A stretch of 64,000 bases of DNA from positions 509,538 to 573,537 of the forward strand of contig JBDRTY010000001.1 in NCBI GenBank assembly GCA_039801085.1. The letters run 5' to 3'. Positions 1 through 64,000 of the stretch are shown here, one piece after another. Each line of letters starts with the position of its first letter. Position 1 is the first letter of the stretch. Source of the stretch: a candidate division WOR-3 bacterium. GTDB taxonomy: Bacteria; Hydrothermota; Tepidihabitantia; Tepidihabitantales; Tepidihabitantaceae. Position numbers and translations under genes: made by a program. Below the pieces are notes generated by a model. That model saw only the letters and a program-made list of their open reading frames with translations. It did no database searches and was not told the DNA's origin.

Positions 1-239
1 ACATCGTCAATGAGCTCGGTTTCCTCGTTAGTGCGGTTTCCTTCAGTTTTTTCCTTGAGCATCTGGATCGTATCGATAGTATAACGGGCAAGACGAAAGT
101 CGGGTTCCGGGTTGTTGCCGTCCGGGTTTACCGGCTGACCGAGATAGGCAAGGGCAGTGGCGGTAAGGGTGAGGATTAGACCGTTCAGGCTCGGCGGCGG
201 TTCGCCGGCACAGGATTCATGGTCATGCTGTTCAGTCAT
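1..239 (-). CDS. DUF1844 domain protein (partial)
   Basis: This gene runs off the left edge; 79 codons of its N-terminal part are visible, beginning at ATG 239-237. After a polar start (MTEQHDHES) comes a hydrophobic helix (LILTLTATALAYLGQ), a short loop, and then the helix ARYTIDTIQMLKEKTEGN, an arrangement typical of the small DUF1844 family. The start codon overlaps the end of the alanine racemase gene by 8 nt, so the two are translationally coupled and co-transcribed. DUF1844 has no established function. The assignment rests on the pattern of the two helices. Confidence 0.75.
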   Translation of the reverse strand, partial: MTEQHDHESCAGEPPPSLNGLILTLTATALAYLGQPVNPDGNNPEPDFRLARYTIDTIQMLKEKTEGNRTNEETELIDD

Positions 240-1398
240 AATTTAATAATGTTTTAATATGAACCACTTTGCCATCCTGCAGATAGATGCGGGGCACGCG
301 TGGGCTCACCCGGCAGATGATTTCATAGGGAATTGTGCCCGCAAGCAGCGCCAGTTCGTTGGCGCAGATTTTCTTGCCGTCAGCTGAGCCGAGCAGGGTA
401 ACAATATCGCCGAGGCGGGCGTCGGGCACATCCGTGACATCGAGCATCGTGAGGTCCATCGAGACATTGCCAACTACCGGCACTTTTCGGCCGTGGAGCA
501 GGCAGTAGCCCTTGTTTGTGAGCGAGTGGGGATAGCCGTCACCGTAACCGGCAGAGATGACCGCAATCCGCGAGTCGCGGGTAGTGAAGTAGTTGCGTTC
601 ATAGCTGATTGATGTGCCCGCAGGAAATTCCCGCAGATTGACAATCCGGGAGCGCAGACTCATTACCGGTTTTAAGGTGAATGGTGCCTGGCGATGGCCG
701 AAGTGGTAACTCAATGGCATAATGCCGTAGAGCATAAGTCCGGGGCGGACCATGTCCAGCTGTGCCTCCGGAATGTTGAGGCAGCCGGCAGAATTTGCCG
801 CATGACGCAGAAATCCGGTTATGCCCCGATGCTCAAGCTGGGCAGTCACCCGGTTGAACTCCCGGACCTGCTGGCGGGTGAAGTGGATGTCAGTATCGGC
901 AGCCGGAAAATGGGTGAAAACGCCGGCAAGGGTGATACCAGGCAGGCTGGTAACCCTGGTGATGAAATCGAGCGCTTGGTTCAGGCTGACGCCGGTTCTG
1001 CCCATACCGGTGTCGACTTCGATGTGGACCGGAATTGAGGTCTGCCGCCGTTGTGCCTCCTGAGCGAGGGCAAGCGCAAACTGTTCATCCGATACCGTTG
1101 GTATCAGCCGGTATTCAAACAGTTCGGGGATTTCCTTTTCGGGGATTGGGGAGAGGATCAGTACGGGCACATCAGCGACGCCGGCATGGCGGCAGCTGAC
1201 CCCTTCTTCAACACTGGCAACACCGAAGGCGTCGACAAAATTCTGGGCGGCACGGGCTATTTCCCGCAGTCCGTGACCATAGGCGTCGGCTTTGATCGCA
1301 AAGAGCAGTTTACCGTTGCCGATTGCCGAGCGTACCTGAGCGATGTTGTGTCTGAGGGCGTCAAGGTCAATTTCTGCCCAGACCCGTCCGTGGTTCAC
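232..1398 (-). CDS. alr: Alanine racemase
   Basis: This PLP enzyme interconverts L- and D-alanine and supplies D-Ala for peptidoglycan. Family signatures are visible: the N-terminal WAEIDLDALRHN, the PLP-lysine motif AIKADAYGHG, the HIEVDTGMGRTG barrel strand, and the C-terminal tyrosine region NVSMDLTMLDV. The reading frame is open back to a TTG at 1434 and contains an ATG at 1407. The TTG coincides with a good -35 box (TTGACA) and the ATG lies inside the -10 box. I therefore place the start at GTG 1398, just ahead of GRVWAEID, giving 388 residues. No Shine-Dalgarno sequence precedes any candidate start. It is the first gene of a two-gene operon with the DUF1844 protein. Confidence 0.93.
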   Translation of the reverse strand: MNHGRVWAEIDLDALRHNIAQVRSAIGNGKLLFAIKADAYGHGLREIARAAQNFVDAFGVASVEEGVSCRHAGVADVPVLILSPIPEKEIPELFEYRLIPTVSDEQFALALAQEAQRRQTSIPVHIEVDTGMGRTGVSLNQALDFITRVTSLPGITLAGVFTHFPAADTDIHFTRQQVREFNRVTAQLEHRGITGFLRHAANSAGCLNIPEAQLDMVRPGLMLYGIMPLSYHFGHRQAPFTLKPVMSLRSRIVNLREFPAGTSISYERNYFTTRDSRIAVISAGYGDGYPHSLTNKGYCLLHGRKVPVVGNVSMDLTMLDVTDVPDARLGDIVTLLGSADGKKICANELALLAGTIPYEIICRVSPRVPRIYLQDGKVVHIKTLLNYD

Positions 1399-1405
1399 AG
1401 ATATC

Positions 1406-1434
1406 ATATTAATATTATTTTTGATGGGTGTCAA
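1406..1434 (-). promoter_or_regulatory. Promoter of alr (sigma-70 type)
   Basis: On the minus strand, TTGACA (1434-1429), a 17-bp spacer and TAATAT (1411-1406). The predicted transcription start is near 1399, at the GTG proposed as the alr start, so the message would be leaderless. It lies back to back with the adk promoter; the two -35 boxes are 16 bp apart. Confidence 0.65.
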
Positions 1435-1450
1435 ATATGCGGGGGATTCC

Positions 1451-1479
1451 TTGACTGAACTGAAATTGCCGGTTAGAAT
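1451..1479 (+). promoter_or_regulatory. Promoter of the adk operon
   Basis: TTGACT (1451-1456), a 17-bp spacer and TAGAAT (1474-1479). Transcription would begin near 1486, leaving about 20 nt of leader with an AACGGAGC ribosome site before ATG 1507. This is the only clear promoter ahead of the plus-strand gene run to 13182. Confidence 0.65.
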
Positions 1480-1506
1480 GATGGATAAACTAAACGGAGC
1501 AGAACA

Positions 1507-2169
1507 ATGAGTGAAAGGATATTGCGTTTAGTGCTTCTTGGACCTCCCGGTTCGGGTAAGGGAACACAAGCGGAGCTGCTCGCAAGTCAGTTGGGGTTTG
1601 TCCATTATTCCACCGGCGAGGTTTTCCGGGAACAGATCAGTCAGGGAACCGAACTGGGCCGGCAGGTTGAAAGTTATGTGGCAAGAGGTGCACTGGTGCC
1701 GGATGGGGTCGTCCTGGCGGTCGTCGAAGAGTTCGTCCGACAGCATGGGCAGCAGTCAATTGCGTTTGACGGATTTCCCCGGACCATGCCACAGGCGACC
1801 GGGCTCGATGAACTCCTGAAACGGCTGGGTGTGCAGGTTGATCGGGCGGTACTGATTGATTTGAGCGATGATGAGGTGGTGCGCCGGCTTTCCAGCCGCC
1901 GGCAATGCAGAAATTGCAGCCGGATTTATAATCTGAGTTTCAGTCCTCCGAAAAATGCCGGTGTCTGCGATGTGTGCGGCGGCGAACTTTATCAGCGTGC
2001 CGATGATCAGGAGGAAACAATTCGTTCACGGTTACGGGTTTATGCCGAGCAGACCAGCCCGTTGATTGATTATTATGAACGGCAGGGAAAGCTGGTGCGA
2101 CTGGACGGGAGTCTGGGACGGGACCGGGTGTTTGCGGAGCTGAAACAGCTGGTTGAGCAGTTGAGATGA
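1507..2169 (+). CDS. adk: Adenylate kinase
   Basis: The enzyme transfers phosphate between ATP and AMP to balance adenine nucleotides in the cytoplasm. At 220 residues it is a long-form enzyme. It has the P-loop GPPGSGKGT near residue 12, the AMP-binding DGFPRT, and a LID domain carrying CxxC...CxxC (CRNC and CDVC), which predicts a structural zinc as in Gram-positive and many deep-branching adenylate kinases. The ATG has GGAGC 6-10 nt upstream. It is the first gene of a long operon, and its stop abuts the map start. The adk-map-infA-rpmJ order is the conserved tail of the spc ribosomal operon. Confidence 0.97.
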   Translation: MSERILRLVLLGPPGSGKGTQAELLASQLGFVHYSTGEVFREQISQGTELGRQVESYVARGALVPDGVVLAVVEEFVRQHGQQSIAFDGFPRTMPQATGLDELLKRLGVQVDRAVLIDLSDDEVVRRLSSRRQCRNCSRIYNLSFSPPKNAGVCDVCGGELYQRADDQEETIRSRLRVYAEQTSPLIDYYERQGKLVRLDGSLGRDRVFAELKQLVEQLR

Positions 2170-2172
2170 GTG

Positions 2173-2934
2173 ATGGCACTTTATATCAAAAGCGATGCCG
2201 AGGTGGCGGGAATGAGAATTGCGGGCAGAATTGTCGCGAGTGTCCTGAAGCGGGTTGCAGAGGTGGTGGTGCCCGGGATTACACTTAAGGAGCTGGAGGC
2301 GGTGTGTATTGACTATATCCGGAGTGCCGGTGGGGTGCCGACCTTCCTGGGTTACCGGGGTTTTCCTGCCGGGGTATGTATCAGCGTGAACGATGAAGTG
2401 GTGCATGGTATTCCTGACTCCAGGGTATTGAATGACGGGGATATTGTAAAGGTGGATGTCGGGGTAACCAAAGACGGTCTGATTGCCGACGGCGCCCGGA
2501 CATTTTTTGTCGGCAGGGTTGAACCCGCGGTAGTGCAACTGGTGCGGGTAACTGAGGCTGCATTTTATGAGGGACTGAAGTTCTGCCGGGCCGGATTCCG
2601 GGTTGGTGACATCAGTGCGGCAATCCAGCGTTATGTTGAGGCGCAGGGATATTCAGTCGTCCGGGAACTGCACGGCCACGGAGTCGGGGTTGAGCTGCAT
2701 GAGGAGCCGACGATTCCCAATTTCGGCAAGCCGGGCAGCGGCCGAAGGTTGGAAAAAAACATGACCTTGGCGATTGAGCCGATGGTGAATATGGGTGGAC
2801 CGGCGGTCCGGACATTAAAGAACGGCTGGACCGTGGTGACCGCTGACGGGAAGCCTTCGGCACATTATGAAAATACCGTACTGGTGACTGATGATGAGCC
2901 GGAAATATTGACTGGAGTTGTTGAACCGGTATAA
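2173..2934 (+). CDS. map: Methionine aminopeptidase, type I
   Basis: This metallopeptidase removes the initiator methionine from nascent proteins. The five metal ligands of the family can be placed: Asp in VKVDVGV, Asp in DGARTF, His in [13 protein letters not shown], Glu in LAIEPM and the C-terminal Glu in [10 protein letters not shown]. The frame also contains a GTG at 2170 directly after the adk stop; the ATG at 2173 is preferred. The length (about 253 residues) is normal for type I enzymes without an N-terminal zinc domain. It is coupled to adk, with infA following after 14 nt. Confidence 0.97.
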
Positions 2935-2948
2935 CAATAAGAGCGGTT

Positions 2949-3167
2949 ATGGCAAAAAAGGATATGATTCAGGTTGAAGGGGTGGTGACCGAGGCACTGC
3001 CCAATGCTACTTTCCGTGTACAGCTGGACTCCGGGCACTCCGTGCTGGCGCATATTTCCGGCAAGATGCGGATGCACTGGATCAAGATTCTGCCCGGCGA
3101 CCGGGTTACAGTTGAGCTTTCTCCCTATGATTTAAACCGGGGGAGAATCGTTTATCGGTTCAAGTAG
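2949..3167 (+). CDS. infA: Translation initiation factor IF-1
   Basis: This 72-residue OB-fold protein binds the 30S A site during initiation. It contains the family core [15 protein letters not shown], the [15 protein letters not shown] turn and the C-terminal [16 protein letters not shown]. The usual tyrosine or arginine at the IRI position of other IF-1 proteins is His-Trp here, as in several other lineages. It lies between map and rpmJ, the classic order. Confidence 0.97.
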
Positions 3168-3205
3168 ATTTAGCATGTTCTCGGCAGAAAGGAGATAGAG
3201 AAAAA

Positions 3206-3322
3206 ATGAAAGTGCGTTCCTCAGTGAAGAAGCGCTGCGCCCATTGCAAGGTTGTGAAACGCAAGGGGGTAGTGCGGGTGATCTGTAAACGCGAACCCAA
3301 GCATAATCAGCGTCAGGGTTAA
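3206..3322 (+). CDS. rpmJ: Ribosomal protein L36
   Basis: This 38-residue gene encodes [14 protein letters not shown] and a Lys/Arg-rich C-terminus with the pattern CxxC...C...H, the zinc-binding (C+) form of L36. A GAAAGGAG ribosome site stands about 10 nt before the ATG at 3206. In most bacteria rpmJ is followed by rpsM-rpsK-rpsD-rpoA-rplQ; here it is followed by pyrG, so the ribosomal cluster ends at this point. Confidence 0.95.
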
Positions 3323-3369
3323 TGTCTGAGTATCAGTCTTCGGGCACCGTGACTGTGTCGGGAGCTTAG

Positions 3370-5743
<2,374 letters not shown>

Positions 5744-5744
5744 G

Positions 5745-6302
5745 ATGAGTCCGGTTGACCAGATGAGATTTTTTTCTGCTGTCTGCTCCAAGGTCCTGTA
5801 TCTCTCACTACTGTTTCTTGTTGGCTGCAAGGAGGAAGAGGGAAGATTTGAGAGCTACAAATTGCCCAATCAGGTTGTCCGGGATTTTGAGTTGGATGAA
5901 TCGGTGAGCGGCAGGCGTCTTTACCGATTAAGTGCCCGGCTGGCGACGGTCTGGGAAAATGAATCCCGGATTGATGTGGAAACTCTGGAAGTTATTTTTT
6001 ACGGTGATGATGAGCAGCCTTATTCCCGGCTTGTAGCCGATGCCGGGACAGTCTGGATTAGAAGTGAGGACCTAGTGGCGCGGGGGCATGTATGTGTGAT
6101 TACCGGTGATAGCATGACACTGCGGACAGATTCGCTTGCGTGGAGTAATTCCCGGCGCCTGATTCATACACAGGCCGGAATTGTGATCGAGACCTCACAG
6201 GGGCAGATCGCCGGTACCGGACTGGTTGCAGATGCCCAGCTGAATAAAATTGAGATTCTCAGTGAAGTGTACGGGAGTTCCAATTATGAATTTGAACCCT
6301 AA
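5745..6302 (+). CDS. lptC: LPS export protein LptC-like lipoprotein
   Basis: This is a predicted bitopic or lipid-anchored component of the periplasmic LPS bridge, passing LPS from LptBFG to LptA. From ATG 5745 the protein starts with a hydrophobic stretch ending in LLFLVGC, a lipobox with Cys near residue 28. A beta-rich domain follows with the LptC features RLYRLSARLATVWENES and RLVADAGTVWIRSEDLVARGHVCV. An in-frame ATG at 5763 is an alternative start. The stop lies inside the next gene, and the downstream order lptA-lptB supports the call. Classical E. coli LptC keeps a membrane helix rather than a lipobox. Confidence 0.85.
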   Translation: MSPVDQMRFFSAVCSKVLYLSLLFLVGCKEEEGRFESYKLPNQVVRDFELDESVSGRRLYRLSARLATVWENESRIDVETLEVIFYGDDEQPYSRLVADAGTVWIRSEDLVARGHVCVITGDSMTLRTDSLAWSNSRRLIHTQAGIVIETSQGQIAGTGLVADAQLNKIEILSEVYGSSNYEFEP

Positions 6303-7236
6303 TCCCGTCTTACTGATTGCGCTGTCTGCCGTTACGGTTTTGAGCGGAGCAGAGATTTATGCCCGGAAAATGGAGGTTGTGCGGATTGGAGGTATGCAAG
6401 CGATGGTTCTCAGAGAGAGTGTTGCGATTTCTGATCGTGGAACAGTGATCTGCAGCCGGAATGCCCAGCTGTCACCGGGGCGGGATCGGGCGGTTCTCTG
6501 GGATTCGGTCTGGATTAAAACATCTGAGGTTTATGTACAGGCAGATTCAGTGGAATATGATTTTTCTCAACGTCACTCCAGGCTTTACGCCCGGCCCGGG
6601 AGGTTAATTACGGTGCAGGAAGAATCGGTTGAGATCCGAGCACCGGTACTCGAATATTCGTTTGTTGCGGGTAGGATTCAGGCGCCAGCAGGCTTGGAAT
6701 TGCGAGACAGGCGCGGAGAGTTTGTGGTTAACGGCAAAAGGGGCTGTTATTTTCTGAAATCACGACAGGGAATGGTGGATTCGGAACCGATTTTAACGAT
6801 TAACCCTGAGCAGCAGGAAACGGAGGTTGAGGTTACGGCAACCACGATGGATTATAACGATGTCGAAGGGCAGTTTAGAGCAAGTGGTAATGTGCGAGTG
6901 CGATCGGGAGCGGGGGAACTCGTGTGTGATTCTGCGGTTTTCCACCCCGCTGCGGATTCCGGGGTTGCTTGGGGAAGTCCGAAAGTAAAGGACAGCTCCG
7001 GATCGGCGGAAGGCGATACCGTCGTATTTTATCTTAAAGACCAGTCTCTCCGGCAGGTTGCACTTCACGGTCGAGCGAAAGGACGGTATCGGACCAATTC
7101 CGGTGAAACTGTTCTGGTCAACGGTTCACAGTTAAGTATGGAGCTTGCCGACGGCAAAATTGATGTAATTGAGGTGGCAAATCTGATTTCTGGGCAGTTG
7201 ATCAGGCGCGGTTCTGCCGAGCGTATCGGGGATTAG
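6286..7236 (+). CDS. lptA: LptA/OstA-like periplasmic LPS transport protein
   Basis: About 316 residues with a signal peptide (VLLIALSAVTVLSGAEIYA) followed by repeated OstA-type beta strands, for example VQADSVEYDFSQRHSRLYA and VTATTMDYNDVEGQFRASGNV. It contains roughly two OstA-like domains and is nearly twice the length of E. coli LptA. It may therefore form a longer section of the periplasmic bridge or replace part of LptD's N-terminus. ATG 6286 is chosen because the signal peptide starts there. It overlaps lptC by 17 nt and is followed by lptB after 4 nt. Confidence 0.83.
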   Translation: MNLNPNPVLLIALSAVTVLSGAEIYARKMEVVRIGGMQAMVLRESVAISDRGTVICSRNAQLSPGRDRAVLWDSVWIKTSEVYVQADSVEYDFSQRHSRLYARPGRLITVQEESVEIRAPVLEYSFVAGRIQAPAGLELRDRRGEFVVNGKRGCYFLKSRQGMVDSEPILTINPEQQETEVEVTATTMDYNDVEGQFRASGNVRVRSGAGELVCDSAVFHPAADSGVAWGSPKVKDSSGSAEGDTVVFYLKDQSLRQVALHGRAKGRYRTNSGETVLVNGSQLSMELADGKIDVIEVANLISGQLIRRGSAERIGD

Positions 7237-7240
7237 TGAT

Positions 7241-7960
7241 ATGAAGCTTGTTGCCCAGGAGCTGGTGAAGACCTATGGTGGCAGAAGGGTAGTCAACGAG
7301 GTTTCACTGGAGCTTAACCGGCAGGAGGTGGTCGGACTTCTTGGTCCCAATGGTGCCGGCAAGACCACTACTTTTCATATGATTACCGGGTTCATTCGCC
7401 CTGATTCCGGCAGAATTTTTCTCGATGGCGTGGATATAACCCATCTGCCGGTTTATAAACGGGCACGGTTAGGTCTGGGTTACCTTTCTCAGGAGCCTTC
7501 GGTTTTCCGGAAACTTTCAGTGGAGGATAATATCCGGGTGATTCTGGAACTGCTTAATATCTCACGGGCTGAACAGGAACAGATAATCGATGGCTTGCTC
7601 ACCAAACTCAACATAACCAGTATCCGGCGTCAGCGTGCCAGCAGTCTTTCCGGGGGCGAACGGCGGCGGGTGGAACTAGCAAGAGCACTGGCTTCAAGAC
7701 CTTTATTTCTGCTGCTGGATGAACCGTTTACTGGTGTGGACCCAATTGTCCGGGCGGAGATTCAGGATATCATCAGAAGGCTGAAGGCCGAAGGGCTGGG
7801 CATTCTAATTACTGATCATAATGTCCGGGAAACACTGGAGATTACCGATCGGGCATATGTAATGTATGATGCCCGGGTGCTGCTTTCGGGGACATCGGAG
7901 GAATTGGTCCGGGACGAGCAGGCAAGACAGGTATATTTGGGGGAGAGGTTTCGGATATGA
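7241..7960 (+). CDS. lptB: LPS export ABC transporter ATPase LptB
   Basis: This cytoplasmic ATPase powers LPS extraction from the inner membrane with LptFG, which are not in this window. It has Walker A GPNGAGKTTT, the Q-loop in YLSQEPSVFRKLSV, the signature LSGGERRRVELARAL, Walker B LFLLLDEPF, and the TDHNVRETLEITDRAYVM stretch characteristic of LptB. At 239 residues it is full length. It sits between lptA and rpoN, an order conserved in many proteobacteria, and overlaps rpoN by 4 nt. Confidence 0.95.
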   Translation: MKLVAQELVKTYGGRRVVNEVSLELNRQEVVGLLGPNGAGKTTTFHMITGFIRPDSGRIFLDGVDITHLPVYKRARLGLGYLSQEPSVFRKLSVEDNIRVILELLNISRAEQEQIIDGLLTKLNITSIRRQRASSLSGGERRRVELARALASRPLFLLLDEPFTGVDPIVRAEIQDIIRRLKAEGLGILITDHNVRETLEITDRAYVMYDARVLLSGTSEELVRDEQARQVYLGERFRI

Positions 7961-9378
7961 ACTTTGAACAACGGCATGAGTTGCGCACCGAAGCGCGGCT
8001 TACTCCACAATTGGTGCTCAACCTGAAACTCTTGGTGCTACCAGGTCTGGATCTGCAGCAGTTGATTGAAAATGAGCTGGAGCAGAATCCAGCGCTGGAA
8101 ATGGTAGATGATGGTGATGAGAATGCCAGCTTTGATTCAGCAGAAACCGAGGTTTCGGGTATTTCTGAAGAGCCGGATGTTCCAAGCGGTGTTTTGGGAG
8201 GTGATCCGGCGGAGGAATTTGATATTGCCGACCTTCTGCCGCAAGATAGCTGGGAGGTTACTGGTTATGGGGCTGACGAGGAAGGCAAGGAAAGTGCCAT
8301 AGCTGAGATCATTCCTGATGCCCGGATTACCTATCATGATATCCTGCTTCCGAAACTCTTGACAGAAATTGAACCCCAAGATACTCATATTGCAGAGGAG
8401 ATTGTTGAATGGCTGGATGAGGACGGATTTCTTTCTGTGCCACCGGGAAAAATTTCCGAATTAACTGGAATATCACTGGAGAAACTTAACCGGGTGCTGG
8501 GGGTGCTGCAGCGAATTCCCCCCGGGGGTATCGGTTGTCCGGATATGCGCTCCGCCCTTCTCAAGCAGTTGAATCTGAGGGGATATGATCAAACTAGTTT
8601 GGAATACCGACTGCTTTCGGAACACTGGGAACTGGTTATGCAACAGAATTACCGGAAATTGGCAGGCATTTTGCAAATTGATATCAGCAATGTTGAGCAG
8701 GCGGTAAAGAATATCTCGTCGTTAGAACCCAGACCGGGGCGTCAGTTTACTTCTGTGCCACCAGAGTATGTGATGCCGGATTTTTCGATTGAGTGGCAGG
8801 ATGGCAAGTTTGTGGCGATAGAGCAGGATAGCTATATTCCCAGAATCAGGGTGGCGCGACGGTTTGTCGAAATAGTTCAGCATCCTCAGGGTTATCCGGC
8901 AGAAACGGTCGCATTTGCCCGGAAAAAGGTAAGTGACGCATTAATGTTTCTGAGGGCAATCGAATCCCGGCGGCGCCTGCTCCGGCGATTAATGGATTGG
9001 ATAATTAGGCGGCAGGGTCCTTTTCTTCAGCATGGGACCCAGTTTCTCCGTCCGGCAAAGCTCAAGGAGGCTGCAACGGATCTTGGGGTTCACCCTGCGA
9101 CGGTCTCCAGGGCAATCAGCGGTAAGTATGTGGAAACGCAGTTCGGCATCTTCAAACTGAGAGATTTTTTTGAAACGGGAACTGGTGGAGTTGCGCGTAC
9201 GGGAATCAAGGAGAAAATCCAGGCATTAATTGCCGCCGAGGACAAAAGTTGTCCTTTGAGCGATGAAGAGATATGTGAACGGTTGCAGGTTGAGGGAATC
9301 AAGATTTCCCGCCGAACAGTTGCCAAGTATCGGGCCGAGTTGGGGATTCCCGGATCTGATGAACGGCGGAGGTTGTAA
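7957..9378 (+). CDS. rpoN: RNA polymerase sigma-54 factor
   Basis: This alternative sigma factor recognises -24/-12 promoters and needs AAA+ activators. It has the Gln/Leu-rich region I ([20 protein letters not shown]), an acidic region II, the core-binding domain with its HTH ([17 protein letters not shown]), and the C-terminal RpoN box in [15 protein letters not shown]. At 473 residues it is full length. No activator gene occurs in this window and I found no convincing -24/-12 site, so its regulon cannot be inferred here. It overlaps lptB by 4 nt and selB by 1 nt. Confidence 0.96.
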
Positions 9379-11276
9379 TGCATTTTGTCTTGGGTACTGC
9401 CGGCCACATTGACCACGGTAAGAGCGCTTTGGTTAAAGCACTCACCGGGACTGACCCGGACCGTTTGAAGGAGGAGCAGGAACGGGGAATGACCACCGAC
9501 TTGGGTTTTGCCTTTCTCGGCGAAGATATTACAATTATCGACGTGCCGGGTCATGAACGGTTTGTGCGTCATATGCTGGCAGGGGCGAGTTCCATTGATA
9601 TGGTAATGCTGGTGGTTGCTGCTGATGATGGGGTTATGCCTCAGACAAAGGAGCATTTTGAAATTTGCCGGCTGTTGGGAATTAAAAAGGGAATAATTGT
9701 AATAAACAAGATTGATCTGGTCGATAGTACATTAGTAGAGCTGGTCAGAGATGAGGTTCGGGAGCTGGTCCGGGGATCATTTTTGGAAAACGCCCCGGTA
9801 TTTGCGGTCTCAGCCCGTACCGGCGAGGGAATTGAGGATTTGAAGCGGGGAATTCTTGAGCTGACACGGGAGGTGGAACGGAAACCGGATCGGGGCGTAT
9901 TCCGGATGCCGATTGATCGTTGTTTTACAATCAAAGGGTTCGGTGTGGTAGTTGCCGGCACTGTGCTATCCGGGAGCTGTAAGATTGGGGACCGGCTTGA
10001 GATATTACCTGAATGCATTGCCGCAAGAGTCCGGGGTATTCAACGGCACAACCAGCCTGTAGTACAGGCGGGTACCGGGGAACGGGCAGCATTGAATCTC
10101 CAAGGAGTGGAACTGGATCAGGTGTATCGTGGTCAGGTGGTGGTGACTCCTGGATATTACCAGCCGTCCAGTTACATTCAAGCATCGCTTTATCTTTTGA
10201 AAGATTCTCCGATCGCACTCCGCAATATGGCACGGGTCCATCTGCATATTGGAACTGCTGAGGTGATGTGCCGGGTCTGTCTGTTGGATAAAAAGGAACT
10301 TCTCCCCGGGGATGAAGGGCTGGTGCAATTGAGGACTGAAAAACCGATAGTCTGCGACTATAACGATAGGTATGTCCTAAGGTATGCTTCCCCACTAGCC
10401 ACACTGGGGGGTGGTGTTGTGCTCGAGATTGGCAGCAGTAAGCTGCGGCGTTTTGATGAAGCGGTTATCAATCGGCTGAGGCAGCTTAAGGCAGGTGAGC
10501 AGGGTGCATTGCTGGAACAGCTATTGCTGAAAAACAGTTTTGATATCAAGACTTTAGGCGGTATCGCGCGGCAGATGGCTGTTAGCGAAGATCAGGTCGG
10601 TCATATGCTCCAGGTGCTGATTGACAGTCAGCGGGCGGCGACGCTGGATTTTGAAGGCAAGCGGTATGTGATTCACAATGAAGTCCTGCGTTTGGCACTG
10701 ACAAGTGTTCTTGGCATATTAGCCGATTTCCATCGGCAGAATCCGCTGCGCATGGGAATGAAATCGTCGGAGCTTCGGACGAAGGCCGGACAACTGCCTC
10801 CGGTTCTGTTTGAGCTGGTATTAAATCACCTGCAACAGCAGGGTGAGATAATAGTTGATGGCGACAGGGTGCGGCTCAAGGGGCATACGCTGCAGTTGAA
10901 ACCGGAGGAGCAGGTTCTGTTTGACTGGGTTGCCCGTATTTTGCAAGAGACCCGCTGGATACCGCCCGATCCAGTCGAACTTTTTTCCGGAGTTGACCAT
11001 AAACTTGCACAGCGGGTAAAACTTGCACTGGTGGAATCTGGAACGGTTATTGATCTCGGTGACGGAATTTTGATGCATGCGCAGGCAGTTTCCGAGGCAA
11101 AAAAAGTGTTGTTGAGACTGTTGGAGGAGAAGTCTGAGCTTGCAGCAACCGATTTCCGTCAGGCACTGGAAACAACGCGAAAGTATGCAATTCCGCTTTT
11201 GAATTACTTTGATAGTATCGGATTGACCCAGCGCAAGGGCGATGTCCGGGTACTTAAAAGCAGGGTAAAGACTTAG
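9378..11276 (+). CDS. selB: Selenocysteine-specific elongation factor SelB
   Basis: This translational GTPase delivers Sec-tRNA to UGA codons followed by a SECIS hairpin. At 632 residues it has the G1 motif [19 protein letters not shown], the [12 protein letters not shown] switch, [13 protein letters not shown] and NKIDL. It then carries EF-Tu-like domains 2 and 3 and C-terminal winged-helix repeats (from about residue 400) that bind the SECIS RNA. Its presence shows that the genome decodes Sec. The gene directly downstream, selD, contains an in-frame UGA. selA and the tRNA-Sec gene are not in this window. Confidence 0.97.
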
Positions 11277-11294
11277 GCAGCTTAAGGAGCTAAA

Positions 11295-12329
11295 ATGGCA
11301 AAACGTGGTATACTGGCAACAGTTAGTTGTGCGGGTTGAGCTTCTAAAATAAGTAAGGCGCAGTTGGCGCAGGCACTTTCGGGACTGGAAGTCCCCACGG
11401 ACCCGCGACTGCTGGTTGGTATCAGCACCGCAGATGATGCAGGGGTTTTTCTGCTTCAGTCGGAACTTGCACTTGTACAGACGGTCGATATTTTGACGCC
11501 GATGGTAGAGGATCCCTATGTCTTTGGGCAGATTGCAGCTGCCAATTCTCTTTCGGATATTTATGCGATGGGAGGAGAACCTGTTACGGTGCTGAACATC
11601 GTTGGTTTTCCGGCTGCGATGGATAAGGCGGTGCTTCGGGAAATTCTGCGGGGAGGACAGGATACGGTAAAACTGGCAGGTGCAGTAGTAGTTGGCGGAC
11701 ACACATTTAATGAGAAAGAAATAAAATACGGGCTGTCAGTTACAGGCAGGGTGGATCCCGATAAGATTATCACCAATGCCGGTGCCCGGATTGGCGACCG
11801 CTTGGTTCTGACCAAACCTTTGGGTACCGGGGTTTTTGCTCAGATCATGATGACCGAAGAAACCGTAGACACCGATCTCTACCGTACAGCAGTTGAGTCG
11901 ATGATGCTTTTAAACAAGACCGCCCGCGACTTGATGCTTGAGTTTGGTGCCACTGCAGCAACCGACATTACCGGATACGGTTTTTTGGGGCATCTTCAGG
12001 AAATGGCAGAGGCTTCAGGAGTTCGGGCAAGGGTTTATTCCCGAGAGATACCGATATTACCCGGGGTAAGGGAACTGGCAGATAGATATGTAAATTCCGG
12101 GGTGGCCATGAACGAGGCTTCGTTCAGCAGATGGGTGGAATGGAAAGACAAAGTTTCTGATCCAATAAGGAATCTGCTCTGGGAGTCCGAGAGTTCAGGC
12201 GGGCTTTTGATTTCGCTGCCGACGGATAGTGTGCATTCATTTCAAGATAAGGCACAACGACTGGGAGTGATGACAGCGGTTGTAGGGGAAGTTATTTCGG
12301 GACCACCGGGAACAATTGAAGTAGTATAA
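11295..12329 (+). CDS. selD: Selenide, water dikinase (SelD), selenocysteine-containing
   Basis: It makes selenophosphate from selenide and ATP, the selenium donor for Sec-tRNA. Translation from ATG 11295, which has a TAAGGAG ribosome site, meets an in-frame TGA at 11337-11339 (codon 15). The residues around it are TVSCAG-U-ASKIS, and in SelD this place is the catalytic Cys or Sec followed by xxK. The frame stays open to 12329, with ADDAGVF, DIYAMGGEP and TDITGYGFLGH typical of SelD. Taken as a Sec codon the protein has 344 residues, the normal length. Automated callers will truncate it to begin downstream of the TGA. The enzyme is therefore likely a selenoprotein that controls its own supply. 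Confidence 0.95.
11337..11378 (+). promoter_or_regulatory. Sec UGA codon with candidate bacterial SECIS element
   Basis: The UGA at 11337-11339 is followed by a two-part hairpin. AAGT (11351-11354) pairs with ACTT (11375-11378), and GCGC (11358-11361) pairs with GCGC (11367-11370) around the loop AGTTG (11362-11366). The apical loop, with a G in its second position, lies 23-27 nt after the UGA, in the range known for bacterial SECIS elements. A stronger hairpin, GGGACT-GGA-AGTCCC (11381-11395), follows but is rather far from the codon. Confidence 0.5.
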
Positions 12330-12333
12330 TTAT

Positions 12334-13182
12334 ATGTTGTGGCAGGAGCTGGGGAAAAGTCTGGCAGAACAGTTTTTTGGACCGGGCCGATTACTAAGTT
12401 ATACGCGCGCATTTATCAATACATTGATAATCGTTACCGGTGCTTGGCTTGTCACCAAGCTGTTTAATCTGGCAGTCAGCCGGATTTTCCGGCAGAAGGA
12501 AGAGAGGTATTACCGGACGGTAGTTCCGCTGATACAGAGTCTTTTTCGTTATGTAATTCTTGCTCTGGCTATTGTTCTGATACTCCGAGCAGTAGGAGTC
12601 GATTATAAGGCAATTATTGCCGGAGCTGGTGTACTCGGGTTGGCGATCGGTTTCGGTGCCCAGACGTTGGTTAAGGATTTTATCTCCGGGTTTTTCACTC
12701 TGTTTGAAGGAGCAATTGCCGCCGGCGACTATGTTGTTACCTCTAATCTTGAGGGAACGGTAGAGAAAATCGGTTTGCGAGTTACCCAGATTCGTGCGTT
12801 TGACGGCACGCTCTGGACCGTACCCAATGGTGAGCTCACCAGTTTCGGAAACAGGAATCGAGATTACATGCGGGCGATGGTTACATTTGATCTGGCCTAT
12901 GAACAGAATGCCGAACAGGGAATGAAAGTGGCGGCGCTGGTGGCTGAGAACTGGTATGCCCGAAACCACGAACGGTGTTTAGATAGACCTGAAGTTCAGG
13001 GTTTGCTGAATTTCGGCGATTCTGGTGTGCGGATTAGAGTTATCTGCAAGGTGAAGCCTGGTGAGCAGTGGGCCGTGGAACGGGAACTCCGGCTGGAAAT
13101 TAAAAAGGCGTTTGATGAGTCGGGAATTGAAATTCCATTTCCCCGTCGTGTAGTTTACACCCGCAAGAGGCAGGACGGTTAG
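12334..13182 (+). CDS. mscS: Small-conductance mechanosensitive channel (MscS family)
   Basis: This inner-membrane channel releases solutes under hypo-osmotic shock. At 282 residues it has the standard MscS plan. Two N-terminal helices are followed by the Ala/Gly-rich pore helix TM3 (AGAGVLGLAIGFGAQTLVKD), the FISGFFTLFEG beta-domain entry, the GTVEKIGLRVTQIRAFDG strand and a C-terminal alpha/beta domain. It is last in the adk operon, 4 nt after selD. Its stop codon overlaps the stop of the convergent sensor gene by 4 nt, leaving no room for a terminator between them. Confidence 0.93.
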   Translation: MLWQELGKSLAEQFFGPGRLLSYTRAFINTLIIVTGAWLVTKLFNLAVSRIFRQKEERYYRTVVPLIQSLFRYVILALAIVLILRAVGVDYKAIIAGAGVLGLAIGFGAQTLVKDFISGFFTLFEGAIAAGDYVVTSNLEGTVEKIGLRVTQIRAFDGTLWTVPNGELTSFGNRNRDYMRAMVTFDLAYEQNAEQGMKVAALVAENWYARNHERCLDRPEVQGLLNFGDSGVRIRVICKVKPGEQWAVERELRLEIKKAFDESGIEIPFPRRVVYTRKRQDG

Positions 13183-14492
13183 TTTGAAGTTTCTTCCGAA
13201 GGTTCCGGAGGAGCTGGATTGGTGATGATGACGAGGACAGCAATTGTCGTTCCTTCTCGATTGCGGAGTGCCTCAAAGCATACGGCTGAACTGGCAAAGG
13301 CAGGGATGATTTCACATTCCTGATGGCTGGCAGCGCCGGAGAGCAGTTGTTGAAGGTGAAGGAGAAATGGCTTGAGGTTGGATAGTTCAGCGCATGACCT
13401 GCCGATTGCTTCAGCCGGGTGAATGCCCAGCAGGGGTTCGGCTGCAGGATTGACATAGATTATTTTCAAATTCCGGTCAACAACAAGGACCCCTTCCTTG
13501 ATGTTGGATGCTAGGAGACGGAACCGGCGTTCCAGCTCGACGATCTGATTTGACTTCATTTCATCCAGTTCCCGCAGGTGGACGAATACCCGGTTCAACT
13601 GCCGGGCAAGGTTTCCCAGCTCATCACGCGCTTCAAGTGTAATACGGACATCGAAATCGCCGTTTTCCACACGATGCAGTGCATTAGCCATCCGTTTGAG
13701 CGGGAGGATGACAGCACGGGGCAGGGTGAAGATCAGATAAATCAGAAGGCAGCAAAATATCAGAACCGAAGTGATAATGTTCCGTTGACTCCAAATAAAG
13801 AGTCGGGTAACCCGAGCTTTATGTTCTGCTATTCGCTGATTTGCTCTGGAGGTGATTGATTCTGCCAGAGTAATGATTGCGCGGCTGACATCGGTCAGAC
13901 GTTGATGAAACATGGTTTGCATGCCACCCAGCATTTGATAAAATTCGATTTCCTGATCCAGTTTGCTGATGACATTCAGTATTGAATCTGCGGTTGTTTC
14001 AGCATCAGCAGGAAGTGTTGAACTCTGTTCAATCAATAAGCGCCTTTGGTCCCATAGTCTATTCAGTTCGAAGGCAGGAGTTGTTGAAAAACGCAGTGTT
14101 CGAAACTGGGCTAGTGAATCGATCATTAAATTGTACGTTCTGAGTGCCATGACCAGAGAATCAAATTGGGGTTTGAGTTCCGGAGCGAAACGCCGGCTGC
14201 GTTCACTTCTGGCCACTAACTGATTCAAAGCAAGCCGGGCTGTTGACAGATACTGCGAATCGCCGGTAAGCATAAAGTTACGCTCCGCCGTTCGTAACTC
14301 GTGGAAGTGGTGGATAATGATATTGCCTTGACGTAGCAGTTCGGCGTCGGTTTCGGCAATGACTGTCGCGAGGCGATTCATTTCGCCAACATAATAAAGT
14401 GCCAAGAGAACCACCGGCAGAATCAGCAGCGCAGTAATGAGCATACCCGAGGCAATTCTACCTCGGATAGAATGAAATGGCGTTATTATCAT
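13179..14492 (-). CDS. Membrane sensor with HAMP and PAS domains but no output domain
   Basis: This 437-residue protein has TM1 at about residues 12-33, a roughly 200-residue helical periplasmic domain resembling CHASE3/4HB sensors, and TM2 at about 235-258. A HAMP linker (LPLKRMANALHRVENGDFDVRI begins it), a coiled-coil link and one PAS domain (LLASNIKEGVLVVDRNLKIIYVNPAAEPLLGI) follow. The protein stops soon after the PAS fold. No histidine kinase, GGDEF, methyl-accepting or phosphatase domain follows. It is the third gene of the trkH-trkA run, 5 nt after the trkA stop. A role in reporting turgor or potassium status is a guess from context. It could also be a kinase that lost its catalytic half. 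Confidence 0.8.
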   Translation of the reverse strand: MIITPFHSIRGRIASGMLITALLILPVVLLALYYVGEMNRLATVIAETDAELLRQGNIIIHHFHELRTAERNFMLTGDSQYLSTARLALNQLVARSERSRRFAPELKPQFDSLVMALRTYNLMIDSLAQFRTLRFSTTPAFELNRLWDQRRLLIEQSSTLPADAETTADSILNVISKLDQEIEFYQMLGGMQTMFHQRLTDVSRAIITLAESITSRANQRIAEHKARVTRLFIWSQRNIITSVLIFCCLLIYLIFTLPRAVILPLKRMANALHRVENGDFDVRITLEARDELGNLARQLNRVFVHLRELDEMKSNQIVELERRFRLLASNIKEGVLVVDRNLKIIYVNPAAEPLLGIHPAEAIGRSCAELSNLKPFLLHLQQLLSGAASHQECEIIPAFASSAVCFEALRNREGTTIAVLVIITNPAPPEPSEETSN

Positions 14493-14497
14493 ATCAC

Positions 14498-15187
14498 TTA
14501 GATTGTGCGGGTCAGGCGTTCAATATCTCCATCCCGTCCTACGACGACCAGAATATCATCCTGTTCAATGATATCTTCAGGGCCTGGAAGGTCGTTAATC
14601 TGCTCCTGATATGAAGTTTCGCCTTCGGGGGTGATAGTAGGCATTCTTTTTTTGATCGCAATAACATTGACACCGAAACGCCGGCGGATGTCGAGCTGTC
14701 CGAGTTTTTTGCCGATAAAATGCCGGGGTGCATGAATTTCTGCTAGGCTGTGATTTGAGGCAAGCGGTATCTGTTCCAACAGGTCTGGGGTCAAAAGTGA
14801 CTTTGCCAGTTGATCGGCCATCTGTTCTTCAATCAGAATTGTACGGTCGGCACCGACATCCTTGAGAATTCGGGCATAAAGAGAAGAGGCAGCGCGGGTG
14901 ATTACCTGACCGGCACCAAACCGTTTCAATAGAGATGTGACAATAATAGCCGCTTCCATTCGCTCACCCATTGCTACAATAACGGCATCAACATCCAGCA
15001 CACCCGATTGCTTGAGTGCATCTTCGTCCGTGGCATCAATACACAGTGCCTGAGTGACATCGTCCTTGATGTCTTCGACCCGTTTTATGTCAGAATCAAT
15101 TGCGATAACCTCTGCTCCCTTTTTCATCAGTGCGCGGGCGACCCGGGCACCAAAAGTGCCCAGTCCGATAACTGCAAACTGTTTCAT
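14498..15187 (-). CDS. trkA: Potassium uptake regulatory subunit (TrkA/KtrA family)
   Basis: This cytosolic gating ring subunit binds nucleotides and controls the TrkH/KtrB channel. It has an N-terminal RCK (TrkA-N) Rossmann fold with FAVIGLGTFGARVARAL and the acidic end of the second strand (VIAIDSD), then a TrkA-C domain near residues 135-229. The start at 15187 has an AAAGGAGG ribosome site 4-5 nt upstream. An in-frame ATG six codons earlier falls inside the end of trkH. At about 229 residues it is the single-RCK form that works as a ring with KtrB-type channels. Confidence 0.93.
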   Translation of the reverse strand: MKQFAVIGLGTFGARVARALMKKGAEVIAIDSDIKRVEDIKDDVTQALCIDATDEDALKQSGVLDVDAVIVAMGERMEAAIIVTSLLKRFGAGQVITRAASSLYARILKDVGADRTILIEEQMADQLAKSLLTPDLLEQIPLASNHSLAEIHAPRHFIGKKLGQLDIRRRFGVNVIAIKKRMPTITPEGETSYQEQINDLPGPEDIIEQDDILVVVGRDGDIERLTRTI

Positions 15188-15197
15188 TGATCCTCCT

Positions 15198-16964
15198 TTA
15201 CCCAACGATGATTCGGGCGGTCGGGTACGTAATCATCGAATGCTTGTTGGCAGCACTCATAGCCAATGTCAGAGTTAGTGGGCCAGTTCTACCAATAAAC
15301 ATTAAAATTATTATGAGCAATTTCCCGATGATATTCAACTCCGGAGTGATGCCGATTGATAAGCCGACCGTACCGAAAGCCGAGATAGCTTCAAAAAGCA
15401 GGGATTCAAACCGCTGATTTTCAAGAAAAAGTAGTCCGGCGTAGGTCAGTGCTATTATTCCCAAGCTGAGGGCAATTATTGCCATTGCCCGGTAGACAAC
15501 ATCCTTTGGGATTGTGCGCCGGAAATAGACGATTTCCTCTTCGCCTCGGATCCGGGAACGGATTGCAAGAAACAGGACAGCGATTGTTGATGTTTTTACT
15601 CCGCCACCGGTGCCGCCGGGAGATGCGCCGATGAACATTAGAATCGCCCAGAGGAATATCGTTACGCCATGGAGGTTGGAGAGGCCCACGGTGTTAAATC
15701 CTGCGGTTCGGGCAGTTACTGACTGAAATAAGCTTGCCAGCAGTTTTGTACTTAGAGGCAGATTGTGGAGTGTGTTGTCATATTCCAAGAAAAAGAATAG
15801 TATAGTACCCCCGGTAATTAGAAATGCAGTCGTGATTAATACAATACGGGAGTGGAGAGTCAGTCGCAGCTGCCGGGGACTATTATTAGTTGACAGTTGA
15901 CGGAAATTCCTTGGGAAACGGAGTAAATTTTGACGGTTGATTATTTCATTTACTACCGGGAATCCGAGTCCACCAAGAACAATGAGGGTAATAATGCAAA
16001 GATTGATGCACAGATCCGACTGGAAACGGATAAACGAATCAGGGAACAGGGAAAAACCCGCATTACAAAAGGCGGAAATCGAGTGAAATGCTGCAAAGTA
16101 TAATGCCTGACCCGGACTGCCCAGTACAAACAGCCAGCGGAGGAAAAGGATCACCATTCCAATTCCCTCTGCCGTCAGGGTAAAGAGCAGAACGTACCTG
16201 ACCATGCGGGCGATATCGATATCCCGGGTTTCTTCGATAATCTCCTGCATTGTCCGGCGTTCCTGCAGTCCCATGCGCTGACCCAGCAGAACGACGATGC
16301 TTGTATAAAAAGTCATTATTCCCAGTCCGCCCAGCTGAATTAGTGTTAGGATTACCAGCTGGCCGAAATGTGAAAAATAGGTGCCCGTATCCCTGACAAT
16401 CAGTCCGGTGACACAAGTGGCAGAAGTGGCGGTAAATAGAGCGGTAAGAATATCGGCGCCTCGGCCGTCAGTAGTAGCAGCAGGGAATGTAAGCAGTAAA
16501 GTTCCCGCAGCAATCAGCGTCAGAAAGCTGATGACCAGCATACGTACCGGTCGCTGCCGGATGTTACCTAGGACTGCCGGCAGAAATCTAGACCGGGAAA
16601 GACCTGTGAGATTGATCACCTGATAGAGTACGAGAATGAGAATGAGCATACGCTGGAAGACAACTGCCGGGATAAGTATTATTGCGATCGCAAGGTCAAA
16701 AATTTGCCGAAACCGCGATAACGGCAAAGCCGGAGTAACAAGCCGCTTGGTGAAGATTTCGGCAATTGTCCCCAAACCGGCGGTAATGAGCGACAGGCGC
16801 AAGATTAACTTAGCCCATGGGGGAAATGTGAGGTGATAACCATTAGTAAGCACTATGAAAATGACATTAATACCTACCAGTGCGGTGATAGACCAGAATA
16901 ACGACGTCAGCCAGCCCGGAGGTGTTCGGGCAGTTTTGATAATCCGGAAGCGTTTAAAAAGCAT
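15198..16964 (-). CDS. trkH: Potassium transporter TrkH/KtrB family
   Basis: This membrane channel takes up potassium. The four pore loops of the SKT superfamily are all visible: TATSATCVTGL, SISAFCNAGF, TARTAGFNTVG and ISAFGTVGLS. Each has the selectivity glycine that KtrB uses in place of the potassium-channel GYG. At 588 residues it is longer than KtrB (about 450); the extra 100-120 N-terminal residues form further membrane helices. It is coupled to trkA (10-nt gap). There is no Shine-Dalgarno sequence before the ATG; a promoter lies about 65 nt upstream. Confidence 0.93.
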   Translation of the reverse strand: MLFKRFRIIKTARTPPGWLTSLFWSITALVGINVIFIVLTNGYHLTFPPWAKLILRLSLITAGLGTIAEIFTKRLVTPALPLSRFRQIFDLAIAIILIPAVVFQRMLILILVLYQVINLTGLSRSRFLPAVLGNIRQRPVRMLVISFLTLIAAGTLLLTFPAATTDGRGADILTALFTATSATCVTGLIVRDTGTYFSHFGQLVILTLIQLGGLGIMTFYTSIVVLLGQRMGLQERRTMQEIIEETRDIDIARMVRYVLLFTLTAEGIGMVILFLRWLFVLGSPGQALYFAAFHSISAFCNAGFSLFPDSFIRFQSDLCINLCIITLIVLGGLGFPVVNEIINRQNLLRFPRNFRQLSTNNSPRQLRLTLHSRIVLITTAFLITGGTILFFFLEYDNTLHNLPLSTKLLASLFQSVTARTAGFNTVGLSNLHGVTIFLWAILMFIGASPGGTGGGVKTSTIAVLFLAIRSRIRGEEEIVYFRRTIPKDVVYRAMAIIALSLGIIALTYAGLLFLENQRFESLLFEAISAFGTVGLSIGITPELNIIGKLLIIILMFIGRTGPLTLTLAMSAANKHSMITYPTARIIVG

Positions 16965-17028
16965 AATTAAATAAAAAAGCTAAATTTATAGTCGCTCACG
17001 GGGAACGGTTATTTCATAACTAATCTAT

Positions 17029-17056
17029 ATTATACTTTGAAATAGAAAATTGGCAA
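17029..17056 (-). promoter_or_regulatory. Promoter of trkH operon
   Basis: On the minus strand, TTGCCA (17056-17051), a 16-bp spacer and TATAAT (17034-17029). The predicted start near 17022 leaves a leader of about 58 nt before the ATG. The leader is AT-rich near the start codon and shows no recognisable riboswitch. Confidence 0.55.
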
Positions 17057-17092
17057 GGGGGAAAATTTCAGATAATAAACATAGAAGATGGG

Positions 17093-18259
17093 TCATTTGA
17101 TCTGGGGTCCTGAAATTACTAACTGGAGCCCGAGGACCGCACACAGTCCCAGTAGGCTACTGAAGACAAAAGGTGCCCGCGGGCCGAAGAGATTCCAGAG
17201 GATCCCGGCAAGGATTGATGCTGCGAGCAGTCCCAAACCGGTGATTGCCGCATGCAATCCCAGCATGCTCGCCCGTTGGTTTTCCGGAGCAATGTCGCTG
17301 ATCAGGGCTTTTTCCAGACCTTCAGTAAGAGCGCTGAACAGTCCATAGGCAACAAAGAGGATACAGGGTAGAGCTACACCAGTTCCTTTATTCAACAGGG
17401 CAAAGCCGAAGTAGACTGCACTGTAAGTAAGGTAACCGGCACTAAGGATTTTCCGTTTACCGATCCGATCGGCTATTTTCCCGGCAGGAAAGGCAAAAGT
17501 GGCATAGCTGACATTATAAAGCAAATAAAGAAGCAGAATGTTCAGAGTAGACCAGCCGAGCCGGCTCATTCGCAGCAGGAGAAACTGATTGGAGGAGTTG
17601 CCAATGGCGAACATACCGATTATGAGTAGGAAGCGACGCAGCGGAGGGGGCAGATTTTTGATCCTGAGCGCGGGCGGGGAAGTTGGTTTTTTTGTGCGGG
17701 TTTCTTTAAGAAAGAAGAGGACGAAAACGCCCAGCAGTGCTGGCATAATTGAGAGCAGAAAGATTTGCTGGTAATTGCGGAGAGCCGGGTTGCCGTGCAG
17801 GCGGCTGATAAGAAAAATCGCAATGGCGATACCGAGAGTGGCACCCAAGGTATCAAAGGCCCGGTGCAGACCGAATGCTCGTCCGCGGGTTCCATTGATT
17901 GAGGCATCAGCGATAATGGCGTCCCGGGGGGCTACGCGAATTCCTTTCCCGATTCGGTCAATTAATCTGCCGAAGAAAACCAAAATCCAGTTTCCCGACA
18001 GATAAAGTAGCAGCTTGCCTAAGGTGGAACCGGAATAGCCGGTGAGTACCAGTAGTTTACGGCGCTGGAAGCGGTCGGAAATTCTGCCCGAAAGGAGTTT
18101 GAGTAGGGATGCCGAACTCTCGGCAATCCCTTCGATTAGTCCGAGAATTGCCGGTGGTGTACCTAAGGAGGAAAGATAGAGCGGAAGCAGGGGATAAACC
18201 ATCTCGGTGGATATGTCGGTAAGCATACTGGCGATACCGGCAATAATAATGTTAAACAT
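17093..18259 (-). CDS. Major facilitator superfamily transporter
   Basis: This 388-residue protein has about 12 predicted membrane helices. The first cytoplasmic loop carries GRISDRFQRRKLLVLTGYSG, a form of MFS motif A, and the second half has GKIADRIGKRKILSAGYLTY. It resembles MFS members of the FsrB/multidrug kind, but the substrate cannot be told. The promoter just upstream leaves only about 6 nt of leader, with no ribosome site. It is divergent from the MBL hydrolase and lies upstream of trkH on the same strand, with the trkH promoter in between. Confidence 0.85.
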   Translation of the reverse strand: MFNIIIAGIASMLTDISTEMVYPLLPLYLSSLGTPPAILGLIEGIAESSASLLKLLSGRISDRFQRRKLLVLTGYSGSTLGKLLLYLSGNWILVFFGRLIDRIGKGIRVAPRDAIIADASINGTRGRAFGLHRAFDTLGATLGIAIAIFLISRLHGNPALRNYQQIFLLSIMPALLGVFVLFFLKETRTKKPTSPPALRIKNLPPPLRRFLLIIGMFAIGNSSNQFLLLRMSRLGWSTLNILLLYLLYNVSYATFAFPAGKIADRIGKRKILSAGYLTYSAVYFGFALLNKGTGVALPCILFVAYGLFSALTEGLEKALISDIAPENQRASMLGLHAAITGLGLLAASILAGILWNLFGPRAPFVFSSLLGLCAVLGLQLVISGPQIK

Positions 18260-18271
18260 GAGTTACTGGGC

Positions 18272-18300
18272 AGTATAATCGATTACCCTCAAAGATGCAA
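18272..18300 (-). promoter_or_regulatory. Promoter of the MFS gene
   Basis: On the minus strand, TTGCAT (18300-18295), a 17-bp spacer and TATACT (18277-18272). Twelve nucleotides separate the -10 box from ATG 18259, too few for a Shine-Dalgarno leader. Confidence 0.55.
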
Positions 18301-18323
18301 GTTTTATCAGATTTTTTGAATAA

Positions 18324-18352
18324 TTGACTTTGATATGAATGTCGGTTAATAT
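18324..18352 (+). promoter_or_regulatory. Promoter of the MBL hydrolase operon
   Basis: TTGACT (18324-18329), a 17-bp spacer and TAATAT (18347-18352). The predicted transcription start (about 18359) is within 2 nt of the ATG at 18361, so the message is leaderless or nearly so. Confidence 0.65.
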
Positions 18353-18360
18353 TAACGGTT

Positions 18361-19224
18361 ATGGTTATGGGTGACTTCCGGCTCATTCCGCTGTTTGATG
18401 GGTATTTCGGGCTTGATGGGGGTGCAATGTTCGGTGTGGTACCAAAGCCTTTGTGGGAGAAAAATAATCCACCGGATGAGTATAACCGGATTCGTTTGGC
18501 ATTGAGACCGCTTCTGGTGGTTACTCCTAAAGAGCGAATACTGATTGATGTCGGAATCGGAGATAAGTACGATGAAAAATTTGCCCAACGCTACCGAGTT
18601 GAAAAACCTTGCACTTTGCTTGATGCCCTTAAAGATGCCGGGTTTGAACCAGGGGATATCAGTTTGGTGATTCTGACCCATCTGCACTTTGACCACTGCG
18701 GCGGGGCAACGATGCGGGTTGGAAATCAGGTAGTGCCTACTTTTTCCGAAGCGCAATATATTGTGCAGTCAGCAGAGTGGCAGGAAGCAGTTGCGCCAAA
18801 TCGGCGGTCCCGGGCGTCATATTTACCGGAGAATTTTTTGCCCATCCAAGAGTCAGGGCAACTGGAATTAATAAATGGTTCGTGCGAAATTATTGCCGGT
18901 GTGGAGGTGATTCATACTGGCGGCCATACTCGTGGTATGCAGGTGGTCAAGATCACTAATGGACAGGACACCGCCATTTTCTGGTCGGATATAATTCCTA
19001 CCCGGGGCCACATCCCGGTGCCGTATATTATGGGCTATGACCTTTTTCCGCTTGACTCCATGGAACAGAAGGAGAAACTGCTGAATCAGGTGGTTGCCGG
19101 AGGCTGGATTTCTTTTCTGGAGCATGATCCGGAGGTGGTCGCCGGCAGAATATATTATGAAAATGACAAATACCGTTTCGAGGAAATTGATGATAAGGAG
19201 GAATTTAGGTATGAGCACTGCTGA
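18361..19224 (+). CDS. MBL-fold metallo-hydrolase
   Basis: This 287-residue protein has the metallo-beta-lactamase metal motif THLHFDHCGG (HxHxDH), a downstream metal His in HTGGHTRG, Asp in FWSDIIPT and the C-terminal His in FLEHDPEV. This is a complete dinuclear site. The closest general class is the AHL-lactonase/MBL hydrolase group that starts with a long N-terminal strand pair (FRLIPLFDGYFGLDGG). The substrate is unknown. Its 3' end overlaps the acetyl-CoA hydrolase start by 14 nt, suggesting a thioester or lactone linked to acyl-CoA metabolism; that is only inference. A second ATG (18367) is possible. Confidence 0.88.
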   Translation: MVMGDFRLIPLFDGYFGLDGGAMFGVVPKPLWEKNNPPDEYNRIRLALRPLLVVTPKERILIDVGIGDKYDEKFAQRYRVEKPCTLLDALKDAGFEPGDISLVILTHLHFDHCGGATMRVGNQVVPTFSEAQYIVQSAEWQEAVAPNRRSRASYLPENFLPIQESGQLELINGSCEIIAGVEVIHTGGHTRGMQVVKITNGQDTAIFWSDIIPTRGHIPVPYIMGYDLFPLDSMEQKEKLLNQVVAGGWISFLEHDPEVVAGRIYYENDKYRFEEIDDKEEFRYEHC

Positions 19225-21067
19225 CTGGCGAGTAAAATATGCTCATAAACTGAAGAGCGCAGCGCAGGCGCTCGAGGTGCTGCAACCAGGAGACCGTATT
19301 TTCATCGGTTCTGCCTGCGGTACACCCCAACGGCTGGTTCGGGCACTGGCTGACCGACCGGTGGAAGATGTGGAGGTAACCCATCTGCTGACACTTGGTG
19401 TTGCACCCTATGCCGAGGAGGCGCTTGCGGGCAAATATCGGGCAAACTCGTTTTTTATCAGTGCCAATGTACGCGATGCGGTTCAGGAGGGTAGAGCTGA
19501 TTATACGCCGATTTTCCTTTCGGAAATACCGCGGCTTCTGCGTTCAGGCCGGCTCCCGATTGATGTAGCATTGATTCAGGTGACTCCGCCCGATGAGCAT
19601 GGATTCTGTAGTTTGGGGGTTTCGGTTGATATTACCAAGCCGGCGGCGGAGGTGGCAAAGCATGTGATCGCTGAGGTAAATCCACGGATGCCACGGACGC
19701 TTGGTGACAGTTTTATTCACATTTCGCAGATTGAGGCTCTTGTGGAGAATGATGCCCCAATTTACGAATTTATTACACCCGGTGAGAGTGAGGTTGCCCG
19801 GCGGATTGCCAAGAATGTAGCGGATCTGATTCCGGATGGAGCAACGATACAGGTCGGTTACGGCGGAATTCCAAACGCCCTGCTATTTTACCTGAAGGAC
19901 AAGAAGGATCTCGGTGTCCATACTGAGGTCTTTTCCGATGGCATTATTGACCTGATTGAAGCCGGTGTCATTAACAACCGGAAGAAGACACTTCATCCGG
20001 GCAAGGTTATTGCTTCATTCTGTATGGGGTCGCAGCGGCTTTATGACTACATTAATAACAACCCGATGTTTGAATTTCATCCGGTGGATTACACTAATGA
20101 TCCGTATGTGATCGCACAGAATGAGAAGATGGTTTCCATTAATTCGGCGCTGGAGATTGATTTGACCGGTCAAGTGTGCGCCGATTCAATCGGCTACAAG
20201 TTCTATTCCGGTATCGGGGGACAGCTGGATTTTGTTCGTGGCGCAGCCCGGGCAAAGGATGGTAAACCGATTATTGTTCTGAAGTCAACCCGCGATAATG
20301 ATCAGTTTTCCAGAATCGTGCCGGTACTCTCCGAGGGCGCAGGAGTGGTTACTTCCCGAGGTGATGTTCATTATGTGGTTACCGAGTGGGGAGTGGCATA
20401 TCTCCATGGCCGGTCAATAAGAGAGCGGGCCCTCGCCCTGATTTCCATTGCCCATCCCAAGTTTCGAGCTGAGTTACTGCGTCAGGCAAAGGAACGGCAC
20501 TATGTCTACCAGGACCAGCCGGAGGTGTCCCTAGTTGCTGCCCGTTATCCGGAGGAGTTTGAAACCAAGGTGAGGCTTCAGGATGGCACGATGGTCCTCA
20601 TCCGGCCGATCAAGCCGACCGACGAACCGGCGATGCGCGAATTGTTTTATTCCTTTTCCCGGGATACGGTTTTTTACCGTTATTTCAGTTATATCAAGGC
20701 GATGCCCCATGAAAAACTGAGCAAATTTGTCAATATTGATTATGAGAAGGAGATGGCGCTGGTAGCGGTGATCCGGAAAAACGGCGATGAGCACATTGTG
20801 GGTTCAACCCGTTACTATGTTGATCCATCGAGCGGACTGGCCGAGTTTGCAATTGAAGTACAGGATGAGTATCAAAACCGGGGTATCGGTACCGCACTGT
20901 TCAACCATCTCATCCGGGTGGCACGGATGAAAGGGGTGAGGGGGTTTGTCGGGTATGTTCTTGATTCCAATACCCGTGCCTACCGTCTGGTGACCAAGGC
21001 AGGATTTCCGCTTGAGACAAAGTGGGAGGATGGAGTTTATATTCTGACGCTGAGGTTCGAAAAATGA
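19211..21067 (+). CDS. Acetyl-CoA hydrolase/transferase fused to a GNAT acetyltransferase
   Basis: This 618-residue fusion has two parts. Residues about 1-430 form an acetyl-CoA hydrolase/4-hydroxybutyrate CoA-transferase domain (GDRIFIGSACGTPQRLVRAL, VGYGGIPNALLFYL, FSDGIIDLIEAGV and SGIGGQLDFVRGA). Residues about 455-617 form a GNAT domain with the acetyl-CoA loop QDEYQNRGIGTALFNHL. The start at 19211 has AAGGAGG upstream. It is coupled by an ATGA overlap to the ADP-forming acyl-CoA synthetase. Together they could interconvert acetyl-CoA, acetate and ATP, with the GNAT domain perhaps acetylating a lysine of the partner; that last point is conjecture. Similar fusions are known elsewhere. Confidence 0.92.
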   Translation: MSTADWRVKYAHKLKSAAQALEVLQPGDRIFIGSACGTPQRLVRALADRPVEDVEVTHLLTLGVAPYAEEALAGKYRANSFFISANVRDAVQEGRADYTPIFLSEIPRLLRSGRLPIDVALIQVTPPDEHGFCSLGVSVDITKPAAEVAKHVIAEVNPRMPRTLGDSFIHISQIEALVENDAPIYEFITPGESEVARRIAKNVADLIPDGATIQVGYGGIPNALLFYLKDKKDLGVHTEVFSDGIIDLIEAGVINNRKKTLHPGKVIASFCMGSQRLYDYINNNPMFEFHPVDYTNDPYVIAQNEKMVSINSALEIDLTGQVCADSIGYKFYSGIGGQLDFVRGAARAKDGKPIIVLKSTRDNDQFSRIVPVLSEGAGVVTSRGDVHYVVTEWGVAYLHGRSIRERALALISIAHPKFRAELLRQAKERHYVYQDQPEVSLVAARYPEEFETKVRLQDGTMVLIRPIKPTDEPAMRELFYSFSRDTVFYRYFSYIKAMPHEKLSKFVNIDYEKEMALVAVIRKNGDEHIVGSTRYYVDPSSGLAEFAIEVQDEYQNRGIGTALFNHLIRVARMKGVRGFVGYVLDSNTRAYRLVTKAGFPLETKWEDGVYILTLRFEK

Positions 21068-23190
21068 GCAGAGTAAATCTTGATTTTATTTTCAAACCCC
21101 GTTCAGTAGCAGTGATTGGGGCATCTAATCGCGAAGGTTCGGTCGGCAGAGCGCTTTTTGCAAATATCCTGTTCAACGGTTATACGGGTATTGTCTATCC
21201 GGTAAATCCGAAGGCGAAGAGTGTACTCGGAGTAAAAACCTATCCTTCGATTCTGGACATTGAGGATGAGATCGATCTGGCAATTCTGATTGTGCCGGCA
21301 GTGACCGTGCCCGCGGTACTGGCGGAGTGTGGACAGAAGAAAGTCAAGGGAGCAATTGTGATTTCCGCAGGGTTTAAGGAGTTGGGACCGACCGGTGCAG
21401 CACTGGAGCAGGCAGTGCGCGAGCGTGCTCGGGCTTGGGGAATCAGGCTGGTCGGACCCAACTGCTTCGGGATGATTAATACCAGTCCGGAAGTCCGTTT
21501 GAACACTACCTTCGGCAGGATAAGACCGCGCTACGGTAATATTGCGCTAATCTCTCAGTCGGGTGCGGTTGGGGCAAATGCTCTGGAGTATGCGGAAGTT
21601 GAAGAGGTCGGACTGTGTAAGTTTATTTCTATCGGCAACAAGGCAGATATCAATGAGTGTGATTTATTGGAATATCTCAAAGATGATCCCGAGACGGATG
21701 TGATTGCCCTTTATCTTGAAGATCTCGCAAATCCGCCGGAGTTTATGCGTATTGCCCGGGAGATTACTTCCCATCCCGAGCGCCCAAAACCGATTCTGGC
21801 AATTAAGGCGGGGCGGACGAGTGAGGGGGCAAAGGCGGCTTCGTCTCATACCGGAGCGCTTGCTGGCTCAGATGAAGCTTATAACGCCTTTTTTGCTCAA
21901 GCACGGGTGCTGCGGGTGGATACGGTAAACGAACTGATTGCCAAGGCGGCCTCACTGGCATATCAGCCACCGCCGAAGGGACCGCGGGTGGCAATTATTA
22001 CTAATGCCGGCGGTATCGGAATTATGGCGACCGATGCCTGTATCCGCAATGGACTGAAACTGGCAAAACTAAGCGACAGGACACGGGAGGAGCTGAAAAA
22101 GGTATTGCCTGCGGCTGCTAATACAAATAACCCGGTTGATATCATCGGCGATGGAGATGCTAGCCGTTACCGTGCGGCATTCCGTATTCTGATCCAAGAT
22201 GAGAATGTGGACGGTATCATTCCCATCTGGACGCCAACTGTTGTTGCCGAGGCGATTGATATTGCCAATGTGATTGTTGAAGAGAGTGAAAAAACCGATA
22301 AGCCGATCCTTGCCTGCATCCAGACGATGGGGGACAGCACTGCGATCAGGCGAACACTGCTCAAGCGCCGGATTCCTCATTTCCAGTTTCCCGAGAATGC
22401 GGCACGGGCAATGGCAACAATGGCGGAGTTTTCCCGGATGAGCCGCCGGGCGCCAGGGGAGGTAATTCATTATACGGATGTCAACCAGAAACGGGTGAGG
22501 GAGCTTATTGCTCAGGCTCGGCAGCGGCCGAGGGTATATCTATCCGAGCCTGAGTGTCATGAGGTTCTTCGTGCTTACGGTCTGCCGGTGGTAAAATTCG
22601 AGCTGACAAAAAATGAGGAGGAGGCGGTAGCGGCTGCGGAAAAGATCGGATATCCAGTGGTGATCAAAATCGTTTCTCCTGATATTCTGCATAAGACCGA
22701 TTTTGGCGGTGTACGAGTGAACCTTAAAAATGAAACTGACCTGCGTCAGGCTTATCAGTCGATGCTCGAACAGGTTAAGTCAAGAAAACCAGATGCAGAT
22801 TTGTGGGGAGTGATGGTGCAGCAGATGGCAAAAGCCGGCGGTCTGGAGACAATTATCGGAATGAAGCGCGATCCCCACTTTGGACCTTTGCTGATGTTCG
22901 GACTGGGCGGAATCATGGTTGAGGTGCTTAAGGATGTGATGTTCCGGGTGGCACCGGTGAACGATCTCTCTGCCGAATCGATGATCAGCGGGATTCGAGC
23001 ACATAAGTTACTTGAACCTTTCCGGGGTCAGCCGGCCCGGGACAAGAAGATTATCAAGGAATGTATATTGCGGTTGTCCCAGCTTGTCACTGATTTTCCC
23101 GATTTTGAGGAGATCGATATTAATCCTCTGCTCGTATATTACGAAGGCGAAGGGGCAGCAGCAATTGATGCTCGGATTTTACTGCATTAG
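21064..23190 (+). CDS. Acetate-CoA ligase (ADP-forming), fused alpha and beta subunits
   Basis: It makes ATP from ADP, phosphate and acetyl- or acyl-CoA, an energy-conserving step in anaerobic fermentation. At 708 residues it has the CoA-binding domain (SVAVIGASNREGSVG), succinyl-CoA ligase-like domains and the phosphohistidine site in SSHTGALAGSDEA. The C-terminal ATP-grasp domain contains YPVVIKIVSPDILHKTDFGGV. This is the single-chain arrangement in which the alpha part precedes the beta part. The start ATG overlaps the stop of the upstream fusion gene. The stop is 8 nt from the end of the convergent tRNA-Ala. Confidence 0.94.
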   Translation: MSRVNLDFIFKPRSVAVIGASNREGSVGRALFANILFNGYTGIVYPVNPKAKSVLGVKTYPSILDIEDEIDLAILIVPAVTVPAVLAECGQKKVKGAIVISAGFKELGPTGAALEQAVRERARAWGIRLVGPNCFGMINTSPEVRLNTTFGRIRPRYGNIALISQSGAVGANALEYAEVEEVGLCKFISIGNKADINECDLLEYLKDDPETDVIALYLEDLANPPEFMRIAREITSHPERPKPILAIKAGRTSEGAKAASSHTGALAGSDEAYNAFFAQARVLRVDTVNELIAKAASLAYQPPPKGPRVAIITNAGGIGIMATDACIRNGLKLAKLSDRTREELKKVLPAAANTNNPVDIIGDGDASRYRAAFRILIQDENVDGIIPIWTPTVVAEAIDIANVIVEESEKTDKPILACIQTMGDSTAIRRTLLKRRIPHFQFPENAARAMATMAEFSRMSRRAPGEVIHYTDVNQKRVRELIAQARQRPRVYLSEPECHEVLRAYGLPVVKFELTKNEEEAVAAAEKIGYPVVIKIVSPDILHKTDFGGVRVNLKNETDLRQAYQSMLEQVKSRKPDADLWGVMVQQMAKAGGLETIIGMKRDPHFGPLLMFGLGGIMVEVLKDVMFRVAPVNDLSAESMISGIRAHKLLEPFRGQPARDKKIIKECILRLSQLVTDFPDFEEIDINPLLVYYEGEGAAAIDARILLH

Positions 23191-23198
23191 AATTTTAG

Positions 23199-23271
23199 TG
23201 GAGCTGACCCGATTCGAACGGGCGACCCCCTGCTTGCAAAGCAGGTGCTCTCCCAACTGAGCTACAGCCCC
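23199..23271 (-). tRNA. tRNA-Ala (anticodon TGC)
   Basis: A 73-nt cloverleaf on the minus strand: acceptor GGGGCTG pairs with CAGCTCC (one G-U), D arm AGCTCAGTTGGGAGAGC, anticodon stem CCTGC/GCAGG with loop TTTGCAA, and T arm with GTTCGAATC. The discriminator is A and CCA is not encoded. It lies tail to tail with the acyl-CoA synthetase. Confidence 0.97.
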
Positions 23272-23287
23272 AGTTATAGTTGACTTT

Positions 23288-23315
23288 ATAATAGCATTAT
23301 GAGTTTCCAAGTCAA
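23288..23315 (-). promoter_or_regulatory. Promoter of tRNA-Ala
   Basis: On the minus strand, TTGACT (23315-23310), a 16-bp spacer and TATTAT (23293-23288). Transcription would start about 10 nt before the mature tRNA end. Confidence 0.65.
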
Positions 23316-23658
23316 TAATTTTCTGTTTGATTCGCCTTAATTAACTTTAATTCTTTTAAAACTAATAACTTAAATCTGAATTTGCATTATGTTTTTTCTA
23401 TTCCCCGGGCAGTTCCGGCGAGGGTGGTAAAAGCCTCCGGTTTTGGGTTTCTGCGTTGTTTTCTCTTCAGCGTAGCCGACAGAGGAACGGTTGGAATGTT
23501 GAAGTTCCACTGCTGGATGTTGGGGGAGTCTGTTGCTGGCCGTTAGGCGTCAGGAGAGATTTATCTCGTATGGTTTTGAGTAGGCTGCGGTTTTTATGAT
23601 ATCTATTAGTGCAGCTCAGGGGGGGCAGGATTTGCCAGTTAACTGGAGACATCTCTTC
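23316..23658 (+). other. Intergenic stretch without a recognised gene
   Basis: The first 85 nt are AT-rich and featureless. From about 23390 the sequence becomes GC-richer. On the minus strand 51 codons are free of stops (23542 down to 23390) and encode a basic, proline-rich peptide (IQQWNFNIPTVPLSATLK, then RNPKPEAFTTLAGTARGIE), but no start codon or ribosome site goes with it. A second minus-strand frame over the same DNA is also open. It may be a fragment of a dispersed repeat or a gene remnant. I cannot name it. Confidence 0.35.
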
Positions 23659-23686
23659 TTGACAGCGATAGTCATGGGTTTAGACT
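23659..23686 (+). promoter_or_regulatory. Promoter of the small lipoprotein gene
   Basis: TTGACA (23659-23664), a 16-bp spacer and TAGACT (23681-23686). The start near 23693 leaves a short leader carrying AAAAGGAGG before ATG 23711, so this promoter gives a conventional Shine-Dalgarno message. Confidence 0.55.
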
Positions 23687-23710
23687 TGAATCAAAAGGAG
23701 GCATAATATT

Positions 23711-24169
23711 ATGCGTTGTCTGTTAATCGTAACCGTGGTACTGACCGTGGTAGCAGTAATATCGGATACCGGATGTGCGCGCTGTGGAGCGAAGGCGGGA
23801 GAGAAGGCGGCGGAGAAGATGATTGAGGCGGCAAGCGGGGGTAGGGTAAAAGTGGATGTCGGGACAGTTGACATCTCGTCATTGCCGGCAAACCTGCGCT
23901 ATCCGAATGCAGTTGCGAAGGGAAAATGGGAGGTTGCTACCGAGCAAGGTAAGGGTGTTAATTATGCGCTGGAGACTTCCGATCCCAAGTCGAGGGTTGT
24001 GGAATTTTATAAGAATGCGCTTAGTGGCTGGAAGCAGTCAATGATGAGCGAGACACCAGATGCAACCACGCTGGCGTTCCTCAGTAATGATGAGAAGGAG
24101 GCGGTGTTTATCCTTGTGAACACAGAGGAGGGGAAAACGGTTATTAATATCAGTCACACCAAGAAGTGA
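23711..24169 (+). CDS. Small secreted or lipid-anchored protein of unknown function
   Basis: This 152-residue protein has a hydrophobic N-terminus (CLLIVTVVLTVVAVIS) followed by DTGCARCG; the first Cys could be lipidated, although the lipobox is poor. The mature part holds an Ala/Lys/Glu-rich helix, a DVGTVDISSLPANLRYPNA segment and a beta-rich C-terminus (YALETSDPKSRVVEFYKNAL, then FILVNTEEGKTVINISH). This arrangement resembles small stress-response proteins that compare with outer-membrane lipoproteins, but I do not recognise a family. It has a strong AAAAGGAGG ribosome site and its own promoter. Confidence 0.75.
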   Translation: MRCLLIVTVVLTVVAVISDTGCARCGAKAGEKAAEKMIEAASGGRVKVDVGTVDISSLPANLRYPNAVAKGKWEVATEQGKGVNYALETSDPKSRVVEFYKNALSGWKQSMMSETPDATTLAFLSNDEKEAVFILVNTEEGKTVINISHTKK

Positions 24170-24272
24170 GATAGTTATACGGGCATAGGCTGATCTGTTC
24201 AGTGAGCGTCTCCGGTGGGTAACGTAGTTGCAAATTTTGAATCTGTAGAACAGAGGAGAAAATGGGTTATCC

Positions 24273-24300
24273 TTGCTTTTTATTGGGCGGGATGTATAAT
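24273..24300 (+). promoter_or_regulatory. Promoter of herA-like gene
   Basis: TTGCTT (24273-24278), a 16-bp spacer and a perfect TATAAT (24295-24300). Transcription from about 24307 gives a leader of roughly 100 nt, which contains the hairpin structure at 24311-24370. Confidence 0.55.
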
Positions 24301-24310
24301 AAAATAAAGT

Positions 24311-24370
24311 GATTGCTGCCTGGGTGCAGGAATGGTATCCAGTTACACATCCTGCTGAGGTGCGGCAATC
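24311..24370 (+). promoter_or_regulatory. Structured RNA leader ahead of the HerA-like gene
   Basis: The leader can fold into a closing stem GATTGCTGC (24311-24319) with GCGGCAATC (24362-24370), nine pairs with one G-U. Inside it is a second stem, GCAGGA (24326-24331) with TCCTGC (24350-24355), enclosing a small TGG/CCA turn. It begins only about 4 nt after the predicted transcription start and ends about 20 nt before the AAAGGAGG ribosome site. It matches no riboswitch that I recognise. It could be a protein-binding or stability element. Confidence 0.45.
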
Positions 24371-24405
24371 CAAGCATTTAAACATCTCGGGGAAAGGAGG
24401 GAGCT

Positions 24406-26031
24406 ATGGATAAGAACTCCGCATTTGACATTGGATATATTATTGAAGTCCGTGGTGAACGGGCACTGGTAGAAATCAGAGCAGACACCACCAAATCCTT
24501 GGCAGAGGACTATTATCCCGGACAACCGGGTTCTTATGTAAAAATTCCCTTCAGGGATTTTAAGATTATCGGCACAGTTACCAGTATCCGGGTTGAGACC
24601 GGCAGTGCAGTTTCGTCCGGTGCCGGAAGAAAAGTAGCGGAGTGTATTCTGTTGGGTACTCTGGAACACGATGAGCGGTTTATACGCGGCGTGGCGGTTT
24701 ATCCCAATGTCGGTCAGCCGGTGCAGATGGTTTCCAGTCATGAGCTGAACAAAATTTTTTCCGAGTTCTGTGAGTTTGGTTTTTCTTTCGGCCGGCCGAC
24801 CGGCGCCCGGGACCAGCGGGTTTATGTGCAGGTGAACCGGTTTTTCGGTGGCCATATTGCGGTACTGGGGACAACGGGCAGCGGCAAGTCATTTACGGTT
24901 GTGAGTATACTTCAGCAGACGATCAGAAAATATTCCAACGCTCACATTGTCGTGCTGGATCTGCATGGGGAGTATGCACGGGCATTTCCTGAAGGGGTGA
25001 ATCTCATTAATGCGAGTAATATTGATTTACCTTACTGGGTGCTGAATTTTGAGGAATTTGTGGATCTGACTGTGGATATGAACGAGCCGACTGCCAAGAA
25101 CCAGATTACAGTAATAAGGGATTCTCTTCTGCGGGCGCGTCAGGCATGGGATACGCGGGAACGTCTTGGACTGGGAGACCAGATTACTGCTGATTCACCA
25201 GTCTACTACGACCTTGATGAGCTGATTGCGATGCTGCGCGACTGGAATATTCAGATGGTATACAATGGGCTGGGGGAGCAGGAGGAAGGTCCGCTTTACG
25301 GGGTTTTTGACAAGTTTCTCATACGGATGGATAGCCGGATTTCCGATCCGCGCTACCATTTCATGTTCAAGCCCAAGGTGTATGACGGGAGTCCTAAATT
25401 TTCCGATTTGCTGCGTGATTACCTGTCAATCGATGCTCCGCATCGTATGACCGTGATCGATTTGAGCGGGTTGCCTTCGGATGCGGTTGGCGTAGTAGTG
25501 GCAGTAATTACACGGATTGCATTTGAATTTAATCTGTGGAATCCGCAGCGGGAACAATGTCCGGTTCTGCTGGTACTGGAGGAGGCGCATAACTATGTGC
25601 CGAACCGTCCAGACGGGCGATTTACTGCTGCTCGCAGCGCAGTGGAGCGGCTTGCCAAAGAGGGAAGAAAGTACGGCATCGGGCTGATTTTAGTGAGCCA
25701 ACGGCCGAAGGAATTGTCGGAAACCGTATTATCCCAGTGCAATACATTTATTACCATGCGACTGACTAACCCTGCGGACCAGGATTATGTCAGGCGGCTC
25801 GTTCCCGATTCGCTTGCCGGTCTTCTGAATACCCTGCCGGCACTGCGGACTGGTGAAGCGCTGATACTGGGCGATTCTGTAGCCATGCCGACACGAATGA
25901 TCGTGGATCTGCCTGATCCACAGCCTGGAACTGGTGATATTCAGTTCGCCAAGTGGTGGCAGAGTGGAACTCCAAGTCTGAATCTGGAGCAGGTTATTAA
26001 ACGGTGGCGAACCCGGCGTCAAGATGTCTAA
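24406..26031 (+). CDS. HerA-like hexameric ATPase (DUF87 family)
   Basis: This 541-residue protein has an N-terminal beta-barrel (HAS-barrel-like, about residues 8-110). A RecA-like motor follows with Walker A GTTGSGKSF near residue 155, VLDLHGEYA, Walker B VLLVLEEAHNYVPN and the sensor stretch GLILVSQRPKELS. In archaea HerA works with the NurA nuclease in DNA end resection. Bacterial relatives occur with nucleases or alone. No NurA-like gene is near; the next genes are the mlaEFD set. A DNA-translocating role is the default inference. AAAGGAGG precedes the ATG. Confidence 0.9.
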   Translation: MDKNSAFDIGYIIEVRGERALVEIRADTTKSLAEDYYPGQPGSYVKIPFRDFKIIGTVTSIRVETGSAVSSGAGRKVAECILLGTLEHDERFIRGVAVYPNVGQPVQMVSSHELNKIFSEFCEFGFSFGRPTGARDQRVYVQVNRFFGGHIAVLGTTGSGKSFTVVSILQQTIRKYSNAHIVVLDLHGEYARAFPEGVNLINASNIDLPYWVLNFEEFVDLTVDMNEPTAKNQITVIRDSLLRARQAWDTRERLGLGDQITADSPVYYDLDELIAMLRDWNIQMVYNGLGEQEEGPLYGVFDKFLIRMDSRISDPRYHFMFKPKVYDGSPKFSDLLRDYLSIDAPHRMTVIDLSGLPSDAVGVVVAVITRIAFEFNLWNPQREQCPVLLVLEEAHNYVPNRPDGRFTAARSAVERLAKEGRKYGIGLILVSQRPKELSETVLSQCNTFITMRLTNPADQDYVRRLVPDSLAGLLNTLPALRTGEALILGDSVAMPTRMIVDLPDPQPGTGDIQFAKWWQSGTPSLNLEQVIKRWRTRRQDV

Positions 26032-26142
26032 CCGGTTCCGTAATTAGCAGCGTTCTTTCTGATCGCTTTAATTCAGTTATCTGAAAGAGTCGAATAATTT
26101 TTTGGGAAATACTTGGTTACCGGTTTTACGGTGAGGAGATGT

Positions 26143-26170
26143 TTGACTGCAAATGGGTGCTAATTATGAT
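26143..26170 (+). promoter_or_regulatory. Promoter of mlaEFD
   Basis: TTGACT (26143-26148), a 16-bp spacer and TATGAT (26165-26170). Only 5 nt separate the -10 box from ATG 26176, so the message would start at or beside the initiation codon. Confidence 0.65.
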
Positions 26171-26175
26171 TTTTT

Positions 26176-26913
26176 ATGAGGATGCTGATGGTTTCGGGAG
26201 AGTTCGTCTGGTTTCTTTTGAGGAGTTTCAGTGCCGGGGCAGAATGGCGCCGGATGTTACCCAGGTTGAGTGAACAAATTTATCATCACGGGGTGCGGGC
26301 AACACCAATAGTGGTTTTCGCCAGCATTTTTGTCGGCTTGACAACCGCCGTGCAAACAGGTTATCAGCTGTTGGGAATGGTGCCGAATTATTTTGTCGGA
26401 ATGGGTGTGGGGAGGATGCTCCTGATCGAACTTGGTCCGGTTTTTGCTGCATTCATTGTTGCGAGCCGTTCAGCATCAGCGATGGCTGCTGAACTAGGAA
26501 GCATGCAGATTTCTGAACAGATTGATGCTCTGCGCACGATGGCCATTGATCCATATCATTATCTGTGTCTGCCGCGGATCCTCGCCACAACCTGCAGTCT
26601 TCCGATTCTTGTGGCATTGATGGAGGTAGTGGCAAGTTTTACTGCACTGGTAGCCGCAGCAGCACTGGGAATTTCACCCGAGACTTTTCTATACGGTGTG
26701 ACCCATTTTGTCAATGCCCATGATTTTGTTGGCGGGCTCCTGAAGGCAAGTCTGTTCGGATTGCTTATTGGGACAAGTGGCTGTTTCTTCGGCTTCCGGG
26801 TCCGGGGCGGGGCGCAGGGTCTGGGACGGACGACTACGAGTGCGGTAGTAACCGCCGCAGTGTTAATTCTCATTTCGGATTTTGTAATGGCAGCATTGCT
26901 TTTTTCCCGATGA
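26176..26913 (+). CDS. mlaE: Phospholipid ABC transporter permease MlaE
   Basis: This inner-membrane permease belongs to the Mla system, which moves phospholipids between the outer and inner membranes. At 245 residues it has the MlaE signatures IVVFASIFVGLTTAVQTGYQ, ELGPVFAAFIVASRSASAMAAELGSM (a segment of the coupling helix region), EQIDALRTMAIDPYHYL and the C-terminal GLGRTTTSAVV. The leaderless start at 26176 is preferred. ATG 26188, with GAGG in front, is possible if a short leader exists. It overlaps mlaF by 4 nt. Confidence 0.93.
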   Translation: MRMLMVSGEFVWFLLRSFSAGAEWRRMLPRLSEQIYHHGVRATPIVVFASIFVGLTTAVQTGYQLLGMVPNYFVGMGVGRMLLIELGPVFAAFIVASRSASAMAAELGSMQISEQIDALRTMAIDPYHYLCLPRILATTCSLPILVALMEVVASFTALVAAAALGISPETFLYGVTHFVNAHDFVGGLLKASLFGLLIGTSGCFFGFRVRGGAQGLGRTTTSAVVTAAVLILISDFVMAALLFSR

Positions 26914-27596
26914 TCAGATTGACGAAGATAAGCAAAATGATCCGGGGAGAGCCGGTCCTGCGGGATGTGAATATTGAGGTGCCGGATGCCAGCTGCTGCT
27001 GTGTGCTGGGGCGTTCGGGTTCGGGCAAGACAGTTTTACTGAAAATCATCGCCGGGCTCATCGTTCCGGATTCCGGGGAGGTGATTTTTGATGGTCGGAC
27101 ACTGAAGTCCGGCATCTTCGGAAATAATCAGGAAATCATCAGAGAGATCGGTTTTCTCTTTCAGCATGGTGCCCTGTTTGACGGAATGGATGTGGGGGAG
27201 AATGTTGCTCTACCTCTAAGAGAACGGAATTGTATTCCGGCATATGAATTGAAAGAGCGGGTGCAGAAGACACTGGTTCAGGTTGGTCTACCGGACAGCT
27301 GTCATTTACGCGTACCAGAACTTTCCGGGGGTATGATAAAGCTTGTGGCACTTGCCCGCGCGCTGATTACTGAGCCCCGGTACCTGTTTTTGGATGAACC
27401 TACTGGTGGACTGGATCCAGTTTCCCGCGAGCGGGTAATAAATATCGTGCGTTCGTTACGTGCCGCCGGAAAGACGGTTGTGGCGGTTACTCATGATCTG
27501 GATTTAGCCCGGCAGATGGCGGATAGAATTTATTTGATCCGGGACGGGAAGCTGCATCTTGCGATGGGAGAGGTAAGAAAGGAGGATTATGAATAA
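26910..27596 (+). CDS. mlaF: Phospholipid ABC transporter ATPase MlaF
   Basis: This cytoplasmic ATPase partners MlaE. It has Walker A GRSGSGKTVLL, the Q-loop in GFLFQHGALFDGM (the MlaF-type FQxGALFD motif), the signature LSGGMIKLVALARAL, Walker B YLFLDEPTGGLDP and the H-loop VTHDLDLA. At 228 residues it lacks the longer C-terminal tail of E. coli MlaF. Start and stop overlap the flanking genes, showing tight coupling. Confidence 0.95.
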   Translation: MIRLTKISKMIRGEPVLRDVNIEVPDASCCCVLGRSGSGKTVLLKIIAGLIVPDSGEVIFDGRTLKSGIFGNNQEIIREIGFLFQHGALFDGMDVGENVALPLRERNCIPAYELKERVQKTLVQVGLPDSCHLRVPELSGGMIKLVALARALITEPRYLFLDEPTGGLDPVSRERVINIVRSLRAAGKTVVAVTHDLDLARQMADRIYLIRDGKLHLAMGEVRKEDYE

Positions 27597-28332
27597 ACGG
27601 GTGCGCGATGTGCTGACCGGTATATTTGTTGTTTTCGGTATTGCAGTGGCGGTTTTTGGTTACTTCTGGTTTTCTGGTAAGTGGGGAATGAATTATAAGC
27701 GGCGGGTCACAGTTTATTTCCGCGAAATATCCGGTTTAAAACCTGGGGATCGGGTGGATGTCCTTGGTGTAACCAGAGGTAAAGTACTGTCAACAGAATT
27801 GACAGAAGACAGTCGGGTTCGGGTTCGCGTGGCACTGGCAGAGGATGTCCGGTTATGTAAGAATGCCCGTTTTGCCGTTCGTTCGCTCAGTTATCTGGGG
27901 AGCGACCGCTACCTTACGGTCGACCCCGGGGTGGGCGAGCCGGCAGATAATACAATGGTTTTTTATGGCACAAACGAGGTGCTGGATCTTGAGTCCACCT
28001 TCCTCAAGCTGGATCGGCTGATGAGTCTGGTAAATCCTGATTCACTGAGTGCGGAGTTGAGGCAGACCCGCGCAGAAATAATGGAGCTTGTTAATCTGAG
28101 GCTGAGCAGTCTGGATTCGGGTTTTTCCATTACCAGCCGTAATATCCAGCGTCTGGCAGGACTGGTAGACAGTCTGACTTTGCTTCTGAACCGGGAATCT
28201 ACCGCGCGTAAACTTTTGACTTCACCCGAACTTTACGAGGAACTGTTGAGGACTAGTTATGAACTCAGGGAATTGATGAGTGATATCCGTAACCACCCTG
28301 AGCGGTATTTCCGGCTGCGGCTTTTTAAGTAA
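27589..28332 (+). CDS. mlaD: MlaD-family lipid-binding protein (MCE domain)
   Basis: This 247-residue periplasmic protein has one N-terminal membrane anchor (VLTGIFVVFGIAVAVFGYFW) and an MCE domain (VTVYFREISGLKPGDRVDVLGVTRGKV, then AVRSLSYLGSDRYLTVDPG). A helical C-terminal region of about 100 residues follows. It would form the hexameric ring on MlaE through which lipid passes. No mlaC, mlaB or mlaA follows, so this is the minimal MlaEFD set common outside proteobacteria. It overlaps mlaF by 8 nt. Confidence 0.92.
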   Translation: MNKRVRDVLTGIFVVFGIAVAVFGYFWFSGKWGMNYKRRVTVYFREISGLKPGDRVDVLGVTRGKVLSTELTEDSRVRVRVALAEDVRLCKNARFAVRSLSYLGSDRYLTVDPGVGEPADNTMVFYGTNEVLDLESTFLKLDRLMSLVNPDSLSAELRQTRAEIMELVNLRLSSLDSGFSITSRNIQRLAGLVDSLTLLLNRESTARKLLTSPELYEELLRTSYELRELMSDIRNHPERYFRLRLFK

Positions 28333-28394
28333 TTTGAATTAGCACTGGAAACGCAAGTTCATCTTGGAGAGTCTAAAAGATAAAAGGAGGAATA

Positions 28395-28967
28395 ATGAAT
28401 TTAAAAGGCAGCAGGACTGAAAAAAACATCATAACCGCATTCGCCGGTGAGTCTCAGGCAAGAAATCGTTATACATACTTTGCCAGCAAGGCTCGGGATG
28501 AGGGCTACATTCAGATCGCTCAAATATTTGAGGAGACCGCCAATCAGGAAAAAGAACACGCCAAAAGGCTGTTTAAACTGCTAGAAGGGGGAATGGTCGA
28601 GGTCAAGGCAGAGTTTCCTGCTGGAATTATCGGGTCAACAGCGGAGAATCTCAAGGCTGCAGCAGATGGAGAGCATTACGAGTGGTCGCAGATGTATCCG
28701 GAATTCGCTCAAGTAGCTGAGCAGGAGGGTTTCGGCAACATCGCCGCAATCTTCCGGGCGATTGCGGTGGCTGAGAAACAGCATGAGAAGCGGTATCAGG
28801 AATTGAAGGAGAATATCGAAAGGGGCAGGGTTTTCCGTCGTGAAAAACCGGTAGTATGGCGTTGTATCAACTGCGGTTACCTGCATGAAGGGACCGAAGC
28901 GCCTGAGGTCTGTCCTTCTTGCGCTCATCCCCAAGGCTACTTTGAGATTCTCGGGGAGAACTGGTGA
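28395..28967 (+). CDS. rbr: Rubrerythrin
   Basis: This non-haem iron peroxidase reduces hydrogen peroxide with electrons from rubredoxin or NADH. At 190 residues it has a ferritin-like diiron domain ([62 protein letters not shown]) and a C-terminal rubredoxin domain with [10 protein letters not shown] and CPSCAHP binding one iron. It opens a seven-gene set for oxygen, superoxide, peroxide and iron handling. AAAGGAGG lies just upstream. It overlaps the peroxiredoxin gene by 1 nt. Confidence 0.96.
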
Positions 28968-29488
28968 TGACGGAACGCAGTGGAATCGTCACCTTTGGTG
29001 GCAGGCCGGTAACTCTGTTGGGCCGTGAACTTAAGGTCGGGGAGCCGGCTCCGGACTTCGAGTTGACGGGCAACGATTTACAGCCGGTTCGACTGGCTGA
29101 TTTTCGCGGCAAGACTCTGGTGATACTAAGCTTGCCATCACTGGATACACCGGTCTGCGATCTGGAAACGAGGCGGTTCAACGCCGAGGCGGAGAGGCTG
29201 AGTTTGAATGTTGCGGTTCTGGCGGTGAGTATGGACCTTCCATTTGCTCAGAAGCGATGGTGTGGGGTTGCCGGTATCAGCCGTGTGCTTACTGCGTCGG
29301 ATCATCGTCAAGCCTCATTTGGAAATGCCTACGGAGTTCTGATAAAGGAATACCGGCTGCTGGCCCGGGCGGTTTTCGTAATTGACCGGGATGGAGTATT
29401 GCGTTACCAGCAAATCGTGCCTGAGGCGGGTAAGGAACCGGACTATGAATCGGTGCTGGCAGCAATCAGGAGTTTAAAAGGAGGATGA
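28967..29488 (+). CDS. tpx: Thiol peroxidase (atypical 2-Cys peroxiredoxin)
   Basis: This 173-residue peroxidase has the Tpx motifs GREL at the N-terminus, PDFELTGNDLQPVRLADFRG and the peroxidatic Cys in SLDTPVCDLETRRFN. The resolving-Cys area is replaced: RWCGVAGISRVLTASDHR has the second Cys one helix later, as usual in Tpx. The frame also offers a GTG at 28964, but ATG 28967 overlaps the rubrerythrin stop. It reduces alkyl and hydrogen peroxides, complementing rubrerythrin. Confidence 0.93.
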   Translation: MTERSGIVTFGGRPVTLLGRELKVGEPAPDFELTGNDLQPVRLADFRGKTLVILSLPSLDTPVCDLETRRFNAEAERLSLNVAVLAVSMDLPFAQKRWCGVAGISRVLTASDHRQASFGNAYGVLIKEYRLLARAVFVIDRDGVLRYQQIVPEAGKEPDYESVLAAIRSLKGG

Positions 29489-29489
29489 T

Positions 29490-29804
29490 TTGACTGACAG
29501 GGCACATATTTACAGCTGCCGCCGGTGCGGTCAGATAATTGCTCTGCTTCACCGCGGTGGCGGAACATTGGTCTGCTGTAACGAGGCGATGCAGGCCGGC
29601 AAGAAGGAAGAAGTGTTAAAGGAGAAAACGACGCCGGGTATGAGGGTGCCCTACTGGAGCTGCAGTAATTGTCATTATGTTCTCCAAGCACTGCAGCCAC
29701 CTGATGTGTGCCCTTCATGCAATCAGGCGTGTCAGTTTGTTGATGTCAGCTGTTACATTCCGGAGTGTGGATTTTCCGGGGTGGACAGCCGGTTAATCAA
29801 ATAA
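29490..29804 (+). CDS. Two-domain iron protein: desulforedoxin-like plus rubredoxin-like
   Basis: This 104-residue protein has three cysteine sets. Residues about 9-31 ([16 protein letters not shown], then CC) match the desulforedoxin-type centre found at the N-terminus of superoxide reductase. Residues about 55-80 ([17 protein letters not shown], then CPSC) match the rubredoxin domain of rubrerythrin. A last pair, [10 protein letters not shown], follows. It probably binds two irons and shuttles electrons between neighbours. The start is TTG 29490 with AAAAGGAGG ahead. I know no named family with exactly this layout. Confidence 0.78.
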
Positions 29805-29817
29805 AAGGGAGGAGAGA

Positions 29818-30195
29818 ATGGCCAAAAAGCTGGAAATTTATAAGTGTGAGATCTGCGGGAACATCGTCGAGGTTCTGCATTCCGGTGCCGGGCAGTTGGT
29901 CTGCTGTGGTCAGCCGATGAAGCTGCTGGTGGAGAATACAACTGATGCTTCAAGGGAAAAGCATGTTCCAGTGATTGAAAAAACGGCGACAGGTTACCTA
30001 ATAAAAGTAGGCAGTATGCCTCACCCCATGGAAGAAAAGCATTACATTGAGTGGATTGAACTGATTGCTGATGAGCGGGCTTATCGTCAGTTCCTTGTAC
30101 CTGGTCAGAAGCCGGAGGCTGAGTTTTCCGTGCAGGCACAGAATGTCTATGCCCGGGAGTACTGTAATATCCATGGTTTATGGAAGGGGGCATGA
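29818..30195 (+). CDS. dfx: Superoxide reductase (desulfoferrodoxin, 2Fe type)
   Basis: It reduces superoxide to hydrogen peroxide without making oxygen, a route typical of anaerobes. The N-terminal desulforedoxin domain has [14 protein letters not shown] and CC (centre I). The catalytic domain supplies the His/Cys ligands of centre [24 protein letters not shown] and the C-terminal CNIHGLW. At 125 residues it is full length. It sits between the two-domain iron protein and ferritin, and overlaps the ferritin start by 4 nt. Confidence 0.97.
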
Positions 30196-30743
30196 ACATG
30201 ATACCGAAGCGGGTTGAAGATGCGTTCAATGAACAGATCAAGCACGAGCTGGAGTCGGCTTACCTTTATCTGGCGATGGCAGCCTATTTTGACAATGCAG
30301 GTTTTGAAGGTATGGGCAGGTGGATGCGGGCGCAGGTCCAGGAGGAACTGACGCATGCGATGCGCTTCTACAAGCATATCATTGAGCGTGGCGGTGAGGT
30401 TCGTTTACAGCCATTGAATATCCTTGCCCATAAGTGGGATTCACCGCTGAAGGCATTTGAGGCGGCTTACGAGCATGAAAAGTTCATTACAGGCAAGATT
30501 CATGAACTGGTAAAACTGGCGCAGAGTGAAGGTGATTATGCTTCAAACTCATTGTTACAATGGTTCGTTGATGAACAGGTGGAAGAGGAGGAGAGCACAC
30601 TGACAGTAGCTCAGCAGTTGAGACTTATTGGAGGAGACGGCAGAGGTTTGCTTATGATAGATCGGGAGCTTGGACAGCGGACCTTTGTTCTGCCGCCCGA
30701 ACTTGCTAATCTATACGCTCAAGGAACCGCAATTGCGGGTTGA
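30192..30743 (+). CDS. ftn: Ferritin
   Basis: This iron-storage protein oxidises ferrous iron and holds it in a 24-mer shell, limiting Fenton chemistry. The 183-residue protein has the bacterial ferritin four-helix ligands: [24 protein letters not shown]-like [20 protein letters not shown], and [13 protein letters not shown]. The ATG at 30192 overlaps the superoxide reductase stop (ATGA) and has GGAAGGGGG upstream. It belongs to the redox stress operon. Confidence 0.95.
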
Positions 30744-30763
30744 GTCAGCTGGGAGAGAATAAA

Positions 30764-31969
30764 ATGGAGTTTAAAGCGGTAAAGCTGACCGACGATGTCT
30801 ACTGGGTGGGTGCAGTTGATTGGAATATCCGGGACTTTCATGGCTATTCTACTGAGCAAGGTACGTCCTACAACGCTTATCTGATTCTGGCCGATCGGGT
30901 TACATTGATTGATACGGTGAAGGCACCGTTTAAGCAGGAAATGCTGACAAGGATTGCTTCGGTAATCGACCCTGGTGAAATAAGTTATATAATATCCAAC
31001 CACGCGGAGATGGATCATTCTGGGGCTCTTCCCCAAGTCATTACGGAACTGAAGCCGGAGAGAGTGTTTGCTTCGGTGATGGGTGTGAAAGCACTGAGTG
31101 AGCATTATCACTTGAAAACTGAAATTACTGCCCTAAAGGACGGTGATGAGCTGAGTCTTGGAAATATGAAACTAAAGTTCTTCGAAACCCGGATGTTGCA
31201 CTGGCCCGATAGTATGATAACCTATCTGGTTGAGCGGAACCTGCTCTTTTCACAGGATGGCTTCGGAATGCATCTGGCAAGCGGCGAACGTTTCGCAGAT
31301 CAGATTGAGGAAGCGGTATTGAAATGGGAAGCGGCGAAATACTATGCCAATATCTTATTGCCCTACTCAACGCTGGTGTTAAAACTTGCTGAAAGGCTAA
31401 GTGTACTGGATATCCGGCCTGAAATCATTGCACCGGATCATGGGCCCGTCTGGCGCAGCAATGATACCGACAAAATTATTGGCTGGTACCAGGAGTGGGC
31501 ACGACAGCTACCGCGGTTAAAGGCGGTGATTGTTTACGATACGATGTGGCAGAGTACTGATCAGATGGCACGGGCAATTGCTGATGGTATTGCTAATGCG
31601 GGTGTGGAAGTTAAGGTCATGCGTTTGCGGGCGACTGACCGGAGTGATGTGATGACCGAAGTGTTGGATGCGGGCGCAGTCTTTGTCGGTTCACCGACAA
31701 TAAACAACGGTGTTTTTCCCACAATCGCCGATTTTCTGACTTACCTGAAAGGGTTGAAGCCCAAAAACAAAATCGGAGCTGCGTTCGGGTCTTATGGCTG
31801 GAGTGGTGAAGCGGCGCAGTTGATCCATGAGGAACTGAAGTCATTAGGAATGGAACTGCCGGAAGATCCGCTGAAAATAAAATATGTACCGGGCCGCGAT
31901 GAGCTTGTACGGTGCCGGGAATTCGGTCAACGTCTGGCCGGTTTAATCAAGGAAAGGGCAGGTAGATGA
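30764..31969 (+). CDS. A-type flavodiiron protein (FprA)
   Basis: It reduces oxygen to water or nitric oxide to nitrous oxide. The N-terminal MBL-like domain has the diiron site [12 protein letters not shown] (HxExDH), HWPDSM and [10 protein letters not shown]-like IIAPDHGP. The C-terminal flavodoxin domain (from about residue 255) has [15 protein letters not shown] and [12 protein letters not shown] binding FMN. At 401 residues it is full length. The next gene encodes its likely electron donor, a flavin reductase-rubredoxin fusion, a pair known from acetogens such as Moorella. Confidence 0.95.
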
Positions 31970-32682
31970 AGGGGCAGGTTGATCAGCTGGCATTAGATAA
32001 ATTTACTTACGGTCTCTATGTTGTTACAAGCCTTGACGGAGATAAGATCAACGGATTAGTGGTTAATACTGTAGTTCAGGTGGCGCAGACACCGATGCTT
32101 GTTTCGGTAACCATAAACAAGAATTCGCTCACTAACGAATTTATTCGCAAAAGCGGAGTGCTGGCGATATCGGTGCTGGCTCAGGATACACCATTAGAGT
32201 TTATCGGCCGGTTCGGATTCCGTTCCGGCCGTGAGTCCGACAAATTTCAAGGTGTCAATTATGAGCCTGGCATCACCGGTGCGCCGATGCTATTAGATCA
32301 TACCATTGCCCAGATTGAGGCTCGGGTGCGGGGGTGTGTTGATTGTGTTACCCATGACTTGTTTGTCGCTGAAGTGATCAATGCCCGTGTTATCAAGGAA
32401 TCAGAGCCGTTGACTTATGCTTACTATCATCTGGTCAAGAAGGGGAAAACCGGTAAAGGTGCACCGACTTACCGGGAGGGAAACAAAGAGCAGATGAAGG
32501 TAAAGGAAGGGAGTATAAAAATGAAGCGGTATGTCTGTTCGGTTTGCGGGTATGTATATGACCCTTCGGTTGGTGATCCAGAGAACGGAATCCCTGCAGG
32601 GACGCCGTTTGAGAATCTGCCAGCGGAGTGGGTGTGTCCAGTGTGCGGAGCAAGTAAAGATCAGTTTGAGCCTGAGGAATAG
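31966..32682 (+). CDS. hrb: High-molecular-weight rubredoxin (flavin reductase domain plus rubredoxin)
   Basis: The 238-residue fusion moves electrons from NAD(P)H to the flavodiiron protein. Residues 1-165 form an FMN-binding flavin reductase domain ([22 protein letters not shown], shown in part, and [10 protein letters not shown]). Residues 186-238 form rubredoxin with [10 protein letters not shown] and [11 protein letters not shown]. The linker DNA carries AAAGGAAGGG about 10 nt before an in-frame ATG at 32521, which would allow free rubredoxin (53 residues) to be made as well. It overlaps fprA by 4 nt and ends 8 nt from the convergent clpX. Confidence 0.94.
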
Positions 32683-32690
32683 ATAAAGGA

Positions 32691-33941
32691 TTACTGCGTT
32701 CGACGCGCAGTCCGCCGTCCGTGAATATAAACGGGCGGCTTTTCCTTTTTGACTACTTCCGGGGTGATAATGCATTCAACGATGTTATGTCGTGCGGGCA
32801 GTTCAAACATGATTTCCAGCATTGTTTCCTCCAGTACCGCACGCAGGCCGCGCGCACCAGTCCGCAACTGCAATGCCCGTTCGGCAACTGCAGCTAATGC
32901 CTCGGGCGTAAATGTGAGTTTGATCCCTTCCCGTTCAAAATAATAGGCATACTGCTTTAGCAAGGCATTTTTAGGCTGAGTAAGGATGTCAATTAAAGCA
33001 GATTGCGAAAGGCTGTGAAGGGGCGCAATGACCGGCAGTCGGCCAACGAATTCGGGAATCATGCCATATTTGATCAAATCCTCCGGTTGGACGAGGCGGA
33101 GCAGTTCATCTTCATTCTGCAGATGTGGTTGTGTGATTTCGGCAGCAAAACCGATGGTCCCGGAACGGATGCGCCGTTCGATTATCTTTGTGAGCCCTTC
33201 AAATGTCCCCCCGCAGATGAACAGAATATTTCTGGTATTTACCGGCAGAAACGGCTGTTCCGGGTGTTTTCTGCCTCCTTGTGGAGGTACATTGGCGACA
33301 GTGCCTTCAAGTATTTTTAAAAGAGCCTGCTGAACTCCTTCGCCTGAAACATCTCTGGTGATCGAAGGGGATTCGGATTTGCGTCCGATTTTGTCAATTT
33401 CATCAATGTAAACGATGCCGATTTCCGCCAGCTGGATATTGCCGTCAGCTGCCTGGAGCAGTCGCAGCAGGATATTTTCAACATCTTCTCCAACATAGCC
33501 GGCTTCAGTTAACGGTGTGGCATCGGCGATTGCAAAAGGAACTTTGAGAAACCGGGCAAGCGTTTCCGCAATCAGTGTTTTGCCGACACCAGTAGGGCCG
33601 ATGAGTAGAATATTGCTTTTATCCAGCTGTGGTGCGGTCCGGGGAGCTGTGATCCGCTGGTAGTGGTTATAAACGGCTACCGAGATGACTTTCTTGGCGT
33701 ACTCTTGGCCGACGATGTATTCGTCGAGGAATGTTTTGATCTCCGGGGGTTTGGGGATTTCCCGCAGATATTCCACTGTCCGGTTCTGTTCCTCAAAGAG
33801 GGAATAAGCCAGCCGGGTACATTGCCGGCAGATTAAGCCGTTCCGGCCACGAACCAGCCGGTTGCTGGTGGTTTCCGGAGTACCACAAAACGAGCATATG
33901 TTATGCGGTCTGGGTCTGGGCTGAGAGTGGCGGGAACTCAT
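32691..33941 (-). CDS. clpX: ATP-dependent Clp protease ATP-binding subunit ClpX
   Basis: This AAA+ unfoldase feeds tagged substrates to ClpP. The 416-residue protein has the N-terminal zinc domain (CSFCGTPE, then CRQC), Walker [13 protein letters not shown], Walker [13 protein letters not shown], pore loop GYVGEDVE and the ClpP-binding loop in TIGFAAE. It overlaps clpP by 4 nt, and tig-clpP-clpX is the classical order. The hrb gene faces it with only 8 nt between stop codons. Confidence 0.97.
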
Positions 33942-34564
33942 TTCCGCTTTTCTATAACTTCGTCGATCAGACCGTACTGCTTGGCTTCCTGTGCTGACAT
34001 GAAATAATTGCGGTCAGTGTCCTTGAGTATTTTTTCCACCGGCTGTCCGGTGTGTTTGGCGAGAATTTCCGCCAGGAGTTCTTTTGCCCGGACCAGTTCA
34101 CGAGCGTGAATTTCAATATCCGTAGCCTGCCCGCTTAATCCATATGCTGCCGGCTGGTGAATCATCATACGGGAACGCGGAAGGGCAAATCTCTTGCCTT
34201 TTTCACCGGCTGCCAGCAACAACGCAGCAATTGATGCCGCCTCTCCGACACAGATAGTCGAGACCTTTGGGCGGATATACTGCATGGTATCGTAGATCGC
34301 CAGCCCGGCAGATACTACGCCGCCAGGTGAATTAATGTAGAGGTAGATATCCTTTTCCGGATCTTCTGCCTCCAGATAGAGTAGCTGGGCAACAACCAGA
34401 TTGGCAACGGTGTCGTCAACCGGCTGTCCGAGAAAAATAATTCTTTCCTTAAGAAGCCGGGAGTAAATATCATATGCTCGTTCTCCCCGGCCGGTCTGTT
34501 CAATTACCATCGGAATTAACACGGGAGCCTCCCCTGGTTCCTGATTTTTGATTTTACCGTTCAT
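33938..34564 (-). CDS. clpP: ATP-dependent Clp protease proteolytic subunit ClpP
   Basis: This serine peptidase forms the tetradecameric chamber of ClpXP. Starting at ATG 34564 (208 residues), it has the mature core [20 protein letters not shown], catalytic Ser near residue 111 in [11 protein letters not shown] and His near 136 in MMIHQPAA. Asp lies in the later [10 protein letters not shown] region. The start lies inside the last codons of tig (11-nt overlap). The frame is open 10 codons further upstream, but that part lies within tig. Confidence 0.97.
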
Positions 34565-35786
34565 TTGCTTGGTTCTTGACTGATGTTCGATCAAGAATCA
34601 GTTGCAGAACTTTGTCTTGCAGTGTTTGAAAGCGGTATGAGGAGTTGTCGAGATACGGGGCGATTTCCTCCGGCTTGCGTCCGGTCGTCTGGGCTAGGGT
34701 CTGAATCCGAGATTCGATTTCTTCATCGGTGACAACAAGATTTTCCTTCTGAGCGATGCGCAACACAATACAGTCAAACCGGGCAAATTTCAGCGCCGCC
34801 GGTTTCAGTTTTTCCCGGACCTCCGGTGTATCCGGCAGGTTGAACTCGCGAAGGAGCCGGTCGATATGCGCCTGAACCCAGGATGCAGGTGGCTCGAACT
34901 GGTAACGAGATGTCAGCTGATCAATAATCTGGCGCTGGAGGTCTGATTTCATCTGTTCTTCACGGTCAGCCAGAATTTCCTCGTTGATCGCCTGGCGCAG
35001 GGCATCCAGATTTTCATAACCGAGGTCTTGGGCAAATTCATCGGTCACTTCGGGGAGAATTTTTTCCCGGACTCCCCGAACTTTCAGATGATAGGTAATG
35101 GTTCTTCCAGCAAGATCTTTATCAGGATGGTCGGCAGGAAATGTAATGTCCGCTGACCTTTCATCACCGGGGGAAACTCCGGTGAGCGCCTTGTTGATAT
35201 CCGGGTGATTTCCTTCTGCTCCCACCTCCAGTGTCACATTAGACTTCGGACCGGAAACGATCTTGTCTCCTTCTCGGAGGGTGTAATCCACAACTACATA
35301 GTCACCCGGCTGGGCGGGGCGCTGGACCGGCTGGAATAGCGCACACCGGTCCCGGAGGGCGGCGAGTCTTTTGTTAAATTCATCGTCAAAACCCACTGGC
35401 AGTCGGCGCTCGAGCGTGAGTGCGGTGTAATCATCAAGCTCAAATTCCGGGATAATTTCAATTGACGCCCTTACCCGGATGGATTTCTCCGGGGTGATTT
35501 CGAGGTCCTCAATTCTTGGCCGGGAAGCGGGTTTAATACTATTTTTTTCCAGTGCCTCCGTTAGAGCCTGCTCTACCAGTTCTTCCGCAGCTGCCGATTC
35601 GAGTGCGTTTCCCAGACGCCGTTCAAGGATGTGTTTTGGGACTCTTCCGGGCCGGAATCCCGGTATCTTTGCTTTATCCCTGTATTCTTCAAGTAATGAT
35701 TCAACCTTAGATTTCAAGGCTTCCGGTTCAAATTCAATTTCTATTTCTCGCAGCCACTCTTGGGGTGATTTTATTCTGATTTCCAA
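34554..35786 (-). CDS. tig: Trigger factor
   Basis: This ribosome-bound chaperone and peptidyl-prolyl isomerase acts on nascent chains. The ribosome-binding signature [11 protein letters not shown] lies near residue 45. The PPIase domain follows ([16 protein letters not shown]), then the helical C-terminal arms. TTG at 35786 is chosen as start because AAAGGAGC precedes it by 5 nt and the family begins about there. The open frame continues back to 35837, into the tRNA-Leu gene. Length is 410 residues. It is transcribed after tRNA-Leu, probably from the same promoter. Confidence 0.95.
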
Positions 35787-35810
35787 ATATGCTCCTTTGA
35801 TTTCTGTTGA

Positions 35811-35893
35811 TGCGAGGAGGGGGAATTGAACCCCCATCCCTTTCGGGACCAGATCCTAAGTCTGGCGCGTCTGCCAAGTTCCGCCATCCTCGC
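35811..35893 (-). tRNA. tRNA-Leu (anticodon TAG)
   Basis: An 83-nt class II tRNA on the minus strand: acceptor GCGAGGA/TCCTCGC, anticodon stem CCAGA/TCTGG with loop CTTAGGA, variable arm TCCCGAAAGGGA and T loop TTCAATT. The discriminator is A with no encoded CCA. It stands 24 nt ahead of tig. Confidence 0.97.
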
Positions 35894-35911
35894 CTGAAAT
35901 AAGCAGTTTTG

Positions 35912-35939
35912 ATTTTAAGCCACATTATCAAAAAGTCAA
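35912..35939 (-). promoter_or_regulatory. Promoter of tRNA-Leu (and probably tig-clpP-clpX)
   Basis: On the minus strand, TTGACT (35939-35934), a 16-bp spacer and TAAAAT (35917-35912), 18 nt ahead of the mature tRNA. No other promoter is visible ahead of tig. Confidence 0.65.
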
Positions 35940-35978
35940 GGAAACTTGGCTGTATTCACAGAAATGCTGATCTTCCGG

Positions 35979-36006
35979 TTGACTTGAATCAGATTAAGCC
36001 TATTAT
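35979..36006 (+). promoter_or_regulatory. Promoter of the PKD-like lipoprotein operon
   Basis: TTGACT (35979-35984), a 16-bp spacer and TATTAT (36001-36006). Twelve nucleotides then lead to ATG 36019, with no ribosome site. Confidence 0.6.
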
Positions 36007-36018
36007 TTTTAAAATTGT

Positions 36019-36669
36019 ATGAATTATCGAAACTTGTTCGTCCTTTCTGTTTTATCAGTTTTAATGTCGGGCTGCCATAACCAACCGCCTTCGGTACCGA
36101 TTATCTTCGGACCGCAGCGTGGGAGGCCGAATGATACACTAGTTTTTTCTGTGATTTCAGTTGACCGGGAAGGAGATTCAGTTGCCTACCTGTTCGAATG
36201 GAACAATCAGAGCAGCTCCGGCTGGACCGAGTGGTTTCCCCAAGGCGTGGAGATTGTAAGGCAATTTTCATTTGCGGATACCGGAAGCTTCTTTCTCCGG
36301 GCGAAGGCACGCGACCGCCAGCATGAATCCGGTTGGTCAGAGAGTCTGAATGTGACAGTCAGGTGGTATGTGCCTTCAGTACCGAAAAAACCGGCAGGTC
36401 CGGATACAGTAATTGTGGGGGATAATGTAACATTTTACTCGTCAGCACTCCATCCTCTGAATGAACTGGTGGCGATTCAATTCTGCTGGGGTGATACAGT
36501 TGATGTGTGGAGTGATTATGTCCTGCCCGGAACGATAGTTGCGAAAAGTCATGTTTTTACGATGGAGGGCGAGTTTGAGGTCCGCTGCCGGGCAAAGGAC
36601 AAGAAAGGGTATTTATCTGACTGGTCTGCACCTGAAACTGTGTTTGTTCAAACCGGTCAGACACGTTGA
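36019..36669 (+). CDS. Lipoprotein with two PKD/Ig-like domains
   Basis: This 216-residue protein begins with a signal peptide and lipobox (LSVLSVLMSGC, Cys about residue 19). Two similar beta-sandwich units follow, each starting with PxxPxxPxGP and ending with a FADTGSFFLRAKARDRQHESG-like strand; the second copy reads GEFEVRCRAKDKKGYLSDWS. These are PKD-type repeats of surface proteins, likely mediating protein or glycan contacts on the outer membrane. It lies just ahead of the large M14 peptidase and may assist or anchor it. Confidence 0.8.
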   Translation: MNYRNLFVLSVLSVLMSGCHNQPPSVPIIFGPQRGRPNDTLVFSVISVDREGDSVAYLFEWNNQSSSGWTEWFPQGVEIVRQFSFADTGSFFLRAKARDRQHESGWSESLNVTVRWYVPSVPKKPAGPDTVIVGDNVTFYSSALHPLNELVAIQFCWGDTVDVWSDYVLPGTIVAKSHVFTMEGEFEVRCRAKDKKGYLSDWSAPETVFVQTGQTR

Positions 36670-36691
36670 AAAACCAGAAAAGGAGTTGTAA

Positions 36692-39600
36692 ATGAAGAGG
36701 TTAATGCTTTTATTGCTTACTGCCGGTTGTCTGCTTGTTTGGGCACAGGAACGGGAAATGAAGGTTCGTGTTTACTGTCCCAAGGCCCGGCTGCATGCAA
36801 TTGCCCGCGAAGTGCTGGAATTCTATGAAGTTACTGATGATTACTTCGTTGGCGCAGTGAGGGAGCATACCTATGAGCGGTTGAAGAGTATCGGTTATCG
36901 CGTGGATGTGCTCGTCCCTGATATGCAAAAGGAGGCAGAAGAACAGTGTTCGGGAGAGGATTTCGGTCGCTATCACTCGTATCAGGAGATTATGGATACA
37001 TTTGCCCTTATTGCCACAACCCATCCCAACATCTGTCAGCTGGAAACAATTGCCGTTTCGCCGACGGGCAAATATGTAATTGCACTTAAAATTACTCAGA
37101 ACCCGACGGTTGAGAACCATCGTCCCCGACTGGAATGGGATGGAACCACCCATGGCAATGAAAATATCGGCACGGAAATCTGCTGGTATATTACCCGTCA
37201 GCTTACCGATAACTATGGAAGTGATCCGTTGATTACCTATCTGGTGAATACCAGAGAGATATGGATCATTCCTTGCGTTAATCCCGAAGGGTTGATTAAC
37301 CGGACCCGAGGGAATTCCAACGGCATTGATCTGAACCGGGATTACGGTTACGCTTGGAATCAGGAGTCGGGTGCCAATGTTCCCTGGAGTCAGCCGGAAA
37401 TTCGCGGGTTGAGGAACTTTTTTACCCGTTGCCCGTTTGTTATGACCATGACCTATCACAGTGGCGCAACCTCGGTGATGTGGCCCTGGAGTTATTCACG
37501 GATTGCGACTTATGACAGTGTTGCTCATGCCCAGTGGTGCCAGCAGTATGGCAGTATAACTGGTTATCCCGCATACCAGATTTCCCGCGGACTTTACGAA
37601 TGTCAGGGAACTTCTACCGATTTTTATTATGGTGCCGAAGGTGCACTCGGATTTGCTGCTGAGGTGGCGTCCGGACAGCCGCCGCCGCAAAATCAGATTG
37701 ATACGATCTGCCGGGCTAACTGGACCGCGAGCAAACAGTGGATGATTCGTGGCGGTTACGGAATCCGGGGGTGCATTACCGATTCGGCTACCGGTCTGCC
37801 GGTTAAAAGGGCAATTGTAATTTCTGACCCGAGCAACTGGATGGTTTATACCGATACCTGCGGCTGGTTCTTTAAATATGTGCTCCCCGGAACCTATTCA
37901 CTGCGGGTGCTGGCGGACGGTTATCAGCCGAAGACGGTCAGCGGAATAAGTGTGCCGGCTGATACCTTTGTGGTGATTAATGTCAGTCTGTCTCCGGATA
38001 CGACTGCACCGATTACCGGTTACAAAGTTACTACATGGATCTGCATGGACCCGACCCAGGCGGGTAATACGATGGGTCTGTTTGCACTCAGCAGACAGGA
38101 TGCTCGCATTCTCACCCTGACCAATCGGGGTATGGCAGTGATTGAACTGAGTGCTCCGATCATCAACGGTCCCGGGACGGATTTTACGGTATATTCCACG
38201 ACCACTAAACCCTGCTCAGTTTATGTTTCTTCCGACTGGAACGGGCCCTGGAGCTTCTGTGCTTCTGGTAATGGCAACATCGCCTGTGATCTGGCGAGCG
38301 CTGGTGTTCCGTTTGCCTGTTATGTACGGTTGAACGATGGTGGCCAGAGCTATGATCTGGATGCGATTGAGGGAGCGATCGTAAACGCTCCGGCGCTGGT
38401 TTATCAGTCGCAGACAATCGTTGATTCACCGCCCGGTGGTAACAATGATGGCAGACTGGATCCCGGGGAAACTGCCGGGCTGGCCTTTGCACTGCGGAAT
38501 GCCGGTAGAATTACCGCCAGTGATATCGCCGGTATTTTAAGAACTGATGATATCTATGTTTCAATTACTGATTCAAATGGATATTTTGGCGATATCCCGG
38601 CGGATTCGACGCGAAGTAACTACTCCGACCGGTTTACGCTGCAGGCATCACCGCAGACCCCCAGAGAACACAATGTCCGACTGCGGCTTTACCTTCAGGG
38701 CAGTAATTATCATGACAGTCTTCTGCTGACACTGACGGTAGGGGAACTGCGGGTTACCGATCCGATTCCGGACAACTCCGAACCGACCCTTTATTATGCC
38801 TATGATGAGGTGGATACAGCTTATGGTGAACATCCGGAGTTTGAATGGGTGGAAATCTACGGCATCGGCACGAGATTACAACTCGGGGACGACGAGACAA
38901 GGCAGATTACTCTGCCGCCCGCATTCGGTCCGTTCGTTTTCTACGGCCAGGCATATAATCAGATTTCAGTCTGTTCCAATGGTTGGATTGCACCCGGGAC
39001 GACAACTAGAACCGACTATACAAACACTGCGCTGCCGAATTCCAATATGCCCCCATTGATTGCTGCCAACTGGGATGACCTGGATCCAAGATACGGCGAC
39101 AGCGTCTGGTATTATCATGATGCCGCTAATCACCGGTTTATCATTGAATGGGATTCCGTGCACTATATCAGCAGTAGTGAATGGGATAAATTTGAGATCA
39201 TTCTCTACGACACTACGCTCGCAGCTGAAGACGGCAATTCCAAGTTTGTCATTCAGTATCTGACCGCCAACCGTCCCGGCAATTCGGCAACGGTCGGGAT
39301 TCAGGATCATACGAAGACCAAATTTATCCAGGTATTATACAACGGTACCTATCACCGTGCGGCGTCGCCCTGGATTCCGGGGCATGCGCTCAGGTTTTCC
39401 ACCGACTGGCGAACCGGAATTAATGAAAAGGCGGCAGTGAATGGCGTCCCACTGCCGAAAATAACAGTCCGGACCAATCCGGTCCGGAAGGCGGTCAATC
39501 TCCGGCTGAATTTGCCGGCGTCCGGAGTATCTGCCCTCCTGATCTATGACCGGTGCGGACGGCTGGTGCGCCGGGTCAGTCCGGGAGATTTGCAATCAGG

Positions 39601-39724
39601 GGCGGATTGGTTGACTCTGCGCCTTGTTGACCAGAAGGGAATATCCCTGAGTCCGGGGGTTTACTGGTTGAAACTGGTAACCGATACTGGTTCGGCAAGT
39701 GCTAAAATTTCCGTGGTGCGTTAA
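36692..39724 (+). CDS. Secreted M14 zinc carboxypeptidase with C-terminal sorting domain
   Basis: This 1010-residue protein has a signal peptide (LMLLLLTAGCLLVWA), a propeptide-like domain and an M14 carboxypeptidase catalytic domain. In the latter WDGTTHGNENIGTE holds the HxxE zinc ligands, GIDLNRDYGY the substrate arginine region, MTYHSG the third zinc His and GFAAEVASG the catalytic Glu. A carboxypeptidase-regulatory-like beta domain, a CARDB-like domain and further beta domains follow. The end (SPGVYWLKLVTDTG, then ISVVR) is of the type IX secretion sorting type. It degrades peptides outside the cell or on its surface. A second, shorter M14 gene lies at 53540. Confidence 0.92.
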   Translation: MKRLMLLLLTAGCLLVWAQEREMKVRVYCPKARLHAIAREVLEFYEVTDDYFVGAVREHTYERLKSIGYRVDVLVPDMQKEAEEQCSGEDFGRYHSYQEIMDTFALIATTHPNICQLETIAVSPTGKYVIALKITQNPTVENHRPRLEWDGTTHGNENIGTEICWYITRQLTDNYGSDPLITYLVNTREIWIIPCVNPEGLINRTRGNSNGIDLNRDYGYAWNQESGANVPWSQPEIRGLRNFFTRCPFVMTMTYHSGATSVMWPWSYSRIATYDSVAHAQWCQQYGSITGYPAYQISRGLYECQGTSTDFYYGAEGALGFAAEVASGQPPPQNQIDTICRANWTASKQWMIRGGYGIRGCITDSATGLPVKRAIVISDPSNWMVYTDTCGWFFKYVLPGTYSLRVLADGYQPKTVSGISVPADTFVVINVSLSPDTTAPITGYKVTTWICMDPTQAGNTMGLFALSRQDARILTLTNRGMAVIELSAPIINGPGTDFTVYSTTTKPCSVYVSSDWNGPWSFCASGNGNIACDLASAGVPFACYVRLNDGGQSYDLDAIEGAIVNAPALVYQSQTIVDSPPGGNNDGRLDPGETAGLAFALRNAGRITASDIAGILRTDDIYVSITDSNGYFGDIPADSTRSNYSDRFTLQASPQTPREHNVRLRLYLQGSNYHDSLLLTLTVGELRVTDPIPDNSEPTLYYAYDEVDTAYGEHPEFEWVEIYGIGTRLQLGDDETRQITLPPAFGPFVFYGQAYNQISVCSNGWIAPGTTTRTDYTNTALPNSNMPPLIAANWDDLDPRYGDSVWYYHDAANHRFIIEWDSVHYISSSEWDKFEIILYDTTLAAEDGNSKFVIQYLTANRPGNSATVGIQDHTKTKFIQVLYNGTYHRAASPWIPGHALRFSTDWRTGINEKAAVNGVPLPKITVRTNPVRKAVNLRLNLPASGVSALLIYDRCGRLVRRVSPGDLQSGADWLTLRLVDQKGISLSPGVYWLKLVTDTGSASAKISVVR

Positions 39725-39729
39725 CCGTA

Positions 39730-40212
39730 ATGAGACCGGCAAAAAGCGTCCGACGTCAGAGCTGGGATGAGTATTTTATCGGGATTGCCCAGCTGGTTGC
39801 CCAGCGTTCTACCTGCCTGCGACGGAAGGTCGGAGCGGTTCTGGTCCGGGAGAAGAGAATTCTCTGCACCGGTTATAATGGAGCACCGCATGGTCTTGTC
39901 CATTGTGAACAGGCAGGCTGTCTGCGGAAGCGGTTGCACATTCCTGCCGGAGAGCGGATTGAAATCTGCCGCGGAATACACGCGGAGCAGAATACGCTAG
40001 TTCAGGCTGCCAGTTTCGGCATACAGGTCTCCGGTGCAACCCTGTACTGTACGCATGCCCCCTGTATCACCTGTGCAAAGATGCTGATTAATGCTGGAAT
40101 CACCGAGTTTGTAATTGCTGATGATTATCCGGATGATTTAGCCCGCAGGTTGCTGAGGGAAGCAAAGGTAAAGGTGCGACGGGTAAGGATAAAGGGCGGA
40201 GAAAAAATTTGA
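39730..40212 (+). CDS. dCMP deaminase
   Basis: This 160-residue deaminase converts dCMP to dUMP for thymidylate synthesis. Zinc ligands are clear: HAEQN (His-Ala-Glu) and APCITCAKML (PCxxC). The N-terminal RSTCLRRKVGAVLV and the GYNGAPHGLVHC substrate region match the ComEB/dCMP deaminase family. It starts 5 nt after the M14 gene. Its stop codon lies inside the -35 box of the ptsH promoter. Confidence 0.93.
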   Translation: MRPAKSVRRQSWDEYFIGIAQLVAQRSTCLRRKVGAVLVREKRILCTGYNGAPHGLVHCEQAGCLRKRLHIPAGERIEICRGIHAEQNTLVQAASFGIQVSGATLYCTHAPCITCAKMLINAGITEFVIADDYPDDLARRLLREAKVKVRRVRIKGGEKI

Positions 40213-40236
40213 CCGTAGAGTGAAAAAGGGTATATT
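40209..40236 (+). promoter_or_regulatory. Promoter of ptsH-ptsI operon
   Basis: TTGACC (40209-40214, overlapping the dCMP deaminase stop), a 16-bp spacer and TATATT (40231-40236). Twelve nucleotides lead to ATG 40249, with no ribosome site. Confidence 0.6.
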
Positions 40237-40248
40237 TAGCCACCGCTG

Positions 40249-40509
40249 ATGATTAGAGAGGAAGTTGTTATTGGAGGTCCGGTCGGACTTCATGCCCGGC
40301 CCGCAGCGGAGTTTGTAAAGCTGGCTGAACGTTTCAAGTCCCGGGTCCGGCTGGCAAAAGACGGCATCTGGGTTAATGGCAAGAGCATTTTGGCGATTCT
40401 GACACTGGCAGCGGAAAAGGGCAGTGCGGTAATTCTTGAGGTGAGCGGTGAAGATGAGGCGGAGGCGTTTGCAGTGCTCAAGGAGAAACTGACTGGCGAT
40501 GAGCATTAA
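40249..40509 (+). CDS. ptsH: Phosphocarrier protein HPr
   Basis: This 86-residue phosphocarrier accepts phosphate from enzyme I on His15 (GGPVGLHARPAAEF). The regulatory serine region NGKSILAIL (Ser45 here) is also kept, so control by an HPr kinase is possible. It overlaps ptsI by 11 nt. No sugar-specific enzyme II gene is present in the window, so the target of the phosphate relay is not evident. Confidence 0.95.
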   Translation: MIREEVVIGGPVGLHARPAAEFVKLAERFKSRVRLAKDGIWVNGKSILAILTLAAEKGSAVILEVSGEDEAEAFAVLKEKLTGDEH

Positions 40510-42280
40510 GAAAGAGAAGATTTTTCGCGGCATTCCGGTTTCCTCCGGGTTTGCCCGTGGTCCGGTGTTTATTTATCAGCCTTATCTGCCGGTAATCAGT
40601 GAACGGGTGCTGAAACCTGAGGATGCCGGTCCGGAAGTGGAACGTTTTCGTCAGGCAGTACGGGATGTTGAAGCGGAACTGCGGGAGCTCCATCAGCAGG
40701 TGGGGCGGGAGATGGGCAGGGATTTTGCCGAATTTATTGATGTTCAGCTGGCACTTCTGACCGACGAGGAAGTATTGAACGGGACCGAGCGGTATATCCG
40801 GGAGCAGCTGCGCAACGCCGAATTTGCCTACAGTCAAACCCTAAAGGGGCTGAGTGTGAGCGGGATGGCGGCACAGGTGCCGTTTTTCCGTGAACGGTTT
40901 GCGGATATGGCGGATGTTTCGGCACGGGTGCTGAGCGTGCTGCTTGGGGACAATCTCCCTTCAATTTTTGGGGTGAAACCGGGGTCGGTGCTGGTGGCAC
41001 ACCAGTTGCCACCATCCGATGCAGCACTGCTGGACCCGGCAAAGGTGGCGGGCATAGTGCTGGAAGCAGGTGGTAAGACATCTCATACCGCGATTATGGC
41101 AAAGGCAAAGGAAATTCCGGCGGTATTCGGAGCGGATGCAATACTGAAGACGGTTCAGGAGGGGGATGAGATTTTTGTCGACGGGTACCGGGGGCTGGCG
41201 ATTCTCAATCCGAGCGCAAACCGGCTGAAAACCTATGAGGCGGAGATCAAGCGGGAACAGCGGCGTCGGGCATCATTGAAGGCACTGGTCGAGGAGGAGC
41301 CGGTAACGCTTGATGGCAAAATGATTGATCTGTCCGCTAATGTAGAATTCCTGATTGAGGCACGGCAGGCAAGGGATAACGGGGCACGGGGAATCGGACT
41401 TTTCCGGACCGAATATCTCTTTCTGGCGCGACGGCGTCCGCCGACTGAGGAGGAGCAGTTTGAGATTTACCGGGATGTGGCAGAGCTGTTCCGGCCATTT
41501 CCAGTAATTATCAGGACCTTTGATTTGGGCGGGGACAAGGTGATTCCCGGTTATACCGAGGCAAATCCGTTTCTGGGCTGGCGGGCGATCCGTTTCTGTC
41601 TGGACGATACCGCGCTGTTCAAAAATCAGCTGCGGGCAATTCTTAGGGCTTCCGCTGCCGGCAATGTCAAAATCATGTTTCCGATGGTAGCAACGATTGA
41701 GGAATTGCGCCGGGCAAAACTGGTACTTGAGGAGGCAAAGAAGGAATTGAGGAAGGAGGGGAAGCAGTTTGATGAAAATGTTGAAGTTGGGGTAATGGTT
41801 GAGATACCCTCGGCGGCAATCCTTGCCCAGCAGTTCGCCCGGGAAAGCAGGTTTCTCTCAATCGGTTCAAACGATTTAACTCAGTATACCTTGGCGGTAG
41901 ACCGGGGAAATGAACGGGTGGCAAGACTGTTTGACCATTTTCATCCGGCAGTTCTGCGTCTGATCAAGAATACGGTTGATGCTGCACACGAACAGGGTAT
42001 TTGGGTTGGCATGTGTGGGGAATTTGGTGCTGATCCGATGGGTGTCGTGCTGCTTCTGGGTATGGGAGTGGACGAAGTTTCGGTTGTGCCCGGACTGCTG
42101 CCTGAGACCAAACAGGTGATTCGGTCAATTGATACCGGCGTTGCTGCCGAGGTGGCACATCAGGCGTTGAAACTTTCAACTGCGCTGGAGGTGGAACGAC
42201 TGCTGGAGCGGGAAGTGCATCACCGGTTTCCGAAACTGGCACGTTCACTCCATGCGGTCAAGGGGGCAGGTGGTGAATAA
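40499..42280 (+). CDS. ptsI: Phosphoenolpyruvate-protein phosphotransferase (enzyme I)
   Basis: It transfers phosphate from PEP to HPr. At 593 residues it is full length: the HPr-binding helical domain, phospho-His in GGKTSHTAIMAKAKEIP, and the PEP-binding barrel with GIGLFRTEYLFL, PVIIRTFDLGGDK, SIGSNDLTQYTLAVDRGN and the active Cys in GMCGEFGAD. It overlaps ptsH and the following isomerase gene. Confidence 0.96.
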   Translation: MSIKKEKIFRGIPVSSGFARGPVFIYQPYLPVISERVLKPEDAGPEVERFRQAVRDVEAELRELHQQVGREMGRDFAEFIDVQLALLTDEEVLNGTERYIREQLRNAEFAYSQTLKGLSVSGMAAQVPFFRERFADMADVSARVLSVLLGDNLPSIFGVKPGSVLVAHQLPPSDAALLDPAKVAGIVLEAGGKTSHTAIMAKAKEIPAVFGADAILKTVQEGDEIFVDGYRGLAILNPSANRLKTYEAEIKREQRRRASLKALVEEEPVTLDGKMIDLSANVEFLIEARQARDNGARGIGLFRTEYLFLARRRPPTEEEQFEIYRDVAELFRPFPVIIRTFDLGGDKVIPGYTEANPFLGWRAIRFCLDDTALFKNQLRAILRASAAGNVKIMFPMVATIEELRRAKLVLEEAKKELRKEGKQFDENVEVGVMVEIPSAAILAQQFARESRFLSIGSNDLTQYTLAVDRGNERVARLFDHFHPAVLRLIKNTVDAAHEQGIWVGMCGEFGADPMGVVLLLGMGVDEVSVVPGLLPETKQVIRSIDTGVAAEVAHQALKLSTALEVERLLEREVHHRFPKLARSLHAVKGAGGE

Positions 42281-43289
42281 TACCGGCTATCAGCGAATGA
42301 AGGAACTTATCTCGGGTCTGCCGGAGCAGCTGAATACAGCGTGGGAAATTGCCAGCAGTGTGCCGCTCTCCTCAAAATCTGCCATTGGCCAGGTTATCGT
42401 CGGGGCGATGGGTGGTTCGGCGATGGGTGCTGATATTGTCCGGAGCATTCTGGAGGCGGAGGGGGGGCGGTGGCTTACGGTTGTGCGCGATTATTCCCTG
42501 CCTGCGGGTATCTCCGATCAAACCTTGGTTCTGGCGATAAGTTATTCCGGGAATACTGAAGAGACGATTGCGGTCTATGATGCGGCGGTAAAACAGCGGG
42601 CTAAAGTCGTGGTAATCACGAGCGGTGGGAAGCTGGCGGAAAAGGCGCGAAAGGACGGTGTGCCCCTGATTCTGATTCCCGGCGGAATGCCGCCGCGGTG
42701 TGCGATCGGGCTGATGAGCGTGGCAATTTTGGTGGTGCTGAACCGCCTTGGCCGCTGCCGCAGTTTCCTGTCGGACATCAGAGAAACCGGCAGACTGGTG
42801 AGAATGAATCTGCCCGTATGGCACCGCTGGGCAGTGCGGTTAAGCCGGAAAATTGTGGACCGGTTCATTATTGTTTATTCAACCAGCCGTCTGCTGGATA
42901 CTGCTGCCTACCGTTTGCAATGTCAGTTGAATGAGAATGCCAAGATGCTGGCACACTGGGGAACATTACCGGAGGCGAGTCATAATGAGATCATGGGTTT
43001 TGGTGCGCCCGTTTTCCTTGATGGAAAGGTGGCGGTGATTGCACTGGTTGATCCGACAAGCCATTTGCGGACGCTGGTTCGGTTGGGCCAGATGCTGAAA
43101 CTGATTCAGGGCACGATTGCGGAAAATGTCCGGCTGGAATCAGCCGGAAGCTCTGGTTGTGCCCGGCTGTTTTCGCAGGTGGTGCGCGGTGATTTGCTCA
43201 GTATCGAACTGGCACGGCGCCGCAATGTTGATCCGATGGTGATTCCGAAAATTGACCGGTTAAAGCTGGTGCTGACGCAGAAGAGATAA
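42273..43289 (+). CDS. Bifunctional phosphoglucose/phosphomannose isomerase
   Basis: This is a SIS-domain isomerase of the archaeal/bacterial PGI-PMI family, interconverting glucose-6-P or mannose-6-P with fructose-6-P. It has GAMGGSAMGADIVRS, LAISYSGNTEETIAVYD and the catalytic EASHNEIMGFG. About 338 residues from GTG 42273, which overlaps the ptsI stop as GTGAATAA and has AGGGGG six bases upstream. ATG 42297 is an alternative. It likely feeds the sugar nucleotide made by the next gene. Confidence 0.9.
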   Translation: MNNTGYQRMKELISGLPEQLNTAWEIASSVPLSSKSAIGQVIVGAMGGSAMGADIVRSILEAEGGRWLTVVRDYSLPAGISDQTLVLAISYSGNTEETIAVYDAAVKQRAKVVVITSGGKLAEKARKDGVPLILIPGGMPPRCAIGLMSVAILVVLNRLGRCRSFLSDIRETGRLVRMNLPVWHRWAVRLSRKIVDRFIIVYSTSRLLDTAAYRLQCQLNENAKMLAHWGTLPEASHNEIMGFGAPVFLDGKVAVIALVDPTSHLRTLVRLGQMLKLIQGTIAENVRLESAGSSGCARLFSQVVRGDLLSIELARRRNVDPMVIPKIDRLKLVLTQKR

Positions 43290-43300
43290 CAGGAGCGGGT

Positions 43301-45429
<2,129 letters not shown>

Positions 45430-45447
45430 CCAGAAAAGGAGGAGTCA

Positions 45448-46587
45448 ATGCGTAATCTGACAGTCCTGATTTTAACACTCGGGCTCGGACTGCTCGTTCT
45501 TTCCTGCGGTCCGGGCAATGTGATCAAGGTGGGCGTGGTCGCCCCGCTCACCGGTGATGTCAAGACCTTCGGCGAGTCAACGGTCAACGGCATCATGCTC
45601 GCAATTGAGGAGGCAAACCGTGCCGGCGGCGTGAACGGCAAGCAGATCAAGCTGTTTATCTCCGATGACAAGAACGACCCGACTGAGGCGGCAAACGCCG
45701 GCGGCAAGCTGATTGAGCTGGACGGTGTTGTGGCAATCATCGGTTCGGTGTCCACCAAATGCTCCCTGCCGCTGGCGGACAAGTGCCAGGTGGCGCGGAT
45801 TCCAATGATCACCCCGACTTCGACCAATCCCAAGGTCACGGTCACCGATGACGGCAGGCACAAGGAGTATATCTTCCGTGCCTGCTTCACCGATTCGTTC
45901 CAGGGGGTGGTGGCGGCGCGGTTTGCAATTGACAGCTTGAAGGCAAAGACCGCCGCAATCATGTATGATGTCGGCAACGACTACTCCCGCGGGCTTGCGG
46001 ACTACTTCAAGCGCTTCTTCGAGGCGGCAGGTGGCAAGGTGGTGGCATATGAGTCCTATCAGAAGGATGATGTCGACTTCTCGGGACTGCTGACCAAGAT
46101 CAAACAGCAGAAGCCGGACCTCGTGTTTCTCCCCGACTACTACAACAAGGTCGGTCTGATCGTCAAGCAGGCATATCAGCTCGGGCTGGTCACCCGCTTC
46201 CTTGGCGGTGACGGCTGGGATTCACCGGCGATGCTGGAGATTGCGGGCAAGGAGGTGGCGGGTAGCTACTTTGTCAACCACTACTCGGCTGATGATCCCA
46301 GGTCTGAGGTTCAGAACTGGGTGAACAAGTATCAGGCGCGCTACGGTCAGAAGCCGGATGCCTTTGCTACCCTCGGGTATGATGCAGGACTTCTGTTGAT
46401 CGCCGCACTCAAGAATGCACCCAATGCCAAGCCGGACGAGATCCGGGAGGCGCTGAGCAAAATCCGGGACTACCCCTGCGTCTCGGGCACGATCACCTTT
46501 GACGAGTTCGGCAACCCGATCAAGCTGGCAACGATCATCCAGTATACCGAGACCGGCCAGCGGTTTGTAACTTCGTTTGCCCCGTAA
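45448..46587 (+). CDS. Branched-chain amino acid-type ABC substrate-binding lipoprotein
   Basis: This 379-residue LivK/Peripla_BP_6 protein has a lipoprotein signal (GLGLLVLSC, Cys about 20). The family markers KVGVVAPLTGDVKTFGES, EANRAGGVNGKQIKL and TFATLGYDAG-like DAFATLGYDAGLLL are visible. No permease or ATPase gene is adjacent, so the transporter is elsewhere or the protein serves as a sensor. The coding sequence uses far more C-ending codons (ATC, AAC, GAC, TTC) and AAG than its neighbours, which suggests strong expression or foreign origin. GGAGGAG lies just ahead, and a 12-bp terminator follows. Confidence 0.9.
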   Translation: MRNLTVLILTLGLGLLVLSCGPGNVIKVGVVAPLTGDVKTFGESTVNGIMLAIEEANRAGGVNGKQIKLFISDDKNDPTEAANAGGKLIELDGVVAIIGSVSTKCSLPLADKCQVARIPMITPTSTNPKVTVTDDGRHKEYIFRACFTDSFQGVVAARFAIDSLKAKTAAIMYDVGNDYSRGLADYFKRFFEAAGGKVVAYESYQKDDVDFSGLLTKIKQQKPDLVFLPDYYNKVGLIVKQAYQLGLVTRFLGGDGWDSPAMLEIAGKEVAGSYFVNHYSADDPRSEVQNWVNKYQARYGQKPDAFATLGYDAGLLLIAALKNAPNAKPDEIREALSKIRDYPCVSGTITFDEFGNPIKLATIIQYTETGQRFVTSFAP

Positions 46588-46615
46588 GTAAAAGGCAGAC
46601 TGTTACCGGCAACCG

Positions 46616-46655
46616 AACCGGCTCCGGGCAGACCGACCGGAGCCGGTTTCTGTTT
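46616..46655 (+). terminator. Rho-independent terminator after the LivK-type gene
   Basis: A perfect 12-bp stem (46616-46627 with 46637-46648), loop of 9 nt, followed by TTCTGTTTAT. It closes the ptsH-to-LivK transcript. Confidence 0.85.
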
Positions 46656-46894
46656 ATAATGCACTGCCCGGACCAGCCTGTCCGCCAGCTGTCAAAGCGA
46701 GCGGAAATTTTATCCCTGCAGCCGCTCAATTTAACCGTCATACTCAATCATACTACCATCCATGCAATTACCCGGGGTGAACCCTATGCAGGGTTTAATT
46801 TTTAACAGGTTAGTATCTGACAGGAAATGATATATAATGCAATTGTTATAATCAATGTTTATGCATCAAAATACACAAATAAGCGGTTATCCTA
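46656..46894 (+). other. Intergenic stretch with a second weak hairpin
   Basis: No gene is seen. A short stem AACCCT-ATGC-AGGGTT (46780-46795) is followed by TAATTTTTAAC and could be a second terminator. The remainder is AT-rich and leads into the promoter at 46895. Confidence 0.45.
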
Positions 46895-46922
46895 TTGACA
46901 AAAACTGCCCGGTTCTTATAAT
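46895..46922 (+). promoter_or_regulatory. Consensus promoter of the secreted-protein pair
   Basis: TTGACA (46895-46900), a 16-bp spacer and TATAAT (46917-46922): both boxes match the sigma-70 consensus in full, the best promoter in the window. The start near 46929 leaves about 38 nt of leader with AAAGGAGG before ATG 46967. Confidence 0.8.
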
Positions 46923-46966
46923 ATATGCGCATCATCGCCGCCTCCATTTTAAGAAAGGAGGTTAAA

Positions 46967-48246
46967 ATGGCGAGGTTGATAAGATTTTTTATCCTGACAC
47001 TGGTGCTGGCAGAGATCGGTTCTGCCGGCTGGGAAAGGCGGGCGGACACGCCGCAGTGGCAGTATCCCGGTTCAGCGTTGGTTTTCGGAATTGAAAATCC
47101 CAAGACCATCTATGCCATCTTTGGCGGAACCAAAAAGCTGTATCGTTATCTTATTAATCTTGACCGATGGGATGATTCTCCGACTGATTTTCCCGGGGAT
47201 GTGAATTTTGGTCCAGGTGCAGCGCTTGCCTCGGACTTGAATGGCACCATCTATGTGCTCGTTGGGGGAGGAAGCAGTTCTGGCGTTACCGGATTTCAGA
47301 CAACAGCTGGCTGCGATATCCGGATATTCCGTTTCCGGTCAGTCAGGGCGGTTCGTTAGCATTTGCTATCGTTGACAATCTGTATTGGGTGTACGCGATA
47401 CCCGGGGACACTTTCCGGCGGATTTTCAAATACGGACCGCTTGCAGGCGGTGCGGGTGGTATTCAGCCGAATGATATTCCGCGCTGGCGCGAACTGTCCA
47501 CAAGTGATATGCCCCGCCCCGGACCCGGTTCCTGTATTTCATGGTATCATCTGCCGGCATTGCCTCAGCCGCTGGAATATATCCTGATGCTTCCCGGAAA
47601 TGGGAGTGATAAGATTCACTACGCTAATGTGCGTGATTCGATTCTGATATGGCTTCCCGGTGGAAGATTGACAGGCAACTCCGGTTATGGTGGTTCGATT
47701 TCAACTTTCAATATGCCGGGTGGCGCTTCTCATACCGCCTGTCTGCTTGGTGGCGGCGAGGATGACGCCTGCTGGGTATCACAGCCAATCACAGATCGTT
47801 TTGATCGTTATGGATCTACCCCTTATCCCCAGTATATTCAGACTGCCTGTGCTCATGGCAGAGATGGCTATGTCTACGCCTTTTTCGGCAGCACTAACCG
47901 TGCCTTCTACCGTGTTCCGATGTATGACGACCTTGAGAGTGGCGGGCAAGGTGCTGACAGGGTTGAATGCAGTTCAGCCCCGGACCTAAAAGTTTATCCG
48001 GAGCCGGCGGCGCACAATGTCAGGCTGGAGTTTATCAACGGGAAACCCGGAAGATGTGCGGTGACGATCTACGATATCGCCGGCAGGCGGGTGTGCACGC
48101 TGTGTGACCGGCTACTGAATGCAGGTGTCCATTCGGCGACCTGGGATTTGATCGATGGGCATGGGATGCGTTCAGTACCCGGAGTATATATTGTGCAGGT
48201 GCGCACTTCTGAAACGGTCGTGACCCGAAGGGTCACGGTCAGATAA
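46967..48246 (+). pseudogene. Secreted beta-propeller-like protein with sorting domain, frameshifted
   Basis: The N-terminal part (ATG 46967, AAAGGAGG site, signal peptide FFILTLVLAEIGSAG) reads through Kelch-like strands to about 47264, then leaves frame and stops at 47359. The frame one base back carries a smooth continuation (QFWRYRISDNSWLRYPDIPF) through to 48246. Adding one G to the GGGGG run at 47264-47268 would restore a single 426-residue protein. The C-terminus (VPGVYIVQVRTSE, then RRVTVR) is a type IX-type sorting domain. It may be a real decayed gene, a phase-variable one, or a sequencing error. Confidence 0.75.
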
Positions 48247-48265
48247 AAATGGAAAGGAGGCGGCG

Positions 48266-50841
48266 ATGATGCTGAAAAAATTGAGTGTCACCGGTATGGC
48301 AGTTATTCTACCCCTGATTACAACTGCCGGTGCGATTACTCTCGAGCGGGTGATTCCAGTTGCCGATACCGTATGTGGCGGAGCAACCGGTGGTGGAGCA
48401 CGGTATCTGGCGATTGACGGTTCAAAGCTCTACTATGTCGCCACTGAGGGTATGACACTGGTGCTTGATCTTGGCAGTTTTACGGTCAGGGGGAAATTCC
48501 GACGCTCGGCGAACACCCGGCAATTCCGGGGACGGACAAGCAGCAGCAACTGTTTGTGTCTAGGTATCACAAGTTGTATGTGGCAGGACGGGACAGCGGT
48601 CTGCCAATCATGACAATTGTCAGCACACTTACTGATTCCATAACTGCCCGTTACCCCGTTACCGACTTAATGTGTATGGCGTATAACGATTCCGAAGGGT
48701 GTGTTGTGATCACTGCCGAATCCTGCCGGTTGCGGGTTATTGACTGCCGGACCGACTCAGTGCGTGCCGTCATTACTACCGTTGACAGCTGTCTGCCTGA
48801 CTATGTTTTCTGGAATCACCATAATAACTGCTATTATGTGATTACAGGACATTACCAGCTTTATCCGGTGCTGGATACCTTTGCCTGGTGCACGGTGTTT
48901 GATAGCCGGACCAACACCGTTGTCGATACCTTCTGTCTCCAGCGGAGGTTTTACCGGGGGGTTCTGGTGCATCCGCACCGGAACAAGCTCTACTTCGGGT
49001 TGAATGATGAGGTGGCGGTGGTGGACGGTGACCAGAACCGGATCGTCAGATGGATTCCTTTTTTGGGAGGTCAGTTTGCGACCGACTCCGTGGGCAATAA
49101 ACTCTATCTGATTAATGCTGGTAGCATCGGAGTAGTTGATTGCAACCATGATACCCTGATAAAGGAGATATTCCTCGGCGGAGGCGGGTATCTTGAATTC
49201 TGTTGCATTCCGGAACTGGATCGGCTGGCTGTTATCTGCGACAACCTGCTTGCCGGCATTGACTGTGCGGGGGACTCTCTGGTGTTTGCCGATTCCACAT
49301 TCCGGGTTAATCCCTGGTATGCCGCTCTGACCTGGGATCCGGTGCGGGGGCAAATTCTTATCGGCAAGTATTATTTTTCTGAAGGAACGGCGCTCCTTTT
49401 GGCATATGATCCGGTCAGCTGGCAGGTGCGCAGGAAGCGGATGCTCGGTGTGGAGCGGATCTGGGATTTAGTTCATAACCGCCGTCAGAACCGGTTTTAT
49501 CTTTTGACCGAATCCCGAGATTCGTTTCAGCTTTGGGTGGTTGACGGAGAATCAGGTAATTATCTTCAGGCATTTACGCTCTGCCCCGCCCGCTGTGAAT
49601 ATGAAGTGAAGCTGTATCCCCATCCAGATGAAAGAAGGTTATACATTCCGGACCCGGAAGGGGGACGCATCAGGGTTTTTGACTGCGACCATGGGGCGAT
49701 AGTTTATGACATACCGGTTCGACTGATGCCTACATTGCTTACTTTTTTCAAAAACCGGATCTACTGCAGTCATACCGATTATCCCAACGGCTATCTGTCA
49801 ATCATTGATTCCGATGCGGATACGGTCATCAAGGTGCTGGACCTGCCGCTGGTCGGCACCAGTTTTGTCATTTTTTATCCCGAGGTTAATAAATATTATG
49901 TTCAGGGCTACTGGGACAACCGGATTGCGGTGATGGACCTTGCTACGGACGAACTGCAGAAGCTCATCCGTGGTATCCCGGCCGGGCAGGGGATTCTCTC
50001 ACCGGCGATAAGGATGCCGGCGGTCCGGGGGTTGTATGTCGTTTTTGCCAACATACTGCCCAATTCTCCCTTTCTGGTCAAGATTGATGTGACCACCGAT
50101 TCGATCGTGAAGGTGTATAGTGATCTAAATTACTATTACGCAACTTTTGGACTTGTAAACCACTTTTTCACTAATAAACTTTATCTTTGCGATATGATTA
50201 GACCTTATTATCCATTTGCGCATCTGATCGGTGTCTATGATGTTTTTCAGGACACGGTTGTCAATGAGGTGAGCACTCCGATTCCGGATACGGCGTGGAA
50301 GTGGTGGGGAATTAACGCAGATTATTATAATTATGCCAGCCATCCCAATCTGCCGTTTTTTTACGCCCACTATATCTGGGGGGTGGCAAAGGTTGACTGC
50401 GTTACCGATTCTGTTGTCAGCTTCCTCCGGTTGCGGGGACTGGGGGAAGATTGGCGGGTGATGAAACTGGATCCGGTTGACAACCGGATTTATCTGGTCG
50501 GCGACAGCCGGATATTTGTGCTCCGGGACGAAGGTCCGGGAGTCACATTCCCTCCGCCTGAAGCTCGAAGCCGGATACGGTTTGACTCTCCGACGGTGAT
50601 CAGGGACCGGTTGCTCGTCAGTCTGCAGGCGCCGGCAGCTTCGGAGGCGCAATTGAGCATGTTTGATGCCGGTGGCAGACTGCTCCGGCAATTGCAGACG
50701 GCAACCGGCAGGGAAGGCAGAGTGCGGCTTCAATGGGACGGGAGCGATGTTAAGGGGCATCAGACTGCAGCCGGGGTATATTTTGTTGTGCTGGAATCGG
50801 GTTCTGACCGTTACATGAAAAAGGTTGTCAGAATCAGGTAG
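48266..50841 (+). pseudogene. Secreted YVTN-type beta-propeller protein with sorting domain, frameshifted
   Basis: The gene starts at ATG 48266 (GGAAAGGAGG ahead, signal peptide with VILPLITTAGA) and leaves frame at a GGGGG run near 48491. The next frame continues at once (EIPTLGEHPAIPGTDKQQ) to 50841. One extra G would give an 858-residue protein. It has many repeats in which a short hydrophobic strand is followed by D(S/C)xxDSV or DGDxN, as in YVTN/NHL propellers (for example VIDCRTDSVRAVI and VVDCNHDTLIKEI). It ends in a sorting domain (AAGVYFVVLESGSDRYMKK). It has the same kind of break as the gene upstream. Confidence 0.75.
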
Positions 50842-50881
50842 CCCGGCATCAATTTCTGAAGTTTATTGATCTTGGGAGCGG

Positions 50882-52231
50882 TCATTCAATCCACTCCGCA
50901 TCGGGGAGGTTGAGCTGATCGCGGGTGATGTTGCCTAGGATGACCATCAGGTATCTGCCTGGAAAGAGTCGGTTGCGGGCAGCGGTGTTAATCTGTTCAA
51001 GCGTGGTGGTGCGGACCAGTTCCGGAAAGCGGGTGAACCAGTCCATGCCGTAGCCGTAGAGTTCAAAGCTGATCAGCTGGTCAAGCTTGCCGGAGTTGGC
51101 AGAGTAGGTGAGCGGAAATGAGCCGGTGAAGTAGTTTTTCGCCTTCTGCAGTTCCGGCGGGGTGGCACCGGTCCGGACCATCCGGTCAATTTCGGCAAAC
51201 ATCTTCTCAATTGCGGTCTGCGGTTTTGAGGTCTGGACCGTTGCCCGGAAGGCACCGGTCATGAGCCGGCGGTCAAACCAGCAGCGGACATCATAGGCAA
51301 GCCCGGCGTATTCCCGGACCGCCAGACCGAGCCGGGAGGAGAGTGGCGGACCGCCGAGGATGTAGGACATGAGCCGGACCGGAATCAGATCCGGATCGCG
51401 GACCGAGATGCCCGGATGGCCGAACTGAATATAGGTCTGGTTCATATCCGGCCGGGTAATCAGTTTGACGCGGAGTTTTTCCGGCGGTTTGAATGCAGGC
51501 GGTTCAGGAGCCGGCACCGTTTTGGACTGCCAGCTTCCGAACCGGCGGGTGATTTCCTCTTTCAGCTCTCTGGGGTTGATGTCACCGACCGCAACGATGA
51601 AGCAGTTGTTGGGCACGAAGTGGGTGGCGTGGAACTGGCGCAGGTCAGCAAGGGTGATTTGCGGAATGGTGCCGGTATCACCGCGGGCGGGCAGGCGGTA
51701 GCGGTGGTCACCGAAGAGCAGGCGGTCAAACTCCAGCGTTACCAGGGAGCCCGGATTGTCCCAGGCACGGCGGGCAGCGGTGAGCAGCTCCTCCCGGACG
51801 AGCCGGAACTCCGGTTCCGGAAATGCGGGGTTGAGGACGATATCGGCAAGGATGTCCAGTCCGGTTCCAAGGTCCTTGGACAGGAGCCGGAACTGGAGCC
51901 GGCTGTGGTCAAAATCGGCATCTGCCGAGTAGCTGGCACCAAGGAAGTCAAGCAGGGCGGTGAGCGAGTCGGCGGTAAGAGTTTTCGTGCCCCGCAGAAG
52001 CATCTGAGCGCAGAGGCTGGCGGTGCCCGCCTTCGGGAGCGGTTCAAACGTCGCACCGGAACGGCAGACCAGTGCCAGGTCCACGATCGGCAGGCGGTGG
52101 TCCTCAAAGGTGATGATTATCAGACCGTTGTTCAGTGATTCGCGCTCAACCGGCAGGGAGAGCAGAGGGGAAACTGCGGTTATGAGTCCGAGTAAAAGAA
52201 ACAGCAGGTGTGAGCGGAGAAACGGTTTCAT
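50882..52231 (-). CDS. M16 family peptidase, non-catalytic partner
   Basis: This 449-residue protein has a signal peptide (LLFLLLGLITAVSPLLSL) and two M16 half-domains. The zinc motif HxxEH is absent: the corresponding segment is KAGTASLCAQMLL. It keeps the C-terminal R/Y pair region (GGPPLSSRLGLAVREYAGLAYDV). In M16B peptidases the active subunit pairs with such an inactive one. The upstream gene, overlapping by 4 nt, is the active subunit, so the two should form a heterodimer in the periplasm or outside the cell. Confidence 0.9.
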   Translation of the reverse strand: MKPFLRSHLLFLLLGLITAVSPLLSLPVERESLNNGLIIITFEDHRLPIVDLALVCRSGATFEPLPKAGTASLCAQMLLRGTKTLTADSLTALLDFLGASYSADADFDHSRLQFRLLSKDLGTGLDILADIVLNPAFPEPEFRLVREELLTAARRAWDNPGSLVTLEFDRLLFGDHRYRLPARGDTGTIPQITLADLRQFHATHFVPNNCFIVAVGDINPRELKEEITRRFGSWQSKTVPAPEPPAFKPPEKLRVKLITRPDMNQTYIQFGHPGISVRDPDLIPVRLMSYILGGPPLSSRLGLAVREYAGLAYDVRCWFDRRLMTGAFRATVQTSKPQTAIEKMFAEIDRMVRTGATPPELQKAKNYFTGSFPLTYSANSGKLDQLISFELYGYGMDWFTRFPELVRTTTLEQINTAARNRLFPGRYLMVILGNITRDQLNLPDAEWIE

Positions 52232-53535
52232 TTTGCCTCCCTTTTTTCAGGCAGGAGTATGCCGACGACCCGGCGGTGGTCCTGAAAATACTTCTGACAG
52301 AACTGCTGAATCTGCTCCGGGGTGGTCTTTTCCACCTGCTGCATCCAGTCCAGAAATGAGCGCCAGGAGCCGGTGGTGATCTGGGCGGTGGCAATGAGAT
52401 AGGCGATGCCGGAGATGTCATCCCGCTCAAAGATCGAGCCGGCAATCGTCTGATTCTTGACCCGCTGCAGTTCAAGTCCGGTTACAGGCTCGGTCTTCAT
52501 TCTTTCCAGTTCCCGGGTTATCAGCTGTTCAATCCGGGGAATCAGGGTTTCCGATTTCGGGCTGATCCAGAAGTACATCAGTCCGGGATCCTTTTCCACC
52601 GAGTTCCAGACTGAAACCGAGGTGGCAAGTCCGGAGTCAAGGACCAGGGTCTGATAGAGCCGGGAGTTTCTGCCCGAGCCGAGGATACGGGCAGCGACAT
52701 CACCCACAAAGTAGAGCGAGTCTCGGATTCCGGGTGTGGGATAGCCGATGAGTAGGGTCGGAACCGATACCTTTTTGCGGATCGTAATCCGGCGTTCGCC
52801 AGCGGGTTCGGGTTCTAAATTGTAATAGTCGTACCGGTCGACCGGCCTGCCTTTTAATCTGCCGAAATACTTCTGGGCCATCGTTCTGACATCATCCGGT
52901 CTGATGTCACCGGCGATCACCAGCACCGCATTTGACGGGTTGTAGTATTTTTTATACCATTCCCGAACTTTTCCCACGGTGAAGTTGGCCACATCATCCG
53001 GCCAGCCGATGGTCGGGCTGCGGTGGGGATGAGCGAGCCAGGCGATTGCTTCAAAGTTCTCCCATAGGACCGAGCTCGGGCGGTTGTCCTGAAGCCGGCG
53101 CTCCTCGGTAACGACCTGATGTTCACTTTCAAACTCCGAGTCCGGAAAGATGCACCGTCCCATCCGGGCCGCCTCCAGTTTCAGCGCCAGCTCCCAGTGC
53201 TCCTTAGCGATGTCCGCGTAATAGCCGGTATAGTAGGTGGAGGTGAAGCCGTTGTTGATGGCACCGACCGAGTCTAGCATCCGATCAAAATCACCCGGCT
53301 TGTAGAGATCGGTGTGCTTGAAGCTCATATGCTCGAGCATGTGGGAGATGCCGGTTAGTCCCGGCGGTTCATCATAGGAGCCGACCCGGTAATAGACATT
53401 GACCGAGACCACCGGTGCGGAGGTGTCAATATAGCCGATGACCTGCAGGCCGTTTCTGAGCCGGAACTCAAACACCCTGAATTCCAGCGGGTCAAAGTTG
53501 GCAAGCAAGGTAAGCAGGGAAAAAATGATGTTCAT
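52228..53535 (-). CDS. M16 family zinc peptidase, catalytic subunit
   Basis: This 435-residue pitrilysin-type peptidase has HMLEH (residues 65-69) as zinc motif and the third ligand Glu near residue 145 in QVVTEERR. The N-terminus (MNIIFSLLTLLANF) is hydrophobic but a weak signal peptide. Together with the following non-catalytic subunit it resembles two-chain bacterial M16B enzymes that degrade oligopeptides. It starts 4 nt after the M14 gene. Confidence 0.93.
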   Translation of the reverse strand: MNIIFSLLTLLANFDPLEFRVFEFRLRNGLQVIGYIDTSAPVVSVNVYYRVGSYDEPPGLTGISHMLEHMSFKHTDLYKPGDFDRMLDSVGAINNGFTSTYYTGYYADIAKEHWELALKLEAARMGRCIFPDSEFESEHQVVTEERRLQDNRPSSVLWENFEAIAWLAHPHRSPTIGWPDDVANFTVGKVREWYKKYYNPSNAVLVIAGDIRPDDVRTMAQKYFGRLKGRPVDRYDYYNLEPEPAGERRITIRKKVSVPTLLIGYPTPGIRDSLYFVGDVAARILGSGRNSRLYQTLVLDSGLATSVSVWNSVEKDPGLMYFWISPKSETLIPRIEQLITRELERMKTEPVTGLELQRVKNQTIAGSIFERDDISGIAYLIATAQITTGSWRSFLDWMQQVEKTTPEQIQQFCQKYFQDHRRVVGILLPEKREAK

Positions 53536-53539
53536 AATC

Positions 53540-55537
53540 TTATTCTGAAATTACTAGCCGGACCGGTGTCTGCCGGTTCGGGCGGAGGAAGTAGACCCCG
53601 GGTTTCAGGCGCCGGCCGTCAGGTCCTTTAAGGCTCAAGGTCCAGTTCTGCCCGGCAATGGTAAAGGTTTGAACGGTTCTGCCCGCAGGATCGGTGAGCT
53701 TCAAAGTTACCGGCTGCCGGGTCGGCGGGTTCAGGTAAACCACGACGGTTGTCCGGGCAGGGTTGGGAACAATCCGCAGGCGGGGCGGTTGTTCTGTCTG
53801 AGGCTGGTCAGCGGTAGCGATGCCGGTTGTGTTTACACCTTCCACCGCATCAAGATAAAATGCCCCGGTGGCGGTGAGCCGGAGAAAACGGACACTGTCC
53901 AGTCCAGCAGAACCGATGTCAAGATAGGTTTCAGGTGTTGTGGCGGTGCCCAGCGTTACCCATGGTCCCTGCCAGCTCTGGGCACCCTGCACCTGCGCAC
54001 TGCCGGTGCCGGCTGAACGGTAAATCACCAGTTCACTGCCTTCGCGGTTGTAAACCGGTTTCACCATATCCAGACATATGGTCTTCCCGTTGTCCAGCAG
54101 AAAGGCAGTACTGTCCCGGGGACCGAGCGTCCGGACCGGATAGGTGCGGTTGGCGGAGGGAGTGACAAAACTGTTGTAAATATGACGGAAGGCAAAGAGT
54201 GGTGCAGTTGAATCCGGGGTTAGTTGAACTTCGAGCCAAACTGCGGAGTCACCGGTTGACGGAACAACGACACTTTCAATTGTGGTGTCACGATAACCTG
54301 GCGACCGGAAGGTCAGTGTATAGGTGCCGGGAAGGTAGAAGCGGTGAAAGTCACCGACTGTCGGGCTGTTGTAGCTGAGCCAGTTCGCCGGCTGGACCCA
54401 GATCTGACAAGGTACAGGGGTGCCTGTGAACGCATCAGTGACTGTGCCGTGAATACCCTTTCCGGCTAGGTGGATGAATTCGAGGATTGCTGGTAGATTG
54501 AGGTTGAAGCAAGGGTCGATCTCGGAGGCAGGTGGGGTTTTCTGAGGATGAACTTCAATTGACCAGCCCATCATGCCGTAGCCGTAGTCAAAGTCCTTGG
54601 TTGAACCGTTGATCAGATACATTGAGTCCGCACCCTGGCCATAGGTGTAATGAGTCCAGTGATCATAGCGGGCAGAGAGGAACTGGATCAGGTTCAGTTC
54701 GGGAATTGTGTTCTGATAGGAGTAGCAGTAACTCCAGGGATGGGAAATGAAGGTGGTGCCGGCATGATAGGAGACGAAGGTAACTGCGGGATTACGCCAT
54801 AGATGAGCAAGCACCGCCCGGTTCTCCGGCTCTGAAAATGGGCTTGCCCCCTGAGAAATTTCATCCCCCCACATCCAGCCCCAGTTGCGGTTCAGATCAA
54901 CACTGTTGCCGTTATACCGGCTGGAACTGATATAACCGTCCGGGTTATACATCGGCAGGAGGTAGATTTCCCGGCTGTCAACTAGACGGGTGACAACGGT
55001 ATCGGTGCCGTAGTTGCGGACTAGGTACTTTAGCAGTTCAAAGGTGATCGCCCAGCCGATTTTTTCATCGCCGTGAATGTCGCCTTCAAAATGAACCGCA
55101 GGCTCCGGCTCATCAATCTGGGGATGGTCGGAAATCTTCATCATCAGCAGCAGATTACCCCGGTAACTCAGACCCAGGGTTTCCAGCCGGCAGATTGTCG
55201 GATTGTTTGTTGCAATAACTGCCATTGTATCGCAGTATTCGGCATAGGTCAGATACCTGCCATCACTCTCCTGAAAGTTGCGTTCGTAAACTCCAGTTAT
55301 GTCAGGTGTTATGACTTCAATCCTATAACCTTTATCAGCCAGGGCCCGCTGCTGATTGACGGTTGCCTCCGCAATAACGCCGGTCCGGTTGACATAATTT
55401 ACCCAGGCGCCGGAGTTTTCAATATTCCGAACGTCATCTCTGGTGGCATTGGTAATCCGGATCAGATCCCGGGGTTCGGGTGCACTGGTAATGGTGGTGG
55501 CAAGCCCGAACAGGCAAATCAGGATTGCGGTCCGCAC
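53540..55537 (-). CDS. Secreted M14 zinc carboxypeptidase with C-terminal sorting domain
   Basis: About 665 residues: signal peptide (AILICLFGLATTITSA), propeptide, and M14 catalytic domain with FEGDIHGDEKIGW (HxxE), SVDLNRNWGW, VSYHAGTTF and GWSIEVHPQ. A regulatory-like beta domain and a sorting domain (KPGVYFLRPNRQ) follow. It is a shorter paralogue of the 36692-39724 protein. ATG 55540 is also in frame, but GTG 55537 lies exactly at the predicted transcription start of the promoter at 55544-55571 and is preferred. Confidence 0.92.
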   Translation of the reverse strand: MRTAILICLFGLATTITSAPEPRDLIRITNATRDDVRNIENSGAWVNYVNRTGVIAEATVNQQRALADKGYRIEVITPDITGVYERNFQESDGRYLTYAEYCDTMAVIATNNPTICRLETLGLSYRGNLLLMMKISDHPQIDEPEPAVHFEGDIHGDEKIGWAITFELLKYLVRNYGTDTVVTRLVDSREIYLLPMYNPDGYISSSRYNGNSVDLNRNWGWMWGDEISQGASPFSEPENRAVLAHLWRNPAVTFVSYHAGTTFISHPWSYCYSYQNTIPELNLIQFLSARYDHWTHYTYGQGADSMYLINGSTKDFDYGYGMMGWSIEVHPQKTPPASEIDPCFNLNLPAILEFIHLAGKGIHGTVTDAFTGTPVPCQIWVQPANWLSYNSPTVGDFHRFYLPGTYTLTFRSPGYRDTTIESVVVPSTGDSAVWLEVQLTPDSTAPLFAFRHIYNSFVTPSANRTYPVRTLGPRDSTAFLLDNGKTICLDMVKPVYNREGSELVIYRSAGTGSAQVQGAQSWQGPWVTLGTATTPETYLDIGSAGLDSVRFLRLTATGAFYLDAVEGVNTTGIATADQPQTEQPPRLRIVPNPARTTVVVYLNPPTRQPVTLKLTDPAGRTVQTFTIAGQNWTLSLKGPDGRRLKPGVYFLRPNRQTPVRLVISE

Positions 55538-55543
55538 CATATA

Positions 55544-55571
55544 ATAATACGGCAGGAGCGCCAGCAGTCAA
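55544..55571 (-). promoter_or_regulatory. Promoter of the minus-strand M14-M16 genes
   Basis: On the minus strand, TTGACT (55571-55566), a 16-bp spacer and TATTAT (55549-55544). The predicted start at about 55537 is the G of a GTG codon, so the message would be leaderless. Confidence 0.55.
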
Positions 55572-55604
55572 AATGTGCCGGAGCGGGAAAAAGGGAAGTG
55601 GTCA

Positions 55605-56180
55605 TCAGTAGATGACTACTACGCCGGAGGGGATGACCTTTGCCCGGACCTGGCGGATACCGTTACGCCGTTTGGCATACACCCGAATCCGGTAGTTGTA
55701 ACCGGTCCGGGGTTCAAATCCGACGATCGTGCCCGAGATGCTGCGGTTGGGTTTGGAAGGTCCTGCCCAGATGAAGACGATGGTTTCAATGATCGCCATC
55801 GGGTCGTAGAGAAAAGATGCCCGGTCTTCAGGGGAAAGTCCCTTGAAGACCTCGCCGGCGATTTCAACATGAGAGTGAAAGTTGCCCAGAAAGCGGAGGT
55901 GCAATCGGGAGCTGAGTTCCCGCCGCCGTCTGATCACCCGCTGGATCGTCGCCCAGTCCCGGAAGATGATGCCGGTCCGGCTCTTTTCTCCGCCCCGATA
56001 GTAGCAAACCCGGCGGACTACCAGCCGATGTTCCTGGTTGATGGTGCCGAAGAGGAAGCCGAATGTTTCGCGCTTGAACCGGGTTTCGTAACCCCGGCGG
56101 GCAAAACTGCACAGTTCGCGGACCGCCGACTCTTCAAACAGAATTGGTGCCCGGAAGCGCACGAGCGGATGAATTGACAT
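55605..56180 (-). CDS. JAMM/MPN-domain metalloprotease-like protein
   Basis: This 191-residue protein has the JAMM signature: Glu38 in ETFGFLFG, HSH at residues 101-103 (GNFHSHVE) and SxxD as SPED at 115-118. This is a complete zinc site. Free-standing bacterial JAMM proteins may cleave ubiquitin-like or cysteine-precursor tails, or act in DNA repair as RadC-like proteins. Here no such partner is adjacent, and the substrate is unknown. The C-terminal third is basic (RIRVYAKRRNGIRQVRAK). Its promoter gives a leaderless message. It heads the peptidase island. Confidence 0.8.
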   Translation of the reverse strand: MSIHPLVRFRAPILFEESAVRELCSFARRGYETRFKRETFGFLFGTINQEHRLVVRRVCYYRGGEKSRTGIIFRDWATIQRVIRRRRELSSRLHLRFLGNFHSHVEIAGEVFKGLSPEDRASFLYDPMAIIETIVFIWAGPSKPNRSISGTIVGFEPRTGYNYRIRVYAKRRNGIRQVRAKVIPSGVVVIY

Positions 56181-56187
56181 TAACTTT

Positions 56188-56215
56188 ATTTTAGCACTTG
56201 TCCGCGGCAGGTCAA
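56188..56215 (-). promoter_or_regulatory. Promoter of the JAMM gene
   Basis: On the minus strand, TTGACC (56215-56210), a 16-bp spacer and TAAAAT (56193-56188). Seven nucleotides separate it from ATG 56180, so the transcript is predicted to begin at the initiation codon. Confidence 0.65.
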
Positions 56216-56362
56216 ATCATAATAAAAATTGCCGCTGGAGGGCCCATGCCACGATGGTTGATACGCCAACCAGGGCAATCGCCCGACCAGCAGCAGAAAA
56301 TAAATACAATAGCTGTTTTCGATGTCAAGCAATTTTCTGGTGCTTTCGGATGATAAATTAAT

Positions 56363-56390
56363 TTGAATTGAGGCGACAAAGTTTTATATT
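56363..56390 (+). promoter_or_regulatory. Promoter of pcm
   Basis: TTGAAT (56363-56368), a 16-bp spacer and TATATT (56385-56390), five nucleotides ahead of GTG 56396. The 56216-56362 stretch holds only small hairpins (GGTTG/CAACC, GGGC/GCCC) and no gene. Confidence 0.6.
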
Positions 56391-56395
56391 ATTAT

Positions 56396-57052
56396 GTGGA
56401 ATCAAAGAATGAATTCAGTCAGCGCCGGAAGCTGATGGTGGAAGAACAGATTGCTGCCCGCGGTGTCAGAGACCAGCGGCTGCTGACGGTGATGCTGAAG
56501 GTGCCGAGACATCTTTTTGTTCCTGAAGGTTTTGTGCATCAGGCTTATGAAGATCATCCCCTGCCGATCGGTCAGGGGCAGACCATTTCCCAGCCCTATA
56601 TTGTGGCGGTAATGACTGAGGCATTGCAGGTTGAGAAGTGGCACCGGGTGCTAGAGGTTGGCACCGGTTCCGGTTATCAGACTGCCATTCTGGCAGAACT
56701 GGCGGGGATGGTATATACTGTGGAACTCATTGAGGAGCTGTCAATCCGGGCGCGGCAGATTCTCAACCGGCTGGATTACCGGAATATTAGGTTCAAAATA
56801 GGAGATGGAAATGAGGGGTGGAAGGAATTCGCCCCTTATGACCGGATTATCGTTACTGCTGCGGCAGAGTCAATTCCTTATGCCTTGATCGAGCAGCTGA
56901 AGGAGCAAGGCCGGCTGGTGGCACCGGTGGGACCGGCAGGGGCACAGAGTCTGATTTTAGGGGTGAAGCACGGACAACGGCTCGTGCAGCGGTCACTGAT
57001 GAGCGTGGTGTTTGTGCCGCTGGTGCGGAGCAAGCCTTCTGTTGACTGCTGA
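56396..57052 (+). CDS. pcm: Protein-L-isoaspartate O-methyltransferase
   Basis: It repairs isoaspartyl damage in aged proteins with SAM. The 218-residue protein has the family core MVEEQIAARGVRDQRLL, HPLPIGQGQTISQPYIVA and the SAM motif VLEVGTGSGYQTAILAEL. GTG 56396 is chosen since homologues extend about a dozen residues before MVEEQ and the promoter points here. ATG 56435 is the alternative. Its last codons contain the -35 box of the tRNA-Pro promoter. Confidence 0.95.
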   Translation: MESKNEFSQRRKLMVEEQIAARGVRDQRLLTVMLKVPRHLFVPEGFVHQAYEDHPLPIGQGQTISQPYIVAVMTEALQVEKWHRVLEVGTGSGYQTAILAELAGMVYTVELIEELSIRARQILNRLDYRNIRFKIGDGNEGWKEFAPYDRIIVTAAAESIPYALIEQLKEQGRLVAPVGPAGAQSLILGVKHGQRLVQRSLMSVVFVPLVRSKPSVDC

Positions 57053-57069
57053 AATAATTCTTTTATATT
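57042..57069 (+). promoter_or_regulatory. Promoter of tRNA-Pro
   Basis: TTGACT (57042-57047, inside the pcm stop region), a 16-bp spacer and TATATT (57064-57069). The predicted start near 57076 is only about 2 nt before the mature tRNA 5' end. Confidence 0.65.
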
Positions 57070-57077
57070 GTCATTGA

Positions 57078-57152
57078 CGGGGCGTAGCGCAGCTGGTTTA
57101 GCGCGCTTGGTTCGGGACCAAGAGGTCGCTGGTTCAAATCCAGTCGCCCCGA
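57078..57152 (+). tRNA. tRNA-Pro (anticodon CGG)
   Basis: A 75-nt cloverleaf: acceptor CGGGGCG/CGCCCCG, D arm GCGCAGCTGGTTTAGCGC, anticodon stem CTTGG/CCAAG with loop TTCGGGA, and T arm CTGGTTCAAATCCAG. The discriminator is A with no encoded CCA. hpt follows after 20 nt, probably on the same transcript. Confidence 0.97.
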
Positions 57153-57172
57153 TTTCAATTTTACGCTTGGAA

Positions 57173-57727
57173 ATGACCACCAATACACCGGCACCGGATC
57201 AGACCCGGGTAAAAGTTCTCATCTCTGCCGATGAGATTGCCAAGCGGGTGCGGGAGCTGGCAGAGCAGATTTCTGCCGATTATGCGAGCAGGACTCCGCT
57301 GGTTGTCGGGATCCTCAAGGGCTCCTGGATTTTTCTAGCGGATCTGGTGCGGCAGCTGACCGTGCCGGTTTACATCGATTTTCTCACCGTTTCCAGTTAC
57401 GGGGCGAGTACAAATAGTTCGGGGGTTGTAAAGATTGTCATGGACCTGAAATGTCCGCTGGAAGGCAGGGATGTGCTGGTGGTGGAGGATATTCTGGATT
57501 CGGGATTGACATTAAGATACATTATGAGACATCTGGAACTGCGCAAGCCGAAGAGTCTGAAGTTGTGTGTGCTGATGGACAAGCCGGCGCGCCGGCAGGT
57601 TGAGATCGAGCCGGATTATCTCGGATTTACCGTGCCGGATAAGTTTGTCGTCGGCTACGGGGCTGATTTTGCTGAAGCCTTTCGTAATTTGCCGTTTATC
57701 GGGTATATTGAAGAGCCGGATAAGTAA
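57173..57727 (+). CDS. hpt: Hypoxanthine phosphoribosyltransferase
   Basis: This purine salvage enzyme makes IMP or GMP from hypoxanthine or guanine and PRPP. It has VVGILKGSWIFLADLVR, the DFLTVSSYG flexible loop and the PRPP motif LVVEDILDSGLTLRY. It is 184 residues from ATG 57173. The frame runs back through the tRNA gene, so that part is not coding. It is followed after 2 nt by adenine deaminase, which supplies hypoxanthine. Confidence 0.95.
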   Translation: MTTNTPAPDQTRVKVLISADEIAKRVRELAEQISADYASRTPLVVGILKGSWIFLADLVRQLTVPVYIDFLTVSSYGASTNSSGVVKIVMDLKCPLEGRDVLVVEDILDSGLTLRYIMRHLELRKPKSLKLCVLMDKPARRQVEIEPDYLGFTVPDKFVVGYGADFAEAFRNLPFIGYIEEPDK

Positions 57728-57729
57728 TC

Positions 57730-59481
57730 ATGAAGAGAAGCAAAATTTCTGATCCTTCAGTTTCTGGGGATTTGCTTGCGGTTGCCCGGGGCGAAGCACC
57801 GGCAGACCTCCTGTTGCGCGGAGGACAGGTAGTGGATGTGTTTACCGGTGAGGTCCGCCGGGCAGATGTGGTAATCAAAAACGGAATGATCGCCGGTGTG
57901 GGTGAAGGTTACGAGCGGGCAGACAGTGTAATGGACATCCAGGGGTGCTATGTCGCACCCGGTTTTATTGAGGGGCATATCCATATTGAAAGTTCGCTTC
58001 TGTCGGTGAGTGAGTTTGTCCGGTTGTGCCTGATCAATGGCACAACCACGGTAATTGCTGATCCGCATGAGCTGGCAAATGTTCTGGGAGTCGGCGGTGT
58101 TGAATATGTCATCCGGGCAAGCCGGAATCTTCCTGCTGACGTCTATATCATGGTACCATCCTGCGTTCCGGCGACGCGGATGGAGACATCAGGAGCAAAG
58201 CTGGGGGGCAGGGAGATTGAGCGGCTGCTGAAGATGCCAGAGGTGCTCGGACTTGCCGAGTTGATGAACTATCCGGGTGTAATCTGGGGTGATCCTGACG
58301 TGCGGGCAAAGCTGGTGGTGGCAAGAAGGGCAGGAAAGGTGATCGATGGCCACTGTCCGGGGTTGACCGGGCTTCTGCTGCAGGCATATGCCGGTGCGGG
58401 AATCGGCTCGGACCACGAATCGGTCGGGGTGCAGGAGGTGCGGGAGAAGCTGCGGGCAGGGATGAGGGTATTTATCCGGGAAGGTTCGGCTGCCCAAAAC
58501 CTGGCATCGATTCTGCCGGTGGTGAATGATTTCAATCTGCGCCGGTTCTGCCTTGTGTCCGATGACCGTGACCCGCAGGATCTGCTCAAAGAGGGCCATC
58601 TGAATGCGGTATTGCGCCGGGCAGTAAATGCGGGAATGCAGCCAGTAGCGGCGATACAGATGGTTACACTCAATCCTGCGGAATATTTCCGTCTTTATGA
58701 CCGGGGTGCGGTGGCACCGGGATTGCGGGCAGACTTGGTGGTGCTGGAAAGTCTGAGCGATATGAATGTGAAACTGGTGATAAAGAATGGTAGACCGGTT
58801 GCCCGGGAGGGTCGATTACTGGAGAGACTGCCGGAGGTCCGCGACCGGAAGGTGATGGACACCGTGCGGGTGAAGGGGCTTGCACGGGGAGATTTTGTAA
58901 TCAAGGCTGAAGGGGAGCTGTGTAATGTGATCCGGATTGTGCCCGGACAGATTTTAACTGAACATCATGTCCAGCGGGCACCGGTCAGAAACGGACTGGT
59001 GACAGCAGATCCGGAGCGGGATCTGCTGAAGATCGTGGTAATTGAAAGGCACCGGGGGACGGGCAGAATGGGTAAAGGGCTGGTTGCCGGCTTCGGTCTG
59101 AAGAAGGGCGCGCTCGGAACCACCGTGGCGCATGATTCTCACAATATGATTATTGTCGGCACCAATGACCGGGATATGCTGATTGCGGCACGGACACTGA
59201 TAAGAATGGGCGGTGGTTATGTGGCGGTTGCCGATGGCAAGGTGGCCGCAGTACTGCCTCTACCGATCGCTGGTCTGATGTCAGACCGGTCTGCCCAGGA
59301 GGTTGTTTCCCGGTTGAAGGTGCTTTTGGCAAAGGTACGGAACTGGGGCTGCCGGCTGGACAATCCATTCATGGCCCTTTCGTTTCTTTCGCTGCCGGTA
59401 ATTCCCGAGTTGAAAATAACCGACCGGGGGCTGATTGATGTTAACCGGTTTCAACCGATCAGTTTATTCGCTGAGAAATAG
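57730..59481 (+). CDS. ade: Adenine deaminase
   Basis: This amidohydrolase converts adenine to hypoxanthine. At 583 residues it has the metal site PGFIEGHIHIESSLLS, ADPHELANVLG, GLAELMNYPGVIWGD, and VSDDRDPQDLLKEGHL with the later His/Asp ligands. The C-terminal domain carries GTTVAHDSHNMIIVG. Together with hpt it makes a two-step adenine-to-IMP route. It starts 2 nt after the hpt stop. Confidence 0.96.
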   Translation: MKRSKISDPSVSGDLLAVARGEAPADLLLRGGQVVDVFTGEVRRADVVIKNGMIAGVGEGYERADSVMDIQGCYVAPGFIEGHIHIESSLLSVSEFVRLCLINGTTTVIADPHELANVLGVGGVEYVIRASRNLPADVYIMVPSCVPATRMETSGAKLGGREIERLLKMPEVLGLAELMNYPGVIWGDPDVRAKLVVARRAGKVIDGHCPGLTGLLLQAYAGAGIGSDHESVGVQEVREKLRAGMRVFIREGSAAQNLASILPVVNDFNLRRFCLVSDDRDPQDLLKEGHLNAVLRRAVNAGMQPVAAIQMVTLNPAEYFRLYDRGAVAPGLRADLVVLESLSDMNVKLVIKNGRPVAREGRLLERLPEVRDRKVMDTVRVKGLARGDFVIKAEGELCNVIRIVPGQILTEHHVQRAPVRNGLVTADPERDLLKIVVIERHRGTGRMGKGLVAGFGLKKGALGTTVAHDSHNMIIVGTNDRDMLIAARTLIRMGGGYVAVADGKVAAVLPLPIAGLMSDRSAQEVVSRLKVLLAKVRNWGCRLDNPFMALSFLSLPVIPELKITDRGLIDVNRFQPISLFAEK

Positions 59482-59926
59482 GCTGTTTGTCGGAGTGATT
59501 GGCGCCGGCGAATGTGAAGCTGAACTGGCGGCAGAGGCGCGGGCACTGGGTCGAGAACTGGCAGCAGCCGGTGCGGTCGTGGTCTGCGGCGGTATGGGAG
59601 GTGTAATGCGGGCGGTATGTCAGGGGGCACAGGAACAGGGCGGGTTGACAATCGGCATCATGCCCGGCTCTGAGCGGTCGCAGGCAAATGAGTTTGTGGC
59701 ACTGGCGATAGCTACCGGTTTCGGCGAGGCGCGGAATCTGATAATTATCAGGACCGCTGATATTCTGATTGCAATCGGCGGTTCCTACGGCACACTTTCG
59801 GAGATCGGTTTTGCCCTGAAGATGGGAAAGAGGGTAATCGGGTTGAAGACTTGGGAAATTGAAGGGGTTGAGAAGGCGGCATCGGTGGCAGAGGTTTTGA
59901 CAAGATTAAAAATAAAAGGAGGATAG
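59438..59926 (+). CDS. LOG/SLOG-family protein (TIGR00725-like)
   Basis: About 162 residues form a Rossmann-like SLOG fold with VVCGGMGGVM, the GSYGTLSEIGFAL motif (corresponding to PGGxGTxxE) and KRVIGLKTWE. Related LOG proteins cleave nucleoside monophosphates to free base and ribose-5-phosphate, which would fit the adjoining purine genes, but TIGR00725 members are uncharacterised. The first codons overlap the end of ade by about 44 nt. A later start close to RLFVGVIGAG is possible. Confidence 0.82.
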   Translation: MLTGFNRSVYSLRNRLFVGVIGAGECEAELAAEARALGRELAAAGAVVVCGGMGGVMRAVCQGAQEQGGLTIGIMPGSERSQANEFVALAIATGFGEARNLIIIRTADILIAIGGSYGTLSEIGFALKMGKRVIGLKTWEIEGVEKAASVAEVLTRLKIKGG

Positions 59927-59927
59927 G

Positions 59928-61424
59928 ATGGCAGCAAAGGAGTATTTGAACTTTATCAATGGCAGATATGTGCCTGCCCGAACTGGTAAAAGCTATGAGA
60001 ACCGTAACCCGGCGGACACCTCGGATCTGATCGGAACTTTTCCTGCTTCCGGATCGGAGGATGTGAATGATGCGGTTGCGGCGGCAAAGGCGGCTTATCC
60101 CAAATGGCGGGCGGTCCCGGCGCCGCAGCGGGGCGAAATTATCCGGCGTGCCACCGAGATTCTCATCCGGCGCAAGGAGGAGCTTGCCCGGCTGATGACA
60201 AGAGAGATGGGCAAGGTTTTGAAAGAGACTAGGGGTGATGTGCAGGAGGCAATTGATACCGGGCTTTACGCTGCGGGTGAGAGCCGGCGGCTGTGGGGCA
60301 AGGTTGTGCCCAGCGAACTGCCCAACAAGGCAGCCTTTGTTACCCGGCAGCCGATGGGGGTCTGGGGGATGATCTGTCCCTGGAACTTTCCGATGGCGAT
60401 TCCCTCCTGGAAGCTGTTTCCTGCCCTGATCTGTGGTAATACCGCAGTCATCAAGCCGGCAACCCTGACACCAGCGTCGGTTCATGAATTCGTTGCCGCA
60501 CTGACTGAAGCCGGTGTGCCTGCCGGGGTGGTGAATGTGGTGTATGGTGAAGGGGCAGTGGTTGGGGAGGCACTGCTCAATCATCCGGATATCTGCGGGA
60601 TTTCGTTTACCGGGTCATCAGTGATCGGCAAAAGGATTGCCGAGGTCTGCGGCAGACAGTTGAAACGGTGCTCACTGGAGCTCGGGGGCAAGAATGCCCA
60701 GATTGTGCTGAAGGATGCGGATCTGAATCTGGCGCTGGAAGGGGTAATCTGGGGTGCCTTCGGGACGACCGGTCAGCGCTGCACCGCTACCTCCCGGCTG
60801 ATTCTTGAGGATGAGATTCATGATCGTTTTCTGGAGATGGTGGTGGAAAGGGCAAAACAGTTGAAGGTGGGCAACGGCCTGGATGAGTCGGTGGAGATGG
60901 GACCACTGGTGAGTGAGGGGCAGCGGCAGACGGTCCACCGGTATGTGGAGATCGGCAGAAGTGAAGGGGCACGGCTGGTGTGCGGTGGTGCGCCCCTCAC
61001 CAGTGGTGATTACAGCCGGGGCCATTTCTATCCGCCGACGATCTTCGCCGAGGTCACCCCGGATATGCGCATCGCCCGGGAGGAGATATTCGGACCGGTG
61101 CTTTCAGTTATCAGGGTGCGTAATTTTGATGAGGCAATCGATGTCCTTAACAACACCTCCTATGGTTTGTCATCTTCAATCTATACCCGGGATGTCAATC
61201 TGGCAATGAAGGCGATTGAACGGATTGAAGCCGGAATTACATATGTGAATGCCCCGACGATCGGTGCAGAATGCCATCTGCCATTTGGCGGAGTCAAGGA
61301 GACAGGCAACGGACACCGGGAGGGTGGCTGGACCGCCTATGAAATTTTCTCCGAGTTGAAGACAGTATATATTGATTATTCTGGAGCCCTGCAGAAGGCG
61401 CAGATTGATACTGCAAAGGATTAA
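59928..61424 (+). CDS. NAD(P)-dependent aldehyde dehydrogenase
   Basis: This 498-residue ALDH has the family motifs: PWNFPMAIPSWKLFPAL, the Glu in LELGGKNAQ, the nucleophile Cys in GTTGQRCTATSR and the C-terminal FGGVKETGNGHREGG. It resembles the broad group containing semialdehyde dehydrogenases, and the substrate cannot be told. AAAGGAGG precedes ATG 59928. The preceding gene stops 1 nt before it. Confidence 0.93.
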   Translation: MAAKEYLNFINGRYVPARTGKSYENRNPADTSDLIGTFPASGSEDVNDAVAAAKAAYPKWRAVPAPQRGEIIRRATEILIRRKEELARLMTREMGKVLKETRGDVQEAIDTGLYAAGESRRLWGKVVPSELPNKAAFVTRQPMGVWGMICPWNFPMAIPSWKLFPALICGNTAVIKPATLTPASVHEFVAALTEAGVPAGVVNVVYGEGAVVGEALLNHPDICGISFTGSSVIGKRIAEVCGRQLKRCSLELGGKNAQIVLKDADLNLALEGVIWGAFGTTGQRCTATSRLILEDEIHDRFLEMVVERAKQLKVGNGLDESVEMGPLVSEGQRQTVHRYVEIGRSEGARLVCGGAPLTSGDYSRGHFYPPTIFAEVTPDMRIAREEIFGPVLSVIRVRNFDEAIDVLNNTSYGLSSSIYTRDVNLAMKAIERIEAGITYVNAPTIGAECHLPFGGVKETGNGHREGGWTAYEIFSELKTVYIDYSGALQKAQIDTAKD

Positions 61425-61432
61425 CCGGATCG

Positions 61433-62413
61433 GTGGCGACAATTGAAGTTGACCGGCTGAGCAAGAGTTTTCGCGGATTGGTTGCTGTTGACCATATTTC
61501 CTTTGCGGTCAATGAAGGTGAGATCTTCGGATTTCTGGGTCCGAACGGTGCCGGTAAGACCACTACGGTCCGGATGCTCTGCACCCTGACGCGTCCAAGT
61601 GCGGGAACGGCGCGGGTCGCAGGCTGGGATGTTACTCGTGAACCCAATCAGGTGCGGAAGGCGATCGGGATTATCTTCCAGGAACCGTCCCTTGATGACC
61701 GGTTGACCGCACGGGAGAATCTCAGGTTTCACGCTATGATCTACAAAGTCCCGAAAGCGGAGGCTGGTATCCGGATTGCGCGCGCACTGGAATGGATGGA
61801 ACTCAGTTCCCGTGCCGACGAACTGGTCCGGAATTTTTCCGGCGGGATGAAACGCCGGCTGGAGATCGCCCGGGCGCTGCTGCATACACCCCAGGTGCTT
61901 TTTCTGGACGAGCCGACACTCGGGCTTGATCCTCAAACTCGGAACCGGATCTGGGAAAGACTGCTGGCGTTGCGGGCGGAGAACCGGATGACACTGTTTC
62001 TGACCACTCACTACATGGACGAGGCGGAATACTGTGACCGGATTGCGATCATTGATTACGGCCGGATAATTGCTCTGGGTACTCCGGCAGAGCTGAAAAC
62101 CCGGTTGCAGGGAGATCAGGTGGTGCTGATGACCGCTGACAACCTCCGGGCAGCGACAGAAATCAGGAGGCTCTACGGGATTGAAATTGCGTTCGATCGG
62201 GAAAAGTTAAGGTTTCAGGTGGCAGATGGGGCGCAATTTGTGCCCAGACTGGTCCGGGAACTGGGCGTGCCTATACTTTCAGTAATGGTGCGACCGCCAA
62301 CACTGGATGATGTTTTTCTCACCCTGACCGGCCGGGAGATCCGGGATGAGGAGGCGGGCGAGCGGGAAAAATTAAAGAGTCGGCTTCAGCGGATGGGGCG
62401 TGCTTGGCGTTAG
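61433..62413 (+). CDS. ABC-2 type exporter ATPase
   Basis: The 326-residue protein has Walker A GPNGAGKTTTVRML, signature FSGGMKRRLEIARAL, Walker B VLFLDEPTLGLDP and the DrrA-type downstream region (THYMDEAEYCDRIAIID, then PTLDDVFLTLTG). The start is GTG 61433. It pairs with the permease that overlaps its 3' end by 10 nt. A role in drug, lipid or polysaccharide export is possible. Confidence 0.93.
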   Translation: MATIEVDRLSKSFRGLVAVDHISFAVNEGEIFGFLGPNGAGKTTTVRMLCTLTRPSAGTARVAGWDVTREPNQVRKAIGIIFQEPSLDDRLTARENLRFHAMIYKVPKAEAGIRIARALEWMELSSRADELVRNFSGGMKRRLEIARALLHTPQVLFLDEPTLGLDPQTRNRIWERLLALRAENRMTLFLTTHYMDEAEYCDRIAIIDYGRIIALGTPAELKTRLQGDQVVLMTADNLRAATEIRRLYGIEIAFDREKLRFQVADGAQFVPRLVRELGVPILSVMVRPPTLDDVFLTLTGREIRDEEAGEREKLKSRLQRMGRAWR

Positions 62414-63174
62414 CAAACGGTATGTTTGATTCTGCCTGTATTCATATGGTGTGGCGGCGCGATGTGCTTCGCTACTTCCGGGAGAAGAGCCAGCTTTATG
62501 GGTCACTCACCAGACCGGTGCTGTGGCTTTTTATTCTCGGCCTCGGTTTACGCGGTGGTTACCGGGAGGTTGGCAGTGTCAATTATACTCAGTTCATCTT
62601 TCCCGGAATTATTGCGATGACCAGTATCTTCACATCGATTCAGTCAGCAATCTCCATCATCTGGGACCGGGAGTTCGGGTTTCTGAAGGAGATTCTGGTG
62701 GCACCGGTCCCGCGGACATCAATTGTCATTGGTAAGGGACTTGCCGGCACGACCCTTTCACTGATTCAGGGGTGTATCATTCTGCTGCTGGCACCGCTCG
62801 TCCGGGTGAAGCTGGCGCTGGTGAACATTCTGCCGCTGATTCTAGTGATGGCAGTGATGTCCTTTGCCCTTACCGGTATCGGGATCGTGATTGCCGCCCG
62901 GATGACCTCGTTTCAGGGGTTCGGTACAATCATGAATTTTATCATTATGCCGCTGTGGTTTCTCAGCGGTGCCCTTTATCCGCTTGAGGGGTTGCCCTGG
63001 TGGCTGGCGCTGCTGGTTCGTATCAATCCGCTGACCTATGGTGTGGATATGATCCGCCGGCTGGTGCTCGGATTTTCCTTCTATTCTCCCGGGTTTAATC
63101 TCGCATTTCTGGCAAGTTTCAGTATCCTGACAACAATGGCGGCAGTCTATTTCTTCAATCGCGGGGAATACTGA
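62404..63174 (+). CDS. ABC-2 type exporter permease
   Basis: This protein of about 256 residues has six predicted membrane helices. The ABC-2 signatures EILVAPVPRTSIVIGKGLAG and FIIMPLWFLSGALYPLEGLP are clear. It belongs to the DrrB/NodJ-like group. A TTG at 62404 or ATG at 62422 can start it; no strong ribosome site separates them. It partners the ATPase just upstream. Confidence 0.9.
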   Translation: MALANGMFDSACIHMVWRRDVLRYFREKSQLYGSLTRPVLWLFILGLGLRGGYREVGSVNYTQFIFPGIIAMTSIFTSIQSAISIIWDREFGFLKEILVAPVPRTSIVIGKGLAGTTLSLIQGCIILLLAPLVRVKLALVNILPLILVMAVMSFALTGIGIVIAARMTSFQGFGTIMNFIIMPLWFLSGALYPLEGLPWWLALLVRINPLTYGVDMIRRLVLGFSFYSPGFNLAFLASFSILTTMAAVYFFNRGEY

Positions 63175-63190
63175 AGACAGAGAGGCAGGA

Positions 63191-64000
63191 TTGGCGGGGA
63201 ATAGAAATAGATCTGAAAATTATTCCGGCGCACAGTTGAGCATCCAATTGCGTCTTAATGTTGAGCGTCTGTGGCAGGTACTGCAGGGAATCAGGCCTCC
63301 AAAGCAGTATGTCAATGTGGAAGGCGGGGGGATTGAGCAACAGCACGACTGGCGGCTGCGGTTGCATCACTGTGCCAACTATGCTGCGGCACTGACAATT
63401 CTGAGACAGGAAAACCGGCGTTTGCGACTCCTGGAGCTGGGCTGTGGTACCGGCGCACTTTCCTATGGACTGGCCCGGATCATGCCGCCGGAATGGAGCC
63501 TGATGGCGACAGACTATTCGCGGTATCTGATTGAGTATGCCCGCCAGCAGTATTCGGCTCCGAATCTTGTGTTTGACTGTCTTGATGTTAATGACATTTC
63601 CGCATCGGCACTCCGGGAGTTCGATGCGGTGCTCATGCTGGAACTGATTGAACACCTGAACTGTCGGGAAACCAGAGAGCTTCTCCACCGGCTGGGAGCG
63701 GGACTGAAACCTGCCAGTCTGGTGGTTATTTCCACTCCGGATCGTTCCGCCTTTCCGCGTGATCATTCCGGTTATTATCCCCATAAAATCGAATACCGGT
63801 ATTCCACTCTGTTTCAGTTTCTCAGCGGTCTGCAGAACAATCCGTTCCGCAGTTTCGAGCTTTATCAGATAGTTGCGCCCGGAATCGTCCGGGCAGCGGT
63901 CCGGACTGAAAGACGGGGTGGTTACTTTTTCAATCGGGTTGCCGGACTGATTGAGCGGCTGAGTTCCCATCAGGTTCAATTTCGCCGCTACCAGAGAAGG
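63191..64000 (+). CDS. SAM-dependent methyltransferase (partial)
   Basis: The reading frame opens near TTG 63191 and runs off the right edge, giving 270 codons. Residues about 80-190 form a class I methyltransferase: LLELGCGTGALSYGLA (motif I), LMATDYSRYLIEYARQQ, then FDAVLMLELIEHL and LVVISTPDRS. The approximately 75-residue N-terminal extension is polar. The arrangement resembles UbiG/Hen1-type methyltransferases, but the substrate is unknown. A minus-strand frame over the same DNA is a shadow. Confidence 0.85.
   Translation, partial: MAGNRNRSENYSGAQLSIQLRLNVERLWQVLQGIRPPKQYVNVEGGGIEQQHDWRLRLHHCANYAAALTILRQENRRLRLLELGCGTGALSYGLARIMPPEWSLMATDYSRYLIEYARQQYSAPNLVFDCLDVNDISASALREFDAVLMLELIEHLNCRETRELLHRLGAGLKPASLVVISTPDRSAFPRDHSGYYPHKIEYRYSTLFQFLSGLQNNPFRSFELYQIVAPGIVRAAVRTERRGGYFFNRVAGLIERLSSHQVQFRRYQRR

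Follow-up and report, generated by a model that had tools for sequence, protein, structure and literature searches.

Two neighbouring genes of a candidate division WOR-3 bacterium, each encoding a probable cargo of type IX secretion, lose their reading frame at a run of five G. Alignment to a sister species suggests that both breaks are true, recent slips of DNA copying and not errors of assembly. The explanation that we prefer, and to which we would give about an even chance, is that a two-gene surface cassette that is kept variably has been inactivated recently by slippage, and that the slips have been tolerated.

Genomes and scope of the comparison

The window, that is, the whole stretch of 64,000 nucleotides analysed here (G000:C1:509538-573537), comes from a genome, G000, of 1.91 Mb in 7 contigs that is 96.8% complete. 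The nearest relative found is a sister species, deposited as MAG: candidate division WOR-3 bacterium isolate SKW181 (G001), and the name of its contig (NODE_1..._cov_26) presumably points to a SPAdes assembly. A search of genome contigs for more strains found none, returning SKW181 and one weak match to Rhodococcus, with records of the genome itself possibly left out of the search. The comparison with the sister species covers 219 kb of collinear sequence out of the 1.91-Mb genome. Run lengths in G000 and SKW181 are those given by their assemblies, and open reading frames (ORFs) were called mechanically, so that some of the ORFs in the run counts below are not genes.

Two genes broken at runs of five G

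The features of the gene pair are collected in Table 1. Gene 1 starts at ATG 46967, which is preceded by an AGGAGG-type site; its first frame is closed by the stop at 47357-47359. Another frame stays open to 48246 and includes the sorting domain. The run of five G at which the frame is lost is the sole G/C run of at least five in the 1280 nt of the gene. At this point the window reads GTT-GGGGG-AGGAAGCAG, as against GTT-GGGGGGG-ACGAAGCAG in SKW181, and since six G would be the in-frame length in both species, the window is one G short and the sister one G long. Read from the two assemblies, the tract is altered in opposite directions in the window and in the sister, provided that the sister's G7 is correct; the difference between G5 and G7 alters the frame, with the sister length made doubtful by the case of clpX described below. 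SKW181 gene 1 also carries a further deletion of 461 bp, between two copies of the 10-bp direct repeat GCCCCGGACC. As 461 is not divisible by three, this gene could not yield a full product whatever the length of its tract.

In gene 2 the first frame (ATG 48266) ends at 48613, and the second, 761 aa from its first GTG at 48556, is open to 50841. The SKW181 gene is an intact ORF of 858 aa, 94% identical, which has AGTGGTGAAA where the window has AGGGGGAAA and is in frame without any G run. As aligned, the difference between the two is one loss plus at least one substitution, and hence no pure slip. There are eight G/C runs of at least five in gene 2 (the lesion, two G6 and five other G5); the other seven are in frame, and the lesion is not situated at the longest G runs of the gene. 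Template switching was considered for a 13-mer, GTCAGGGGGAAAT, that gene 2 has in common with a truncated paralogue of gene 1 on another contig (gene 1', on G000:C2), and was set aside as chance, there being no broader similarity by eye.

A first-pass annotation of the window had located both frame losses at these runs, with the rest of each gene open, and had called for comparison with sister genomes. Both frame losses stand, and alignment to SKW181 places the length difference at each of the two runs. Its description of the lesions as identical is right in that both lie at a G5 in the window, and fails in the sister, where gene 1 has G7 and gene 2 has no run. Since gene 2 is whole in the sister and lacks the run there, the two lesions differ in history.

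Table 1. Features of the broken gene pair, and clpX, in window coordinates
Feature	Position	Strand	Basis or comparison
Promoter-like TTGACA-N16-TATAAT, sigma-70-type, upstream of the gene pair	46895..46922	+	12/12 consensus matches
Gene 1, broken frame; kelch-like secreted protein carrying a T9SS type A sorting domain	46967..48246	+	two open frames
G5 run, site of gene 1 frame loss	47264..47268	+	G7 in sister; G6 in frame for both
Stretch of 83 codons in gene 1, out of frame in window and sister	47275..47526	+	sister alignment
Sorting domain (TIGR04183 / Por_Secre_tail) at the C-terminus of gene 1	47992..48243	+	profile matches
Gene 2, broken frame; beta-propeller-like secreted protein whose C-terminus is of FlgD_ig / sorting type	48266..50841	+	two open frames
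G5 run, site of gene 2 frame loss	48489..48493	+	sister has AGTGGTGAAA, run absent
Gene 2 C-terminal sorting / FlgD_ig domain	50617..50829	+	profile matches
clpX, whole in G000, shortened in SKW181 at G7	32691-33941		named from Pfam domains

Products of the gene pair

The sorting domains that had been proposed for both products are borne out by profile searches. TIGR04183 (T9SS type A sorting domain) matches the C-terminus of gene 1 with 37.5 bits and that of gene 2 with 24.1 bits, against a cut-off of 23, and the C-terminus of gene 2 also matches FlgD_ig (36.1 bits, cut-off 27). The signal peptides were assessed by eye only. In the same searches the propeller-like bodies of the two proteins did not reach the cut-off of any named family, and in this they differ from the rest of the likeness to type A cargo; their naming therefore depends on homologues. 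The homologue of gene 1 on G001:C11 matches Kelch_3 (23.4 bits, cut-off 22), and the gene 2 partner on the same contig matches YVTN repeats above cut-off.

SprA, which is absent from 14 control genomes, is encoded in G000 (482.9 bits across its frame, against a cut-off of 200), as are two PorU-like proteins that score 404.4 and 316.7 bits, below the cut-off of 420. TIGR04183 has 93 matches in G000 at E <= 0.001. The presence of sorting domains and SprA in the same genome implies that genes 1 and 2 are probably type-IX cargo, with secreted or surface products. The two promoter hexamers upstream of the pair, with the same spacer, are conserved in SKW181.

Homopolymer runs in the two assemblies

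In the 219 kb compared, 269 G/C runs of at least five in G000 were aligned, 256 of them within ORFs of at least 110 aa. Ten of the 269 have a length change within 8 nt, and in five of these the run lies in an ORF of at least 110 aa and the change is not a multiple of three. The five comprise genes 1 and 2, clpX, a 117-aa ORF without a partner in G001, and a site near the end of a 183-aa ORF (184 aa in G001). Of the aligned runs, those of genes 1 and 2 are the only ones that interrupt a gene in G000. The first-pass annotation had raised a systematic homopolymer error, under which many other genes would be broken at similar runs; this is not what the aligned runs indicate, and no such genes were found in the 219 kb. 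Runs of seven or eight G or C number 18 in 400 kb of G000, 11 of them within an ORF of at least 200 aa and 30 aa or more from its ends, and 3 nearer the end of one, and since 14 of the 18 thus fall in long ORFs, long runs are mostly read unbroken.

For SKW181, 263 runs were aligned and nine are altered. Among its eight aligned G/C runs of exactly seven, those in gene 1 and in clpX show a frame-changing difference, and both are one too long. As clpX is a housekeeping gene, run lengths in SKW181 are either sometimes one too long or the product of genuine slips there, and the G7 of its gene 1 may itself be an error.

By tblastn, 199 sister ORFs compared with G000 yielded 6 frame-changing pairs, and 201 G000 ORFs compared with G001 yielded 11. 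Apart from genes 1, 2 and clpX, these were set aside on inspection of their DNA, because the shift was near the start of the ORF, the ORF was extended upstream or small, or the change did not fall in a G/C run; some genuine breaks may be among them. In a rejected CN_hydrolase pair the domain lies entirely within the downstream ORF, and one 334-aa ORF from these pairs matched no Pfam family.

Paralogous cassettes

The order gene 1 - gene 2 is found again in G001:C11, in G002:C16, in G000:C2 and at the end of G001:C8. Gene 1-type copies are damaged in four of the six examined (G000:C1, G001:C8, G000:C2 and the end of G001:C8), and gene 2-type partners are whole in five of six. Gene 1' lacks its N-terminal half, as judged by eye. 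In its orthologue, close to the end of G001:C8, the frame is lost at a G8 in the codons that correspond to the gene 1 tract, and behind this point the gene is open as far as the sorting domain. This copy can be read as having an internal deletion and, in another run (G6 where G000 has G5), one added G, the two compensating each other by chance. The homologues on G001:C11 (458 aa) and G002:C16 (468 aa) are whole, each in a single open frame, and neither has a run of five at the codons homologous to the tract. In these copies the recurrent break point accompanies the presence of a G run.

Selection and age of the breaks

In the 83-codon segment behind the gene 1 tract, which is out of frame in window and sister alike, the two species differ at six sites, every one of them a third codon position of the downstream frame (P = 0.0014 if the positions were equal). 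For gene 1, dN/dS is 0.26 before the tract and 0.06 and 0.50 in two segments behind it, the value of 0.50 belonging to the segment nearest the gene end and lying above those of six neighbour genes (0.03-0.17). For gene 2 it is 0.30 before the break and 0.29 after, both values again above the range of the six neighbours. Behind the gene 1 tract there are 11 nonsynonymous changes, compared with 35 expected under neutrality on a Poisson estimate that ignores the uncertainty in dS, and gene 2 has about 48, compared with 88-103 expected had the window lineage been neutral throughout. The persistence of purifying selection on the downstream frames makes the breaks look recent. The relaxed selection and further lesions that characterise a pseudogene are not seen in G000, where genes 1 and 2 have no extra stop or shift.

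The synonymous divergence of the pair from the sister is low, with dS of 0.10 for gene 1 and 0.09 for gene 2, the tenth and ninth lowest among 175 ORFs whose median is 0.259. In six of the eight ORFs with still lower dS, dN/dS exceeds 1; these six are unlikely to be genes, and they were retained in the median. Nucleotide identity to the sister drops on either side of the gene pair, near 46.9 and 51.5 kb. This stretch may have a more recent common ancestor than its flanks, probably through recombination, a reading that is suggestive only, given two other gene-like ORFs with equally low dS.

Explanations for the paired breaks

On the explanation that we prefer, the cassette would encode two secreted surface proteins of type-IX type, one kelch-like and one beta-propeller-like, and each gene would bear one genuine, recent loss of a base at a short G run, so that translation from each start codon would now give a truncated product without the sorting domain. 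The gene 1 run, which appears to encode a Gly-Gly motif of a kelch-like repeat, would be a mutational hot spot. DNA polymerase slippage, the putative cause, would have shortened this run in the window and lengthened it in the sister, and the gene 2 loss would have created or shortened a run that is missing from the sister. Because the genes are variably maintained, the slips could have been tolerated or briefly favoured, and we infer tolerance rather than a selected switch. Neutral tolerance does not fully cover one feature of the pair, however. If two lesions fell at random on any two of the 199 compared genes, they would be adjacent by chance only about 1% of the time, and the adjacent breaks suggest a common cause.

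In a rival explanation, a slow form of phase variation, the gene 1 tract would be retained as an off/on switch, with both populations caught OFF and gene 2 either a younger switch or co-silenced. The alteration of a single tract in opposite directions in two species would suit such a switch, as would the paralogue with a homologous G8 and a frame behind it that is open to the sorting domain, the selection on the downstream frame of a segment that is out of frame in both species, and the occurrence of G/C tracts elsewhere in the lineage, namely a G13 between -35-like and -10 elements before a kelch-like protein in G002 and poly-C tracts in the leaders of another secreted family. A surface or secreted product, as would be expected of a phase-variable gene, is also indicated by the sorting domains, by SprA and, by eye, by the signal peptides. 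A homopolymer of at least seven nucleotides is found in SKW181 gene 1 (G7) and in the gene 1' orthologue (G8), but the runs in the window are G5, shorter than the 7-nt minimum of a published screen (PMC3711429, available excerpt). Moreover, both whole homologues of gene 1 lack a run of five, the gene 2 run does not occur in the sister, and the 461-bp deletion bars a full product from sister gene 1. We consider phase variation of this kind somewhat unlikely. The G-tract slippage that the first-pass annotation had offered as its basis is supported for gene 1 (G5 and G7 around an in-frame G6, with G8 in a paralogue); the run of gene 2 is missing in the sister.

The remaining explanations seem to us less probable. 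If one or both G5 runs were errors of assembly or sequencing, the genes would be intact in the cell. A single missing G is a classic error, each lesion is seen in one assembly, and the G7 runs of SKW181 gene 1 and clpX, one too long, indicate that off-by-one runs exist in assemblies or in nature. Against this, only two of the 269 aligned runs interrupt a gene in G000, both in one cassette, 14 of the 18 runs of seven or eight lie inside ORFs of at least 200 aa, sister gene 1 additionally carries its deletion, and gene 2 would presumably also need two T-to-G changes beside the run, relative to the sister; we regard such an error as unlikely. An old, irreversible decay of a useless operon, leaving plain pseudogenes, is very unlikely. 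It would account for gene 1-type copies being damaged so often while gene 2-type partners are mostly whole, but genes 1 and 2 have acquired no additional stops or shifts, selection is similar before and behind the breaks, and the consensus promoter is intact. The linked decay suggested at first pass is supported for the gene 1-type genes, with four of six copies damaged, and, since the downstream frames are still under selection, any decay must be recent. Finally, RNA polymerase or the ribosome might slip at the G run and so make full-length protein from the shifted template. The downstream frames are conserved though out of frame, as such recoding would predict, and six of the seven tract-bearing copies of the poly-C family share one off frame. 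A programmed frameshift would be expected to keep its site and direction across relatives, however, and genes 1 and 2 do not: gene 1 is shifted by -1 here and by +1 in the sister, and sister gene 2 is in frame without a run. With G5 a short run besides, we hold recoding to be highly improbable, and slippage during expression, another of the earlier suggestions, gains little support where gene 1 would require opposite shifts in two species.

Relation to known systems

Frameshifting by slippage in surface genes is already known, and the window pair is a further case. The meningococcal haemoglobin receptors (PMC3786947, available excerpt) resemble it in that the frame of a surface gene depends on how long a G tract is, and in that tract lengths vary among relatives; the meningococcal poly-G genes of that excerpt differ from the pair, which has only G5 (G7 and G8 in relatives) and in which the gene 2 run is not conserved. 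In Listeria inlA, too, a homopolymer slip inactivates a surface protein, but there the tract is poly-A near the 5' end, whereas here the runs are of G and the phylum is uncultured (PMC2831843, available excerpt). The same excerpt gives the inlA poly-A frameshift more than one independent origin, and indicates that slips can be frequent and reversible. Frame transitions that recur at one site of a gene family, as in the gene 1 family, have been collected as GeneTack frameshift clusters; as far as the available excerpt goes, that survey requires a repeat of 7 nt or longer close to the shift, compared with runs of five in the window (PMC3711429). A likeness to T9SS type A cargo (TIGR04183) lies in the C-terminal domain, above the curated cut-off in genes 1 and 2, and in the SprA of the genome.

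Within a limited literature collection, no paper was found that names WOR-3 together with phase variation, and none that names SKW181 or JAOABP. The terms 'secretion system', 'type IX' and 'kelch' are absent from the available portion of the main text of a survey of WOR-3 genomes (PMC12542636). Genuine breaks would be evidence, at the level of sequence, that slippage affects surface proteins of the type-IX kind in a phylum without cultured members. They would also mean that neighbouring single-base breaks in a MAG are not necessarily assembly noise.

Poly-C leaders and a putative G13 promoter spacer

Tracts of at least eight G or C were tabulated in G000, G001 and G002. Most of those listed lie in frame inside long ORFs, as judged by eye, and long tracts were for this reason rejected as a genome-wide sign of phase variation.

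A different, diversified family of small secreted proteins in G000 carries its tracts in the leader. Five genes share a nearly identical leader (MNCKNTSLL...), and within the presumed signal peptide of each there is a C tract. Three of the genes form a tandem trio on contig C6, with C7, C8 and C10; the other two, each with C7, are on contigs C3 and C2. Two more copies, with C9 and C10, are found in G003, which belongs to another genus. A search for the leader returned 17 places in 9 of 65 genomes, seven with a tract, one cut by a contig end and nine free of a tract. All seven tract-bearing copies have leader and mature part in different frames, the direction of the offset being the same in six of them; the seven are not independent, several leaders being recent duplicates. 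Between two off-frame copies dN/dS is 0.11, with synonymous sites near saturation. It is 0.10 between one off-frame copy and a G001 relative that has lost the leader, and 0.09 between the G001 copy and the other off-frame copy. These low values for the closest pairs imply purifying selection; more distant pairs give values of about 0.2-0.7 or are saturated.

Judged from these sequences, the poly-C leaders would belong either to phase-variable genes met in their OFF state or to genes that are recoded at the tract, two possibilities that predict different, testable outcomes, and they appear to make a stronger case than genes 1 and 2 of the same genome. It is possible, and we put it forward tentatively, that G/C tracts are a common device of the WOR-3 lineage to switch or recode secreted proteins, in the form of G tracts at Gly-Gly codons, the G13 spacer and the C7-C10 leaders. 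The G13 tract, read as a promoter spacer by eye, is on G002:C60, between GTGACA and TATAAT and about 90 nt before a kelch-like protein that has, by eye, a sorting-type C-terminus.

Related tracts and cassettes in this genome and its relatives

A family of small secreted proteins shares a common leader, in which a tract of seven to ten C lies within the presumed signal peptide. The frame of the mature part disagrees with that of the leader in all seven tract-bearing copies, and it is the same off frame in six of them. Elsewhere in the window's own genome, an 11-nt G/C run falls within an open frame of 381 codons and a 9-nt one within an open frame of 684 codons; both runs are long by the standards of this genome.

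In a further genome, G002, a −35-like GTGACA is followed by a tract of 13 G and then by TATAAT, an arrangement that, judged by eye, looks like a switchable promoter spacer. The protein encoded downstream is kelch-like and, by eye, has a sorting-type C-terminus.

The gene 1 of the sister species, G001, has lost 461 bp, the deletion being flanked by two copies of GCCCCGGACC. Its paralogue in the second cassette, gene 1', seems to have suffered an internal deletion, the shift in frame being compensated by a single added G in a different G run; the gene 1' of the window's genome, G000, is truncated at its N-terminus. Gene 1 and gene 2 differ from their sister counterparts at synonymous sites roughly three times less than the neighbouring genes do, and this segment is possibly a recombination tract.

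The clpX gene is whole in G000. In the sister a G7/C7 run within it seemingly has the wrong length by a single base, splitting off the zinc-finger N-terminus, through either a real slip or an error in the sister's assembly.

Locations of the features discussed
Feature	Genome	Locus	Position
clpX	G000		window 32691-33941
Low-divergence segment	G000		window about 46870-51450
Gene 1 with 461-bp deletion	G001	L032	C8
Gene 1' cassette	G001	L078	end of C8
Gene 1' cassette	G000	L035	C2
Poly-C leader copies	G000	L192	C6, about 1064, 3701, 5547
Poly-C leader copy	G000	L216	C3:144707
Poly-C leader copy	G000	L218	C2:433426
Poly-C leader copies	G003 (other genus)	L205, L214	
11-nt G/C run	G000	L171	C2:340478-340488
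9-nt G/C run	G000	L171	C2:345360-345368
G13 spacer	G002	L173	C60:1-200
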